Origin: Luteibacter sp. OK325 | Lineage (GTDB): Bacteria > Pseudomonadota > Gammaproteobacteria > Xanthomonadales > Rhodanobacteraceae | DNA length: 64,000 bases | Assembly: GCF_003050935.1 (NCBI RefSeq) | Contig: NZ_QAOX01000001.1 | Span: 620,001-684,000, forward strand | Direction: 5' to 3' | Shown here: piece by piece, positions 1-64,000 of the stretch | Position numbering within the stretch: position 1 is the stretch's first letter | How the letters are laid out: every line of letters starts with the position of its first letter | The notes under the pieces: generated by a model | Databases searched by the model: none | The model's input: only the letters and a program-made list of their open reading frames with translations | What the model was told of the DNA's origin: nothing | Made by a program: the position numbers and the translations under genes

Positions 1-10
1 GGACTGACGT

Positions 11-40
11 GAGGGCGCGATCTTCTTCGACCGCGCCCTC
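11..40 (-). terminator. Stem-loop after the M16 protease gene
   Basis: A perfect 9-bp inverted repeat (GAGGGCGCG at 11-19 and CGCGCCCTC at 32-40) with a 12-nt loop lies just downstream of the protease stop codon at 48-50. It has no T-tract on the minus strand, so it may be a weak terminator or only an mRNA 3' end stabiliser. Confidence 0.4.
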
Positions 41-47
41 ATGCAAG

Positions 48-2969
48 TTACTTCTGCTCCGCCGGCGCGCTGCCAACCTTGGTCGCTTTCGTGGCCTTGG
101 TCGCTTTCGTTGCTTTACCGTGCTGCACGTCCTTCGCCGGGTTGCCGTCGGCGTCGACGACGTGCACCTCGCCCAGGTTCAGCGCACGCACGGGTGCCTC
201 GATCTTGCTGAGATCGCCGACGATGACCCAGGTCAGCGCGTCAGGATGGATCACGGTCGTCAGCGCGTCTTCCGCAGCCTTGCGGTCGACGCCTTCGATG
301 CGGCCCTTGAGCGTCTGCACGTAGTCGTCCGGCCGGTCGTAGATGACGATACCCGTCATGGCACCGAGCACGGCCGAGGTAGTTTCGAAACTACCCGGCA
401 ATGCGCGGACCTTCTGCGCCCGGATCTTCGCGATCTCGTCGTCGGTCAGTGGCTTCGGGCCGATGACGGCACGTGCTTCCTTGAGGATTTCCGCAGCAGA
501 GTCGGCCGTCTTGTCGGTCTGTACGGGGGCGTAGAACAACATCGGTCGCTGGCCCTGGGCATCGGACAGCATGCTGCCCGCGCCGTAGGCCCAACGCTTC
601 TCTTCACGCAGGTTCATGTTCAGCCGAGAGGTGAACGTGCCGCCGAACGCGCCGTTGGCGATGCCGAGATCGAGCGCGTTCTTCGCCTTGGTCGACGGCG
701 CAAGCAGGCCGGCCAGAATCAGCGATTGCGGCGCATCGGTGCGATTGATCAGGAAGACGCGCGGTTTGGGCTGCTCGGCCACCTGACCGATATTCTTCTT
801 CGGCAGGGCGCTCGCCGGCGCCGTCCAGTCACCGAACACGGCATCCAGCTGCGGCAGGATCTGCGCCAGCGTCGTATCGCCGGCGACCAGGATGCGAACG
901 TTGTCCGGACGCAGGAAGTCCCGCTGGAAGTCAGCGAGATCCTCGGCGGTGAGCGAAGCGATCGCCTTCTCGGTACCGCTACCGGTGAACGGAATGCCGT
1001 AAGCGTGATTCTTGCCGTAGAGCAGTGGTGGCAAGGTGCGCAATGCAAGACCGGTAGGCTCGGTCTTCTCCTGCGCGATGCCCGCCACCCACTGGCCACG
1101 CACACGCTCGATATCGTCCGACTTGAAGGCGGGGTTGCGAACAATGTCGGCGAACAGGGCGAGCGACGGGGTGAGCTCGGAGTTCAGCGCGTTGAGGCCG
1201 ATCGAGCAGTTGTCGAGCGAACAGCCCGAACCGATGATCGCGCCCAGACGTTCCTTGCGACGGGCCACTTCGACCGAATCCAGCGTCTTCGTGCTTTCGT
1301 CGAGCAGCGCCGAGGTGAAGCTGGCGGTGCCGAGCTTGCGGCCCTGGTCCGCCGCATAGCCGGCATTGAACAACAGGCTGATCTGGGTGACAGGTACGGT
1401 GTGGCGCTCGGCGAGCACCACTTCGATACCGTTCTTCAGCTTGCCGCGCTGCAGTTTCGGGAAGGAGAGATCGGGGAAGCTGTCGACCGACGGCACACCC
1501 TTGCTGCGATCCACGTCCGACTTGCCGACGGTGTACGTCTTCGCAACCGGCATCACCGCTGCAGGACGCCCCGTGGCGACCTTGAGGCCGACTACCGCTT
1601 TGTCTTCGGCCGTCGGGTCGAAGCCCGGCGCCGCGGGCAGCACGGTGAGCGTGTAGTCGCCCTTGGCAAGCCAGGTTTTCGACGCAGCGAGGACCGAGGA
1701 GATGCTCGCGTTCTGCGCGCGCTCGAGGTCCTTCTTATAGGCCTCCGGGTCGTTACGATAGACCTGGCCCTCGGCGAGAATCACCGCCTTGCCGCCGGAA
1801 CCACCCACCTTCTCCAGGCCTCGCACGAAGCCGGCGCGGTTGCTGACCTTGGCACGTGCCAGTTCGTCTTCCGTTGGGCCGGTAGCCATGTAGTCTTTCC
1901 ACACGGCCGCAACGGCTGCTTCGACCTTGGCCGGATCGACGCCATTCTTGACGTCGATGGTGAGCTGCACCTGGCTGGCCAGTGCGAACGGTGCGATGCC
2001 CAGGCTCACGTCGTCTGCGAGCTTGTCCTGGTAAACCAGGCGCTGGTAGAGGCGCGACGTCTTGCCACCGCCGAGCACCGTGGTGGCGAGGTCGAGCTGG
2101 ACGGAGTCGTCACTGCCCAGTTGCGGCACCACCCACGTACGCACGATGCGCGTCTGCGCGACCTGATCGTGCTGCGTGCCGCGCGTGGAAGTCGCGACGG
2201 GGGTGATCCAGGGCTGCTGGCGAGGCACCGGCGGGCCGGAGGGGATGTCGCCGAAGTACTTCCCGGCCTTGGCCTTTGCCTGGGCCACCGTGATGTCACC
2301 GGCGAGCACCAGTGTGGTGTTGGCCGCGCCGTAGTAGCTGTTGAACCACTGCTTCACGTCGGCGAGCGAGGCTGCGTCCAGATCGACCATCGAGCCGATG
2401 GTGTCGTGGTGATACGGATGATTGGCCGGGTAGGTATTGACCAGGACATTCTCGTCCACGCGGCCATAGGGACGGTTTTCGTCCTGGCGCTTTTCATTCT
2501 GGACGACGCCACGCTGGGTATCGAGCTCCTTCTGCCCGATCGCGCCGAGCAGGTGACCCATGCGGTCGGATTCCATCCACAGGGCCATGTCCAGCGCGGT
2601 CGTCGGCACCGTTTCGAAATAGTTGGTGCGATCGAACCAGGTGGTGCCGTTCATGTCGGTGGCACCGGCCAGTTCGAACGGCTGGAAATAGGTGCCCTTG
2701 CGGTTCTCCGAGCCCGAGAACATCAGGTGCTCGAACAGATGCGCGAAGCCTGTCTTGCCGGCCGGCTCGTCGGCCGAACCCACGTGGTACCAGATGCTGA
2801 CGGCGACGACGGGCGCCTTGTGATCCTCATGGACCACGACGGTCAGGCCATTGGGCAGCTGGAACCGCGTGAAGGGGATGTCCGGAATGGCGTCGGGCGA
2901 CGTGGTGGCCGCTCCAGCGACTCCAACGGACATCAGCCCGGCTGCAAGCAGGGCGAATCGAAGCTTCAT
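48..2969 (-). CDS. M16 family zinc metalloprotease (pitrilysin/insulinase-like), exported
   Basis: This 973-aa protein has the size and two-lobed layout of full-length M16 peptidases with duplicated halves. A signal peptide is visible (MKLRFALLAAG then VAGAA). The inverted zinc motif HxxEH appears as HLFEHLMFSG at about residue 75, in the N-terminal half only. The second half, from about residue 510, looks like the inactive partner lobe. The C-terminus is rich in lysine, alanine and threonine (repeated KATKATKATK). A good ribosome-binding site (AGGAG) precedes the ATG. It is probably a periplasmic peptidase that degrades peptides or misfolded proteins. It stands alone, with the next gene upstream divergent. 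The family is clear; the substrate is unknown. Confidence 0.93.
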   Translation of the reverse strand: MKLRFALLAAGLMSVGVAGAATTSPDAIPDIPFTRFQLPNGLTVVVHEDHKAPVVAVSIWYHVGSADEPAGKTGFAHLFEHLMFSGSENRKGTYFQPFELAGATDMNGTTWFDRTNYFETVPTTALDMALWMESDRMGHLLGAIGQKELDTQRGVVQNEKRQDENRPYGRVDENVLVNTYPANHPYHHDTIGSMVDLDAASLADVKQWFNSYYGAANTTLVLAGDITVAQAKAKAGKYFGDIPSGPPVPRQQPWITPVATSTRGTQHDQVAQTRIVRTWVVPQLGSDDSVQLDLATTVLGGGKTSRLYQRLVYQDKLADDVSLGIAPFALASQVQLTIDVKNGVDPAKVEAAVAAVWKDYMATGPTEDELARAKVSNRAGFVRGLEKVGGSGGKAVILAEGQVYRNDPEAYKKDLERAQNASISSVLAASKTWLAKGDYTLTVLPAAPGFDPTAEDKAVVGLKVATGRPAAVMPVAKTYTVGKSDVDRSKGVPSVDSFPDLSFPKLQRGKLKNGIEVVLAERHTVPVTQISLLFNAGYAADQGRKLGTASFTSALLDESTKTLDSVEVARRKERLGAIIGSGCSLDNCSIGLNALNSELTPSLALFADIVRNPAFKSDDIERVRGQWVAGIAQEKTEPTGLALRTLPPLLYGKNHAYGIPFTGSGTEKAIASLTAEDLADFQRDFLRPDNVRILVAGDTTLAQILPQLDAVFGDWTAPASALPKKNIGQVAEQPKPRVFLINRTDAPQSLILAGLLAPSTKAKNALDLGIANGAFGGTFTSRLNMNLREEKRWAYGAGSMLSDAQGQRPMLFYAPVQTDKTADSAAEILKEARAVIGPKPLTDDEIAKIRAQKVRALPGSFETTSAVLGAMTGIVIYDRPDDYVQTLKGRIEGVDRKAAEDALTTVIHPDALTWVIVGDLSKIEAPVRALNLGEVHVVDADGNPAKDVQHGKATKATKATKATKVGSAPAEQK

Positions 2970-3084
2970 GGCGATCTCCTAAAGGCCTCGACGGCCCGAT
3001 TCCACCGAGGCTAGCCCGCGCGGTCCATCGGACGCAATCGGAGGTCCGGCATGGTCCGGACGGTGTCCGCTCACGCGTGGTCAG

Positions 3085-3096
3085 TGTCCGCGGACA
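3085..3096. promoter_or_regulatory. 12-bp palindrome upstream of the sigma-54-type promoter
   Basis: TGTCCGCGGACA is a perfect palindrome about 65-75 bp upstream of the -24 element at 3162. Further partial TGTCCG/GGTCCGG words lie at 3049-3070. Position and symmetry are what an enhancer-binding-protein site would show. The cognate activator is not identifiable in this window. Confidence 0.4.
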
Positions 3097-3161
3097 ACGC
3101 TGCGTCACGCGACGACCTGACAAACCTCATACGAATCAGCTGATTGCGCACCCTTAAAAGC

Positions 3162-3176
3162 TGGCACGGCGTTTGC
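3162..3176 (+). promoter_or_regulatory. Sigma-54 (RpoN) type -24/-12 promoter
   Basis: The sequence TGGCACG-N4-TTGC (TGGCACG at 3162-3168, TTGC at 3173-3176) matches the RpoN consensus exactly in both elements and spacing. Transcription would start near 3188, about 47 nt before the first micro-ORF. It is the only such match I noticed while reading the window. Confidence 0.75.
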
Positions 3177-3193
3177 GTTACTAGTCCTGCCAA

Positions 3194-3216
3194 GCCGGGT
3201 GGCCTTCCTACCCGGC
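3194..3216 (+). promoter_or_regulatory. Leader hairpin before the micro-protein pair
   Basis: GCCGGGT (3194-3200) and ACCCGGC (3210-3216) form a perfect 7-bp stem with a 9-nt loop in the predicted 5' leader. It sits between the sigma-54 start point and the GGAGAA ribosome-binding site at 3225. It could stabilise the transcript or regulate translation. Confidence 0.45.
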
Positions 3217-3234
3217 ATCGATCCGGAGAACGCC

Positions 3235-3318
3235 ATGAAGTACGAAATGCTGATGCTGCGCAGCCTGCTCGTGACCTCGATGCTGATCTGCGGCCTGACC
3301 CTCGGCCAGATGTTCTAA
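3235..3318 (+). CDS. Micro-protein, 27 aa, first of a tandem paralogous pair
   Basis: The ATG at 3235 follows a clear GGAGAA ribosome-binding site and gives a 27-residue product with a short charged start (MKYE) and a hydrophobic stretch ending LGQMF. It matches the N-terminus of the next gene at 18 of 27 positions, sharing MLRSLLV and a central CGL. The predicted topology is a single membrane helix. It lies directly downstream of the sigma-54 promoter. I do not recognise a named family. Conserved spacing, a paralogue and a ribosome-binding site argue that it is a real gene and not a chance ORF. Confidence 0.6.
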   Translation: MKYEMLMLRSLLVTSMLICGLTLGQMF

Positions 3319-3353
3319 CTACCAGCCACTCAAGAAAATACGGAACCCACGCC

Positions 3354-3548
3354 ATGAAACACGAACTCCTGATGCTCCGCAGCCTTCTCGTCGCTTCGCT
3401 CGTCGTCTGCGGCCTGATTCTCGGCAATATGCTCGCCTACACCGGCAACCCGATTCAGCTGGCCACGGTCGGCACGGCAGCCAGCGCGGTCACGAATGGC
3501 TGCGGGCTGCCGACGGATGGCATCGTCTGCCCCCGCATCGCCTCATAA
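3354..3548 (+). CDS. Small membrane protein, 64 aa, second of a tandem paralogous pair
   Basis: The product starts MKHELLMLRSLLV, closely paralogous to the 27-aa protein 35 bp upstream. After the membrane helix it carries about 37 further residues with a cysteine pair (CGLPTDGIVC) near the end, probably in the periplasm. A weak CGGAA ribosome-binding site lies about 10 nt upstream of the ATG. The stop lies 7 bp before trmL, so trmL could be read from the same sigma-54 transcript. The function is unknown. The paralogy implies duplication followed by loss or gain of the tail. Confidence 0.6.
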   Translation: MKHELLMLRSLLVASLVVCGLILGNMLAYTGNPIQLATVGTAASAVTNGCGLPTDGIVCPRIAS

Positions 3549-3555
3549 TGGGGGT

Positions 3556-4020
3556 ATGCCCCACGTCATCCTCTTCCGACCCGAAATACCGCCCAACACG
3601 GGCAATGTCATACGCCTCTGTGCCAATACAGGCGCGGCCCTGCACCTGGTGCGACCGCTCGGATTCGAGCTGGACGACACCCGTCTCCGCCGCGCCGGCC
3701 TGGACTACCACGAGTTCGCAAGCGTCGCCGTCCACGACGACCTGAGCGCCTGCCTCGCCGCGATCGGCCATCCACGGGTATTCGCTTTCTCAACCCGGGG
3801 CCAGCGCCTGCATACCGACATCGCGTTTGCCGAAGGCGACGCACTCCTCTTCGGATGCGAAACAGCGGGCTTGCCCGACGATGTGCTCGATGCCATCCCT
3901 GAAGAACATCGTGTCCGTTTGCCGATGCGACCCGGTAACCGCAGCCTCAACCTGTCCAACGCCGTGGCCGTCGCCGTGTTCGAGGTCTGGCGACAATCGG
4001 GCTTCGACGGCGCGTCCTGA
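3556..4020 (+). CDS. trmL: tRNA (cytidine/uridine-34 2'-O)-methyltransferase TrmL
   Basis: This 154-aa SPOUT-class methyltransferase has the length typical of TrmL, which 2'-O-methylates the wobble base of tRNA-Leu isoacceptors using SAM. Diagnostic features are the start (ILFRPEIPPNTGNVIRLCANT), the LFGCETAGLP segment and the C-terminal RSLNLSNAVAVAVFE, which forms the trefoil-knot SAM site. The ATG at 3556 was chosen because the homologous region begins there; upstream codons in frame overlap the preceding small gene. Confidence 0.93.
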   Translation: MPHVILFRPEIPPNTGNVIRLCANTGAALHLVRPLGFELDDTRLRRAGLDYHEFASVAVHDDLSACLAAIGHPRVFAFSTRGQRLHTDIAFAEGDALLFGCETAGLPDDVLDAIPEEHRVRLPMRPGNRSLNLSNAVAVAVFEVWRQSGFDGAS

Positions 4021-4068
4021 ACACGCCGGACACCGCTCCCGCCCTGCCCGGCGGGCTACAATCGCAAC

Positions 4069-4737
4069 ATGACTTCCGATCGTCCCTCGGCTGACGCCGG
4101 CCCCAATCGATTCCTGCCCCGCCCCCTCCGTGTCCTCGCCGGACGCGCCATGGAGTCAGCGCTCAACCGTGCCGTCGACCTGGACCCGGATACCCGGGCC
4201 CGTCTGGACGTACTCGACGGCCGCAGCGTGCAGGTGCATCTGAGCGGCCCCGACCTCGCCCTGCGCATCTCGGTCGAGAAGGGACGCCTTCGCGTCGGTC
4301 CCCCGGAAGAAGGCGGAAGCCTGCGCGTCACGGCGTCGCCGGCCAGCCTGGTGGCCATGGCGATTCGCCGCGACGACGACGGCGTGGCCCCGGGCAAGGT
4401 GGATATCGCCGGTGACGCCGAACTGGCCCGCCGGCTCGAGAAGCTCACGCGCCAATACGCGCCGGATGTCGAAGAGGCATTCGCGAAAACCTTCGGCGAC
4501 ACCATCGGGGTGCCGTTGGCGAAAGCGCTGCGCGATGGTCTGGCGCACGCTCGCGAGACCGTTTCACACCTCACCGAGGACGGCGCGGACTGGCTTCGTG
4601 ACGAGGGGCGCGTCGCCGTGGCCCCCGGCGAGGCGGACGCCTTCCTGGACGGCGTGGACGATGTGCGCGAGCGAACCGAACGCGCGGAGGCCCGCCTGGC
4701 CCGCCTCGAGCGCGCGCTGAAGGGGCGTCACGCATGA
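4069..4737 (+). CDS. ubiJ: Ubiquinone biosynthesis accessory factor UbiJ (SCP2 domain)
   Basis: This 222-aa protein has an SCP2-type lipid-binding domain in its first half ([18 protein letters not shown]) and a C-terminal coiled coil ([18 protein letters not shown]). UbiJ binds ubiquinone intermediates and, with UbiK, organises the soluble Ubi complex. Its stop overlaps the start of ubiB by 4 bp (ATGA), the usual ubiJ-ubiB coupling. The partner UbiK is encoded elsewhere in the window at 24.1 kb. The assignment comes from domain layout and gene order. Confidence 0.85.
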
Positions 4738-6383
4738 CGCCGCTGCGTCTGTTGCCGCGCCTGATGCGCGTTGCCGCCATCCTGCTCAAGTACGACCTCG
4801 ACGACCTCGTCGATGGGGCGCACTTGTTCCGGCCACTGAAACTGATCCGGCCGCTGTTTCCCAGCGCGCCCACCGACATTCGCGCACTACCGCGCGGGGC
4901 GCGCCTGCGCCTGGCCCTGACCGACCTCGGTCCGATCTTCGTCAAGGCCGGCCAGGTGCTGTCGACGCGGCGCGACCTCGTGCCTGCCGACATCGCCGAC
5001 GAACTCGCGCTCCTTCAGGACCAGGTGCCGCCCTTCCCCGGCGCCGAGGCGCGCGCAATCGTCGAGCGCGAACTGAAAGCGTCGGTAACGACGCTGTATT
5101 CCAGCTTCGACGAAACCGCCCTCGCCTCCGCATCCATCGCCCAGGTGCACGCCGCGACCCTGCACGACGGCCGCGCCGTCGTGGTCAAGGTGCTTCGCCC
5201 CGGCATCGACAAGCGCATCGCCCGCGACGTCGACCTCCTGCACACGCTCGGCGAACTCGCCAATCGCTGGCATCCGAACGCCGACAAGATCCGTCCGCTC
5301 GAAGTGGTCGCCGAAGTCGAGAAGATGCTCTCGAATGAGCTCGACCTGCAGCGCGAAGGCGCGAGTGCCAGTCTGCTCCGTCGCAACTTCGCCAGCGGTG
5401 TGGACCTCTACGTGCCCGAAGTGCATTGGGAGCTGAGCACCGAGGGCGTCCTCACGCTCGAGCGCGTCTATGGCGTCAGCGCCGACGATATCGCGGCGAT
5501 CGACGCAGCCGGCCTCGATCGCAAGCACCTTGCCGAGAAGGGTGTGCGACTGTTCTACGAGCAGGTATTCCGCGACAATTTCTTCCACGCCGACGCACAT
5601 CCCGGCAACATCTGGGTCGACCTCGCCCGGGTGGACGAGCCGCGCTTCATCGCACTGGACTTCGGCATCATGGGCTCCCTGCCCGAAGCCGACCAGTACT
5701 GGTTGGCCGAGAACTTCATCGCGCTGTTCGAGCGCGACTACGCGCGCATTGCGCAGCTGCATGTCGCCGCGGGCTGGATGCCGTCGACCGTCCGCCTGGA
5801 CGAACTCGAAGCGGCCGTACGCACCGTCTGCGAGCCCTACTTCACCCGCCCTCTCGCGCAGATCTCCATCGCCGAGCTGGTAGTGAAGCTGTTCCAGACC
5901 GCGCGGAAGTTCGAGCTCACGCTGCAGCCGCAACTGATCCTGCTGCAGAAGACCCTGCTTAATATTGAAGGCGTCGGCCGCATGCTCGACCCCGAGATCG
6001 ACATCTGGGCTGTTGCGCATCCGGTGCTTCGCCGCATCCTGCGCGAGCGCTACAGCCTGCGCGCCACACTGCGCGACGTGCGTCGCCGCCTGCCGCAATG
6101 GATTCACACGGCACCGCAGGCTCCGGAGCTTCTGCGGGATGCGCTGCGCCAGGTAGCCAGCGGACAGCGCCACCAGGTCGCGGACCCGCTCGCGCTTGCG
6201 GCCGCCCGTGATGACGCGCGGCGTATGCGCAGGCTCGTCGCATGCAGCCTGCTGGGCGCGTCGCTGCTGCTCTGCGCCGCCCTGGTCGGCACGCTGGCCG
6301 CGCGTGGCGTGTGGCCGGCGATCGTGGCCGCCGTGGCGGGCGTACTCGCCTTTGCCGCCGGCTGGCCGCGTCGCGTCGGCTGA
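4734..6383 (+). CDS. ubiB: Ubiquinone biosynthesis protein UbiB (ABC1/ADCK atypical kinase-like)
   Basis: This 549-aa member of the UbiB/ADCK3 family shows the invariant KxGQ motif ([16 protein letters not shown] at about residue 63). The alanine-rich loop is [11 protein letters not shown], the catalytic-loop-like motif is [10 protein letters not shown], and the DFG-like motif is LDFGIMG. Two C-terminal hydrophobic helices (about residues 500-545) anchor it in the membrane. UbiB is an ATPase thought to release polyprenyl lipid intermediates from the membrane to the Ubi complex. It is co-transcribed with ubiJ. Confidence 0.95.
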
Positions 6384-6387
6384 TCCC

Positions 6388-7119
6388 ATGCTCGAGATTC
6401 TCTACCAGGACGACGACATCGTCGCCGTCAACAAGCCGGCCAACCTCGCGGTGCACCGGTCGAAGTTCGTCGGCCCGGACGACGCCTTCCTTATCGACCT
6501 CCTCCGCGAGCAGGTCGAGGGAAAGCTGCACCTCGCGCACCGTCTGGACCGCGCCACCTCAGGCGTACTCCTCGTTGCGCGCTCGCCGGAAGCTGCCGGG
6601 CAGCTCGGCGAACAGTTCATGGGGCGCAGCGTGCGCAAGCGTTACCTGGCCGTGGTTCGCGGCTGGCCCGACCCCGAAACCGGCACGATCGACTATCCGC
6701 TGCCGGGCTCCCGCGACACCGGGCCTCGTCGCGATGCGACAACGGACTACAAGCAACTCGGCACTACAGAGGTCGATATCGCCCTTGGTCGCTATGACAA
6801 GCAGCGCTACGCCTTTGCTGTCGCGGAGCCGCGCACCGGACGCTTTCGGCAGATTCGCAAGCACTTTGCGCACATTCATCATCCGATCGTTGGTGACAGC
6901 CAGCACGGGCGCGGCGATCACAATCGGCTGTTCAAGCAGTACTTCTCGTCGCATCGTCTGCTGCTGCACGCGGCGCGACTGGAATTTGAGCATCCCGCCG
7001 ACGGACGCCTCATGGCGGTCGAGGCGGGCCTGGATGAGACGTGGCTGAAGCTACTTGAGCGCTTCAACTGGTCGAGTGCGTACGCCGAGCAGGTCGAAGC
7101 GTGGAAGGCGTCGAGCTAG
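6388..7119 (+). CDS. truC: tRNA pseudouridine synthase C (RluA family)
   Basis: This 243-aa RluA-family pseudouridine synthase carries the catalytic HRLDRATSG motif (Asp nucleophile) at about residue 53 and the downstream FRQIRKHFAHIHHPIVGD block. The short form without an S4 domain, together with the start LEILYQDDDIVAVNKP, fits TruC, which modifies U65 of tRNA-Ile and tRNA-Asp. The ATG at 6388 is 4 bp after the ubiB stop, so it likely shares the ubi transcript. Confidence 0.85.
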   Translation: MLEILYQDDDIVAVNKPANLAVHRSKFVGPDDAFLIDLLREQVEGKLHLAHRLDRATSGVLLVARSPEAAGQLGEQFMGRSVRKRYLAVVRGWPDPETGTIDYPLPGSRDTGPRRDATTDYKQLGTTEVDIALGRYDKQRYAFAVAEPRTGRFRQIRKHFAHIHHPIVGDSQHGRGDHNRLFKQYFSSHRLLLHAARLEFEHPADGRLMAVEAGLDETWLKLLERFNWSSAYAEQVEAWKASS

Positions 7120-7267
7120 AACAACAGGTATGCATAGCATCCAGGATCTTCTCCAGGACATCCTTCGCGGCCTGCCAAGCTGCCTGAGACTCGTACCAGT
7201 CAGCGATTGCTTCAAGATCCTGCAGGGCCTCTTCCGACAGATGAAGGTCAACGCGCGTTCCCGGCAT
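7064..7267 (-). pseudogene. Truncated ParE/RelE-type toxin fragment
   Basis: The first ~43 residues (LHLSEEALQDLEAIADWYESQ...AAKDVLEKILDAM) look like the N-terminal two helices of a ParE/RelE toxin. After that the frame becomes low-complexity Ser/Thr/Arg and runs antisense into the 3' end of truC. A whole toxin of this fold is normally about 95 residues and has beta strands and a C-terminal Arg-rich active site that are missing here. It starts in a TGATG overlap with the upstream antitoxin-like gene. It is most likely a remnant cut off at about 7120-7140. Confidence 0.5.
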
Positions 7268-7770
7268 CAGGGCGACCGCTTCTTACGAGCCTCCAAGCCT
7301 TGTATCAGTTCCGCGACACGGGATTTGGCCTCATCAATGGAGTAAAGCCTCGATTCGCCCGAGGCGACTCTCGCCGCCGATTTTTCCACTTTTGCCTTTA
7401 GCCAACTCGCGTACTCCGCAGTCTCCTTCAGCACTACGGCGCGGTCGGGGCGAGGGGCGCGCAGCGTTCCCGCTTCGTACGCATCGGCGATGACGCTTAA
7501 CCGGGTCACGCCCAGGCGCGCCATTTGGGCGATGGCGCTATCGGTCGTTGAGAAAACGCGCAGTGTGCCGTCGGCCGAACACAACACGCGTGCGTCTCCG
7601 TCCACATCAACACGCACCGTCCAACCCGATTTGCGGCCGACGATCGTCGCGGTCGACACAGCCCCGGCTTCAGCCAACAGGCGAAGCTGCGCCAATTTGA
7701 TTGTGTCGTCCATGTACGGGCCTTCGGCCGCGTGGAGGGGCGACCAAGGATCAAGATTAACGTTAAACAT
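7267..7770 (-). CDS. Antitoxin-like protein paired with the truncated toxin
   Basis: This 167-aa soluble protein (147 aa if started at the internal MDDTIK, 7713) has a C-terminal region rich in charged helix. It sits directly upstream of, and is translationally coupled to, the toxin fragment, which suggests an antitoxin role. A 10-bp palindrome, TTAACGTTAA (7757-7766), lies within the first codons of the longer form. If it is an autoregulatory operator, the shorter start is favoured. I recognise the organisation but no named antitoxin family. Confidence 0.5.
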   Translation of the reverse strand: MFNVNLDPWSPLHAAEGPYMDDTIKLAQLRLLAEAGAVSTATIVGRKSGWTVRVDVDGDARVLCSADGTLRVFSTTDSAIAQMARLGVTRLSVIADAYEAGTLRAPRPDRAVVLKETAEYASWLKAKVEKSAARVASGESRLYSIDEAKSRVAELIQGLEARKKRSP

Positions 7771-7940
7771 ACTTTATTCCAATGCAAAGACTTCAGGAGC
7801 CGGCCTTTGATAGTGGCCTGCCGTTGCGGGGCTCAAACCTGGGCGCAGCCCATTACCCGATGTAGGCGGCGCCCCGTCATTCGCGTGGCTCGCGCGCTGC
7901 ACAACGCGACAAGGAGGAGCGCTGCTAGAATCCGCCGGCC

Positions 7941-8363
7941 ATGCTTATCGTCACTGCCAACATCGCAATCCCCGACAGCGAACTGATCGAGCGCTTCATG
8001 CGTGCCGACGGTCCGGGGGGACAACACGTTAATCGAACAGAGAGCGCCGTCGAGCTCCGTTTCGACGTTGCTTCGTCTCCCTCGCTGCCGGACGAGGTAC
8101 GCGAGCGCCTTCTCGCGCGACGTGACCGCCGAATGACGGACGCAGGCATCATGGTTATCCAGGCGCGGCGTTTTCGTGATCAGGCCCGTAACCGCGACGA
8201 CGCGCGCGACCGTCTGGTAGACGTGATCCGCGAGGCTACCGTGGTTGCGAAGAAGCGTGTGGCGACAAAGCCCACGCGTGCCTCGAAGGAACGCCGCCTC
8301 GTAGGCAAGACGCAGCGGGGCCAGACCAAGCGCGGGCGCTCGCGTGACTGGAGCAGCGATTGA
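7941..8363 (+). CDS. arfB: Alternative ribosome-rescue factor / peptidyl-tRNA hydrolase ArfB (YaeJ)
   Basis: This 140-aa protein carries the class-I release-factor GGQ motif at residues 26-28 (ADGPGGQHVNRTES) without any codon-recognition domain. It ends in the basic tail (RASKERRLVGKTQRGQTKRGR) that enters the empty mRNA channel of stalled ribosomes. Its length equals that of E. coli YaeJ. It releases nascent peptides from non-stop ribosomes. Its stop overlaps the next gene's start, suggesting an operon. The AAGGAGG-like sequence at 7911-7920 is about 20 bp upstream of the ATG. Confidence 0.93.
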   Translation: MLIVTANIAIPDSELIERFMRADGPGGQHVNRTESAVELRFDVASSPSLPDEVRERLLARRDRRMTDAGIMVIQARRFRDQARNRDDARDRLVDVIREATVVAKKRVATKPTRASKERRLVGKTQRGQTKRGRSRDWSSD

Positions 8364-8947
8364 GCCCTTATCCCGAGCATCTGCCGCCAAACGTTCCTTC
8401 GCTACCCGATTCCTGGTGGATGAGGCTGAGCCGTTGGGCCATTCGGCGCAGTGGCTGGCGATTCGTCGGCGAGCTTCCGGATCTCCCGAAAATCGTGGTC
8501 ATCGGTGCGCCGCACTCGTCGTATTGGGACGGGGTGTGGGGGTTGCTGATGAAGTCGGCGATGGGCCTCGACCTCGGTGTAATGATCAAGCGCGAGGTCC
8601 TCAACGGGCCGTTCGGCCCGATCGTGCGTCGCCTCGGCATGATCGCCATCGATCGCAAGGCGGCGACTGACGTCGTTGGCCAGATGGTCGAACGCTTCGC
8701 CACGCACGAAAAGATGTGGCTGGGCATCGCACCGGAAGGCACACGCAAACCGGTGAAGCAGTGGAAGTCGGGGTTCCTGCGCATTGCACGTGCCGCCGGT
8801 GTGCCAATCTTGCCGATCTTCATCGACTATCCGACGAAGACATTCACCGTAGGCCCGCTGGTTCACGCCACCGGGAGCACGGAAGCAGACCTGGCTTCGA
8901 TACGTGCAATGTTCGCCGGCTATCAGGGCAAGCATCGCGGGGCGTGA
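8360..8947 (+). CDS. 1-acyl-sn-glycerol-3-phosphate acyltransferase-like protein
   Basis: This 195-aa member of the PlsC/LPLAT superfamily has the HX4D catalytic box as HSSYWD and a second block, PEGTRK, preceded by GIAPEGT. The short soluble form without an N-terminal membrane helix matches a common stand-alone acyltransferase family in proteobacteria. The start is a TTG overlapping the arfB stop (TTGA). It probably acylates a lysophospholipid or related acceptor at the membrane face. The exact acceptor is not predictable. Confidence 0.8.
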   Translation: MSPYPEHLPPNVPSLPDSWWMRLSRWAIRRSGWRFVGELPDLPKIVVIGAPHSSYWDGVWGLLMKSAMGLDLGVMIKREVLNGPFGPIVRRLGMIAIDRKAATDVVGQMVERFATHEKMWLGIAPEGTRKPVKQWKSGFLRIARAAGVPILPIFIDYPTKTFTVGPLVHATGSTEADLASIRAMFAGYQGKHRGA

Positions 8948-8970
8948 TGGGTACACGCCCCGCACTGGTC

Positions 8971-9363
8971 TTAGCCCAGGCCGCGTCGGTGCCGAACTGA
9001 ATAGTTGATGCGGTGATACTGGGTGTTCTGCACAACAATTCGGTAGCTTCCCGGCCCCAGGTTCGGAATGATGGCGGAAACACCGGAACCGACGGTGTAC
9101 CAGATGCCGCCCTGCGCACGCTGGATGGAGAGGGTGGCGCCTCCACTGACGGATGCAGAGAATGTACCGACGCAGGTGGTGTCCCAGCGAAAGTCGACCT
9201 CCCGCGCGCCTGGTGAGAGAACCCCGTGCGACGTTAACTCAGGCAGGGTCCCGATACACCGCTTACCGACAGTGAGTGGTGTCGCGTTCGCTGGGATGGT
9301 CAGCACAGCAAGAGCGAGTGCGAGCGCCGACAGATAAGAAAGCCTGGTCTTGATGATTGCCAT
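8971..9363 (-). CDS. Small exported hypothetical protein
   Basis: This 130-aa protein starts at the ATG preceded by GAGGAGACAAA. A signal peptide is evident (MAIIKTRLSYLSALALALAV...PANA). The mature part has two cysteines (KRCIGTLPE and DTTCVGTF), which could form a disulfide, and a beta-rich pattern ending in basic residues (VRHRRGLG). I do not recognise a family. It is convergent with the acyltransferase gene, 23 bp away. Confidence 0.6.
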   Translation of the reverse strand: MAIIKTRLSYLSALALALAVLTIPANATPLTVGKRCIGTLPELTSHGVLSPGAREVDFRWDTTCVGTFSASVSGGATLSIQRAQGGIWYTVGSGVSAIIPNLGPGSYRIVVQNTQYHRINYSVRHRRGLG

Positions 9364-9600
9364 TTTGTCTCCTCGCTTAGTGCCATAAGGCAGAGGAACG
9401 CTATCGCGAAGGAGAACGCTTTTTTCCGCTGACGACGTGGATTGTGACGAGACCTGACGCAAATGTCGGCGTGCGTCGCGCACCTCGCGTTATCGCTCGA
9501 ATCACCTTGGTGACGGCGCACTTGAATATCAGTTACCGCTGGCAGCATCGGCCAGGCTGCCGTTGGATGCTTCGGGCTCCTTGTCATTCTGGAGCCCGTC

Positions 9601-10065
9601 ATGGAAGTCACTTTTGCGTCGAGAGCGCCCGCGAGAGACAGCGCCGGCTGGCAGCTTCAAAAGAAGCGGCCTAATGAATTTGGCTACGTGAACGAGCCGA
9701 TCGAAGCCCGAGGACGCAAATCGTGGGAACGCAACATCCCCGACGTGGTGAGGAAACATCTCGAAGGCGTCGACCTGACATCCATTCGCCCCAGCGAACT
9801 CGAGAAGCTGGCTAACGCTCTACATCGCGAAGGCTATGTCTCGCACCTCGCGGCCACACAACTCGGCCTCATCACACTGGACGTTAAGGACCATCCGCAG
9901 AACATGATCGCTCAGATGGAGGATCATCTACGCATCGGCGTGGCCGCGAACAACCCGATGTACGCACTGGGAATAGCGATGGACGAAGCGGCCGTCGACG
10001 CGCTCCACGGCATGCAAGCCATTGCTCTGATGCTCCGCGCACAATCTGTCGACACCTACGCCTGA
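9601..10065 (+). CDS. Hypothetical cytoplasmic protein, 154 aa
   Basis: The protein has no signal peptide or membrane helix. It is preceded by a TGGAG ribosome-binding site. Its central part (IRPSELEKLANALHREGYVS) is predicted helical, with an L-D-V-K-D-H turn following. The C-terminal half is alanine- and methionine-rich helix. No catalytic motif or named family is recognisable. It ends 3 bp before the convergent LysR gene. Confidence 0.55.
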   Translation: MEVTFASRAPARDSAGWQLQKKRPNEFGYVNEPIEARGRKSWERNIPDVVRKHLEGVDLTSIRPSELEKLANALHREGYVSHLAATQLGLITLDVKDHPQNMIAQMEDHLRIGVAANNPMYALGIAMDEAAVDALHGMQAIALMLRAQSVDTYA

Positions 10066-10068
10066 TGA

Positions 10069-11100
10069 CTACCGCTCCGAGTGTCCCGACTCGTCGTAGT
10101 CGCGATGCGTCAGCAGGCCGGGACGGATCAAGTCGATGAATGCACGAGCCTCTGGACTCAGGAACTTGCCCTTGCGCATCACCACGCCGTAGCTGCGTTG
10201 CGGGAAGTACTGCCGCAGGTTTCGCACAACGAGTCGCTCGCGGTCCGCCTCCGTAATGCAGATTCCCGTGACGATCGAGATGCCGAGCCCCATCGCGACA
10301 TACTGCTTGATCACGTCCCAGCCGCCGACTTCAATCGCAACGGTGTAGGGAACGTGCCGCTGCTGGAAAACCATGTCGACCAGGCGATAGGTAGTGAGAC
10401 GCTTCGGCGGCAGTATCAGGCCGTAGGGTGAGAGGTCTTCGAGGCGGATGTCAGTCTTCGACGCCAGTGGATGGTCAGGCGGCATGATCAACATAGGATC
10501 GTAGTGATAGACCGGCGCCCAGGCGATGTCGTGTGGCACGTCGATCATCGAACCCACGGCGATATCGACTTCGTCGCTACGTAACAGCGCCAGCCCGTCA
10601 CGATTGGTGACATTGGAAAGGGCCAGATGCACGTGCGGGAAACGCTCGCGATAAGTCTTCACCAGCTCCGGCAGCAGGTACTGAATGGTCGACGAGCCGG
10701 CAGCGACGGTCAGCCTGCCCGCCTGGGCGCCTTTGGTCCTGGTCTGAAACTCACGATCCAGATTCTCGAAGCCCTCGACCAGCGGACGGGCCAGCTCGTA
10801 CAGCGCCTCGCCGGCGTCCGTCAGGGTGATGCGGCGCCGGGTGCGCTCCAACAAATGGGTTCCAAGCTCTCGCTCCAATGCCTTGAGCTGCAGACTCACT
10901 GAGGGCTGAGACAGAAAGAGGGCCTCCGCGGCGCGGCTGAGCGTACCGAGCCGGGTCGTGTAGACAAAGGCCCGCAGCTGCTTGAGGCGGTTCCCTTTGT
11001 AATAGAACCGGCCACCTTCTTCGTCGGCAGGGCGATCGGCCATGCGTGGCTTCGCTCGCTTCACGACAGCCTTTTTCGTCGAATTCAGCTTGCGGACCAT
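10069..11100 (-). CDS. LysR-family transcriptional regulator, CysB-like, divergent from aceBA
   Basis: The 343-aa product has a basic N-terminal extension (about 35 residues). A LysR winged helix-turn-helix follows (LKQLRAFVYTTRLGTLSRAAEALFLSQPSVSLQLKALE region, about 38-95). The rest is a periplasmic-binding-protein-like effector domain with CysB-type features (GICITEADRERL). It is transcribed away from aceB across a 137-bp AT-rich spacer containing a T-N11-A-type inverted repeat. LysR regulators usually act on the divergent neighbour, so control of the glyoxylate shunt is the natural inference. The inducer is unknown. Confidence 0.85.
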   Translation of the reverse strand: MVRKLNSTKKAVVKRAKPRMADRPADEEGGRFYYKGNRLKQLRAFVYTTRLGTLSRAAEALFLSQPSVSLQLKALERELGTHLLERTRRRITLTDAGEALYELARPLVEGFENLDREFQTRTKGAQAGRLTVAAGSSTIQYLLPELVKTYRERFPHVHLALSNVTNRDGLALLRSDEVDIAVGSMIDVPHDIAWAPVYHYDPMLIMPPDHPLASKTDIRLEDLSPYGLILPPKRLTTYRLVDMVFQQRHVPYTVAIEVGGWDVIKQYVAMGLGISIVTGICITEADRERLVVRNLRQYFPQRSYGVVMRKGKFLSPEARAFIDLIRPGLLTHRDYDESGHSER

Positions 11101-11135
11101 CGAATTTAGCCCATGAAATTAATTAGTTGTATCTA

Positions 11136-11154
11136 ACATTAGCATTGTTAATGT
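11136..11154. promoter_or_regulatory. Inverted repeat, likely LysR operator between lysR and aceB
   Basis: ACATTA-N7-TAATGT is a perfect 6-bp inverted repeat containing the ATTA/TAAT ends of LysR boxes. It sits in the AT-rich divergent spacer (11101-11237), which contrasts sharply with the surrounding GC-rich DNA and must hold both promoters. Confidence 0.5.
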
Positions 11155-11237
11155 AAATCTTTAAAACATTTGTTTTGTCAAAAACGTGGCCCCGGGCCTA
11201 GGGTGAACACCAGACCCGCATCCCGAGGCACGATCCC

Positions 11238-12836
11238 ATGGCAGTTCCCAAGAGCGTGATCGACCCCCTGGCCGGCGTCCGCTTCGGCGACGGCAGCAAT
11301 ACCTATGCGGATGTCCTGACCCCGGGCGCCGTCGCCTTTGTGGCGGATCTCCACCGCCGATTCGACAGCCACCGCCTGGCCTTGCTTGCCGAACGCACCG
11401 CCCGCCAGTTGCGCCATGACGCAGGGGAGTTGCCCGACTTCAGGGCGGACACCGTGGCAATCCGCGACGCCGACTGGTCGGTGGCGGCCATTCCCGAGGC
11501 CCTGATGGATCGCCGGGTGGAAATCACCGGGCCCGTCGAGCGGAAGATGATCATCAACGCGCTGAACTCGGGCGCGAAGGTTTTCATGGCCGATTTCGAG
11601 GACTCGAGCGCGCCGACCTGGGCCAACCAGATCGAAGGCCAGCGCAACCTGCGCGACGCGGTGGACGGCACCATCGAATTCACCAGCGCCGAGGGCAAGG
11701 TTTACCGCGTGGGCAAACAGCCCGCCGTGCTGGTGGTTCGCCCCCGCGGCTGGCATCTGCCGGAACGCCATGCCGAGGTTGACGGCGATGTGGTCGCCGG
11801 CGCACTGGTGGACTTCGGCCTCTATGCCTTCCACAACGCCAAGGCGCTACACGGGCGTGATCGCGGCCCCTATTTTTACCTGCCCAAGCTGCAGAGCATG
11901 GAAGAAGCGGCGCTCTGGGAGTCGGTGATGGCGCACGCGGAGAACGTGCTGGGCCTGCCTCACGGAACGATGAAGGCCACGGTACTGATCGAGACGCTGC
12001 CTGCGGTTTTCCAGATGGACGAGATCATGCACGCGTTGCGCAACCGCATCGTCGGCCTGAACTGCGGTCGCTGGGATTACATCTTTTCCTACCTGAAAAC
12101 CTTCCGTGCGCACGGCGACCGCCTGTTGCCGGAGCGCGGCCAGGTCGGCATGACGGCGCCCTTCCTCAAGGCGTATTCGGAGCTGCTCATCCGCACTTGC
12201 CATCGTCGTGGTGCTTTCGCGATGGGCGGCATGGCCGCGCAGATTCCCATTCGGGGCGACGAAGCGGCGAACAACGAGGCCATGGCCAAGGTGCGCGCCG
12301 ACAAGCTTCGTGAAGTGACCGCGGGCCATGACGGCACCTGGGTGGCACACCCGGCGCTGGTACCGATCGCCCAGGCCATCTTCGACGAACACATGCGCAC
12401 GTCGAACCAGTTGCATGTTCAGCGCGACGACGTCGTCGCCTCGCGTGACGCGCTCATTGCGCCGGCGATCGGCACGATCACGCGTCCGGGCTTCGACAAC
12501 AACGTAGAAGTCTGCCTGCGCTACACGGCGGCCTGGCTGGAAGGGCTTGGCTGCGTGCCGATCCACAACCTGATGGAAGACGCTGCCACTGCTGAGATCG
12601 CACGCGCGCAGCTCTGGCAATGGCTGCACCACGAGCCGCTGGAATTCAGCGACCACGCACCGATCGACTTCGCGCTGTTCGACCACGCACTGGCCACGCA
12701 CTGCCATCGCCTGCGCGAGAGCTCGCATCCAGGGGCCGCGCGTGCCGACCAGGCAGCCGCACTGATTTCCGCGCTGACGCATGCCGACGAACTTCGCGAC
12801 TTCCTCACCCTGCCCGCCTACGAACACCTGTCCTGA
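11238..12836 (+). CDS. aceB: Malate synthase A (glyoxylate shunt)
   Basis: This 532-aa enzyme condenses glyoxylate with acetyl-CoA to malate. The malate synthase signature [15 protein letters not shown] is present at about residue 270. Other family blocks are [13 protein letters not shown] and RPRGWHLPE early on and the C-terminal [15 protein letters not shown], which contains the catalytic Asp. The length matches isoform A, not the larger isoform G. It lies 22 bp before aceA, the standard aceBA operon. Confidence 0.97.
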
Positions 12837-12858
12837 TCATTCTCCAAGGAGCCACACC

Positions 12859-14148
12859 ATGAAGACGCATACCGCCGAACAGATCGTGCTGGACTGGAAG
12901 AACAACGACCGCTGGAACGGCGTCGAGCGTCCCTACACCGCCGAGGACGTGGTTCGTCTTCGCGGCACGGTGCAGGTCGAATACACGCTCGCTCGCCGCG
13001 GCGCCGACCGCCTGTGGCGCTCGATCCACGACAAGCCGTACGTGAATGCCCTCGGTGCGCTGACCGGTAACCAGGCCATGCAGCAGGTGAAGGCTGGCCT
13101 GCAGGCGATTTACCTGTCGGGCTGGCAGGTCGCAGCCGACGCGAACACCGCAGGCACGATGTATCCCGACCAGTCGCTGTATCCGGTCGACTCGGTGCCC
13201 AATGTCGTCCGCAAGATCAACAAGACCCTGCTCCGCGCGGACCAGATCCACCACGCCGAGGGCAAAGACCACATCGACTGGCTGGTGCCGATCGTGGCCG
13301 ACGCCGAAGCGGGCTTCGGTGGCGTGCTCAACGCGTACGAGCTGATGACCCATATGATCGAGTCCGGCGCCGCCGGCGTGCACTTCGAAGACCAGCTGGC
13401 CAGTGCGAAGAAGTGCGGCCACATGGGTGGCAAGGTGCTCGTCCCGACGCAGGAAGCCGTGCAGAAGCTGATCGCCGCCCGCCTTGCCGCGGACGTCGCC
13501 GGTGTGCCGACCCTGATCGTCGCCCGCACGGATGCCATGGGCGCGGGGCTCGTCACGACGGACATCGACGAAAACGACAAGCCCTTCCTTACCGGCAAGC
13601 GCACGGTGGAGGGCTTCTATGAATCGAAGCAAGGCATCGAACAGGCAATCAGCCGCGGCTTGTCCTACGCGCCGTACGCGGACCTGATCTGGTGTGAGAC
13701 CGCCACGCCCGACATGGAGCAGGCGCGCCGCTTCGCCGAGGCCATCCACGCGAAGTATCCCGGCAAGAAGCTGGCCTACAACTGCTCGCCAAGCTTCAAC
13801 TGGAAGAAGAATCTCGACGAGAAGACCATCGCCACCTTCCAGAAGCAGCTTGGCGAAATGGGCTATGCGTTCCAGTTCATCACGCTCGCCGGCTTCCATG
13901 CCCTGAACTACTCCATGTTCCAGCTGGCACGCGGCTACCGCGACCGCCAGATGGCGGCCTACGTTGAATTGCAGGAAGCCGAATTCGCTGCGGAGAAAGA
14001 CGGCTACACCGCTGCGAAGCACCAGCGCGAAGTCGGCACGGGCTACTTCGATACGGTGAACCAGGTGATCTCGGGTTCGTTCAGTTCGCTCTCGGCGCTG
14101 AGCGGCTCGACCGAGGAAGAGCAGTTCCACCCGGCGTCGGCCGCGTAA
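12859..14148 (+). CDS. aceA: Isocitrate lyase (glyoxylate shunt)
   Basis: This 429-aa enzyme cleaves isocitrate to glyoxylate and succinate. The catalytic KKCGHMGGK motif places the active Cys at residue 186. The family blocks [20 protein letters not shown] and [12 protein letters not shown] are also present. The ATG at 12859 follows an AAGGAG ribosome-binding site. An upstream in-frame ATG lies inside aceB and is rejected. It is co-transcribed with aceB and is expected to be used during growth on acetate or fatty acids. Confidence 0.97.
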
Positions 14149-14181
14149 GTCTCGTCCTCAACGACACCCGCCTCGCGCGAA

Positions 14182-14213
14182 AGGCCGCACCTTCCAGCAC
14201 AGGGGTGCGGCCT
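14182..14213. terminator. Hairpin between convergent aceA and the TonB receptor gene
   Basis: AGGCCGCACC (14182-14191) and GGTGCGGCCT (14204-14213) form a perfect 10-bp stem with a 12-nt loop. It sits in the 79-bp gap between two convergent stop codons, so it probably works for both strands. The T-tracts are poor. Confidence 0.6.
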
Positions 14214-14227
14214 GCTCGAGTGGGTTC

Positions 14228-16381
14228 CTACCAGCGATAGGTCGCACTCGCCATCGCCGTGCGGCGATTACCCCATGAACACCCCAGCTCGCCATAGCAG
14301 ACGGACACGAAGTGCTTGTCGAGCAGGTTGTTGACGTTGAGCGCGAGCGAGACGCTCGGCATTTCGTAACGAAGAACGGCGTCCACCAACGTATAAGCCG
14401 GTACGTTGAAGTCCCGCGTGGCATCGGTCGTCACATCCGGATGGTAGGTGCCGCCGTAACTCTCGCCGACACGACGTACACCGCCGCCAAATCCAAGACC
14501 GCGTGCAACCCCTTCGTGCACGGTGTAGTCGGCCCAGAGGGATGCCATATGCATCGGCACCGTGCCGGGCGGCTTACCGATATCCGACACGACGCTGGAC
14601 CGGGTCGTCTCGGCGTCCGTGTAGGTGTAGGCCGCACGCAGCTTCAGCCCGTCGGTCAGATTCGCCACACCCTCCAACTCAGCCCCTCGCGAGCGCACTT
14701 CGCCGGCCGCACGCGAGAAACCGGGGTGCAATGCGTCAGTCACGAGCACGTTGCCCTCGTGGATCTCGAAGGCCGACACCGTCACGAACGCGTCCACGTT
14801 CACCGGCTGGTACTTCACGCCGCCCTCGATCTGACGACCGGTGGTCGGCAGGAAACCACGCCCCAGATAGTCGAAACCACTGTTGGGAAGGAAGGACGTC
14901 GACCAGCTGACATACGGCGCAAGACCCCACGAGGTCTGATAGACGAGGCCGACACGCCCCGTGGTCTTGCTGTCGACCTGACGGCTGGCGGCGTCCGCGA
15001 TCTGGTCGAGTCCACCCATCGATGTCCAGTCGCGGCGCACGCCGAGGAGCGCCACCCAGCCGCCACCAAACTTCAACTGGTCCTGCGCATACACGCCGGT
15101 CTGCTTCAGGCTTTGTCGATTACGGAAGCCCGGCGTGCCCAGCGGCGCCATGGGCAGGTTGTATTCGGGCGCATAAGCGCTCAAGGGATTGCCCAGGCCA
15201 TCGCTTTCGCTCTGGCTGCTGTGCGTCTGGGAAACGTCCAGCCCCATGAGCACGGCATGCTGCACCGGCCCGGTTGCGAAGTTGGCCGTCACCCTGTTGT
15301 CCATGAGGTAGCTGTTCGTCTGCGAGTCGTTGTCCATCGCATAGCGATTGAACGTGCTGTAGTCCGGGAACAGTGGGCCACTACCGTAGAGCTGGCGCCA
15401 GCTCGTTGTCTGCCGGGCGACGCGCCCATTGAGGTGGAAGCTCCACACATCGTCCACCCTGTGGTCGATCTTGTAGCCCACCGCCGACTGGGTCCGGCGA
15501 TAGCTGTCCCAGTTCGTGTCGCCCGTGTAAAGCGACGTGGACAGCTTGCCGTTCGGGTTGAACAGCACGGTGCCCTGCGCCGGTAGAAACGGATACAGGC
15601 TATTTGTCAGGTCGCGCTGATAGTTCGTCAGCAACGTGACGCTGGTGTTGTCGTCAGGCGCATAGGTGATCGCAGGGGCGATGGCGAGACGACGGTTATA
15701 GGTGTGGTCGATCTGCGTGTCGTCGTCGAAGCCGATCGCGGTGAGGCGATAGCTCCAGTGGCCCGCGTCGTCCAGCCTTCCGCCGTGATCGGTGCGCAGC
15801 TGGCGCTGTGCGTAGTTGCCGAGCTGGATGCCTACCTCGTGCAGCGACTCCGTCGTCGGCATCTTGCTGGTGACATCGATGAGGCCGCCCGGGTTGCTCT
15901 GTCCGTAGAGCACCGAGCTCGGCCCCTTCAGCACGGCGACGGATTCGATCAGGTAAGGCTCGATACGGAGACTGAGGCCGCCCGGCTGGGATCTCAGTCC
16001 GTCCTGGTAGATGCCGAAGGACCCCGCGTCGAAGCCCCGGATAGTCGGCCAGTCGTACCGTTGATCAGTGCCCGTCGCGTTGGAGGCTGTGCCTGCCGTG
16101 TAGTTCAGCGCCTCGGACAGGCTCTGCACGTTGCGTAACGTGAGGTCTTCACGACTGACCACCGACACCGACTGCGGCACCTCGATGAGCGGCGCATCGG
16201 TCTTCGTGGCCACGGTGGCCTGAGGCGCGGTGGAGGCGCGGACTTTCACGCCCTGCAGGTCGGTGACCTTGTCCTTGTCTTTCTCTGATACATCATCCGC
16301 GGCGCGAGCCATCGGTACGATCAGCAGTGCGGAGACGCATAACGGGAGGGCACGACGGAGCAGCGTATCGAAGGGACGCAC
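14228..16381 (-). CDS. TonB-dependent siderophore receptor
   Basis: The outer-membrane receptor is 717 aa from a GTG start. This start is chosen because an AAGGA ribosome-binding site precedes it and the signal peptide follows at once (RRALPLCVSALLIVPMARA). The plug domain starts with DAPLIEVPQSVSVVSRE, the usual opening of ferric-siderophore receptors. It is followed by a barrel with many aromatic strands and terminates in an aromatic residue (ATYRW). It would import a ferric siderophore using TonB/ExbBD, none of which is encoded here. No clear Fur box is visible upstream. Confidence 0.9.
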   Translation of the reverse strand: MRPFDTLLRRALPLCVSALLIVPMARAADDVSEKDKDKVTDLQGVKVRASTAPQATVATKTDAPLIEVPQSVSVVSREDLTLRNVQSLSEALNYTAGTASNATGTDQRYDWPTIRGFDAGSFGIYQDGLRSQPGGLSLRIEPYLIESVAVLKGPSSVLYGQSNPGGLIDVTSKMPTTESLHEVGIQLGNYAQRQLRTDHGGRLDDAGHWSYRLTAIGFDDDTQIDHTYNRRLAIAPAITYAPDDNTSVTLLTNYQRDLTNSLYPFLPAQGTVLFNPNGKLSTSLYTGDTNWDSYRRTQSAVGYKIDHRVDDVWSFHLNGRVARQTTSWRQLYGSGPLFPDYSTFNRYAMDNDSQTNSYLMDNRVTANFATGPVQHAVLMGLDVSQTHSSQSESDGLGNPLSAYAPEYNLPMAPLGTPGFRNRQSLKQTGVYAQDQLKFGGGWVALLGVRRDWTSMGGLDQIADAASRQVDSKTTGRVGLVYQTSWGLAPYVSWSTSFLPNSGFDYLGRGFLPTTGRQIEGGVKYQPVNVDAFVTVSAFEIHEGNVLVTDALHPGFSRAAGEVRSRGAELEGVANLTDGLKLRAAYTYTDAETTRSSVVSDIGKPPGTVPMHMASLWADYTVHEGVARGLGFGGGVRRVGESYGGTYHPDVTTDATRDFNVPAYTLVDAVLRYEMPSVSLALNVNNLLDKHFVSVCYGELGCSWGNRRTAMASATYRW

Positions 16382-16636
16382 GGCAAGCTTCCTTGAGGTA
16401 AACGGAGGGCTTGCTGGCTGGGTCGCGAAGGCGAGCGTGGCTGGCTGGTCCGGGGGAGACCGCGGTCGCGGGAATGACAAGGCACGCGAGCGCGGCGGCA
16501 TTCTCCCGGCTGAGGCTTACCCGCGTCAAGGAAAGCCGCTACGAATAATCCCTCGTCCCAAAAGAAAATCGGCCAACACCGTGAGGCGGGCCGAGATAAG
16601 GACAGCTAAGGATCGTTGTGGAGAAAAGGCCGGGCC

Positions 16637-16677
16637 CCGGTGCTAGAGCGGGGGGAGGGAGGGGTATCTAGCACCGG
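16637..16677. repeat. Perfect inverted repeat with a purine-only G-rich loop, in a 388-bp gene-free gap
   Basis: CCGGTGCTAGA (16637-16647) and TCTAGCACCGG (16667-16677) form an 11-bp perfect stem around a 19-nt loop containing an uninterrupted G/A tract. It lies in the non-coding stretch 16382-16769 between the TonB receptor start and the GH43-like gene end. That gap also includes an AT-rich segment at 16740-16785. No gene is seen in the gap. The structure may end transcription of the upstream gene or act as a regulatory structure. Confidence 0.5.
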
Positions 16678-16769
16678 AGCGGGGCGGGCAGCCCATTAGA
16701 GAACCGCCTGGTACAGAATTATCCGCTCGCCCCCGGGATTCGTCAACTACTCAGTACATGAAATAAGTA

Positions 16770-17924
16770 TTAACTCTTTGGAGTGATTTTGGCCCGCGAA
16801 TTGCTGGTGTTTCCAGTCATGTCGATGTCGAACCCACTCGCGCAACTCAGTGGTTCGATGGCGCCGCGGGCGTCGAAGCGCAGTGGCTCCCAGTAGTGAG
16901 TCGCATGGGTCTCGCTCGGGTTGCCGTTGTCCCAGCGATCCGACTGGAAAAGGAAGACGGGGCCATCCGGTCCCGGCAGGGTCGCGACATCGGCTGGCTG
17001 CCCGCCGCAGGACGTGGCACTGATCTTCAGGCCACGATGCTGTCTTGCCATCTCACCGCTCGCGGGCTTGCCCGTCCACGGACCCAGCGGCGATGTGGCA
17101 TGGAGATATGACGTGCCGGTTGTGCAGTATCCACAGTTCGGGTCGGAGAACGTGAGGTAGTAGGTGTCACCGCGACGGAAGATCGATGGCGCCTCGGTTG
17201 CCTTCAGGCCAACGCGCGCGTAGCGCCCTGTACCGCTGAGATAACTTTCATCGAGTTGCTCGATCGCGATATCGCCCTTCCGTCGCCAGTCGGTGTACGC
17301 GAGGTAAGCCGTGCCATCGTGGTCGACGAAGACATCGTGGTCGCCGTGATTCAGGCCGGGAGGCTGGTCACGGTTGATGGCCAGCTTCGGTAGCGGCGCT
17401 TCGACGAAGGGACCGGTCGGCGTCGTGGCGGTGAACACGTGGTAGCCAACAGCCACTTCGTAGCTGTTGATCCACAGAACGTAGCGCTGCGTCCGGGCGT
17501 TGAAGACCACGTGCGGGCGGAAGCAGCCATAAGTCGACCCGTCGCAGCGCTTCTGCCAGGACGGCGTTGTCGCGTCGAAGAGCGGGCCTTCGGCGCGCCA
17601 GTGCGCAAGGTCGCTGGACGAATACACAACGAATCCGCAGAACGGAGCCTTCTTGTCGTTCCAGCGAAAGCCACAGCCATAACGCGTGCCGTAGAGATAA
17701 TAGCGGTCGCCGAAGCGCTGGATCTGGCCGTCGTGGGCATCGATCGGATGCCCCTCATCGTCGACCCTGGCCGTGCCGGGAAGTCCGTTGTCGAGATGCA
17801 CATGCACCGCACGACCGCCCGGCTCTTGCGTTGATGCGGTAGCTCCCGTCGATGCCGTGAGCACTGAAAGGACCGCGAGCAAAAGGCACATCGAGTAGCA
17901 CAGACGCTGGAAAGACAGTGGCAT
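16770..17924 (-). CDS. Exported glycosidase of the GH43 five-bladed beta-propeller type
   Basis: The product is 384 aa from the ATG before a signal peptide (MCLLLAVLSVLTASTGATAS). The mature part starts with the propeller entry typical of GH43/GH-F enzymes (DDEGHPIDAHDGQIQRFGDRYYLYGT). It includes a central catalytic-type Asp/Glu region (NHGDHDVFVDHDGTAYLAYTD and TEAPSIFRRGDTYYLTFSD). Such enzymes hydrolyse arabinan, xylan or galactan side chains. Several cysteines (GCGFRW, CGYC, SCGG) suggest disulfides. It stands alone and is divergent from the permease pair. The substrate is not assignable. Confidence 0.78.
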   Translation of the reverse strand: MPLSFQRLCYSMCLLLAVLSVLTASTGATASTQEPGGRAVHVHLDNGLPGTARVDDEGHPIDAHDGQIQRFGDRYYLYGTRYGCGFRWNDKKAPFCGFVVYSSSDLAHWRAEGPLFDATTPSWQKRCDGSTYGCFRPHVVFNARTQRYVLWINSYEVAVGYHVFTATTPTGPFVEAPLPKLAINRDQPPGLNHGDHDVFVDHDGTAYLAYTDWRRKGDIAIEQLDESYLSGTGRYARVGLKATEAPSIFRRGDTYYLTFSDPNCGYCTTGTSYLHATSPLGPWTGKPASGEMARQHRGLKISATSCGGQPADVATLPGPDGPVFLFQSDRWDNGNPSETHATHYWEPLRFDARGAIEPLSCASGFDIDMTGNTSNSRAKITPKS

Positions 17925-18124
17925 GAGAAGAGTCGGATCGACGGAGAATAAGGCTCCGACCATAGCCGCTGCGCGTGTACCCGACAACGGCGGGCGCACC
18001 TGACCTCTTGCACATGCCTGCGCTTTCCCACCGGCGCATGCTCGTCGCACAGGAAGACGAAGCGGCCGGCCAGGGGTGGTGCGGGCCGTCGGGACGTTAC
18101 GTGCCGCACTGGGGATACACACGC

Positions 18125-19444
18125 ATGATCGGTTATTACATCGACCTGGCGCTGCACAGCCTCAGGCGCAGCAAGGTCCTGACGGTACTCATGATCCTCG
18201 CGATTGCCGTTGGCATCGGTGCGAGCATGACGACACTAACCATCATGCACCTGCTTTCCGGTGATCCGCTGCGTGGACGAAGCGGGCAGATCTTCTACCC
18301 TCAGGTCGAACCCGACCCTGGCTCGAAGGCCCGCGAGCCTCACGATGTCATGGACTACCAGTCCGCGATGGACCTGTGGAGCGCGCACCGCGCCGATCGC
18401 CAGGCACTCGTCATCAACAGTCGAGTGAAGTTACTGGCACCCGACACACGACTGCCGCCACTGATGCTCTCGATGCTCTCCACGACCTCCGATTTCTTCA
18501 CGATGTTCGAGGTCCCGATCCGGTTCGGTCGCAGCTGGACGGCCGAGGACGACGCCGCGCATGCCCGCGTCGCGGTGATCTCCGCCAATCTCAACGACCG
18601 TCTGTTCGGCGGGCAAAACAGTGTCGGCCTGACCTTGCGCCTGAAGGACAGCGACGTGCGCATCGTCGGCGTCCTTGCACCGTGGCGTCCCTCGCCTCTT
18701 TTCTACGACGTACGCGGCGGTCGCTTCAGTGGCGGTGACACGGCCAGTTTCTATGACAAGCCGGAAGGTGTCATCACGCCCTTCACGACGGCACTGGAGA
18801 TCAACGACGGAAACTTCCAGCCCTTCACGTGCTGGTCGAATCCCGTGACACCGGGACACCTGCAGAACGCGTCGTGTGTCTGGGTGGCTCTGTGGGTGCA
18901 ACTGGGCGACGCTACCAGGGTCGCATCGTATCGCCGCTTCCTCGACGGCTACGTCGCTCAGCAACAATCGCTCGGGCGCATCACCCGAGCGGACAACACA
19001 CGATTGCGCAGCCTGCCGGAGTGGCTCGATTTCAACGGCGTCGTGCCCGGTGACGTGAAGTTGCAGACATCGCTGGCGTTCGCGTTCCTGGCGATCTGCG
19101 TGTGCAACGTCGTCGGGCTACTTCTCGCAAAGTTCCTGCGCCGGAGTGGGGAGATCGGCCTGCGGCGCGCGCTTGGCGCCACGCGTCGTGCCGTCTTCAT
19201 CCAGTGCCTGGTCGAGGCGGGCGTGATCGGTGGGCTCGGGGGACTCGGTGGTTTATTCCTCACGCTGTTCGGGCTTTGGCTCGTCCGCCAGCAGCCCGTT
19301 CCGTATGCGGACTTCGTACACCTGGATGTGTCGATGTTCCTGGCAACGTTCCTGATTTCCATCGGAGCGAGTCTTCTCGCGGGCCTGCTACCCGCGGCGC
19401 GCGCCAGCCTCGTCGAGCCCGCATTGCAATTGAAGGTGCTTTGA
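18125..19444 (+). CDS. MacB/FtsX-type ABC transporter permease (first of a pair)
   Basis: This 439-aa membrane protein has one N-terminal helix (LTVLMILAIAVGIGASMT). A large periplasmic MacB-PCD domain follows (about 45-300). Three C-terminal helices form the FtsX domain, with the signature GEIGLRRALGATRRAVF at about residue 345. The ATG at 18125 was chosen because the helix starts right after it. It is separated by 1 bp from the second permease. No ATPase or membrane-fusion gene is adjacent, so it must borrow an ATPase or be part of a broken operon. Confidence 0.85.
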   Translation: MIGYYIDLALHSLRRSKVLTVLMILAIAVGIGASMTTLTIMHLLSGDPLRGRSGQIFYPQVEPDPGSKAREPHDVMDYQSAMDLWSAHRADRQALVINSRVKLLAPDTRLPPLMLSMLSTTSDFFTMFEVPIRFGRSWTAEDDAAHARVAVISANLNDRLFGGQNSVGLTLRLKDSDVRIVGVLAPWRPSPLFYDVRGGRFSGGDTASFYDKPEGVITPFTTALEINDGNFQPFTCWSNPVTPGHLQNASCVWVALWVQLGDATRVASYRRFLDGYVAQQQSLGRITRADNTRLRSLPEWLDFNGVVPGDVKLQTSLAFAFLAICVCNVVGLLLAKFLRRSGEIGLRRALGATRRAVFIQCLVEAGVIGGLGGLGGLFLTLFGLWLVRQQPVPYADFVHLDVSMFLATFLISIGASLLAGLLPAARASLVEPALQLKVL

Positions 19445-19445
19445 C

Positions 19446-20669
19446 ATGGCCGACCTGCAGATCCAGCCCGTCCTTGCCGCATTGCGCAAGCACCGCATCG
19501 CCACCATCGTGATCGCGCTCGAGATCGCCCTGGCATGCGCCGTGCTGTGCAACGCATGCTTTCTTATCGCGGGCCGCGTGCAAGCCATGCATGTGCAGAG
19601 CGGTGTCGACGAACAGGCGCTGGGCACGATCAAGCTGGAAGGTTTCGATCCCGAGCAGGCGAACGACCTCGATGCACGAGTGATGGCCGGCCTGCGAGCA
19701 GTGGCCGGCGTGCAGTCCGTGAGTGCCGTCGGCGCCGTTCCTTTCGGCGAGGCCAGTGTCATCGCGGGCGTCCATCTCGACGCGGCCGGCCAGCAGTTCG
19801 GCGGCGTCGTGGACTTTTATGTCACTGGGCCCGGCGCCGCCAATGCGATGGGTATCCGTCTCCTGTCCGGGCGCATGCCAGCGCCAGACGAATACATGTC
19901 GGTAACGCAGTTCGTGCCAAAGGAAGCTCCGGTCCTGATCACCCAGGTCCTGGCGAAGCACTTCTGGCCGGACGAAAATCCGCTCGGCAAGACGATATGG
20001 TCCATGGACACCCACTTCCGCGTAATCGGCGTCGTCGATCACCTGACCGTCCCACAGCCCGGTTCCGGCGAGGAGAAGGATGCGGACTGGTCGATCGTGG
20101 TGCCCGCCATGCCTGGCCCTCAGTTCGCCGGAAAATATCTGTTGCGAGCGAACCCCGACGATCTCCCGCGCGTCATGCGCGATGCCAGGACGGCCGCCCT
20201 CAAGATCGCTCCGGACGCCGTCCTCGACCTTGATCAAAGCAGGACCATCGGTGAGCTTCGCGAGAAGTTTTTCCTCAATGACCGGGTCATGACGGGATTG
20301 CTTATCGCCGTCATCGTGGCGCTTCTCGGCACGACGGCCCTGGGCATCGTCGGGCTGGCGAGCTTCTGGGTGGCGCAACGTCGAAGGCAGATAGGCGTGC
20401 GGCGTGCGCTGGGTGCAACGCGGAAGGATGTCCTGCGTTATTTTCAGATCGAGAACTTCCTTATCGTGACGATCGGAATCGTCCTCGGGATGGCTCTCGC
20501 TTACGGAATCAACCTGGCCCTTATGAATATCTACGAGCTGCCGAGGCTGCCTGCATGGTATCTGCCGATCGGCGCCATGGCTCTGTGGGTTCTGGGTCAA
20601 CTGGCCGTGCTGGCACCGGCGATGCGAGCGGCAGCGGTCCCGCCGGTGGTGGCCATGCGCTCCTCCTAG
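19446..20669 (+). CDS. MacB/FtsX-type ABC transporter permease (second of a pair)
   Basis: This 407-aa paralogue of the preceding gene has an N-terminal helix (IATIVIALEIALACAVLCNACF), a periplasmic domain and a C-terminal FtsX region with the signature RQIGVRRALGATRKDV at about residue 315. Tandem permeases of this kind form heterodimeric peptide or antimicrobial efflux transporters with a separate LolD-like ATPase. The stop codon overlaps the first base of a strong hairpin. Confidence 0.85.
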   Translation: MADLQIQPVLAALRKHRIATIVIALEIALACAVLCNACFLIAGRVQAMHVQSGVDEQALGTIKLEGFDPEQANDLDARVMAGLRAVAGVQSVSAVGAVPFGEASVIAGVHLDAAGQQFGGVVDFYVTGPGAANAMGIRLLSGRMPAPDEYMSVTQFVPKEAPVLITQVLAKHFWPDENPLGKTIWSMDTHFRVIGVVDHLTVPQPGSGEEKDADWSIVVPAMPGPQFAGKYLLRANPDDLPRVMRDARTAALKIAPDAVLDLDQSRTIGELREKFFLNDRVMTGLLIAVIVALLGTTALGIVGLASFWVAQRRRQIGVRRALGATRKDVLRYFQIENFLIVTIGIVLGMALAYGINLALMNIYELPRLPAWYLPIGAMALWVLGQLAVLAPAMRAAAVPPVVAMRSS

Positions 20670-20699
20670 CGGTTGCAGGACAGACGTCCCTGCAACCGC
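20669..20699. terminator. Hairpin between convergent permease and amidase genes
   Basis: GCGGTTGCAGG (20669-20679) and CCTGCAACCGC (20689-20699) form a perfect 11-bp stem with a 9-nt loop, beginning at the last base of the permease stop codon. It likely ends transcripts from both convergent genes, although T-tracts are absent. Confidence 0.6.
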
Positions 20700-20713
20700 A
20701 GTCCCTCATCCAC

Positions 20714-22204
20714 TTACGCCGGGCGGCTTGATTTAGGTTTGCAGGTCATCGTCACCGCCGTCTTCGCCTTGATGCCATCCGCATCAATAAATGACGCGCT
20801 CCACTTGATCGTAAACGGGTGATCTTTCACAGCCGTGCAGCCGTAGTCGATCGTCAGTGGCACGGCGGGATCTTTGAATCGCCCATATCGTGGCGTGCAG
20901 ACGAACACTACGTCCGCCTTGTACTGCGCTCCCGACACCAGATTCACTTCTGGATGAGTAACCGTGAACTCCTCACATCCGCGACCCTCGCGAAACATGC
21001 GATATCCCTTTTCAAGACCTCGCATCGCCAGGTCACGGAAAACGTAGCTTCCGATTGCTGCGGCGTCTTCCTTGTTGGAATGAAAACCAATCTCCGCGAC
21101 GATACTTGGCATAGTCGCGTACGTGTTCTCTCCGTACCGACCGATACTCGGCTCGGATGCAACAGGAAATGCATCAAAAGCGGCATTGGACTTCAAACTC
21201 TCTTTGATATAGCAGAGACCCACCGTCGCAAGGCGCTCATCTACGTCCCGACCTTTCGTGTAGAAGATTCGGATGCCCCTGGTGTTCGGGTTCTCGGTCG
21301 CGTTTGTATGAAGATGAATGGCAGCGTCTACACCGAGATGGTTTGCGTAGAGCGGACGACTTCTGATGTCCTGCTCGTACTCCTCCATGTCGCCGCCTTT
21401 ACCGGGTTTACTGTTCCAGATTTCAGGAGCGTTCGGAAGCATATTTTCGAGGAAGTAGCGGCTTGCCATGTCCGTCCACGGCTTACCGCTTTCAGCATGC
21501 CTGTCTCGCGCCTGGGACCGAGCCCTGAATACCTCTTCTCCGGCACGAGAGCCGAGATAGCTATCCAGCGATGCGGCAAATGCCGGTGTAGCGAAATCCT
21601 CGGTTATTCCGTTAACTAGCGACCTTTGCGTAGTCCATCCGAACTTCTTGTGGAAATAGTAGCCATGACCCGCCGAGACAAGCACGCGGCCTTTTCCGGC
21701 GTCGGCCCGATGAAATAGTGTCTGGCGCTGCGACATCTCAGCCTGTTCTTTGAGTCCTTTCTCGTAAGGGAAGTAGTCGAGGATGTCCCTCCCCTCGAAG
21801 GTGAAGTCCACGCCTCGAAGCGGCCCGATCTTGTCCATATACACGTACACCGTGGTGGCCAAGGCATTGATGCGATCTTCGAAGTCGCCTCCGTAATAGG
21901 TAGGCACGTAACCCTTACCAAGCTCCACCAACAACTCGTCGCCGGAATCGTTGAAGGACACGTCTCCGACCACAATGATCGGTGCCTGTCCAGGCACTCG
22001 CTCCTGTACATCCACATGGGCCTGTAGCAATCCTCGTAGCACGGGCTCGAGCGATTTGCGCTGCTCGGCCGAGAGCTTGGTCGAATCTTTCGCCACCTCT
22101 GCGCCGACTTCCGCGGCATGGGAATGTTCGAGGTTCGAAATGAAAGCTGTTGTGGAAAGGATGGCCGCGCGTAGTACTCGCACGTGCACGAATGCGAAAT
22201 TCAT
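20714..22204 (-). CDS. Exported N-acetylmuramoyl-L-alanine amidase-like protein (Amidase_3 fold) with extra domains
   Basis: The protein is 496 aa with an N-terminal hydrophobic export signal and an AGAAAAAG-type ribosome-binding site. The zinc-amidase landmarks are VSAGHGYYFHK (first His), AAIHLHTNAT (second His) and PSIVAEIGFHSNKED (catalytic Glu), in the AmiC order. An N-terminal extension (about residues 30-170) and a ~100-aa C-terminal domain with cysteine pairs are not part of AmiC. Codon use is visibly less GC-biased than in the neighbours, which hints at acquisition. It could act on the own cell wall or on competitors. Confidence 0.7.
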   Translation of the reverse strand: MNFAFVHVRVLRAAILSTTAFISNLEHSHAAEVGAEVAKDSTKLSAEQRKSLEPVLRGLLQAHVDVQERVPGQAPIIVVGDVSFNDSGDELLVELGKGYVPTYYGGDFEDRINALATTVYVYMDKIGPLRGVDFTFEGRDILDYFPYEKGLKEQAEMSQRQTLFHRADAGKGRVLVSAGHGYYFHKKFGWTTQRSLVNGITEDFATPAFAASLDSYLGSRAGEEVFRARSQARDRHAESGKPWTDMASRYFLENMLPNAPEIWNSKPGKGGDMEEYEQDIRSRPLYANHLGVDAAIHLHTNATENPNTRGIRIFYTKGRDVDERLATVGLCYIKESLKSNAAFDAFPVASEPSIGRYGENTYATMPSIVAEIGFHSNKEDAAAIGSYVFRDLAMRGLEKGYRMFREGRGCEEFTVTHPEVNLVSGAQYKADVVFVCTPRYGRFKDPAVPLTIDYGCTAVKDHPFTIKWSASFIDADGIKAKTAVTMTCKPKSSRPA

Positions 22205-22408
22205 CTTTTTCTCCGATAAAGGGAACGAGTCCGCTGCACATCGATCAACGATGCACAGTCATCGTCCGTTCTTTCGAAGGGGCACCACAGTCACCAGGGC
22301 CTTGCGTGTCGCGTAGGGTACTAAAGCGGCACGCTCACGTGCTCACTGTCAGCATGTCGGGATAAAAAACTACTGCTTTCGTGGCGCGTAATAACACTTG
22401 CGAAAAGA

Positions 22409-23911
22409 TCAAAACCGCCGGTAATGCAACGCCTCGGCAAGATGATGCTGCTCCACACACCCCGCCCCACCTTCAAGGTCGGCAATGGTGCGCGCTACGC
22501 GAAGCACACGATGGTACGCACGCGCGGATGCACCGAGCTTCTCGACAGCCCCTTCGAGCCATTCACGCTCGGCCTGCGGTAGCGCGCAGTCGCGTTCGAG
22601 GTTGACCACACTCAGTTCGGAGTTCGGTTGGCCGGCGCGAAGCAGTGCCTTCTCACGCGCGTTGATGACGCGGCGACGAACGGTGGTGCTGTCGTCGTCG
22701 TGCGGACCACGAGGCGCCGTCAGATCGGAGATCGGTACGCGGGGTACTTCGACACACAGGTCGATGCGATCGAGAAGCGGGCCGGAAATGCGTGCGCGAT
22801 AACGATGAATCTGGTCAGGCGTACATCGACAGTCGTGAGTCGGATCGCCGGCGTAGCCACACGGACACGGATTCATCGCGGCGACCAGTTGGAACTCCGC
22901 CGGGAAGGTGGACTGGCGTGCGGCGCGCGAGATAACGATCTGTCCGGACTCGAGCGGCTCGCGCAACACTTCGAGCACGTGGCGACTGAACTCGGGAAGC
23001 TCGTCGAGGAAGAGGACGCCGTTATGTGCCAGCGAAATCTCACCCGGTCGCGGCGTCGAGCCCCCGCCGACAAGCGCGACGCCTGACGCCGTGTGGTGCG
23101 GCGCGCGGAACGGACGGCGGCGCCAGGATTGCGGGTCGATGGCTTCGCTGGAGAGCGAGCGGATGGCACAGCTCTCCAGCGCTTCGGATTCGGTCATCGG
23201 TGGCAGGATGCCCGGCAGGCGTTCGGCGAGCATGGTCTTGCCGGTGCCCGGCGGACCGATCATCAGCAGGTGGTGCCCTCCCGCCGCGGCGATTTCCAGG
23301 GCGCGCCGCGCCTGGTACTGGCCGCGCACGTCTCGCATGTCCGGCCCGCACGTCGGCAGGTCGTAAAAGTCGGTTGCCGCCGCCGGAGCGCCCAGGGTGC
23401 CATGCCCGCCCAGCCAGGCGCAGACCTCCGCCAGGCTGTCGGCGAGCAGTACATCGGCTTCGCCGACCAGCGCCGCTTCCGCCGCGTTGGCACGAGGAAC
23501 GACGATGCGCCGACCGCAGCGGCGCGCGCGAATCAGGGCGGGGAGAATGCCGGGAACGGCGCGCAGTTCACCCGACAGCGCCAGCTCACCGAGGAACTCA
23601 CAGTCGTCGAGCCGCTCGCGAGGGACCTGCGAGCCTGCGGCGAGAATGCCCAGGGCAATGGCGAGGTCGAACCGGCCGCCGTCCTTCGGCAGTTCGGCGG
23701 GCGCCAGGTTTACGGTGACGCGGCGATTGGGGTATTCGAAGGCGGTGTTCTGGATGGCGACACGGACACGATCACGCGCTTCGCGCACCGCCGAATCGGG
23801 CAGTCCAACGATGGACGTGGAAGGCAGGCCGCCGGACAGATGCACCTCGACGACGACCTGCGGCGCGGTGACACCTTCCTGCGCCCGCGAGAGGGTGACG
23901 GCGAGGCTCAT
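22409..23911 (-). CDS. comM: ComM / YifB family AAA+ Mg-chelatase-like helicase
   Basis: This 500-aa protein has an N-terminal ChlI-type fold (SIVGLPDSAVREARDRVR and VTVNLAPAELPKDGGRFDLAIALG). Walker A follows at about residue 219 (GPPGTGKTMLAERLPGILPP), then Walker B (VLFLDELPEF) and a C-terminal Mg_chelatase_C domain. In naturally transformable bacteria ComM is the branch-migration helicase that extends recombination tracts. This fits possible competence in this organism. It is monocistronic. Confidence 0.93.
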   Translation of the reverse strand: MSLAVTLSRAQEGVTAPQVVVEVHLSGGLPSTSIVGLPDSAVREARDRVRVAIQNTAFEYPNRRVTVNLAPAELPKDGGRFDLAIALGILAAGSQVPRERLDDCEFLGELALSGELRAVPGILPALIRARRCGRRIVVPRANAAEAALVGEADVLLADSLAEVCAWLGGHGTLGAPAAATDFYDLPTCGPDMRDVRGQYQARRALEIAAAGGHHLLMIGPPGTGKTMLAERLPGILPPMTESEALESCAIRSLSSEAIDPQSWRRRPFRAPHHTASGVALVGGGSTPRPGEISLAHNGVLFLDELPEFSRHVLEVLREPLESGQIVISRAARQSTFPAEFQLVAAMNPCPCGYAGDPTHDCRCTPDQIHRYRARISGPLLDRIDLCVEVPRVPISDLTAPRGPHDDDSTTVRRRVINAREKALLRAGQPNSELSVVNLERDCALPQAEREWLEGAVEKLGASARAYHRVLRVARTIADLEGGAGCVEQHHLAEALHYRRF

Positions 23912-24017
23912 GACGAGGGATATCGTAACCGGTAACGGATCCCATACGGCGGCGAACTACCGTGATCCTGTAGGGATCGGGCTCGCATACGCACTCCTTG
24001 CGTCGACTGGGAAAATA

Positions 24018-24064
24018 ACCGCCCCCGACCGCTCTCGGGGTGAGGGTGACGGATCGGGGGCGGT
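24018..24064 (-). terminator. Terminator downstream of ubiK
   Basis: ACCGCCCCCGA (24018-24028) and TCGGGGGCGGT (24054-24064) form an 11-bp perfect stem. Read on the minus strand it is followed by TTATTTTC, as expected for an intrinsic terminator 20 bp after the ubiK stop. Confidence 0.65.
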
Positions 24065-24084
24065 CCCGGGACGTTTGGCCGTCC

Positions 24085-24339
24085 TTATTGGCCAGGAGCC
24101 GCAGCGCTGACTTCCAGGTCGGCGAGGCGCTTTTCCAAAACTTCGAGCCGTTCGCGCGTCCGCGCTAGAACCTGGCTCTGAACATCGAATTCTTCTCGAG
24201 TAACGAGATCGAGGCGGCGTAGTCCCTGCGCCAGAATATCTTTGAAGTTGGCGTGCATATCCTCACGCGCTTGCGCCAACCCTGGCGGAACCAACGATGC
24301 CAACCGCTGTGCGAGTTGATCGATACCCTGCACATCCAT
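24085..24339 (-). CDS. ubiK: Ubiquinone biosynthesis accessory factor UbiK (YqiC/BMFP family)
   Basis: This short (84 aa) almost fully helical protein has the BMFP layout: an N-terminal amphipathic segment (QLAQRLASLVPPG), then DMHANFKDILAQGLRRLDLVTREEFDVQ. It ends in a C-terminal coiled coil (LEVLEKRLADLE). UbiK pairs with UbiJ and stimulates ubiquinone assembly. The ATG at 24339 is preferred; a GTG at 24348 is the alternative. Its gene lies 19 kb from ubiJ here. Confidence 0.85.
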   Translation of the reverse strand: MDVQGIDQLAQRLASLVPPGLAQAREDMHANFKDILAQGLRRLDLVTREEFDVQSQVLARTRERLEVLEKRLADLEVSAAAPGQ

Positions 24340-24382
24340 CTTGCGCACCCCGATGTCGTGAATGAAGTTTAGGTGATTGGTT

Positions 24383-24434
24383 TGTAGGCGCTATAGGCCT
24401 ACGCCTACACGTAGTGTAGGGTTTTTCCTACAAA
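24383..24434. repeat. Cluster of TGTAGG/CCTACA inverted repeats upstream of glnB
   Basis: Between ubiK and glnB the words TGTAGGCG (24383), TAGGCCTA (24394), CGCCTACA (24402), TGTAGG (24415) and CCTACA (24427) alternate. They form two overlapping hairpins: TGTAGGCG-N11-CGCCTACA, and TGTAGG-GTTTTT-CCTACA. The outermost arms TTTGTAGG and CCTACAAA also pair. It lies in the divergent promoter region of ubiK and glnB. Confidence 0.55.
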
Positions 24435-24512
24435 CGCCCCAGAAGACGCCCCGGGAGCCGGATGGCACAATGGCTGTCCGCGCGCCGGCAAGCGGCTGCG
24501 CCCTAGGAGTGA

Positions 24513-24854
<342 letters not shown>

Positions 24855-24874
24855 GCGAGGGCGCCCCGGCTGGC

Positions 24875-25405
24875 TCAGGCTGCCTGGGCCAGCCGCTTGT
24901 GGCGACGATGGTGGAACAGCACGCCCGCGTAGTAAGCCATGTAGTAGCCGATGGTCAGACCGATCACCAGCATGGTCAGCGGACTGTTGCCCGGCGCCGG
25001 CGTATGGGCCGGCACGGCAGCCGTCCCGTCGCTGAACATCGGCGCCAGCACCAGGAAGCGCCAGGCCATGCGGCCGAGCAACAGGGCCGTGAGTGCGGCA
25101 CCGATCCAGGGATTGGGCACATAGAAGTCGGCGCCTTCGGCGTTCGACTCGAAACGGGTCAGGCGCAGGCCGACGAGGGCCAATGCGGCGCCGGCGACGA
25201 GCCCGCCCAGTGCGCCTTCGGCCAGGCGGACGTCCTGCAGACCGGAGGTCAGCGTCAGACAGGCGATGACCGCGAAGATCGCGACGCGGATGCTCATGCG
25301 TTTTGTGCGGATCGGCTGACGACCGAAGCTGCCGCGGACACGGCGATAGACGGCGAAGGCCATCAGCGGAGCGACGATGAACGGGACGACGGTCGGAGCC
25401 AGCAT
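24875..25405 (-). CDS. Integral membrane protein, possibly CcdC/DUF1453-like
   Basis: This 176-aa protein has four to five predicted membrane helices. The first is right at the N-terminus (PTVVPFIVAPLMAFAVYRRVRG). A conserved-looking basic loop (GRQPIRTKRMSIR) and a central PNPWIGAALTALLLGRMAWR helix follow. The last helix holds YYMAYYAGVLFHHRRHKR. The arrangement resembles DUF1453 proteins, but I cannot confirm it. It is convergent with glnB. Confidence 0.55.
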   Translation of the reverse strand: MLAPTVVPFIVAPLMAFAVYRRVRGSFGRQPIRTKRMSIRVAIFAVIACLTLTSGLQDVRLAEGALGGLVAGAALALVGLRLTRFESNAEGADFYVPNPWIGAALTALLLGRMAWRFLVLAPMFSDGTAAVPAHTPAPGNSPLTMLVIGLTIGYYMAYYAGVLFHHRRHKRLAQAA

Positions 25406-25556
25406 GGCGTAGGTCTCGGTGGGTGGCGGTGTGAGGCTACGTTAACGTCATGGCGCGGGGCGTTCGAGGGCTGACTGACAGGTGTTGGGGGTGACGGGTG
25501 TCACCCCCTCCCTCTGGGGCCGTGGGGAATGCCGCTTCGCCGCTTCGTTGGCTTTT

Positions 25557-25610
25557 CGCCGATGAATCGGCTCCCACATTGTCCTTTTCGCCGATGAATC
25601 GGCTCCCACA
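25557..25610. repeat. REP-type repeat, two direct copies 32 bp apart
   Basis: The 22-bp core CGCCGATGAATCGGCTCCCACA occurs at 25557-25578 and again at 25589-25610, separated by TTGTCCTTTT. Each core contains the short palindrome CCGATGAATCGG. The same core recurs at 27.2 and 40.3 kb and, as a variant, at 51.7 kb, always outside genes. Confidence 0.8.
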
Positions 25611-25616
25611 TTCTTT

Positions 25617-26351
25617 TTATTTGGCCTTGCCCTGGTTGGCGACGGCGGCCATTTTGGCCTCGATCTCGGCCTGGTCGCCCAGGTAGTAGTGCTTTACCGG
25701 GTTGAGGTCGGCGTCGAACTCGTATACCAGCGGGATGCCGTTGGGGATGTTGAGCTCGGCGATGTCGTCGTCCGAAATGCCGTCGAAGTACTTCACCAGG
25801 GCGCGCATCGAATTGCCGTGGGCGGCCATCAACACGTTGTTGCCCGCGCGGATGGCCGGAGCCAGCACGTCATGCCAGTAGGGCAGCACGCGGGCGACGG
25901 TGTCCTTCAGGCACTCGGTCAGGGGTACGTCGATGCCCTTGTAGCGGTCGTCGTCAGCGAACGAGGTCGCACCTGCCTCGAGGGCCGGTGGCGGGGTGTC
26001 ATAGCTGCGACGCCAGACGTGAACCTGTTCGTTGCCGTACTTCGCCGCCGTCTCGGCCTTGTTGAGGCCGGTCAGGGCGCCGTAGTGGCGCTCGTTGAGG
26101 CGCCAGTCGGTGACGACCGGGATCCACATCAGGTCCATCTCGTCCTGTACATGCCACAGGGTGCGCACGGCACGCTTGAGGTACGAGGTGTGGGCCAGGT
26201 TGAAGGTGAAACCGGCTTCCTTGAGCAGGCGACCGGCTTCGCGGGCCTCGGCTACGCCCTGCTCGCTGAGGTCGACATCGGCCCAGCCGCTGAAGCGGTT
26301 TTCGAGGTTCCAGGCCGACTGGCCGTGGCGGATCATGACGAGCTTGTACAT
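25617..26351 (-). CDS. gpmA: 2,3-bisphosphoglycerate-dependent phosphoglycerate mutase
   Basis: This 244-aa glycolytic enzyme interconverts 3- and 2-phosphoglycerate. The catalytic phosphohistidine motif is [10 protein letters not shown] at about residue 8. The substrate loop [14 protein letters not shown], the [10 protein letters not shown] block and the second active-site His in [10 protein letters not shown] are all present. The length equals that of E. coli GpmA. The ATG at 26351 gives the canonical [10 protein letters not shown] start; an in-frame TTG lies three codons upstream. Confidence 0.95.
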
Positions 26352-26470
26352 GGCGTCCAACGATGGGGAGGAAAAATCCCATGGTGAAACCTGACCCCGG
26401 GGCAGTCAACTTGGCGGTTCAGGTGCCCATGTCATCAGTCACGCTAAACCTTGCGGCCAGCAGGTGCATC

Positions 26471-26483
26471 CTAGGAGTCCTAG
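26471..26483. promoter_or_regulatory. 13-bp palindrome upstream of the VNG-repeat protein
   Basis: CTAGGA-G-TCCTAG is a symmetric site 23 bp before the ATG at 26506, in the expected leader or promoter of that gene. It may be an operator; no regulator is identified. Confidence 0.35.
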
Positions 26484-26505
26484 TCCACCCGTGGAGCAGC
26501 ACACC

Positions 26506-27159
26506 ATGCGTCGTACCCTGATCTCGCTTCTCATCGCCCTTTCCGTATCCGGTGCCGCCCTTGCCAGCGACGACGACGTCAGCAAGGTCAACGGCACGGC
26601 CCAGGTCGAGGCCGGCCAGCACGCGGGCGACGTCCACACCGTCAACGGCTCGGTCCGCATCGGCGATAACGCCGTGGTGCAGAAGGCCAGCACGGTCAAT
26701 GGCGCCGTGGAACTGGGCAAGGGCGCCACCGCGACCATCGTCAAATCGGTCAACGGCGGCCTGACCCTGCACGACAACGCGCGTGTCTCGGAGGAAGTGA
26801 CCACGGTAAACGGGCGCGTCCTGCTGGAGCGCGGCGTCGACGTGAAGGGCCAGCTGACGAACGTCAACGGCGAGATCTCGCTCGAAGGCGCTCACGTCGG
26901 CGGCGGCATCGAAACGACGAACGCGGATATCACCATCGGCGAAGGCTCGAAGGTCGAAGGCGGCCTGCTGGTGAAGAAGCCCTCGATGAGCTTCTTCAGC
27001 AGCAACGACCGGGTCCCGAAGATCGTGATCGGTCCGCACGCCGTGGTGCAGGGCACCCTCTCCTTCCAGCGCGATGTCGAGCTCTATGTCAGCGATTCGG
27101 CCACGGTCGGCAAGATCGAGGGTGCGACGGCGAAGAAGTTCTCCGGCAACGCTCCGTAA
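26506..27159 (+). CDS. Exported VNG-repeat protein, bactofilin/beta-helix-like
   Basis: This 217-aa protein has a signal peptide (LISLLIALSVSGAALA). It contains six VNG motifs spaced about 18-21 residues apart, each followed by a beta-strand pair (for example TVNGSVRIGDNAVV and TVNGAVELGKGATA). The last part (PHAVVQGTLSFQRDVELYVSDSATVGKI) has a bactofilin-like pattern. The regular spacing predicts a right-handed beta-helix. The ribosome-binding site is GTGGAG. The role is unknown, perhaps an envelope scaffold. Confidence 0.7.
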   Translation: MRRTLISLLIALSVSGAALASDDDVSKVNGTAQVEAGQHAGDVHTVNGSVRIGDNAVVQKASTVNGAVELGKGATATIVKSVNGGLTLHDNARVSEEVTTVNGRVLLERGVDVKGQLTNVNGEISLEGAHVGGGIETTNADITIGEGSKVEGGLLVKKPSMSFFSSNDRVPKIVIGPHAVVQGTLSFQRDVELYVSDSATVGKIEGATAKKFSGNAP

Positions 27160-27176
27160 AACACCTGGGCAATTTC

Positions 27177-27257
27177 TGTAGGAGCCGATTCATCGGCGAT
27201 CCCGCGGCAGCGGGCCAGGGTGCCGCAAGCACCCATCGCCGATGAATCGGCTCCTAC
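27177..27257. repeat. REP-type inverted pair forming a large hairpin
   Basis: A 23-bp perfect inverted repeat, GTAGGAGCCGATTCATCGGC plus GAT at 27178-27200 and its complement at 27235-27257, surrounds a 34-bp GC-rich spacer. It sits between the convergent VNG-repeat gene and hemF, where it can serve as a bidirectional terminator. It belongs to the same family as the repeats at 25.6, 40.3 and 51.7 kb. Confidence 0.8.
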
Positions 27258-27296
27258 CGAGCGTGCGGATGCGTCCGCGACCGCCTGAGATGGGCG

Positions 27297-28238
<942 letters not shown>

Positions 28239-28293
28239 TTAGCAAGACGCTCGGGATCCCCTCTGCGACACGCCGCCGCGCGCTGCCGACAGC

Positions 28294-28998
28294 TCAGGAA
28301 ATGCGGGCCGCCATGCGGTGGTTGCCGATCAGCGCCGCCCACCGCATGCCCGTATCGATCCACATCAGGTAGCCGGCCTCCATCAGCATGCGCAGCACGT
28401 AGCGGCGGTTCACCGGCAGGCGCTCCTCCGCACCGATGGGCGAGGCATCGAAGCCCAGGCGACGGGCAAGGTACATGCAACGCGCCAGGTGATAGCGGCT
28501 GGTCACCAGGCTAACCGGCGGCAAGACGGCACCGGCGCGGTCCCTGAGCAACTCGCGGGCGTGGCGAAGGTTTTCCAGCGAGTCGATCGACATCTGCTCG
28601 AGCAGCAGCGGAACGTCGCCAGGCCACCCCTCCGCGACGAGCCATCGCCGCCCCGCCTCGGCCTCGCTGACGGACCCGCCACTGAGGCCACCAAGCAGAA
28701 GCACCCGGTCAGCGCGACCGGCCAGCGCGTTATCGCGGCCGCGTATCAGCCGGCCGACGAAGTCATGCTCCGGGCGATCGTCGACAAGGCGACGGCCGAA
28801 GATCAACAACGTGTCGCGGCGGGCGGCCATGACCGGGCTGTGCCGCGCCAGTCGCCAGACCCGCACCGCATGCACGACATACAACAGACCCAGGCTGCCG
28901 ACAAACGCGATCGCCGTCACCAGGGCGGCGAGCAGGATGTCGCGATCGCTGAGGTATCGCCAGACGCCTCGGCGCAGGGGCTTGAGTAAACCGGACAT
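28294..28998 (-). CDS. YdcF/DUF218-like membrane-anchored protein
   Basis: The 234-aa protein has one N-terminal membrane helix (ILLAALVTAIAFVGSLGLLYVV). The DUF218 core carries VLLLGGLSGGSVSEAEAG, the conserved block SIDSLENLRHARELL, then VSLVTSRYHLARCMYLARRLGF. DUF218 proteins include ElyC and SanA, which affect envelope integrity; some are thought to bind nucleotide or lipid-linked substrates. It faces away from the pigment cluster and sits 118 bp from its first gene. Confidence 0.8.
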   Translation of the reverse strand: MSGLLKPLRRGVWRYLSDRDILLAALVTAIAFVGSLGLLYVVHAVRVWRLARHSPVMAARRDTLLIFGRRLVDDRPEHDFVGRLIRGRDNALAGRADRVLLLGGLSGGSVSEAEAGRRWLVAEGWPGDVPLLLEQMSIDSLENLRHARELLRDRAGAVLPPVSLVTSRYHLARCMYLARRLGFDASPIGAEERLPVNRRYVLRMLMEAGYLMWIDTGMRWAALIGNHRMAARIS

Positions 28999-29116
28999 GG
29001 GGAAGGCCCGCGGGAAGACCCGCAGTCTGTGCCATTCGCTCGCGCGGGTGCAATCGGCTGAACCGGGGCCCGGCGTTCACGAGACGCTATCAGGCAAAAA
29101 GGATAGGCTCGCGCGT

Positions 29117-30319
29117 ATGCCCCATCCCATGTCGCCTCTTTCCATTCGCGCGTATACCGCGACCTCTGCCCTCGGTCGCGGCCTCGATGCCCATGCCGAT
29201 GCCCTGCTTGCCTCACGTGGCGGCCTCACCCCGAACGACTTCAGCTCGGCCTCGCTGGATTGCTGGATCGGCCGCGTGGCCGGCCTCGAAGATGAGCCGC
29301 TACCGCCTGAACTCGCCGAATGGGAGTGCCGCAATAACCGCTTGGCCTGGCTGGCCCTGCGCCAGGACCATTTCATCGACGCCGTGCGCGATGCGCGCGA
29401 ACGCTATGGTGCCTCTCGCGTGGCGGTACTGCTCGGCACATCCACCTCGAGCATCGGTGCCACCGAGGAAGGTTACCGCCGTCTCGACCATGGCCGCATG
29501 CCGGAAGACCTTCACCGCCCCGTCCTGCACACGCCGCATTCGCTCGCCGGCTTCGTCGCCGCCGTGTTCGATCTCGAAGGTCCCTGCCTGACCGTCGCCA
29601 CGGCGTGCTCGTCGAGTGCGAAGGTCTTCGGCAATGCCGAGCGCATGATCCGCCTCGGGCTGATAGACGCGGCCGTGGTCGGTGGCACCGACACGCTGTG
29701 CGACAGCGTGCTGTTCGGCTTCAACTCGCTCGAACTGGTTTCAGGCGAGCCCTGCCGTCCCTTCGATGCGAACCGAAGTGGCATCTCGATCGGCGAAGCC
29801 GCCGGTTTCGCCTTGCTCGAACGCGCGACCGAAAGCACGTCCGGCCCGCTGCTGATCGGCTATGGCGAAGCGAGCGACGCTCACCACATGTCCACGCCGC
29901 ATCCTGAAGGTCTCGGTGCGGAGATCGCCCTGCGCGACGCCCTCGCCCGCGCGGGCGTCGAAGCCGGCGATGTCGACTACATCAACCTGCATGGCACCGC
30001 GAGCCAGAAGAACGACGAGGTGGAAGCCGCACTCGTCGCGCGTAATTTCCCCGCGAGCACGCGCGCCAGCTCGACCAAGGGCTTCACCGGCCACACGCTC
30101 GGCGCTGCCGGCATCCTCGAGGCGGTGATCACCTTGCTCACCATGCGCGACGGGCGCATCCCGGGCAACCTCGGCACGACGACCCCGGATCCCCTATGCG
30201 GTCCGCAGATGGCCTGGACGGGCGAACAAGGCAACGTACGTATCGCCCTGAGCAACTCGTTTGGTTTTGGTGGCAACAATGCCTGCCTGGCATTCGCTCA
30301 CGAGGGAGAACCCGCATGA
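29117..30319 (+). CDS. Beta-ketoacyl-ACP synthase of the aryl-polyene/xanthomonadin pathway
   Basis: This 400-aa FabB/F-type condensing enzyme has an intact Cys-His-His triad. The nucleophile is in TVATACSSSAKV, the first His in NLHGTASQKNDE and the second in FTGHTLGAAGILEA. It would extend the ACP-bound aryl starter with malonyl units. Its stop overlaps the start of the chain-length-factor gene (ATGA), and four genes follow in tight order. The ATG at 29117 is chosen; one at 29129 is also possible. Aryl-polyene function is inferred from its neighbours. Confidence 0.88.
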   Translation: MPHPMSPLSIRAYTATSALGRGLDAHADALLASRGGLTPNDFSSASLDCWIGRVAGLEDEPLPPELAEWECRNNRLAWLALRQDHFIDAVRDARERYGASRVAVLLGTSTSSIGATEEGYRRLDHGRMPEDLHRPVLHTPHSLAGFVAAVFDLEGPCLTVATACSSSAKVFGNAERMIRLGLIDAAVVGGTDTLCDSVLFGFNSLELVSGEPCRPFDANRSGISIGEAAGFALLERATESTSGPLLIGYGEASDAHHMSTPHPEGLGAEIALRDALARAGVEAGDVDYINLHGTASQKNDEVEAALVARNFPASTRASSTKGFTGHTLGAAGILEAVITLLTMRDGRIPGNLGTTTPDPLCGPQMAWTGEQGNVRIALSNSFGFGGNNACLAFAHEGEPA

Positions 30320-31116
30320 GCGCCGCCCTGACTGTCTGGGTAAAAGGTATCGGCGTGTGGGCGCCGGGTGCCGCCGACTGGGATGCGTTTTGCGAGATCG
30401 CCGCCGGTCGCGCGGGGGCCGCCGCCGAGGCCCGTCCGATGGCCGACGTGCTCCCGCCCAACGAGCGCCGACGCGCGCCGGAGAGCGTGCTGCTCGCTGC
30501 CGCCGTCGCCGGTCAGGCGGTCCGAATGAGCGGCGTCGATGCAGCCACGCTGCCCTGCGTCTTCGCTTCCGCGCATGGCGACCAGACCATTACCGACTAC
30601 ATGTGCGCAACGCTCGCCGGCACACCGACCGAATTGTCCCCGACGAAGTTCCATAACTCGGTGCACAACGCACCGGCCGGCTACTGGACCATCGCCACGC
30701 ACTGCCATGCGAGTTCCAGCGCCGTTTCCGGCGGCGAAACTACGTTTGGCGCCGGGTTACTTGAAGCGGCGACGCTCGCCGTCGCCGACGACCGCGACGT
30801 TCTACTGGCCAGCTATGACATTGCCGGGGCGGGACCGCTGGGCGAGATGACCGCGACCACCGGACCGTTTGCCGTCGCCCTGGTCTTGTCGCCCCATGCG
30901 GACGCGGCCGCCATACGCCTCGATGTCACGCCGGCACCGGGAAATAGCGGTAGCCAGCCAACCGGCAACGCCTGGCTGGATGATGTGGCCGCAAGCAATC
31001 CCTCGGCGCAGGCCATTCCCCTGGTGCATGCCCTTGCCCTGGCGCGCACCACCGCGCTGCGTATTCCTGCGGCCCATGAACTCGATCTCCATGTCGATGT
31101 GGGGGTGGACACGTGA
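30316..31116 (+). CDS. Ketosynthase-like chain-length factor (Ketoacyl-synt_2 type)
   Basis: This 266-aa truncated ketosynthase homologue has the N-terminal fold with HNSVHNAPAGYWTIATHCHASSS. The normal active-site position reads HCHASSS and lacks the nucleophilic Cys of condensing enzymes. Such proteins pair with a full ketosynthase to control chain length, as in xanthomonadin and aryl-polyene clusters. It is translationally coupled at both ends: ATGA with the ketosynthase and GTGA with the glycosyltransferase. Confidence 0.8.
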   Translation: MSAALTVWVKGIGVWAPGAADWDAFCEIAAGRAGAAAEARPMADVLPPNERRRAPESVLLAAAVAGQAVRMSGVDAATLPCVFASAHGDQTITDYMCATLAGTPTELSPTKFHNSVHNAPAGYWTIATHCHASSSAVSGGETTFGAGLLEAATLAVADDRDVLLASYDIAGAGPLGEMTATTGPFAVALVLSPHADAAAIRLDVTPAPGNSGSQPTGNAWLDDVAASNPSAQAIPLVHALALARTTALRIPAAHELDLHVDVGVDT

Positions 31117-31889
31117 ATGCGAGCGTCGAACGATGCTGCATCCTGATCCCCTGCCTCAACGAGGAAGGAGCCATCGGCCGCGTGGTGGGCGAAGCGCTGG
31201 CGCTGGGGCTTCCGGTCATCGTCGTCGACGACGGCTCGGACGACCGCACGCCCGATATCGTGGGCGCCCTTCCCGTCACCCTGCTTCGCCACCCCACACG
31301 ACGTGGCAAGGGCGAAGCCTTGCGCAGCGGTTTCCGCGAAGTGTTGCGCCAGGGATTTGATGCCGTGGTCACCATGGATGGCGATGGCCAGCACCTCGCC
31401 TCCGACATTCCGGCCATCCTCGCCGCGAGCCAGGAGCATCCCGGCTGCATTGTCATCGGCGCACGGATCCTCGACCGCGACCAGCAACCGCCCGGTCGCC
31501 GCCGTGCCAACGCCGTCGCCGACTGGGGCATCTCCTGTGCATGCGCACAACCCATCGCGGATACGCAGAGCGGCCAGCGCCTTTACCCGCGCGCCGTGCT
31601 CGACCTGGTCGACATTCCTGCGGAGCACTTTGTCTTCGAAGCCGCATTACTGATCACCGCCTGTCGCGAACGCGGCACCCGCGTCGTCTCGGTGCCGATC
31701 GCCTCGCGGTACCATGGCGACTTCAGGGTCAGCCATTTCAATCCCGTTCGCGATGTCACCCGGATCACGGTCTACACCGTCGGCAGGGTCTTCCACTACG
31801 GAAACTTCCTGGCCAGTTACCGACGCTCACGCAGTGAGCCAACCATCATCGGTGCCACCGAATCGATCGAACCAGGCATCGCACACTGA
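31113..31889 (+). CDS. Family 2 glycosyltransferase of the pigment cluster
   Basis: The 258-aa GT-A fold enzyme starts at a GTG overlapping the previous stop. Motifs are ILIPCLNEEGAIGRVV, the nucleotide-binding VIVVDDGSDD, and the metal-binding DxD-like site VTMDGDGQHL. The acceptor region is DTQSGQRLYPRAVL. It resembles dolichyl-phosphate mannosyl-type transferases without the membrane domain. In pigment clusters such enzymes are thought to decorate or anchor the polyene; its donor sugar is unknown. Confidence 0.83.
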   Translation: MNASVERCCILIPCLNEEGAIGRVVGEALALGLPVIVVDDGSDDRTPDIVGALPVTLLRHPTRRGKGEALRSGFREVLRQGFDAVVTMDGDGQHLASDIPAILAASQEHPGCIVIGARILDRDQQPPGRRRANAVADWGISCACAQPIADTQSGQRLYPRAVLDLVDIPAEHFVFEAALLITACRERGTRVVSVPIASRYHGDFRVSHFNPVRDVTRITVYTVGRVFHYGNFLASYRRSRSEPTIIGATESIEPGIAH

Positions 31890-31904
31890 CACCCGAGGTG
31901 GAAC

Positions 31905-33503
31905 ATGGACCGTAAGCCGCACGACGCCGTCATCCTGGGAGGAGGCCTTGCCGGGCTCTCGCTCGCCATGCAGCTCAAGGGCGAATACCCGGACATGGAC
32001 ATCGTGGTGCTCGAGCGGCAAGCGCGTCCGTTGCCTGCGGCGGCACACAAGGTGGGTGAGTCAACCGTGGAGATCGCGGCGCACTACTTCGCCGACACGC
32101 TCGGCCTTCGCGACCATCTTGAAAGCTCGCATATCCGCAAGTTCGGCTTCCGCTTCTTTTTCTCCGAAGGCCAGGATGACCTGGCTGACGTGACGGAACT
32201 GGGCGTCAGCGCGGTGCTGCCGACGCCGAGCTATCAGATCGATCGCGGCATCCTCGAAAACTATCTCGGCGACGAGGCGCGTCGGCGTGGTATCGATTTT
32301 CGCGACGGCGTTACCGTTCGCGGCTTCGACATCGGCGCAGGCGAGGCGCCACATACGGTTCGGGCAAGCGCAGCGGACGGCAGCGACCTGGTGCTGCACG
32401 CGCGTTGGCTGCTCGACGCTTCGGGCCGCGCCGGCATGATCCGACGTAAGTTCGATTTCACGCGCGACAACGGCCATCACGTCAATGCCGTGTGGTTCCG
32501 GATCGATGACCGGCTGGAGATCGACGGCTGGTGCGACGACGCGGAGTGGAAGGAGCGCTGTCGGCCGCCCGAACGCTGGCGTTCGACCAATCATCTGTGC
32601 GGACCAGGGTATTGGGTGTGGTTGATCCCCCTTTCCTCAGGTGCGCATTCGGTGGGTATCGTCGCCGACGCGGCCATGCACCCGATTGAAGGCATGAAGA
32701 CCTTCGACCTTGCGGTCGACTGGTTGGAGAAACACCAGCCGCTGGTCGCCCGCCAGGTGATCGAGCGGCGCGAAAAGCTGCTGGACTTCGCCTTCTTCCG
32801 GAACTTCTCGTACAGCTGTTCACGAATGTTCTCTTCCGACCGCTGGGCCCTGACGGGTGAAGCCGGTGCCTTTCTCGATCCCTTCTATTCGCCCGGCAGC
32901 GATTTCATCGCCATCGCCAATACGTACATCACGCTACTGATCGGCCATGATCGCCGCGGTGAGAACGTGGCACCGCATGCTCGCCTCTACGAGCGGCTGT
33001 TCTTCTCGTTTTACGAAGGCACGCTGAAGATGTATCGCGGGCAGTACAACCTCTTCGGTGACGCCGAAGTGCTACCGATCAAGGTGATCTGGGATTACGC
33101 GTATTACTGGGGAGTACTCTGCCAGATCGTGTTCCAGAAGCGGCTGGGCGACAGCGCCTTCATCGCCAGGATGAGCAACGAGCTGATTGCCGCCACCGAT
33201 CTGAACACGAAGATGCAGGCTTTTTTCCAGTCCTGGCACACCGTTTCGAACGGTCGAAATCCAAAGGTCATGCTCGACCAGCGCGATCTTGCCTGGTTTG
33301 CCGACATGAATAGCACCCTGCACGACGTGATGGACGACGACACGCTGGCAGAGCGACTGCGTGGCACCGTCAGGATGATGCGACTGCTGGCGGCAAGCAT
33401 TGTCGAGCGCGCCGCGGACGATCACCCGTCGCTGCGCGAGGTGGCTGGGGAGCTGCTCGACATTGAAGGCGAACGTACGGAGCTGTTCGCACGGGTGGCC
33501 TGA
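31905..33503 (+). CDS. FAD-dependent tryptophan-halogenase-like enzyme
   Basis: The 532-aa flavoprotein has an N-terminal GxGxxG-type dinucleotide site (VILGGGLAGLSLAMQL). The halogenase fingerprint WxWxIP is present as WVWLIP at about residue 245, and the conserved block GEAGAFLDPFYSPGSDF contacts FAD. A lysine occurs in AHKVGEST near the usual catalytic-lysine region. Xanthomonadins are brominated in Xanthomonas, so a polyene halogenase role is plausible. Some homologues in these clusters are instead treated as oxidoreductases. It is the last gene of the plus-strand operon. Confidence 0.8.
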   Translation: MDRKPHDAVILGGGLAGLSLAMQLKGEYPDMDIVVLERQARPLPAAAHKVGESTVEIAAHYFADTLGLRDHLESSHIRKFGFRFFFSEGQDDLADVTELGVSAVLPTPSYQIDRGILENYLGDEARRRGIDFRDGVTVRGFDIGAGEAPHTVRASAADGSDLVLHARWLLDASGRAGMIRRKFDFTRDNGHHVNAVWFRIDDRLEIDGWCDDAEWKERCRPPERWRSTNHLCGPGYWVWLIPLSSGAHSVGIVADAAMHPIEGMKTFDLAVDWLEKHQPLVARQVIERREKLLDFAFFRNFSYSCSRMFSSDRWALTGEAGAFLDPFYSPGSDFIAIANTYITLLIGHDRRGENVAPHARLYERLFFSFYEGTLKMYRGQYNLFGDAEVLPIKVIWDYAYYWGVLCQIVFQKRLGDSAFIARMSNELIAATDLNTKMQAFFQSWHTVSNGRNPKVMLDQRDLAWFADMNSTLHDVMDDDTLAERLRGTVRMMRLLAASIVERAADDHPSLREVAGELLDIEGERTELFARVA

Positions 33504-33542
33504 GTCGCGGGTTCTGAGACGACGGCGACGCAGACTGCTCTG

Positions 33543-33606
33543 GTCGGCCCGGAGGGGGCGGTCAGGCTCCTCATCAGTCCCCTTTCAGGTACCCCTCCGG
33601 GCCGAC
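33543..33606. terminator. Long inverted repeat between the two convergent pigment operons
   Basis: GTCGGCCCGGAGGGG (33543-33557) and CCCCTCCGGGCCGAC (33592-33606) are a perfect 15-bp inverted repeat around a 34-nt spacer. It is placed between the halogenase stop and the convergent dehydratase stop. It probably ends both transcripts. Confidence 0.55.
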
Positions 33607-33620
33607 GGCTATGCGGGTGG

Positions 33621-34055
33621 TCACATCTTCGGGTGAATGACGGCCGCGCGACCCGAGGCGATTTCGACGCCTTCATGCTCGATCTGGAACGTGTACTGCG
33701 CGCCGGTATCGTCGGCGATCAGGCACTGCGCGCGCACGTGCAGCGTACCTGGCAGCGTGTCCACGCGGTCGGTAGCCAGCTTGACACCGCGAAGGCTAAC
33801 CAGCATCCCCGGGCGTGGTTCCGTCTCACCCCGCTCGCGCGCGCGTAACGCACCGTGTACGGCCATCGCCTGCGCTCCGTACTCAGCCAGGTGTACGGCA
33901 TGCAGCCCATGCTCACCACGCAGTGGATGCGTGTCGAGTACATGGCTGACGCTCGTCGCATGGATGGACGTGTCGTCCCAGACGACAACGCCATCGAGAA
34001 GACACATGTCGCCGGCGTGCGGAATGAGATCGATGAAGTCAGTCTTGGCGAGCAT
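33621..34055 (-). CDS. ApeP-like hotdog 3-hydroxyacyl-ACP dehydratase
   Basis: The 144-aa hotdog protein starts MLAKTDFIDLIPHAGDMCLLD; the IPHAGDMCLLD block is typical of the ApeP/FabZ-related dehydratases of aryl-polyene clusters. The downstream HAVHLAEYGAQAMAVHGAL contains the catalytic-type acidic helix residue. It would remove water during polyene extension. It is the last gene of the minus-strand pigment operon. The start was chosen from homology, as the ribosome-binding site is weak. Confidence 0.78.
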   Translation of the reverse strand: MLAKTDFIDLIPHAGDMCLLDGVVVWDDTSIHATSVSHVLDTHPLRGEHGLHAVHLAEYGAQAMAVHGALRARERGETEPRPGMLVSLRGVKLATDRVDTLPGTLHVRAQCLIADDTGAQYTFQIEHEGVEIASGRAAVIHPKM

Positions 34056-34131
34056 GCGGGGCCATGAGGATCGAGAGGCAGAAATGGAAGGCGGGGTCGT
34101 CTGTGTCGCCAACGCTTTCGCGTCATCGGGC

Positions 34132-35085
34132 TCAGACCTCTGAGTGGCCGGACACGTGAGCGGCAGCAGCGCCGGCAGGTTCGTCAGCAGCGCCGGTTTC
34201 TTGCCAGAAGTCGTAGAAATTGAACCAGTTGAAGGGATAGACGCGCGCATAGTGCTCAACACGCACGGCGAAGCGTCCGATCACGGCGTCAAGTTCAGGC
34301 TTGCGATTGGCCCGCGGAATGTCGATGCCGTCGGAGAACGCTTCGAAAATCAGCTTGTAGCGATTGCCGCCGAGATAGATACCCATGCACAGCACGACGG
34401 GAATCTTCAGCGCAGAAGCCAGCAACCATGGCCCGGCAGGAAAGGGCGCCGGCGTACCGAGGAACGGAACCATGCGTGTGGTCTCGTTCTGGTGGCCACG
34501 ATCGGCGAGCAAGGCCACCATGCCGCCTCGTTGCGCGCTTTCGGCCATCGCCAGGGCGACCGAAGTGCCACCGAGTGCCGCGTCGATCACCGCGGCGCCA
34601 ACGTCCGGCGCAAGCGCCTCGAGCATGGCCGTGAGCGCGGGGGTCTTCTGTTTGTCCAGCACCACGCGCAGCGGCACGTCGGGACGGCGGCCGCTGAGAG
34701 CCCGAAGCGCCTCGAAGCTGCCCTGGTGAGAGCCGATCAGCAGCACACCCTGGCGCGCATCGAGATAGCGGTCGAGGATGGCCAGGCCTTCGACATCGAC
34801 GACGAAGTCGCGCTCGCCATGGGCGAGGAAGAACATGCGATCGAGCAACGTCGCCGCGAACATGTGGATGTGATGGAAGACATCCCGGGATGTGATCGGT
34901 CGATGCAGGACGCGCGCAAGGTAACGGCGCGAGGCGTCACGCTCGTCGGCGCGACGCAGGAAAAAATAAAACGCGATGGGATAAAGCAGGATGCGTGCGA
35001 CGTCGCGCCCGAGCCGCATGGCGATCGTCCGGATCACCCAGATGGCGAAATGCCCGCCGCCTTCGCGCTGCTTCCAGTGGCTCAT
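34132..35085 (-). CDS. LpxL/HtrB-type acyltransferase of the pigment cluster
   Basis: The 317-aa membrane-associated acyltransferase has an HX4E-like catalytic motif within [13 protein letters not shown], typical of the lysophospholipid/lipid A acyltransferase superfamily. The later block [13 protein letters not shown] matches the LpxL family. It overlaps the next upstream gene by 4 bp. In aryl-polyene loci such enzymes are thought to acylate the lipid anchor of the pigment. Confidence 0.82.
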
Positions 35086-35396
35086 GCTTCCGCTTCCAGG
35101 GTGCCGCGCAGAAGGGTGTCGGCGCCGCGACGAACGGTAAAGCGATAGCGCGCGTCGGCCAGGGCGAGGAGCTCCAGCTCGGCGTCTTCGCCGGGCAGCA
35201 GGGGTGCGAGAAACTTCGCGTCGACGACCTGGCGCACGCCCAGGCCGCACCACTCACGCAGCGCTTCCGCGGCCTGCTCGATCAGGAGCACGCCGGCGAC
35301 GATGGGCTGCCCCGGAAAGTGACCGGCAAAGCTGGGGTGCGCGGCATCGAAATGCAGCGGGCGGACGTAGGGCGCGATGTTGGCGGTGTCGGTCAA
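35082..35396 (-). CDS. ApeI/FabZ-like 3-hydroxyacyl-ACP dehydratase, TTG start
   Basis: The 104-aa hotdog protein carries the FabZ catalytic block [27 protein letters not shown], containing the catalytic His. The start is a TTG preceded by CCGGAGCC. It is translationally coupled to the acyltransferase gene. Its partner dehydratase is the gene at 33.6 kb. Two dehydratases are usual in aryl-polyene loci. Confidence 0.78.
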
Positions 35397-35498
35397 CGGC
35401 TGGCTCCGGGCCTTGGGAGGAACGGCGACGCGTCGGTCGTCGCCCCGGGATCTGCGCGCAGCAGAACACGGCGGGGGCGAGTACGACCTGAACGACCG

Positions 35499-35771
35499 TC
35501 AGGCCGCGGCGCGATGCTGTTCGACGTGCTCGGAGAGCGACCGAAGGTTTGTGAAGATAGTGCGATTGTCCGGGTTGTCGGACTTCAGCTGGAAGCCGTA
35601 ACGCTTGGACACGGCAAGCGCGATTTCGAGGGCGTCGATCGAGTCCAGGCCGAGGTCGCCGCCGAAAAGGGGCGCCTCGGGATCGATGTCGGCCGGCTTC
35701 ACCGACTCGAGGTTGAGGCTCGTGACAATCAGTTCTGCCAGTTCTTTCTGTGCTTCGGTTTGCGTTGCCAT
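35499..35771 (-). CDS. Acyl carrier protein of the pigment pathway
   Basis: The 90-aa carrier has the phosphopantetheine attachment motif GLDSIDALEI, with Ser44 as the attachment site. The helical segments of an ACP are clear, with a GGAAAG ribosome-binding site before the ATG. It is the first gene of the minus-strand operon ACP, dehydratase, acyltransferase, dehydratase. A 102-bp gap follows before the dehydratase. It would carry the growing aryl polyene chain. Confidence 0.88.
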   Translation of the reverse strand: MATQTEAQKELAELIVTSLNLESVKPADIDPEAPLFGGDLGLDSIDALEIALAVSKRYGFQLKSDNPDNRTIFTNLRSLSEHVEQHRAAA

Positions 35772-35947
35772 GTGGTCTTTCCAGGTCTCGATATACCTGC
35801 CTCCCCCCGGATGGCAGCGACCATGGACTTTAACACAGGGGCCTCGCCGGACCCGTGGGTCCGTTCAGCGTCCGGAAGCCATCCTCACCCACACGCCGCG
35901 CTGACAACGGAACGATATGATGGCTTCGACGACTACCGGAATGCCCG

Positions 35948-36934
35948 ATGCCCCCAGGCAGTGAAATGCGCGAGCGCTCGCCGCTTACCGCCCCTCCCGC
36001 TCCGTTGGTGAGCTACCAGGCCACGTCCGCGGCGCTATCGCCGCAAACCCTCGCCGCCTTTGGATTCGGCCGAGACGCCGTCCATCACGATGATCCTCGC
36101 TGGCTGCGCGTGGCGCTTGAACCACTGGGCCAGGGCCTGGCCGAGGTGTGGGAGGTCGGCGCCGAGGTAGCCAGCGGGCGCGACGGCGACCTTCGGTGGT
36201 CACGGGGGGGCGGCTGGCTGTTCGCCGCTGTCGAGTGCAGGGAAGATGACCACGGCGGTACCGAAGCAGCGGCGGACTATGCCTACGGCCTGCTGTCGCG
36301 TCTCCTGGCGGCAAGCAATGAGCGCCATGTGCAGCGCATCTGGAACTACCTTGCGGCCATCAACGAGGGCACGGGTGACGACGAACGCTACAAGCACTTC
36401 TGCACCGGCCGCATCCGTGGCATGGGTGACGTCTTCGCCCAGGGCTTCCCCGCAGCCACGGCGATCGGCCATCACGCGGAACCGGGCCTGCTGCAGGTGT
36501 ACCTGCTTGCCACCGACCGGCCGGGGACGAAGGTAGAGAATCCGCGTCAGGTCAGCGCCTGGCGTTATCCGCGCCAGTACGGCCGCACCCCGCCGAGCTT
36601 CGCCCGCGCGACGCTGCTCCCGGCCGACGACGTGCTGGCGATTTCCGGTACGGCGGCGGTCGTCGGCCATGCGTCAGCGCATGCCGGCGACATCGCGGCG
36701 CAGTTGGGCGAGACCTTGCGCAACCTCGATACCCTGCTCGAAGCCGGCGGCCTACCCTCCGGGTTCGATCACCTCGCGCCGCTGAAGATCTACGTGCGGC
36801 ATCCGCACGACGAGGCCGTGGTTCGCGCCTTCGCCGCCAGACATCTTCCGGATGCGCCACTGCTTCTGGTCCACGGCGACATTTGCCGAGCCGAGTTACT
36901 CGTCGAAATCGACGGCTGGCGCTATCGCGCCTGA
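35948..36934 (+). CDS. xanB2: XanB2-type chorismatase (3-/4-hydroxybenzoate synthase)
   Basis: The 328-aa protein resembles the XanB2/FkbO/Hyg5 chorismatase family, which splits chorismate into hydroxybenzoate and pyruvate and in Xanthomonas feeds both pigment and ubiquinone synthesis. Family-like blocks are NYLAAINEGTGDDERYKHFCTGR and the C-terminal RidA-like fold (YVRHPHDEAVVRAFAARHLP). The length matches XanB2. Two starts are possible (35948 and 35966). The gene is divergent from the ACP operon and shares its 176-bp promoter region. This enzyme is the best evidence for a hydroxybenzoate-derived pigment. Confidence 0.83.
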   Translation: MPPGSEMRERSPLTAPPAPLVSYQATSAALSPQTLAAFGFGRDAVHHDDPRWLRVALEPLGQGLAEVWEVGAEVASGRDGDLRWSRGGGWLFAAVECREDDHGGTEAAADYAYGLLSRLLAASNERHVQRIWNYLAAINEGTGDDERYKHFCTGRIRGMGDVFAQGFPAATAIGHHAEPGLLQVYLLATDRPGTKVENPRQVSAWRYPRQYGRTPPSFARATLLPADDVLAISGTAAVVGHASAHAGDIAAQLGETLRNLDTLLEAGGLPSGFDHLAPLKIYVRHPHDEAVVRAFAARHLPDAPLLLVHGDICRAELLVEIDGWRYRA

Positions 36935-36961
36935 TCTGCTGCTCGTATCAGGCGGCTCTAA

Positions 36962-38341
36962 TCAAGGTTTCTTCGTCGGCCGCTGCCAGCCTTCGATAGC
37001 CGTCTGCCGGGCCCGTGAAATGGTCAGCGTATCCGCCGGCGCGTCCCTGGTGATCACCGAACCCGCGCCAATCGTGGCCCCCTCGTGCAGGGTCACGGGT
37101 GCGACCAGCGAGCTGTTCGAGCCGACGAATACTCGGTCGCCGATGGTGGTGCGACTCTTGTTCACGCCGTCGTAGTTGCAGGTGATGGTGCCTGCGCCGA
37201 TGTTCACCTTGCTGCCGATCACTGTGTCGCCCAGATAACTCAGGTGGTTGGCCTTCGACCCTTCGGCGATCACCGCGTTCTTCGTCTCCACGAAGTTACC
37301 GATGTGCACACCGGCCGCGAGGTCCGTTCCCGGACGCAAACGGGCGAACGGACCGATCGTGCAGGGCCCATGCGTCACGACGCCATCGAGATCGCAATGC
37401 GCGAGCACGATGGTCCCCGCCGCGAGGGTCGCGTTGCGGATGCGCGTGAAGGGTCCGATGCGCACCTCGTCGCCCAGCGACACTTCGCCCTCGAGGATCA
37501 CGTTGACGTCGATCTCGACGTCGCGCCCCGCGGTGACCTTGCCGCGCACGTCGAGCCTTGCCGGATCGGCGAGACGCACACCGGCGAGTGCGAGTTCGCG
37601 CGCCATGCGCTCGCGATAGAGCGCTTCCAGCCCGGCCAACTGCCAGGGATCGTTCGCACCGGATGCCTCCACCGGATCGCAATCCACGCATGCCGCGGGC
37701 GCGCGCTCGGTCGCGGCCATTTCGAATACGTCTGTCAGGTAATACTCGCCTTGTGCGTTGCTGTTACCGAGGCGCTGCGTCCATGCCAACAGGCGCGCGG
37801 CATCACCGCCGACGATGCCCGTGTTGACCAGGTCAATGGCGCGCTGTGCGGCGCTCGCATCCTTCTCTTCAACGATGTGGCGCACGTTGCCTGCCGCATC
37901 GAGGACGACACGCCCGTAGCCCCGTGGATCCGCAAGCCGCGTGGCCAGCATGGCAAGACCTTCGCCGGCGCGCGCAAGCGCGGCCAGGGTTTCCCCACGG
38001 ATCAGGGGCACGTCGCCGTAGAGGATCAGCACGCGTCCCTCCAGCTTGCCGGCGGCCTGCAGGGCTTCGAGCGCGGTGCGCACCGCGTGACCCGTGCCCA
38101 GGCGTTCACGCTGCTCGATCCAGCCCAGCGAGGCATCCGCAGCGTATGCCGCGCGGACCTGTTCACCATGGTGACCATAGACGACGTGCACGCCCGTGGG
38201 CTCGAGCGAACGCGCCGCATCGATCACGTGGGAGAGCAATGGCCGACCGGCCAGAGGCATGAGCACCTTGGCTGACGCGGACTTCATCCGCTTGCCTTCA
38301 CCCGCGGCGAGAATCAGGACATGAAGGGGCGTAGCGGTCAT
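36962..38341 (-). CDS. glmU: Bifunctional UDP-GlcNAc pyrophosphorylase / GlcN-1-P acetyltransferase
   Basis: The 459-aa enzyme makes UDP-GlcNAc for peptidoglycan and LPS. The N-terminal uridylyltransferase motif LAAGEGKRM is at about residue 10, with the block YGDVPLI following. The C-terminal left-handed beta-helix contains hexapeptide repeats (for example [12 protein letters not shown] and [11 protein letters not shown]). The start at 38341 was chosen because the pyrophosphorylase fold starts there. It is convergent with the chorismatase gene. Confidence 0.96.
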
Positions 38342-38408
38342 GGGGGTCTTGCCTGGCGAGAAGGACAGGGCCGCACTGTCGCGCGTTTTTTCTCCCCTGC
38401 CAAGTCGG

Positions 38409-39485
38409 CTACTTGTTGTCCGGCCGATGGGTGAGGTGTTCGAGATTGGGCTTATAGGCCTCGACAAACGCATTGTGCAGAATGCCGATGATCGCGTCCG
38501 AAGCGGACATGTTCTTGTCGCCGATGGTGCCGGAAATGGCCACGCGCGTCGCGAACTGGTCTTTCGACTGGTTCTTGAAGACCTTGGTGACGCCTTCGGC
38601 CAGGGCTTCGTACGCCAGCTTGACCGGCCCCTTGTGATCCTGCTCGGCGTCCTGTTTCCAGCTGAATATCTGCAAGCCGTGGAAAAGCGGCTTGGCATAG
38701 CCGTTGAGCTTGCGATCCTTCGCTTGCAGCTCCATGACGAAGTCGCCTTCACCGCCGGCGAAGTCGAGGCCGGAGTAGGCCCGCGCGAGATCGTTCGCCT
38801 TGACCAGCTTGATGTTGCGGATGCTCAGCTCGTAGTGGAAGTCACCCAGGCGCTCGAGCGGGTCGAACTCCGCGGTCGTCTCCAGCGGTGCGTCGCCGAG
38901 CACTTTGGCCGTGGCGTGCATATGGGCCACGCGAGACCCGCCGACGCGCTGCACGTTGGTCAGGTTGGTGGCAGTGCCGTTGACCTCGGTCATCTTGAGG
39001 TCAACCTTCGGGCTTGAGACGAAGTTGTGGAAGGTCACGGTGCCATTGTAGACATTGACCTCTTCCAGACGTGTCGGGACGAGCGCCTTCAAAGGCGTGC
39101 GCCAATCGACGCCCTTGCCGGTCTGCGTGTCGCCCTCGCCCTTGCCGTCCACGAAGTTAACCACGGGGTCGAAAAAGTCGATCTTGCCGCGGAGCCGCCC
39201 TTTGACCAGTGCGGTGTAGCTCAGTGAGATCTCCGCGCGTGCCGTGTCGAACAGCGGCACGGGAAGCTTGCCGTCGGTCTTGGTAACGGACAGGCGGTTG
39301 ATCGTATACGCGCCGCGCCAAAGGTGGATATCAATGTCGACGATGTGGCCCGAGTAGTTGCCCATCTTCGCCAGGCGGCCGTTGAGGTAGTTGAGGACCA
39401 CGTACGGGAGGACGATCCGCGCGACGATCAGCACGACGGCGACGACGCCGATGATCCAGAGGCTGCGGCGGTAACGGATGTGCAT
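38409..39485 (-). CDS. DUF748/AsmA-like inner-membrane protein
   Basis: The 358-aa protein has a single N-terminal membrane helix ([24 protein letters not shown]). A long periplasmic beta-rich region follows, with the AsmA-like start [22 protein letters not shown] and DUF748-type repeats ([10 protein letters not shown] and [12 protein letters not shown]). Such proteins belong to the group proposed to bridge envelope lipid transport. The start at 39485 lacks a good ribosome-binding site, but an upstream extension would be low-quality sequence. The function is unproven. Confidence 0.72.
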
Positions 39486-39670
39486 GGGCGGGGGTACCGG
39501 GGGACGACCGGGGCAGTGTGGCGTGTTCAGGATCACAGGCACATGAAGGCCGACGGCTTCCAGACCAGGCATTCTTTGGCACCTCGCACCTCGCACCTCG
39601 CCCATGGCTCGCCTTCGGCCTTGCGGGCTCGGCTTCGCCGTCGCTCGCTACACTTGGGCGTCTCGCGGGG

Positions 39671-39810
39671 GAGACCTTGGTGCCCACCCTCGCTGCTCAG
39701 ACAGTCCTCCGCGTTCGGATCGGAAGGCCGCTCACGCGGCCCATGTGTCTATCTGACCTACGGCCGCTCACTTGTGCGGAACTCGCCTCGAGGGTGGACA
39801 CCAAGGTCTC
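39671..39810 (+). repeat. 140-bp unit with ~22-bp terminal inverted repeats (unit A1)
   Basis: The ends are GAGACCTTGGTGCCCACCCT(CG) and its near-complement ending CACCAAGGTCTC. The interior shares CTGCTCAGACAGTCCTCCGCG and CACTTGTGCGGAACTCGCC with the other three units. The structure resembles a miniature inverted-repeat element. Confidence 0.75.
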
Positions 39811-40010
39811 TCACGACGATACGGTTGGGTGGGAGGAGAGCCGTGGCGTGGTGCCGTCGTCGGCCCCGGCCGCTCGCGGAACTCCTGGCCCATGCGAAAG
39901 CGATGGCTGGTACGCGTGCCGATCACGTTCCCCCGCGCCTTTGCCTGCGTGCCTGCGGACGATGCTGCCACGCGCTTTGGCTCGACCCACGCGAACCTCA
40001 GGGTCCGGGA

Positions 40011-40151
40011 GAGCCTTCGGTGCCCACCCTCGAGGCGAGTTCCGCACAAGTGGAGCGGCCGTAGGCCAATAAGAACACGGGCCGCGCAGCGGCCTTTCCG
40101 GTACGAAACGCGGAGGACTGTCTGAGCAGCGAGGGTGGGCACCGAAGGCTC
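40011..40151 (-). repeat. 141-bp unit with terminal inverted repeats (unit A2)
   Basis: This is an inverted relative of unit A1. The ends read GAGCCTTCGGTGCCCACCCT and its complement, a CCTTCGG variant of the CCTTGG ends in A1. It matches unit B1 at 51099-51236 most closely. Confidence 0.75.
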
Positions 40152-40214
40152 TGCGCCGCTACGTCACCGAAGGCTCTGCGCCGCGACGCCCGCAATTCCG
40201 CGATGAATAAAAGA

Positions 40215-40239
40215 AAACCGGCGCAGTGGGCGCCGGTTT
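40215..40239 (-). terminator. Intrinsic terminator of the ATP synthase operon
   Basis: AAACCGGCGC (40215-40224) and GCGCCGGTTT (40230-40239) form a perfect 10-bp stem with a 5-nt loop. On the minus strand it is followed by TTCTTTTATTC. It lies 55 bp downstream of atpC, with a REP-type core in between. Confidence 0.85.
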
Positions 40240-40251
40240 CATTTGAAGAGC

Positions 40252-40276
40252 ATCGCCGATGAATCGGCTCCTACAG
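40252..40276. repeat. REP-type repeat between atpC and its terminator
   Basis: ATCGCCGATGAATCGGCTCC followed by TACAG is the family core seen at 25.6 and 27.2 kb. It sits in the 3' untranslated part of the atp transcript. Confidence 0.8.
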
Positions 40277-40294
40277 GGATACAGGGGGTTGCTG

Positions 40295-40720
40295 TCAGTG
40301 CTTGAGGGTCTTGCGCATGCGCTCGAGGGCCTGGAGCTGGGCCAGGGCCTCGGCCAGCTTGGCCTGGGCTTCGGCGACATCCAGCGTCTCGCCACGATTG
40401 GCCAGCGCGGCTTCGGCTTCGTCCTTCGCCTTCAGCGCGGCGGCCTCGTCGAGGTCGGCCGCGCGGGCGGCCGTATCGGCGAGGATCGTCACGACCTGCG
40501 GCTGCACCTCGAGGATGCCGCCAGAGACGTAGAACTGCTGGCGCTCGCCGTTGGCACCGACCACGTCCACGTGGCCCGGCTTGAGGCGGGTGATCAGCGG
40601 CGCGTGACGCGGCGCGATGCCCAGTTCGCCGAGTTCACCGGTGGCGACCACGAGCGTGGCTTCACCGGAGTAGATCTCAGCTTCGGCGCTGACGATGTCG
40701 ACGCGAATGGTGTGGGTCAT
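40295..40720 (-). CDS. atpC: F1Fo ATP synthase epsilon subunit
   Basis: The 141-aa subunit has an N-terminal beta-sandwich ([35 protein letters not shown]) and a two-helix C-terminus rich in Ala ([21 protein letters not shown]). It belongs to the central stalk and couples rotation to catalysis. It is the last gene of the operon, 41 bp after atpD. Confidence 0.96.
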
Positions 40721-40761
40721 GGACTTTTTCTTCCTAGGTAAGGAGTGGGGAAAGAAGGCGC

Positions 40762-43159
<2,398 letters not shown>

Positions 43160-43236
43160 GGCTTACTCGTCTGTAAAGGGTGGCGCCAGGTGTTCCACGG
43201 GGCGGGCGATGTCGCCCGCCCCGCGTGTCTCGCTTG

Positions 43237-44787
<1,551 letters not shown>

Positions 44788-44808
44788 GGGTGCGTTCCTT
44801 AATTCGTA

Positions 44809-45342
44809 TCAGTGCGTCAGCGCGCTGGCCAGCCGCTGCAGGCGGCCGCGCGCGGAACCGTCGATGACCTGCTCGCCGGTGTCGATGACGACACCACCGA
44901 GCAACGCCGGATCGACGTGCGTATCCAGTTCGATCTCGCGCTTGAAGCGACGTTTCAGCGATGCTCGCAGCAGGTCTGCCTGCGCGGTATCGAGATCGAG
45001 CGCGCTCGTGATCTTGACCTTGAGCGTCTGCTCCGACTCACGCTTGTAGTCGTCGTAGAGCGCCGCGATTTCCGGCAAGAGCACCATGCGACCGTTCTCG
45101 GCCAGCTCCCCGAGGAAGTTGGCGAAAGGCGCATCGGTGGCGACGCCTTCGGGCAGATGCAAAGCCACCAACTGGGCCGGCAGCACGCGCGGATCGCTGT
45201 ACAGGCCCGCGACGCGCGGATCCGCCGCGACCACGGCCGCGAAGTTCAGCGCATGGGACCAGTCGGCGAGCGAACCCGACGCATGCGCCACTTCAAAAGC
45301 GGCGCGTGCGTAGGGACGGGCGAGGGTGAGCGCCTGGGCCAT
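44809..45342 (-). CDS. atpH: F1Fo ATP synthase delta subunit
   Basis: The 177-aa peripheral-stalk subunit has an N-terminal helical domain (TLARPYARAAFEVAHASGSLADW) and the C-terminal signature region with VDPALLGGVVIDTGEQVIDGSARGRL. It links alpha to the b subunits. Its start lies 2 bp after the atpF stop. Confidence 0.96.
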   Translation of the reverse strand: MAQALTLARPYARAAFEVAHASGSLADWSHALNFAAVVAADPRVAGLYSDPRVLPAQLVALHLPEGVATDAPFANFLGELAENGRMVLLPEIAALYDDYKRESEQTLKVKITSALDLDTAQADLLRASLKRRFKREIELDTHVDPALLGGVVIDTGEQVIDGSARGRLQRLASALTH

Positions 45343-45344
45343 GA

Positions 45345-45815
45345 TCAGATCTCGGCGGCGAGTTGGTCGAGCAGCGCCCTGTGGGCCGCCGGATCGATTT
45401 CACGCTGCACGATCTTCTCCGCGCCACGCACGGCGAGGGCGCCGACCTGTTCGCGAAGCTGTTCACGGGCACGCTGGGCCATCGAGGCGATCTCGTCCTG
45501 GGCCTGCGCCTTCAGACGGTTGATCTCACCGGTGGCTTCGGCGCGAGCCTTCTCGAGAAGCTGGTTGGCCTGCTGCTGGGCCTTGTCGATGATCTCGGTC
45601 GCCTGGAGGCGAGCCTGCTTGATCTCGACAGCGACCTTGGCGTCGGCATCCTTCAGCTCGGCACGAGCACGCTCGGCCGCGGCGAGCCCTTCGGCCACCT
45701 TCTTCTGGCGTTCTTCAATGGCACCGTTGAGCTGGGGCCAGATGAACTTGGTGGTGAACCAGACCAGGATCGCAAAAGAGATCATCTGGCCCAGGAAGGT
45801 CATGTTAATTTCCAT
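45345..45815 (-). CDS. atpF: F1Fo ATP synthase subunit b
   Basis: The 156-aa subunit has one N-terminal membrane helix ([22 protein letters not shown]) and a long polar helix ([18 protein letters not shown] onward) that dimerises as the outer stalk. It starts MEINMTF as in other members. No second b-type gene is present. Confidence 0.96.
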
Positions 45816-45896
45816 GATCTCTCCAAAGACTCCGAACGCTGGGGTACTGACGGTCGCCGTGGCGTTGCGGCCACGGCGACAAAGACAAACGCTTGC

Positions 45897-46247
<351 letters not shown>

Positions 46248-46266
46248 TTAACGTCGGTGCGGTGAG

Positions 46267-47109
<843 letters not shown>

Positions 47110-47475
47110 TCAACCCTTGAATCTGAATGCAAATACATTGACCGCGAAGGCCGCCACCAGGCCCGCTAGCGCGGGCAAGGGTGGCAGCTTCCACTGAACC
47201 AGAATGAGCGCCAGTCCACCGATGAGTACGATCCAGCGAAGGATCATGCCCACGAGAAAGCGGACGAACGTTGCCCCTGCACCTCCCAGCGCACTGAACG
47301 CCCGCGCAGCGAGCAGCGCGGTGGCGATAGCGACGATCAGGGCACCCGCGAAGGCAGCCAGACCGGCCGGACGCCCCTGCAGGAGAAATGCCAGTCCGGC
47401 AATGACGGCCACCATCAACTGCGCGAAAACGACGCGCATGGCGAGATGACGACCGGCTGCAAGACTGTTGAGCAA
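47110..47475 (-). CDS. atpI: ATP synthase assembly protein AtpI, TTG start
   Basis: The 121-aa protein has four membrane helices (MRVVFAQLMVAVIAGLAF to GLVAAFAVNVFAFRF). I place its start at a TTG (47475) preceded by GGGAG, giving the NSLAAGRHLA N-terminus seen in related AtpI proteins. The first ATG would cut off these residues. AtpI helps c-ring assembly and is the first gene of the operon. The operon promoter must lie within 47476-47644. Confidence 0.85.
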   Translation of the reverse strand: MLNSLAAGRHLAMRVVFAQLMVAVIAGLAFLLQGRPAGLAAFAGALIVAIATALLAARAFSALGGAGATFVRFLVGMILRWIVLIGGLALILVQWKLPPLPALAGLVAAFAVNVFAFRFKG

Positions 47476-47644
47476 CGCGAGGCTCCCGTGGTTTCGCTCG
47501 AAGGCGGCACCAGATGGTTCAACGGGCCACGGTTTAATCTGGAAAAGTATACCAGTGCCGTAAACAACGGGACAAGCGAAGAAAGGCCATAACCACCCGC
47601 CGGCGCGACATCCGTCGCGTCGTTGGCGAGGGAGCCGCGGTAGG

Positions 47645-47971
47645 TCAGGCCCGGGCGGGCTGACCTGCCAGTGCGCCGAGGGATGTAGCCGTTTCCACGG
47701 CCACATCGAATATGTCGCCCGCGGCGGATGCCGCGCGCTCCACGCTTTCACGTTGCAGATCGCCACCACGGGCCATCAGCGTGCGCAATGCGTTCGCATC
47801 CGTCGCCGTCATGGCGTCCGCCATCAGACCGCTTGCCGCGCGGGCGTGGCCCTCCATGGCCTGGAGGTGCAAATCGGCAACCCGCTCCATGCCGCGCCAG
47901 GCCAACGCCTGCGCAGCAGTGGCCTGCTCGACGAAACGGGCGAAATCGGCATAACCGCTTGCGTGGGACAT
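47645..47971 (-). CDS. Phasin-like helical protein
   Basis: The 108-aa protein, started at MSHASGYADFARFVEQ, is nearly all amphipathic helix. Phasin-family-like segments are AQALAWRGMERVADLHLQAMEGH and MTATDANALRTLMARGGDLQRESVERAAS. Phasins coat polyhydroxyalkanoate granules, but no PHA genes are in the window. The call rests on composition and length only. Confidence 0.55.
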   Translation of the reverse strand: MSHASGYADFARFVEQATAAQALAWRGMERVADLHLQAMEGHARAASGLMADAMTATDANALRTLMARGGDLQRESVERAASAAGDIFDVAVETATSLGALAGQPARA

Positions 47972-48082
47972 CGGGGCAACCGTTGGGGAACGGGGAGGTG
48001 CCGGAGTGTAGACCCGTCTGCTGCAACGCGGCAACCGCGAATTCCTGCGCAGGCAGCTTTTGCCTTTTGTATCAATCCGCGA

Positions 48083-48445
48083 TTACGCCATGTCGGCGGA
48101 AAACTCTGCTCCCGACGTGCAGGTTTCATGTACCACGACCCTGGCCAGGCCGGGCACATCGACGCGAAGGCGCTCGAAGATCCACCGGGCCAGGTTCTCG
48201 CTGGTCGGGTTGTCCAGGCCTTCGATGTCGTTGAGGTAATGGTGATCGAGACGATCGTAGAGGGGCTGGAAACGCGCCTTGAGGTCGCCGAAGTCCATCA
48301 CCCAGCCGAATACGGGGTCGGTCGGCCCTTCCACGTGCAGCTCCACGCGGAACGAATGCCCGTGCAGCCGCGCGCACTTGTGCCCCTCGGGCACATTCGG
48401 CAGACGGTGGGCCGCCTCGATGTTGAATGTCTTGAAGATGCGCAT
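48083..48445 (-). CDS. queD: 6-carboxy-5,6,7,8-tetrahydropterin synthase
   Basis: The 120-aa PTPS-family enzyme acts in queuosine (7-deazaguanine) synthesis, converting dihydroneopterin triphosphate. Zinc ligands are His13 in IEAAHRL and the LHGHSF pair. The catalytic Cys is in HKCARLHGH, and the catalytic Asp/His pairing is in [11 protein letters not shown]. The short form with the VHETCTSG end matches QueD. It is monocistronic. Confidence 0.95.
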
Positions 48446-48476
48446 GGGAACCGGATCGAAGGAGTGACCGCTTATT

Positions 48477-48491
48477 GTAACGGACAGTTAC
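48477..48491. promoter_or_regulatory. GTAAC-N5-GTTAC inverted repeat upstream of queD
   Basis: GTAAC (48477-48481) and GTTAC (48487-48491) form a palindrome in the queD promoter region. A related site with the same half-words in the opposite arrangement lies at 48582-48595, before the divergent LuxR-type gene. Confidence 0.35.
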
Positions 48492-48581
48492 GTAAACGAT
48501 TTCCGTCAAAAGCCTCTTCACGACGGGGTTCGCACTTTTACTGATGACGCCCGTGATCTCCGGCGCTTTCATGGGATAACC

Positions 48582-48595
48582 GTTACGTTGGTAAC
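48582..48595. promoter_or_regulatory. GTTAC-N4-GTAAC inverted repeat upstream of the LuxR-type gene
   Basis: GTTAC (48582-48586) and GTAAC (48591-48595) are a palindrome 52 bp before the regulator's ATG. It could be its operator or that of the divergent queD. A GTAAC/GTTAC pair also lies at 48477-48491. Confidence 0.35.
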
Positions 48596-48646
48596 TACAA
48601 GCGCGGAGCCGGGGGGCTCTGCAAGCCACATCAACCGGGAGGCTTC

Positions 48647-49264
48647 ATGGGCCTTGGACGTGGTTCGCCCGACAGTGCGCCCGTAGGCGCACTGTGTGAG
48701 GAAGTGTTCGCCGCCCTGCCCTGGCCCTGCGCGGTCTGGCGGCGAGACAGCGGGCGGGTGGTCATGGTCAACGGGGCGTTCCTCGGCGAATTCGGCATAG
48801 GCCGCGGACGAGCCGGACCGGCGTGGATCGACAGCCATCTGGAGCCGAGCGGCGACGCCGGCGAGGTGATCTTCCGCGACAGGGACGCACCGGCCCGGCG
48901 ATTCCGGATGACGCGCCAGGCGATCGACGTACAGTCCACCGGCTTCGAAGCCGTCTTCCTCATGCCCTTGTCCCATGACGAGCCGGCTGGGGACGAGCCG
49001 GCGGCAAGCTCGCTGACCTCACTTCGACCCGATGTCGGGCTTACACGCCGCGAGTCCCAGGTTCTGGACGGGATCATGAACGGCAAGCTCAACAAGGTCA
49101 TCGCCAGCGAGCTCAACATCAGTCCGAAGACCGTCGAGCTACATCGGGCCAACCTGATGACCAAGCTGCGCGTGCATAACGTCATCGAGCTGGCCCGCGC
49201 AGTTCTGGACAATCCGCCGCGCGTGGAGGAAACACCCGAGCCTGACACCCTTCGGTCGGCGTGA
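48647..49264 (+). CDS. LuxR-family transcriptional regulator with a PAS-like N-terminus
   Basis: The 205-aa protein has a PAS-like segment at about residues 15-110 (ALPWPCAVWRRDSGRVVMVNGAFLGEFG). A GerE/LuxR HTH at about 130-190 contains LTRRESQVLDGIMNGKLNKVIA and SPKTVELHRANLMTKL. There is no receiver aspartate domain, so the signal is probably a ligand or partner. It stands divergent from queD and ends at a strong terminator. Its targets are unknown. Confidence 0.82.
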   Translation: MGLGRGSPDSAPVGALCEEVFAALPWPCAVWRRDSGRVVMVNGAFLGEFGIGRGRAGPAWIDSHLEPSGDAGEVIFRDRDAPARRFRMTRQAIDVQSTGFEAVFLMPLSHDEPAGDEPAASSLTSLRPDVGLTRRESQVLDGIMNGKLNKVIASELNISPKTVELHRANLMTKLRVHNVIELARAVLDNPPRVEETPEPDTLRSA

Positions 49265-49284
49265 CCCGAATGAGGCGCAAGAAA

Positions 49285-49311
49285 AAGGCCGCACCCATGG
49301 GGCGCGGCCTT
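49285..49311 (+). terminator. Intrinsic terminator after the LuxR-type gene
   Basis: AAGGCCGC (49285-49292) and GCGGCCTT (49304-49311) form the stem, followed by CTTTTTCTT. It lies 20 bp after the stop codon and just before the tRNA gene on the other strand. Confidence 0.85.
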
Positions 49312-49321
49312 CTTTTTCTTC

Positions 49322-49398
49322 TGGTGGCTAGAGGCGGGCTCGAACCGCCGACCTCAGCATTATGAGTGCCGCGCTCTGACCAGCTGAGCTACCTAGCC
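49322..49398 (-). tRNA. tRNA-Met (anticodon CAU), CCA encoded
   Basis: Read on the minus strand, the gene begins GGCTAGGTAGCTCAGCTGGT and ends CTCTAGCCACCA. The acceptor stem GGCTAG pairs with CTAGCC. The anticodon loop is CTCATAA with CAU at the anticodon. The T-loop is GGTTCGAGCC. The 77-nt length includes an encoded CCA. Initiator features (a run of three G-C pairs in the anticodon stem with C1:A72 mismatch) are absent, so this is the elongator type. No neighbouring tRNA is present. Confidence 0.95.
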
Positions 49399-49569
49399 GT
49401 GGAACCTGGTCGTCCGCGAGACGGGCTCGCGAAGGCCGGGCAGTTTAATCGGGGTGGGCTTTCCGTTCAAGTAGCGCCTTGTACAGGCTTCTCGCGGTGT
49501 GGTTGAATCGGGCGCATAGCGTGTATCCGGCCACCGCCGGCTGGCGCGCGACAAGTTCGCGGAGGGCGG

Positions 49570-50112
49570 ATGATCGACGCTGATGGCTATCGACCGAATG
49601 TGGGGATCGTCCTCCTCAACGGGGACGGCCGCCTGTTCTGGGCGCGCCGGGTCAATCGTGACGGCTGGCAGTTTCCCCAGGGAGGCATGCGCAGCGACGA
49701 AACACCACTGGAGGCGATGTACCGTGAGCTGGAGGAAGAGACCGGCTTGCACGCGCATCACGTGGAAGTGCTTGCGGAGACGCGCGGCTGGTTGAAATAC
49801 CGGCTGCCCAGCCGCTTTGTCCGCCATCACCAGCGGCCCACCTGCATCGGCCAGAAGCAGGTCTGGTTCCTGCTGCGCCTGACCGGCAGCGAGGACGCCC
49901 TGAAGCTCGACGCCTGCGACAAGCCCGAGTTCGACCTCTGGCGCTGGGTGGACTTCTGGTACCCGGCCAACCATGTCGTGAACTTCAAGCGGCAGGTCTA
50001 CGAACGGGCCCTGCGTCAGTTCGCGCCCACGGTGGAAGTCACCTGCTCGGTCACGGTGGGCACCTGCCCGCAGGAAGCCGAGGCCCTGCGCCTGGCCCGG
50101 GGCGGCGAATAG
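49570..50112 (+). CDS. rppH: RNA pyrophosphohydrolase RppH (Nudix)
   Basis: The 180-aa Nudix hydrolase removes pyrophosphate from 5' triphosphate mRNAs and starts RNase E decay. The Nudix box is [23 protein letters not shown] at about residue 38. The start [27 protein letters not shown] and the block [14 protein letters not shown]-type pattern match the family. An AGGGCGG ribosome-binding site precedes the ATG. It stands alone. Confidence 0.95.
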
Positions 50113-50163
50113 TTCCGTCTTAACATCTCGCCCGTCTTCACATCTGCGTAGTTGACAATCGTT

Positions 50164-50183
50164 CGCATTCGTATTCGAATGCG
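50164..50183. promoter_or_regulatory. Fur-like palindrome upstream of bfd
   Basis: CGCATTCG-TATT-CGAATGCG is a perfect 8-bp inverted repeat only 6 bp before the bfd ATG. It follows the AT-rich stretch TTGACAATCGTTC, which could be the promoter -35 region. Position and A/T-rich core fit iron regulation by Fur, but the match to the classical Fur box is partial. Confidence 0.45.
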
Positions 50184-50188
50184 CACCC

Positions 50189-50392
50189 ATGTACATCTGC
50201 ATGTGCAATGCCGTCACCGATCACGCCATCCGCCGCGCCGCGGCCGAGGGTGTGGAGTCGTTCGCCCAGCTCCAGGCCCGTACGGGCTGTTCGGATTGCT
50301 GCGGCGCCTGTGAACCGGAAGCCCGCCAGTGCCTGCGCGACGCGGTCGAGCAGACCCGCTCGGTGCTGACGTTCCTGCCCAGCCCGGCCTGA
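50189..50392 (+). CDS. bfd: Bacterioferritin-associated [2Fe-2S] ferredoxin
   Basis: The 67-aa protein carries the Bfd cluster ligands in the CxC start MYICMC (Cys4, Cys6) and CGAC (Cys38, Cys41), the spacing of E. coli Bfd. It donates electrons to bacterioferritin heme so that stored iron is released. The next gene is bfr, 122 bp downstream, and a Fur-like palindrome lies upstream. Confidence 0.93.
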   Translation: MYICMCNAVTDHAIRRAAAEGVESFAQLQARTGCSDCCGACEPEARQCLRDAVEQTRSVLTFLPSPA

Positions 50393-50514
50393 GCCCCGCC
50401 CCGCCTGAGCGCTTGCGTGCCGCATTCGCGGACGCGAACCGTCTTCATTCTCGTTTCGTCATGGCCTTTTGCGGCGACGTATAGTCGTGCCTTGAACAGT
50501 CAGGGAGACCCCTC

Positions 50515-50994
50515 ATGAAGGGCGACGCAAAAGTCATCGAATTCCTCAACAAGGTGCTCTACAACGAGCTCGCTGCGATCAACCAGTACTTCCTGCATTA
50601 CAGGATGTTCAAGGACTGGGGCTACAACGAACTCGCCAAGCACGAGTACGAAGAGTCGATCGAGGAGATGAAGCATGCGGACAAGCTCATCGAGCGGATC
50701 CTCTTCCTCGACGGCCTGCCGAACCTCCAGCACCTGGGCAAGCTGCGCATCGGCGAGAACGTGGTCGAAGCCCTCCAGGGAGACCTCGACCTCGAGATGA
50801 TCGCAACCAAGGATCTGCGCGAGGCGATCGCCTATAGCGAAGGCATCCATGATTTTGTCAGCCGCGACCTGTTCAAGTTCATCCTTGGCCAGGAAGAAGA
50901 GCACATCGACTGGCTCGAGACGCAGTTCAGCCTGATTTCGGATATCGGTCCGGAGCGTTACATGCTGAGTAAGGTCGGAAAGCTGTCGGACTGA
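50515..50994 (+). CDS. bfr: Bacterioferritin
   Basis: The 159-aa heme-containing ferritin stores iron as a 24-mer. The heme-binding Met52 is in [13 protein letters not shown]. Ferroxidase ligands are Glu18 (NELAAINQY), Glu51 and His54 with the [10 protein letters not shown] helix near residues 127-130. The ATG follows GGGAGACC. It is functionally paired with bfd upstream. A strong terminator follows. Confidence 0.97.
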
Positions 50995-51017
50995 ATCGTG
51001 TCTGCCTCCAATCCGGA

Positions 51018-51039
51018 AAAGCCGCCGCGAGGCGGCTTT
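51018..51039 (+). terminator. Intrinsic terminator after bfr
   Basis: AAAGCCGCC (51018-51026) and GGCGGCTTT (51031-51039) form a 9-bp stem with a 4-nt loop, followed by CTTTTTGG. The repeat element copy B begins within 10 bp. Confidence 0.9.
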
Positions 51040-51098
51040 CTTTTTGGTTCATCGCGGAATTCCGGGGACGTCGCTGCGTTCGGTGACGTAGCAGCGCA

Positions 51099-51236
51099 GA
51101 GCCTTCGGTGCCCACCCTCGCTGCTCAGACAGTCCTCCGCGCTCGGTTCGGAAGACCGCTTCGCGGCCCATGTCTTATGTGGCCTGCGGCCGCTCACTTG
51201 TGCGGAACTCGCCTCGAGGGTGGGCACCGAAGGCTC
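51099..51236 (+). repeat. 138-bp unit with terminal inverted repeats (unit B1)
   Basis: The ends are GAGCCTTCGGTGCCCACCCT and the complementary GGGTGGGCACCGAAGGCTC. It is closest to unit A2 at 40011-40151. Confidence 0.75.
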
Positions 51237-51437
51237 TCCCGAGCCCTGAGGTTCGCGTGGGTCGAGCCAAAGCGCGCAGCAGCATCGTCGGCCGGCATGT
51301 CAGCACGGGCGCGAGGAAGGTGTTGGGCAACCGGGTGCTAGCAACCGCTTCCGCATCGCCCCGGTGTTCCGGAAGCGGCCGGGGCCGACGACGGGACCAC
51401 GCAACGGCTCTCCTTCCACTCAACCGTATCGTCGTGA

Positions 51438-51577
51438 GAGACCTTGGTGTCCACCCTCGAGGCGAGTTCCGCACAAGTGAGCGGCCGCAGGCCAGATAGG
51501 TACATGGGCCGCGTGAGCGGCCTTCCGCACCGAGCGCGGAGGACTGTCTGAGCAGCGAGGGTGGGCACCAAGGTCTC
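51438..51577 (-). repeat. 140-bp unit with terminal inverted repeats (unit B2)
   Basis: The ends are GAGACCTTGGTGTCCACCCT and the complementary GGGTGGGCACCAAGGTCTC. It is closest to unit A1 at 39671-39810, in opposite orientation. Confidence 0.75.
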
Positions 51578-51741
51578 CCCCGCGAGACGCCCAAGTGTAG
51601 AGAGCGATGGCACAGCCGAGGCCGCGACGTCGAAGGCGAGCCATGCGCGAGGTGCGAGGTGCCAAGGAATGCCCGGTCTGGAAGCGGACGCACGGCGGTA
51701 ATTCACGAAGAACCTTTTTTGTGAGGCGGTCGCGAGATTCC

Positions 51742-51766
51742 TTCGCCGCTGAAGCGGCTCCCACAG
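51742..51766. repeat. Variant REP-type repeat upstream of the DUF6776-like gene
   Basis: TTCGCCGCTGAAGCGGCTCC followed by CACAG differs from the main family core at a few palindrome positions while keeping base pairing (CCGCTGAAGCGG). Compensatory change of this kind is typical of REP elements. Confidence 0.65.
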
Positions 51767-51812
51767 GATTTCGATACCATCCGGTCTTCACGCCTTCTCC
51801 ACGGAATCGTCC

Positions 51813-52556
51813 ATGACTTCCCGGCATCCGCCACGGTTCGTCGTGCGCACCCTCGCCGATGCGACTCGCGAGGCCCGCAAGCGCTGGTTGCTGCTTGGTG
51901 CCTGGTCGGCCAGCCTGATCATCGTCGGGCTGATCGTCTGGATGCTGGTCGGGCACGGCCCCGCCGCCGTCGCGAACCGCGGTGACGCTCGCGCCCTTGG
52001 CGCGGAAAACGAGGAGTTGCGCCAGCAGGTTGCCAACCTCCAGCGAGCCGGCCAGGTTGCCGGGATTGCCGCAAAAGAACTGACGCGAAACCTGGCCGAG
52101 CGCGACGAAGAGATCAGCGGCCTGCGCACCGACCTCGCGTTCTACTCGCGCCTGGTCGGTGGCAACGGCCAACGCGACGGCCTGAAGGTCCAGGGCGCGC
52201 GCACCGAGCCGGTGAAGGGCTCGCCCAATGCCTGGAACGTTGTAATCACGCTCACCCAGAACGCAAGGCGGGGCGAGGTGCTCAAGGGCAGCCTTACCCT
52301 GGCCGTTGAAGGCATCCAGGGCAGCAAGGTCGCGACGCTGGAGGGACCGGCCCTCGGCCAGGCCGCACCTTCGCCGGGGCTACCTTTCTCATTCAAGTAC
52401 TTCCAGCAGATCCAGGGGAGCTTCACCCTACCCGCCGGGTTCAAGCCGACGCGCCTGCGCATTGTCGCCAGCGCCGACGGCGACGAGCCCGTCACCAGTA
52501 CGATCCCCTGGGCAGACGCCACCCGAAACGACGAGGTCAACGATGTTCAGCAGTAA
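51813..52556 (+). CDS. Membrane-anchored coiled-coil protein, DUF6776-like
   Basis: The 247-aa protein has one N-terminal membrane helix (WLLLGAWSASLIIVGLIVWMLV). A coiled coil follows (LGAENEELRQQVANLQRAGQ to LAERDEEISGLRTDLAFYSRLVG). The periplasmic beta-rich domain is at about residues 125-235. Its stop overlaps the bactofilin start by 14 bp. The coupling suggests a joint role in envelope shape or cytoskeleton. Confidence 0.7.
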   Translation: MTSRHPPRFVVRTLADATREARKRWLLLGAWSASLIIVGLIVWMLVGHGPAAVANRGDARALGAENEELRQQVANLQRAGQVAGIAAKELTRNLAERDEEISGLRTDLAFYSRLVGGNGQRDGLKVQGARTEPVKGSPNAWNVVITLTQNARRGEVLKGSLTLAVEGIQGSKVATLEGPALGQAAPSPGLPFSFKYFQQIQGSFTLPAGFKPTRLRIVASADGDEPVTSTIPWADATRNDEVNDVQQ

Positions 52557-52977
52557 CCGGAAGAACCAGGCCCCCTCCGTCGGCGCTGCCGCCACCAGCC
52601 TGATTGCCCGCGGCCTCACCATCCGCGGCGATGTGCAGTTCAGCGGCACGCTGCATCTGGACGGCGTGGTGGAGGGCTCGGTGCATGCCGATACCAGTGG
52701 CGACGGCGTACTCACGATCAGTGAGACCGGCCGCGTCATCGGTCGCATCGAGGTGCCTCACGCGGTGATCAACGGTGGCGTCACCGGCAATATCGACGTA
52801 TCCGAACGCCTGGAACTCGCCCCACTGGCCCGGATCGACGGCGACGTTCAGTATCAGGTCCTGGAAATGGCGGCGGGCGCCCAGGTCAACGGCAAGATGA
52901 TCCACCGCGCCCCGGCCACGGTCCGGCAGCTGGCCCAGGCGGCCATCGAAGCGGCCCCGGTTCCCGCCGAGGCTTGA
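52543..52977 (+). CDS. Bactofilin-family cytoskeletal protein
   Basis: The 144-aa protein has the bactofilin beta-helix pattern: [31 protein letters not shown], then [26 protein letters not shown], ending in an alanine-rich tail. Bactofilins polymerise without nucleotide and organise cell-wall enzymes or stalks. It starts inside the preceding gene's last codons. Confidence 0.88.
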
Positions 52978-53008
52978 CCTGCCGCCGAACGGCGCCATTA
53001 TGGGTGGC

Positions 53009-53386
53009 ATGAACAACCCCTTCCCCATGGCGCCGTCCCCGGACTACCGGTCCGCTGGTGCGCCACTGATCTTCACCGAGGCCGCTGCCCGCAAGGTGCA
53101 CCAGCTGATCGAGGAAGAAGGCAATCCCGGCCTCAAGCTGCGCGTTTACATTAGCGGCGGCGGGTGCTCGGGCTTCCAGTACGGCTTCACCTTCGACGAG
53201 GACCAGGCTGAGGACGACCTCGCCGTTTCGCGTGAAGGCGTTACGCTCGTCGTCGATCCGCTTTCGCTGCAATACCTTACGGGTGCCGAGATCGACTACG
53301 CGGAGTCGTTCAGCGGCTCCCAGTTCGTCATCCGCAATCCGAATGCAAAGACGACCTGCGGCTGCGGCTCGTCGTTCAGCGCATGA
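53009..53386 (+). CDS. erpA: Iron-sulfur cluster insertion protein ErpA
   Basis: The 125-aa A-type carrier has the three conserved cysteines in [11 protein letters not shown] and TCGCGSSF. It delivers [Fe-S] clusters to respiratory and isoprenoid enzymes. The start at 53009 (MNNPFPM) follows a GGTGG site; an ATG three codons earlier is possible. It lies 31 bp after the bactofilin gene. Confidence 0.93.
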
Positions 53387-53399
53387 GTGGTTGCGCGGC

Positions 53400-54389
53400 G
53401 TGACGGTCGAGCAGGAGCGCGACAGGGCCGTGGCGGTGCGCGCCCGCGAGAACGTCTTCGCGGGCATCGACATCGACCGCATGGCCGAACGTCGTGACGA
53501 CCGCCTCTGGCTCGAAGAGCTCGAGCGCGACCCGAGCAGTCGCTTCCTCGTCCTCGACAGTGACGGCCAGGCCTTCGCATGTAGCGACGACGACGCACCG
53601 CAATGGATGTCCCCGAATATGCGCGGCGAGCGCTTCGGCGATATCCCCGCCACCTTCCTCGGGCTCGCCGGTCATGTCGCGTGGTTCACGCTCGTCGTCG
53701 ACGAAGCGCAGGCGGAAATCTTCACGACGTTGACCAGCGCGCGCCGTGTTTCGCTGCGCGAAGCAGGCCTGGTCTTCGCCGCCTTCGATGCGGGACTATT
53801 CGCCTTCGCCAAGGGCATCACCCACTGGCAGCGGCAGACCCGGTTCTGCAGCCAGTGCGGCGCGCCCACGCTCGTCGTCGCCGCGGGCCATCGCGTGCAG
53901 TGTACGAATCCGGATGGCGCGCACCTGCACTTTCCGCGCACCGATGCCGCGATCATCGTGATCGTCGAAGACGGCGACCGTTGCCTGCTCGGGCGGCAGC
54001 GGGGATGGCCCGCCGGTCGCTATTCCACCCTGGCGGGTTTCCTCGAGCCGGGCGAGTCGCTGGAAGACGCCGTAAGGCGTGAAGTGCGCGAAGAATCCGG
54101 CGTCGAAGTGCTCCACGCGACCTACCATTCGTCGCAGCCCTGGCCGCTTCCCGCATCGCTGATGGTCGGTTTTACCGCCACGGCCAGAACGCGCGAGATC
54201 CACCTGCGCGACGACGAACTCGAAGACGCGCGCTGGTTCTCCGTCGACGATATCGTGACCGGCGTGGCCACAGGGACGCTTGGCGTGCCGCCGCCGCTGT
54301 CGGTGTCCTACCGCCTGATCGAGCATTGGCTTGGCCTGCGCGGTGTCAGTCTCGACGAACTCATCGCGAGTGCGCCGCCCCGCGGCTGA
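53400..54389 (+). CDS. nudC: NAD(+)/NADH diphosphatase NudC (Nudix)
   Basis: The ~329-aa enzyme has a zinc-ribbon-like block (RFCSQCGAPT then VQCTNPDG), a Nudix box (GFLEPGESLEDAVRREVREESGV) and the NADH-pyrophosphatase signature SQPWPLPASLM. It cleaves NADH and de-NADs RNA. The usual fourth zinc cysteine is replaced (CTNP instead of CxxC). The start is uncertain: GTG at 53400 or TTG at 53391, both without a strong ribosome-binding site. It is tightly behind erpA. Confidence 0.88.
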   Translation: MTVEQERDRAVAVRARENVFAGIDIDRMAERRDDRLWLEELERDPSSRFLVLDSDGQAFACSDDDAPQWMSPNMRGERFGDIPATFLGLAGHVAWFTLVVDEAQAEIFTTLTSARRVSLREAGLVFAAFDAGLFAFAKGITHWQRQTRFCSQCGAPTLVVAAGHRVQCTNPDGAHLHFPRTDAAIIVIVEDGDRCLLGRQRGWPAGRYSTLAGFLEPGESLEDAVRREVREESGVEVLHATYHSSQPWPLPASLMVGFTATARTREIHLRDDELEDARWFSVDDIVTGVATGTLGVPPPLSVSYRLIEHWLGLRGVSLDELIASAPPRG

Positions 54390-54430
54390 TCCCCTACAAT
54401 CGGGCCATCGACCAGCGGATCACGCTTGCC

Positions 54431-55297
54431 ATGGCTCTACGTCTCCTCGCCGTACTTATCGCCCTCGTTATCGTCTGGAGCGTGCCGCAGCTCGCGCGCT
54501 GGCGTGACGATCGCTGGTTCCGCAGTTGGGTGAATCGCCTGGGCGATACCTCCGGGCCCGGGCGCGTCGCCGTCATCCTGCTGGTGCCGGTGATCGCCGC
54601 GGCGATCATCGCCAGCATTCTTGCCTCACTGCCCTTCTTCGACCTCGCATGGCTGGTCTTCTCGATCGCCGTGCTGGTCTATGCCCTCGGCCCGCGTGAA
54701 ATCGAAACCGATATCGATGCCATTCTTCGCGCGCCCGACACCTTGCGTCGTGATGAGGCCATGGCAGCCCTGCGTCATGACGAGAATGCGCTGACCTGGT
54801 TCGCGCCGGCGCTGGTCGGAGCGGCGTTCTACGGCGCCCTGCGCCGCCGCTTCGGCGTGCTGCTGTGGTTCCTGCTGCTCGGCCCCGCTGGCGGCCTCGG
54901 CTATCGGCTCGCACAAATCCTCGGCCGGGATGCATCGCTTGCACTGGACAGCGCCACGCGCACGGCCGCGCAGCGCGTCGCCGATGCGCTGGACTGGATT
55001 CCCGCCCACCTGATGGTGTTCGCCATGGCCCTGGTCTCGGACTTCGATGCTGTCATCGGCGCCTGGAAGCAGTGGCATCACACCTCGGGCAGCCCGCGTT
55101 CGCGCCTGGACCCGGATTTCCTCGGCGCCGTGGCCCGTGCCGGCGTGGATGCCGATGTCGAGGCCGGCGACGGCTACGTCCAGGACGTCAGCGATCCGGT
55201 GGCGGAACTCGAAGATGCGCGACGCGTAATCCGCCGCGTGCTTGTTGTGTGGCTTGCCGTTGTCGCGGTGATCGTGCTCGCCGCGTGGGTCGCCTGA
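54431..55297 (+). CDS. AmpE-like / CobD-CbiB-related membrane protein
   Basis: The 288-aa protein has about four membrane helices, including the first (RLLAVLIALVIVWSVPQLA) and the last (VLVVWLAVVAVIVLAAWVA). It has the central block ALTWFAPALVGAAFYGALRRRFGVLLWFLLLGPAGG. This pattern fits the AmpE family of regulatory signalling modulators linked to beta-lactamase induction. AmpD and AmpR are not nearby, so the role is inferred. Confidence 0.65.
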   Translation: MALRLLAVLIALVIVWSVPQLARWRDDRWFRSWVNRLGDTSGPGRVAVILLVPVIAAAIIASILASLPFFDLAWLVFSIAVLVYALGPREIETDIDAILRAPDTLRRDEAMAALRHDENALTWFAPALVGAAFYGALRRRFGVLLWFLLLGPAGGLGYRLAQILGRDASLALDSATRTAAQRVADALDWIPAHLMVFAMALVSDFDAVIGAWKQWHHTSGSPRSRLDPDFLGAVARAGVDADVEAGDGYVQDVSDPVAELEDARRVIRRVLVVWLAVVAVIVLAAWVA

Positions 55298-55298
55298 C

Positions 55299-57173
55299 TC
55301 AGGCCTTGTCGCCGCGAAGCTCACCCACCCGGGATTCCAGCACCGCCGCATTTGCCTCGATCGCCGATAACGGCGCGCCGCCCACCAGTTCGATCTTCGA
55401 CCAGAACCGGCGCGGCAGGCGCGACCGGTGCAGCGCGCTGTCGCGCCGGCTGAAGATGCTGCCCCACATCCCCCTGAGCGCCAGCGGCACCACGGGCACC
55501 GGGCGACGTGCAAGGATCTGGTCGACGCCGGGGCGGAAGGTCGCGATGCCGCCGTCCTTGGTCAGGCCGCCCTCCGGGAAGATGCAGACTACTTCGCCTG
55601 CCGCGAGTGCCTCGTCGATCAGCTCGAACGCGCGGGCCAGTTGCGCCTCGTCTTCGTTGCGCCCGGCGATCGGAATCGCCTTCGCCGTACGAAACACGAA
55701 ATTCAGCACCGGGATGTTGAAGATCTTGTAGTACATGACGAAGCGCATGGGCCGACGCACGCTGGCCATGAGGATCAGCGGATCCATGAAGCTCACATGG
55801 TTGCATACCACCAGCGCGGCGCCTTCGTCCGGCACGTTCTTCAACCCGTCCACGCGCACGCGGTAAAGCGTGTGCACGAGTACCCAGGTGATGAACCGCA
55901 TCATGAACTCGGGCACCAGGGTGAAGATGTATATCGCGACGGCGATGTTGATCAGGCCGGTGATAAGGAAGATGGTCGGCACGCTGAGACCGAGCATCGT
56001 CAGGCCGATGCCGAACGCGGACGCGGCGCAGATCAGCAGCGCATTGACGATATTGTTGCCGGCAATAATGCGCGACAGGCGCTCGCGGGGCGCCCGACTC
56101 TGCACGAAGGCGAACAGCGGCACCACGTAGAAACCCGCGAACGCGCCGATCATGGCGAGGTCCAGCGCAACGCGCCACGCACCGGGCACCGCCAGGAAGG
56201 ATGTCCAGTTCAACGATGCCCCCGCGATCACCGCTGGATGAGCGAAGAACAGGTCGACCGCGAACACGGTCAGCCCGAAGGCACCCATCGGCACGAGGCC
56301 GATTTCCACACGCTTTCCGGAAAGCCTCTCGCAAAGCAGCGAGCCCACGCCGGTCCCGATCGAGAACAGCGTAAGCGCAAGCGTATTGACCGAGCCGTCA
56401 CCACCGAGCACGTGGCGTGTGTAGTTCGGCAGCTGCGCGATCATCACCGTGCCGAAGAACCAGAACCAGGAAATACCCAGCACCGCGTTGAAGATGGCGC
56501 GGTCCTGATGGGTGAGCTTGAGGACGCGCCAGGTTTCGCTCAGCGGATTCCAGTTGAACTTCAGGTCGGGCGCCGTGGCCGGCGCAGCCGGAATGGAACG
56601 GCTCACGAGATAGCCCGTGACGGCGATCGCGATCGTGGCCAACGAAGCCGCCAGCGTACCGTAGCCGGCGATCAGCATCAGGGAGTTGCCGACGATCATG
56701 CCGATCAACATCGCCAGCTGCGTGCCCGTCTCGACCAGCGCATTGCCGCCGACCAGCTCACCGCGCTCGAGCGCCTGCGGCAGGATCGAGTACTTGATCG
56801 GACCGAACATCGTCGAGTGCATGCCCATCAGGAACAGCACCACGAGCAGCAGCGAAATGTGGTGGGTGAAGAATCCGATCGCGGCGACAGACATGGCCGC
56901 GATTTCGAACAGCTTAACGAAACGGATGAGGCGGGTCTTCTCGAACTTCTCCGCAATCTGCCCGGCTGTCGCGGAGAAAAGGAAATACGGAAGGATGAAC
57001 AATGCCGGCGCGAGGTTCGTGTAGAGCGAGACCTGTGCGTCGGGCAAGGCCATCTGGAACGCCACGAGCATGACCATCGCGTTGCGGAATGCGTTGTCGT
57101 TGAACGCGCCGAGTGCCTGCGTCCAGAAAAAGGGCGCGAAGCGTCGCTTAGCCAACAAGGAGAACTGGGACAT
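55299..57173 (-). CDS. MFS lysophospholipid transporter fused to an acyltransferase (LplT-PlsC fusion)
   Basis: The 624-aa protein has an N-terminal MFS domain with about 12 helices and the LplT-like start MSQFSLLAKRRFAPFFWTQALGAFNDN. A PlsC-type acyltransferase domain follows from about residue 430. Its HX4D box is NHVSFMD and its second motif is FPEGGLTKDGG. E. coli splits these jobs into LplT and Aas; Aas also has an acyl-ACP ligase domain, which is missing here. The fusion would flip lysophospholipids inward and re-acylate them. Confidence 0.85.
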   Translation of the reverse strand: MSQFSLLAKRRFAPFFWTQALGAFNDNAFRNAMVMLVAFQMALPDAQVSLYTNLAPALFILPYFLFSATAGQIAEKFEKTRLIRFVKLFEIAAMSVAAIGFFTHHISLLLVVLFLMGMHSTMFGPIKYSILPQALERGELVGGNALVETGTQLAMLIGMIVGNSLMLIAGYGTLAASLATIAIAVTGYLVSRSIPAAPATAPDLKFNWNPLSETWRVLKLTHQDRAIFNAVLGISWFWFFGTVMIAQLPNYTRHVLGGDGSVNTLALTLFSIGTGVGSLLCERLSGKRVEIGLVPMGAFGLTVFAVDLFFAHPAVIAGASLNWTSFLAVPGAWRVALDLAMIGAFAGFYVVPLFAFVQSRAPRERLSRIIAGNNIVNALLICAASAFGIGLTMLGLSVPTIFLITGLINIAVAIYIFTLVPEFMMRFITWVLVHTLYRVRVDGLKNVPDEGAALVVCNHVSFMDPLILMASVRRPMRFVMYYKIFNIPVLNFVFRTAKAIPIAGRNEDEAQLARAFELIDEALAAGEVVCIFPEGGLTKDGGIATFRPGVDQILARRPVPVVPLALRGMWGSIFSRRDSALHRSRLPRRFWSKIELVGGAPLSAIEANAAVLESRVGELRGDKA

Positions 57174-57324
57174 TCCATGCGCCATCGACGAAGGTGGCAA
57201 CGAGTGTAGCCGAGCGTAGGGCCTGCACGAAGGCCCACGCACTTCGTCGGACTCGACCTACATCAGACTTCGGGTGCGTCCGGACAAGATGTCTTCTTCC
57301 TCCTACTGCCAAGGATTTGGCGCA

Positions 57325-59394
57325 ATGAAACGTCGATACCTTTCGATCGTCCTACCGGCGTGCTTCGCGACGCTCGTACCTGCATTCGCCGACGCGGCAC
57401 AGGCAGATACACGCGCCGGTGGCACATCACGCACCCACTCCCTGGCTCCGGCTGTTCTTGCCGTGGCCGATATCCCGGCCACCCTCACCGCCACCGGAGG
57501 CAATCCAACCGGGTGGATCACTCCCGTCCGGTTGCGGGACACATCCCCCACTGAATCCGCGGGCCAAGGGGTCCCACTTGCCGCATGGGTTGCCAGCGCG
57601 TCGCTCAGTGACGGTGCGCTGCGGGCCGAGGTGCGGAGGTTGTTCGATCAGGGCGCCGCGATCCTGGTCACCAGTTTCGCGGGCGAGGCACGCCACGAAC
57701 TGGCGACCTTCGGCTTCGAGCCGATAGGCCGCGTCGCCATCTACCGACAGACACCCGATGGTCTGGACGTCACCTCGATCACCGCGGATTTCCATAACCC
57801 GGACGCCGCGGCGGCCTGGCAAAAGGCGTCGGACACGGTCCTCGCCGCCATGCTTCCTTCGGAGGCGCCCCATTTCGAAGCCCTGAGGTCCGACGGGCCG
57901 TTGAACGACGAGATCCACGGAGATCGCGCCTTTCTTCGGGTCGACGACCAGACAATCGCAAGCAACGGCCGGTCCGCATCCCAGACGATCCGTGTCATGC
58001 GCGACACCACGGCAAGCCACGACTACAAGGTGATCGCCGTGGAAGCCGCCGTCCATGTGATCCCCCATACAAATGGGGTGCTCAAGCATCGTGATGACGA
58101 AAACAGCACCCCTTACTTCGAGCGCGTTGGCGAGGGCTTCTATCTCTTTGCTCCGAACGCTTACCGCGCCACGACGGTCCTGCAATGGCAGGGAGATGCT
58201 CCGGCCGCGCAGCTGCTGCAGGCCATACCGAAGACCAGCGGTGCGACCAACCGCAAGATCACCGAGGACATCACGAGCAAGAGCACATTGACGGCGTCGA
58301 TCACACCCGAGTACGCGCGCGGGCTCAATAAGGACGGCATCTTCTACCAGGGGAAGGTCCCATTTTCGTTGGCCTTCGCATCTGAAACCAGCGAGCGCTC
58401 CGCCGTCGAGATGAACGTCGAGGACTACTCGGTCAGCGCCAAAGCGCAGACGTACCGGTGGGGTCTTGCAAGCACATGGACGTTCCCTCTCGCGAACGAT
58501 ATCAGCGGCAATCCCGATTACTTTGGCGCGGAGAAATTGTCGACACGAAAGATGACCCCCATGATGCGTGAAGCGTCGCTCGCTACCGCCTCCGAATGGA
58601 GGGTCGATGGAGACTACGAACAGACCATTCTGATCGCGTCGCGAGGCACGGTAGAGAACCGGCGTTTCACCTGGTCAGGCGTCCGCGATGATCCTGACCG
58701 GGGCCCTCGTGTGTTCCCGGACCGCGCCTCGATCGACCCCTTCAGTCTCGACGAGAAGGGCCTGCCGTGGGAACAGGACGTCAACGAGGCTGGCACCCAG
58801 GATGGCGACGCGCAGCCCTGGGTAGTCTCGAAGATCGACCTCTCGTCACCCTATCTCACGCGCAGTCCGACCATCCTCATCCAGAGCCTCGCGGGACTTG
58901 GCGAATGCCTTCAGGCCGATAACGGCATGGTGGAGCTTGCCGCGTGCGACAAAGGCGATCGGTCGCAACAATGGAGCCTGGAGGCCGACAGTACCTATCG
59001 TAATCGCGCGGACGGTGCCTGCCTCACAACGGCTCCAGGCGATGGAAGCATGACCACGACTGCCTGCGCGGCAAACACCCTCAACCAGCAATGGAAGTGG
59101 TCGGCCGATCGCATCCACTCCATGTACGACGGCGGGGAAACCTGGCGCCTTCATGTGCACGCGGGGGCGATCAACGCGAAGTTCGATGCATCGCGCCACC
59201 AGCGAATGGCGCCCAATCCGAACCACTTCCTGCTGCGTCCATGGTCGTCGTACCCGTCAGCGCCCAGTGAGAAGGACTGGGTACCTACTCTCTCGGGCCG
59301 CCCCTCCGATTTCCAGAAACTTCCCGGATACGAGTACCGCGAAGTGGAAACCACCGAGCGCTGGCAGACGATTGCCCTGCGCCACGGGCTGTAA
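57325..59394 (+). CDS. Putative secreted pore-forming toxin (leukocidin/hemolysin-like) with a ricin-type lectin domain
   Basis: The 689-aa protein has a signal peptide (SIVLPACFATLVPAFADAAQA) and an AAGGA ribosome-binding site. Residues ~30-190 form a novel N-terminal domain, perhaps a propeptide. Residues ~200-490 are beta-rich with blocks resembling leukocidin/Vibrio cytolysin cores (RKMTPMMREASLATASEW and ENRRFTWSGVRDD). Residues ~520-620 form a ricin B-type beta-trefoil with two QxW repeats (QQWSLEADS and QQWKWSADR). The layout core plus lectin is that of Vibrio-type cytolysins, without the extra beta-prism. The family call is from pattern memory and needs a search. Confidence 0.6.
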   Translation: MKRRYLSIVLPACFATLVPAFADAAQADTRAGGTSRTHSLAPAVLAVADIPATLTATGGNPTGWITPVRLRDTSPTESAGQGVPLAAWVASASLSDGALRAEVRRLFDQGAAILVTSFAGEARHELATFGFEPIGRVAIYRQTPDGLDVTSITADFHNPDAAAAWQKASDTVLAAMLPSEAPHFEALRSDGPLNDEIHGDRAFLRVDDQTIASNGRSASQTIRVMRDTTASHDYKVIAVEAAVHVIPHTNGVLKHRDDENSTPYFERVGEGFYLFAPNAYRATTVLQWQGDAPAAQLLQAIPKTSGATNRKITEDITSKSTLTASITPEYARGLNKDGIFYQGKVPFSLAFASETSERSAVEMNVEDYSVSAKAQTYRWGLASTWTFPLANDISGNPDYFGAEKLSTRKMTPMMREASLATASEWRVDGDYEQTILIASRGTVENRRFTWSGVRDDPDRGPRVFPDRASIDPFSLDEKGLPWEQDVNEAGTQDGDAQPWVVSKIDLSSPYLTRSPTILIQSLAGLGECLQADNGMVELAACDKGDRSQQWSLEADSTYRNRADGACLTTAPGDGSMTTTACAANTLNQQWKWSADRIHSMYDGGETWRLHVHAGAINAKFDASRHQRMAPNPNHFLLRPWSSYPSAPSEKDWVPTLSGRPSDFQKLPGYEYREVETTERWQTIALRHGL

Positions 59395-59414
59395 CGACGT
59401 CGTCGAGATGAAAG

Positions 59415-59435
59415 GCCCCGGTTTCGTTCCGGGGC
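59415..59435. terminator. Terminator between the toxin candidate and purD
   Basis: GCCCCGG (59415-59421) and CCGGGGC (59429-59435) form a 7-bp stem with loop TTTCGTT, followed by ATTTCTTTC on the plus strand and CTTTCATC on the minus strand. It serves the convergent genes on both sides. Confidence 0.75.
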
Positions 59436-59442
59436 ATTTCTT

Positions 59443-60726
59443 TCAATCGCGCCCGAGAGCCCGATAGGCGATGTCCTTCCGATAGAAGGAACCCGCCAGG
59501 TCGATGCGCTCGATGGCGTCGTAGGCCCGGGCACGCGCTTCGGCCAGATCCTCACCCAACGCGCACACCGTCAGAACGCGGCCGCCCGAACTCACCGCTA
59601 CACCCTGCACATCGGTTGCCGTGCCGGCGTGGAACACCTTTACATCCTGGCCGAACGATCGGTCCGCGCCGTGGATGACGTCGCCCGTACGGATCTTCCC
59701 GGGGTATCCGCCCGCGGCGAGCACGACGCCGAGTGAAGGCCGCGGATCCCATGCTGCTTCGACACGACGGACGTCCCCATCGAGCGCCGCTTCAACAAGA
59801 TCGACGAGATCGGATTCCAGGCGCAGCATGATCGGCTGGGTTTCCGGATCGCCGAAGCGCACGTTGAACTCGATGACCTTGGCCGCGCCGGCCTTGTCGA
59901 TCATCAGGCCCGCATAAAGGAATCCGGTGAACGGCGCGCCGTCGGCAGCCATGCCGTCGAGCGTGGGCTGGATGATTTCGCGCATCACTCGCGCAGACAC
60001 TTCGTCAGTCACCACCGGCGCCGGCGAGTAAGCACCCATGCCGCCGGTGTTCGGGCCCAGGTCGCCATTGTCGCGGCGTTTGTGGTCCTGGCTGGTCGCC
60101 ATTGGCAAGGCGTGCCTGCCGTCGGCGATGACGATGAAGCTGGCTTCCTCACCGTCGAGGAATTCCTCGATCACCACACGCGAGGACGCATCGCCGAAGG
60201 CCTGCTGGCCGAGCATGTCATCCAGCGCCGCCTCGGCTTCGTCGAGGCTCATGGCGACGACCACGCCCTTGCCGGCCGCCAGACCGTCGGCCTTGATGAC
60301 GATGGGCGCGCCGGTGCTGCGCACGTGGGCGAGAGCCGGCGCCAGTTCGGTGAACACGGCGTAGTGCGCGGTGGGAATGTGGTGTCGGGCCAGGAAGTCC
60401 TTGGCGAAGGCCTTGCTACCTTCGAGCTGGGCGGCCTTGGCCGTGGGACCGAAACAACGCAGGCCCTCGGCAGCAAAGCGGTCCACGACACCAGCGACCA
60501 ACGGCACCTCGGGTCCGACCACGGTGAGACCAACGCCCTCGCTCTTTGCCAGCGCCAGAAGGCCGTCGATATCCGTCACAGGAATCGGCACGTTCCGCAG
60601 GCCGGGCTCGCGCGCGGTACCGGCGTTGCCTGGCGCCACGATGACCTCGTCCACCCGGGCGGACTGAGCGAGCTTCCAGGCCAGCGCGTGTTCGCGACCG
60701 CCGCCGCCGATAACGAGGACTTTCAT
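59443..60726 (-). CDS. purD: Phosphoribosylamine-glycine ligase
   Basis: The 427-aa ATP-grasp ligase makes GAR in purine synthesis. The start MKVLVIGGGGREHALAWKLAQS is diagnostic. The ATP-grasp loops (VIKADGLAAGKGVVVA) and C-terminal blocks (EFNVRFGDPETQPIMLRL) are present. A GGAGACACC ribosome-binding site precedes the ATG. purH is not adjacent in the window, although the usual gammaproteobacterial order is purHD. Confidence 0.96.
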   Translation of the reverse strand: MKVLVIGGGGREHALAWKLAQSARVDEVIVAPGNAGTAREPGLRNVPIPVTDIDGLLALAKSEGVGLTVVGPEVPLVAGVVDRFAAEGLRCFGPTAKAAQLEGSKAFAKDFLARHHIPTAHYAVFTELAPALAHVRSTGAPIVIKADGLAAGKGVVVAMSLDEAEAALDDMLGQQAFGDASSRVVIEEFLDGEEASFIVIADGRHALPMATSQDHKRRDNGDLGPNTGGMGAYSPAPVVTDEVSARVMREIIQPTLDGMAADGAPFTGFLYAGLMIDKAGAAKVIEFNVRFGDPETQPIMLRLESDLVDLVEAALDGDVRRVEAAWDPRPSLGVVLAAGGYPGKIRTGDVIHGADRSFGQDVKVFHAGTATDVQGVAVSSGGRVLTVCALGEDLAEARARAYDAIERIDLAGSFYRKDIAYRALGRD

Positions 60727-60864
60727 GGGGTGTCTCCAGACTTTGAACCCGGCATTCTACCCGGCGCGAACGACCACGTGCCCCGGAATCGCCTCCTGGG
60801 CGCCCCGTGAAGACCCCCATGCGCCCGCAGGCTGTGCGCGGATGCCACCCTAAGGACTATCACC

Positions 60865-61710
60865 ATGCCTCGTCTTGCCACCCTGTTCAGCGCCCTTGCC
60901 GTGCTCGTCCTCGCGACGACGGCCCATGCCGATACCTGGCGCGAGCACCCCGAGTGGGGCCGCACGTTCGCCGAGGCTCATCTGCGTGGCACCTTGCTGG
61001 TTTACGAAGAAGGCACGAAGACGATGCACGTGTTCGATTCGGCGCGGGCGCGTCACGCGTATCTTCCCGCCTCCACGTTCAAGGTCTTCAACGCCATGGT
61101 CGCGATCGACACCGGCGCTGTCACCGACGAGTTCGAGACGATTCCCTGGGACGGCAAGGTGCGCTCGATCGGCGGCAAGCCGATGACGGAATGGAACCGG
61201 GCCAACAGCCTCGCCAGCGGCATGCGTTATTCCACCGTGTGGCTTTACCAGGAGGTGGCGCGTCGCGCCGGGCAGCAGCGCATGCAGGCCTGGGTCGACA
61301 AGGCCGACTACGGCAACCACGACATCTCCGGCGGCATCGACCGGTTCTGGCTCGATGGAGGCCTGCGCATCTCGGCAGAACAGCAGGTGGCCTTCCTGCG
61401 CCGCCTGGCCGACGGCACACTGCCGTTCTCGGCCCGCGCCCAGGAGATTGCCCGTCGCATCACCGTTTACGAATCAGCGCCGACCTACGAACTGCACGCC
61501 AAGACCGGCTGGGGCACGAACGCGGCACAGGACAATGCCGATCCCACCAGGGCCAGCGACATTGGCTGGTACGTCGGCTGGGTGGAACACGACGGCAAGC
61601 GCTGGTTCTTCGCCATGAACATCGACATCAGGAACGCCGAAGACGGTGGCAAACGGGTGACTCTCGCCCGCCAGATGCTTCAGGATCTTGGCGCATTCGG
61701 TCCGCGCTGA
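60865..61710 (+). CDS. Class D (OXA-type) beta-lactamase
   Basis: The 281-aa exported serine beta-lactamase has a signal peptide (LATLFSALAVLVLATTAHA). Every class D motif is intact: STFK (Ser70, Lys73), STV (Ser123-Val125), YGN (Tyr149-Asn151) and KTG (Lys213-Gly215). The AAGGA ribosome-binding site is clear. GC content matches the neighbours and no mobile element is near, so it is a resident chromosomal gene. The spectrum cannot be read from the sequence. Confidence 0.93.
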   Translation: MPRLATLFSALAVLVLATTAHADTWREHPEWGRTFAEAHLRGTLLVYEEGTKTMHVFDSARARHAYLPASTFKVFNAMVAIDTGAVTDEFETIPWDGKVRSIGGKPMTEWNRANSLASGMRYSTVWLYQEVARRAGQQRMQAWVDKADYGNHDISGGIDRFWLDGGLRISAEQQVAFLRRLADGTLPFSARAQEIARRITVYESAPTYELHAKTGWGTNAAQDNADPTRASDIGWYVGWVEHDGKRWFFAMNIDIRNAEDGGKRVTLARQMLQDLGAFGPR

Positions 61711-61729
61711 ACGCACGGACCGAATGCGC

Positions 61730-63094
61730 TCAGCGATTGCCGAGCAGCTCGATCAACTGCGCGCGCGGCAGCTTGCCCGTCTCGTTGCGTGGAAGCGCCT
61801 CGACCAGACGCAGGGGCCGGGGCAGGAACACCGGATCCATCGCGTGACGCAGTGCGTCGAGGACGGCGTCGACGGTTAGCGTGGGGGCGACGACGAGACC
61901 GGCGATGCGGCGAATGCCGGCCGCATCGCCTTCGTCCAGCTGGAACAATACGCCGTCATCCACGCCTTCGATGGCCAGAAGGCGGCGGTTGAGATCCCCC
62001 AGCGAGGCGCGCTTGCCGGCGATCTCGAGCAGATCGGTATTGCGCCCGCGCAGACGGAAACGGCGTCCTTCATCGTGCAGCGAAACGATGTCCGCCAGCG
62101 CGATGGGCTCGGCCAGTTGCGGTGCATCCACGAGCGTGCCGTCCGGCTGTGGATGCAGAACGACGCCTTCGTAGAGCTTCCAGTCCTCGTCGACCGCCGT
62201 GCGCCGGCTGGCGAACACGCAGGTCTCGGTCGAGCCGAACACCTCGTGCAGCGGCGCACCGAAGCGCTGTTCAGCCGACGTGGCCAGCTCGACCGGCATG
62301 GGCGCCGTCGCCGAAACAAAGGCGGCCAATGGCGGCAGGCTGACGCCGGATTCGATCAGCGCACGAAGGTGCACCGGCGTCGTCACCAGTACGCGCGGAT
62401 CGGGTAACGAAGCGAGCGCGCTGGCGACGTCGGCCGGGAAGAACGGCCGGCCTGCATGCACGCTCACATCGGAAAGCAGCGGCATCAGCACGGACATCTC
62501 CATGCCATACATATGCTGGGGCGGCACCGTGGCGACGACATGGAACGCGTCGCCGATGGCAAGGCCGAGCATGCTGGCGTTGCCTGCATTGCTGGCGACG
62601 AAGCTGCCCCACGTCTTCACGTTGGGCTTGGGTTTGCCGGTCGATCCCGAGGTGTAGCCGATCGCGACCACCGCCTCGGCCGGAACCGAGGGGATGCCGC
62701 CATAGGCAGGCAGCACGTCGTCCAGCTCAGGCATGCGCAGATAGCCCGGGGGCGCGGGTGACAGGTCGAGCTCACCAATGGCGTAGGCACCGGGATGATT
62801 CGCCATCACTTCGTCGACGGCGTGGCGTGCCCGCGAGGGCGGCAGCAGATTGGTCTGGCCGCGCGTCACCAGGGCGGCAAAGGCCACAAGGAAGGCGTAG
62901 CGGTCTTCGCAAAGGTTGACCGCGCTCCCGGCCTCGGGAAGCGTCGCCGCCACCTGGCGTACATGGGCGAGGAAGGTTGCCGCCGTCACGGCATGCCCGC
63001 CGCGCCACGCGACCACGCGGGAAGGCGAGCCGACGAGCAACGGTAGTGGCGAGGCGCCCGGGCGCCCGGAAATCTCGGTATGGACGATCGACAA
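61730..63094 (-). CDS. Aryl-polyene/xanthomonadin-type AMP-binding ligase
   Basis: The 454-aa adenylate-forming enzyme starts at a TTG preceded by GGGGGAG. The P-loop is YTSGSTGKPKPNVKTW; the adenylate-binding GSTETCVFASRR and the C-terminal lysine region PRNETGKLPRAQL are present. VPPQHMYGMEMSVLMPLL is characteristic of the ligases of aryl-polyene/xanthomonadin clusters. It would activate hydroxybenzoate and load it on the carrier protein. It lies 16 bp after tsaC and ~25 kb from the other pigment genes. Confidence 0.8.
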   Translation of the reverse strand: MSIVHTEISGRPGASPLPLLVGSPSRVVAWRGGHAVTAATFLAHVRQVAATLPEAGSAVNLCEDRYAFLVAFAALVTRGQTNLLPPSRARHAVDEVMANHPGAYAIGELDLSPAPPGYLRMPELDDVLPAYGGIPSVPAEAVVAIGYTSGSTGKPKPNVKTWGSFVASNAGNASMLGLAIGDAFHVVATVPPQHMYGMEMSVLMPLLSDVSVHAGRPFFPADVASALASLPDPRVLVTTPVHLRALIESGVSLPPLAAFVSATAPMPVELATSAEQRFGAPLHEVFGSTETCVFASRRTAVDEDWKLYEGVVLHPQPDGTLVDAPQLAEPIALADIVSLHDEGRRFRLRGRNTDLLEIAGKRASLGDLNRRLLAIEGVDDGVLFQLDEGDAAGIRRIAGLVVAPTLTVDAVLDALRHAMDPVFLPRPLRLVEALPRNETGKLPRAQLIELLGNR

Positions 63095-63110
63095 CGGCGT
63101 ACTCCCCCTC

Positions 63111-63680
63111 TCAGGCGCGGATGATAGCGCCGCTGAGGGCGTCACGGATGGTGGTGGGCCGCGCCTGGTCGCCGAGCGCCGCCTCGAGCACGCCGTCGAG
63201 GCGCTCGCCGAAGAAACGCTCCAGCGTGGCCACGTCGCGCGCCGGCGTTTCGCCGTGGGGATTGGCACTGGTGGAGACCAGCGGCGCACCGAAGGCGCGG
63301 CACAACGCGGCGGCGGGAGCGTGCGCGGTCACGCGCAGGGCAATGCCGGCATGGGCGCCAGCCACCCAGTCAGGCACATGGCCGCTACGTGGAAAAATCC
63401 AGGTATGGGGCCCGGGCCACGAGGCGCGGACATCGCGGAGGACGGCCGACGGAACCGCAGCGAGATCGATATAGGGCGCGATCTGGTCGAAGTCGGCGGC
63501 GATGAGCAGCACGCCCTGCGTCGCGGGGCGTCCCTTCAGGGCGAACAGGCGGTCGAAGGCGTCGCGATCGTGCGGATCACAGCCGAGGCCATAGACAGCC
63601 TCGGTGGGGTAGGCGAGGACGCCGCCACCGCGCACGAGCGCGGCAGCGGCATCGACCGTAGCCGTAGTGAAGCGACGCAT
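63111..63680 (-). CDS. tsaC: Threonylcarbamoyl-AMP synthase (TsaC/Sua5/YrdC)
   Basis: The 189-aa YrdC-fold enzyme makes threonylcarbamoyl-AMP for the t6A modification of tRNAs reading ANN codons. Family blocks are [32 protein letters not shown] and the STSANPHGE motif. It starts 1 bp after the topA stop, matching the frequent topA-tsaC order. It lacks the C-terminal Sua5 domain. Confidence 0.95.
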
Positions 63681-63681
63681 G

Positions 63682-64000
63682 TCAGTCGACGGACGGGGAC
63701 ACCGACTTGGCGGCAGCCGACTTGGCCGGCGCCTTCTTGGCGGCCGCCTTCTTCACGGCGGTTTTCTTCGTCGCCGTTTTCTTCGTCGCTGCCTTTTTCG
63801 TCGCGGCTTTCTTGACTGCCGTCTTCTTCACCGCCGTCTTCCTGGCCGTCGCGTCCTTCGGAGCGGCGGCCTTCTTCGTCGCAGCCTTCTTGGCGGCGGC
63901 TTTCTTGGTGGCCGTCTTCTTCGACGCCTTGCCGCCGCGCGGCTTCTTGATCGGCGCGGCTGCGAGCAGCTCGATGCATTCGGGCAGGGTCAGTGTTTTC
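63682..64000 (-). CDS. topA: DNA topoisomerase I, C-terminal end (partial, runs off the window)
   Basis: The reading frame is open to the window edge and ends at 63682. The visible part reads [20 protein letters not shown], a typical end of the topoisomerase C-terminal repeat, followed by an ~80-residue Lys/Ala/Thr-rich tail of repeated KKAA/KKTA units and a final SVSPSVD. Such basic tails bind DNA and aid processivity. The catalytic part lies outside the window. A stand-alone histone H1-like protein is the alternative, less likely because of the [10 protein letters not shown] block and the adjacent tsaC. Confidence 0.82.

Follow-up and report, generated by a model that had tools for sequence, protein, structure and literature searches.

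Introduction

The Psp and Zra systems combine sigma-54 and an enhancer-binding protein with small envelope proteins. The locus of Luteibacter sp. OK325 analyzed here resembles them in that an enhancer, an IHF-like site and a sigma-54 promoter appear to drive small membrane or envelope proteins, presumably as part of an envelope response. However, the response regulator found here scores 244.6 bits against the PspF model (cut-off 443.55 bits) and 263.2 bits against that of ZraR (cut-off 760 bits), and for the peptides Pfam gave no match and NCBIfam none above cut-off. Among the NCBIfam models, the regulator comes closest to that of the PEP-CTERM response regulator, which recalls the PrsK/PrsR system, but here too it stays below the cut-off (332.1 against 502.6 bits).

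A second group of relatives comprises the MacAB, DarBCD and ADOP exporters, with which the exporter described below has in common, by Pfam, an HlyD-type adaptor, an ABC ATPase and MacB_PCD/FtsX permeases. The adaptor exceeds the cut-off of the general adaptor model TIGR01730 (121.5 against 94.9 bits), but it stays far below that of the NCBIfam equivalog for MacA (49.4 against 342 bits), the permeases stay below that for MacB (54.2 and 61.5 against 966 bits), and the exporter proteins are below the curated cut-offs for DarC and ADOP. Moreover, the ATPase and the four permeases are encoded here by separate genes, and a regulator and a kinase are found in the same operon.

A third group comprises AcrZ (PMC7267776) and similar small membrane proteins that bind transporters; AcrZ is a single-helix small protein whose gene is under common control with an efflux-type pump. 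Compared by description only, the micropeptides of this study seem similar, as they are of the single-helix type and their genes appear to be under common control with an exporter; in contrast to AcrZ, they are multi-copy, sigma-54-controlled and often carry a tail with two cysteines.

Results

The window, that is, the whole stretch of DNA analyzed, is 64 kb long (C1:620001-684000) and belongs to a genome of 4.94 Mb. The locus was compared with 70 loci from 68 genomes, which were selected by protein match only (family matches with E <1e-6). Thirty of these loci were the best homology matches and 40 were hand-picked for genus spread, so that they represent a part of the 141 genomes with a peptide match. 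The features of the locus are as follows.

48..2969, minus strand: M16-family peptidase gene, divergent, a conserved neighbour (60 of 70 loci)
3064..3069, plus strand: TGTCCG half-site, its first base 21 bp ahead of the palindrome (54 of 70 loci have TGTCCG at precisely this offset, -21)
3085..3096, no strand assigned: enhancer palindrome TGTCCGCGGACA (exact in 66 of 70 loci, one mismatch in 4 of 70)
3134..3146, plus strand: IHF-like element AATCAGCTGATTG between enhancer and promoter (one mismatch to WATCAANNNNTTR)
3162..3176, plus strand: sigma-54 -24/-12 promoter TGGCACGGCGTTTGC, TGGCACG-N4-TTGC (all 70 loci agree with the consensus at 10 or more of its 12 positions)
3194..3216, plus strand: hairpin of the 5' leader, probably incidental (z -1.34)
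3235..3318, plus strand: ORF1, a 27-aa transmembrane-only micropeptide (present in 18 of 23 same-genus loci)
3354..3548, plus strand: ORF2, a 64-aa micropeptide with one hydrophobic helix and a two-cysteine tail (homology, pN/pS)
3556..4020, plus strand: SpoU-family methyltransferase gene (trmL), neighbour in 65 of 70 loci

The two small ORFs are present as the earlier note, made from the letters of this DNA alone, had read them: their translations are identical at 18 of 27 positions, and the ribosome-binding site that it had assigned to ORF1 is a GGAG at 3225-3228. Each peptide has one strongly hydrophobic stretch in the hydropathy analysis. Within the genus, the pN/pS of ORF1 (all values are uncorrected proportions) was 0.53 in frame and 1.04 and 1.31 in the shifted frames. 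For ORF2 it was 0.167 across the first 27 codons and 0.544 for the whole ORF, again with values above 1 in the shifted frames. Because the in-frame values are low and those of the shifted frames exceed 1, both ORFs are read as proteins.

The downstream methyltransferase gene, for which we assume the name trmL, starts 7 bp past ORF2 and so may share its sigma-54 transcript. The product is a tRNA-modifying enzyme.

The promoter that the earlier note called a perfect RpoN element has GG at -24 and GC at -12 at the standard spacing with near-consensus flanks, and TGGCACG-N4-TTGC occurs once in exact form in the 64-kb window. If one mismatch is allowed, the window contains two matches, against a chance mean of 2.33. 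As this is the chance level, the promoter alone proves nothing and conservation decides. In the 70 loci, the element starts 57-74 nt ahead of the first start codon. The 12-bp palindrome was likewise found where it had been proposed, at enhancer distance, lying 65-69 bp above the -24 element in 70/70 loci. With up to one mismatch, TGTCCGCGGACA has a sole match in the window, for which the chance mean is 0.37 and at least one match occurred in 35 of 100 shuffles. It is the presumed binding site of the NtrC-type response regulator described below. In the whole genome, matches with up to one mismatch number 27, compared with 12 for the reversed control; it follows that most loose matches are background and that the palindrome alone is a poor predictor.

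Between enhancer and promoter lies the IHF-like element, which was scored against WATCAANNNNTTR, taken by us as the IHF consensus. A site with up to one mismatch is present in 52 of 70 loci, compared with 4.5% of the control sequences, which were resampled with a first-order Markov model rather than shuffled with exact dinucleotide counts. In 59/70 loci, the best-fitting site begins at -28 or -29 relative to the -24 element. The site is not universal: 18 of the 70 loci have at least two mismatches, and eight of these have their best match at a different offset. In the region 3134-3145, another 12-bp palindrome, AATCAGCTGATT, was considered as a further activator site and was dropped in favour of the IHF-like site; because the same place fits WATCAANNNNTTR in other genera, we regard it as the Luteibacter form of this element. 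An enhancer followed by an IHF-like site and then a sigma-54 promoter is a textbook layout.

Further loci gave the same picture. From a source table of 40 rows, 30 of them with a locus, 28 new loci were combined with three of the genome itself (G000; family matches with E <0.01). Duplicates were removed, as were the second members of tandem pairs, which lack their own promoter; this left 25 loci, each the first of its cluster, in seven genomes. All 25 have both the promoter and the palindrome (up to one mismatch), separated by 65-68 bp. Three of these loci are the main one beside trmL, and the other 22 are not next to this gene.

A hairpin leader had also been proposed. The leader does fold at 3194-3216, but weakly. 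Against shuffles, a same-genus locus (L012) gave z -2.77, and loci of other genera gave z -0.39 (L036) and 1.69 (L051), in a coarse comparison of five folded stretches of unequal extent, one of which (L019) lies inside the ORF. These scores and the lack of an Rfam match in 2970-3620 do not support the hairpin as a conserved RNA element. No sigma-70-like promoter was detected on either strand in 2960-3620, and one terminator-like site was found on the minus strand at 3369-3342 (0.4 expected).

The ORF2 query matches 141 of 233 same-family genomes, including 130 of the 192 good ones, and 18 of 26 genera; the six relatives with a name that it retrieved all belong to Luteibacter. A profile of 22 members gave matches in 98 of 398 genomes of the order, 97 of them from the same family; the lone match outside (G360, E 8e-4) is marginal. 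Thus, the conservation of ORFs and promoter in relatives, on which the claim of the earlier note had been made to depend, was found in Rhodanobacteraceae. The members are of the single-helix membrane type with 27-73 aa, and up to 10 family matches occur in one genome. Among 120 distinct proteins (family matches with E <1e-5, weaker ones dropped), 24 have 27-29 aa and 73 have 60 aa or more. Glu4 is kept in 118 of them, and Leu8 and Cys19 in 114 each. Two tail cysteines are present in 71 of the 73 forms of at least 60 aa, in 60 cases in the form DG[VILM]xC, and the tail of the longer forms is probably periplasmic.

The earlier note knew of no described family with this layout, and none was recognized in Pfam, NCBIfam, Rfam or the PDB. 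The window peptides had no Pfam match at E up to 1 and no PDB match, and their three NCBIfam matches (E 0.014 to 0.25) were all below cut-off.

In one genome (G105, L223-L226), the peptide gene, enhancer and promoter lie within a dispersed repeat at the four chromosomal places examined. The copies are 80-92% identical over ~0.8-1.2 kb around each peptide gene, as if this were a mobile cassette. The copy at L226 is interrupted by ~1.1 kb with one ORF, which we take to resemble an IS110-type transposase.

Five sites with the enhancer-promoter motif exist in the genome of Luteibacter sp. OK325, namely three peptide loci with four genes (two of them outside the window, on C15 and C10), an exporter operon and a permease pair. 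A sixth match of the pattern, on C2, has GGACC instead of GGACA. The genome has one gene with a Sigma54_DBD domain.

The exporter operon encodes, in this order, an HlyD-type adaptor, an ABC ATPase, four FtsX-type permeases, an NtrC-type response regulator and a HAMP histidine kinase. The Pfam check covered the regulator, kinase, adaptor, ATPase and two of the four permeases. The regulator (P0001) has the receiver, Sigma54 activation and HTH_8 domains expected of the NtrC type, and the GAFTGA position reads GAYTGA in its translation. The kinase, judged by eye, seemingly has two helices with a short loop; this layout would, we presume, fit sensing inside the membrane or via a permease, as in Bce systems.

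At the permease pair site, the first gene has MacB_PCD and FtsX domains. When aligned with the ADOP model of a duplicated permease, a related permease pair (L130) falls on its two halves. In L129 (7252-9808), a permease pair stands behind the motif with no adjoining ATPase gene among the ORFs listed.

The motif was found in 187 of 233 same-family genomes, compared with 2 of 233 for the reversed pattern, and in 170 of 398 genomes across the order. Where motif and orthologous regulator gene were both readable (53 genomes, G104 left out, the nearest motif taken if there were several), 50 genomes have the two on the same strand, with the regulator gene 6.2-26.0 kb downstream of the motif; in the remaining three, they are on different contigs. 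Beyond the family, in 14 genomes from three other families of the order, chosen from those with a motif match, an adaptor homologue (38-50% identical, tblastn) lies directly behind the motif in 13; the exception is G347. The 38 motif places from 37 loci precede an adaptor (15), a peptide (9), a permease (2) or other genes (12, three of these with a poor promoter).

Genus g2 of the same family has the motif in 16/16 genomes and a peptide match in 0/16. In 11 of its 16 loci (one per genome), the motif precedes an exporter adaptor or permease. It looks as if the exporter operon is the older target and the peptides are a later addition. Further neighbours were seen in g2. In both of the loci that were extended (L221 and L222, from two genomes), the switch precedes a methyltransferase gene, which we take by likeness to be pcm, and a gene for a TolC-like outer membrane channel; the one TolC-like protein that was checked passes the TolC-family cut-off. 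In L103 and L112, the motif precedes a 324-aa ORF with a likely signal peptide and a 387-aa ORF that looks hydrolase-like by eye.

Peptide, regulator and motif do not coincide everywhere. Genera g4, g5 and g21 likewise have regulator-like matches near 1e-200, but no peptide was found in them and, G040 excepted, no motif match. A g3 genome (G017) has a peptide match and no regulator match at 1e-90, a g18 genome (G138) has only a weaker regulator match (7e-205), and G205 has peptide and regulator with no exact motif match.

In two genomes of another family of the order (L166 and L167), a 55-aa peptide stands behind the switch, 116 nt past the palindrome start. It apparently has a single helix, but its sequence is unrelated and is unmatched by the family profile.

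Discussion

The genome comparisons establish a peptide family, its conservation at the protein level, its enhancer-promoter architecture and a switch that it has in common with the exporter operon. The proposal of the earlier note that dedicated small membrane peptides are under sigma-54 control is strongly supported by the conservation across genera. Its suggestion of envelope responsiveness is supported indirectly, by the exporter operon with its regulator and kinase behind the same enhancer and promoter. As these elements also precede the operon, a sigma-54 two-component exporter regulon probably has the peptides among its outputs. The best reading, which we hold with moderate confidence on the basis of the sequence data, is that they are inner-membrane accessory micropeptides of an envelope or efflux response.

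The following order of events may be proposed. The histidine kinase would sense an envelope condition, and the NtrC-type response regulator would bind TGTCCGCGGACA. IHF would bend the DNA between enhancer and promoter, and sigma-54 polymerase would then switch on exporter and peptides together. The peptides would be located in the inner membrane and, via conserved residues such as Glu4 and Cys19, would either modulate the exporter permeases or the kinase or form an assembly with them. The first steps are suggested by the comparative evidence, and the action on a membrane partner of the same regulon is what we infer as most likely. That the operon's own response regulator binds the palindrome is highly probable, the link being a genomic one. 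It also seems very likely that the peptides are produced and remain in the membrane. We only tentatively name the exporter or the kinase as their partner.

The main rival explanation is that the peptides are cargo of a MacAB-like system, that is, precursors of exported signals, pheromones or antimicrobials, and that the kinase senses the peptides or their export. It would agree with the weak match of the adaptor to the darobactin exporter adaptor DarC (59.7 bits, cut-off 450), the TolC-like gene behind the motif in two genomes of one same-family genus, the divergent M16-family peptidase next to most loci (60/70) and the paired tail cysteines of nearly all long forms (71/73). However, a fifth of the distinct proteins (24 of 120, those of 27-29 aa) have no tail for export, the hydrophobic part is the most constrained part of ORF2, and no consistent signal-peptidase site was seen by eye on the family sequences. 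We therefore consider this explanation unlikely.

It could also be thought that these are membrane-active, self-inhibitory peptides resembling type I toxins, which would slow the cell under stress, as they are very short, hydrophobic, dispersed and multi-copy, with up to 10 matches per genome. This appears quite improbable, for neither strand of the region showed a sigma-70-like promoter, Rfam gave no match there, an enhancer-dependent promoter would take the place of antisense control, and specific residues (Glu4, Leu8, Cys19) are kept.

The position of trmL, 7 bp past ORF2 and neighbour in 65 of 70 loci, would allow the promoter to serve mainly this gene, with the small ORFs as leader ORFs or part of a regulatory RNA. 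But promoter and palindrome are kept without trmL in 5 of the 70 and 22 of the 25 loci, the first 27 ORF2 codons are under constraint as protein (pN/pS 0.167) and Rfam gave no match, which makes this explanation very improbable.

Chance matches of promoter and palindrome in GC-rich DNA, which the chance-level number of one-mismatch promoter matches in the window might suggest, are rejected in view of the co-conservation in 70/70 loci and the excess of the motif over its reversed control (187 against 2 of 233 genomes).

Within the favoured reading of accessory inner-membrane micropeptides, a wider idea is possible, though doubtful: the transmembrane micropeptides may be a spreading family that was recruited by a two-component system coupled to an FtsX/MacB-type exporter. 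Their genes would move as cassettes, each equipped with an enhancer, an IHF-like site and a sigma-54 promoter, and inside the membrane the peptides would tune the exporter or the kinase, either as subunits that can replace one another or as feedback ligands. If true, it would be a class of regulon output that we have not seen described, and the unrelated 55-aa peptide behind the same switch would be a case of convergent recruitment.

Conclusions

The micropeptide family and the sigma-54 regulon are real, conserved and apparently undescribed, and they are built of parts of known kinds. In openly licensed papers, as far as titles and the beginnings of abstracts tell, no description of such a sigma-54/FtsX-MacB/two-component/small-protein system in Rhodanobacteraceae was found, and TGTCCGCGGACA occurs in one unrelated paper of the openly licensed literature.

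Further members, which gene callers may overlook, can be searched for by means of the enhancer sequence. With an unnamed family and a switch kept in every locus examined, the system offers a test case for single-helix micropeptides on ABC exporters. For the Rhodanobacteraceae, it defines a regulon with an enhancer sequence, a candidate regulator and kinase, an exporter and peptides, which one set of deletions could test.
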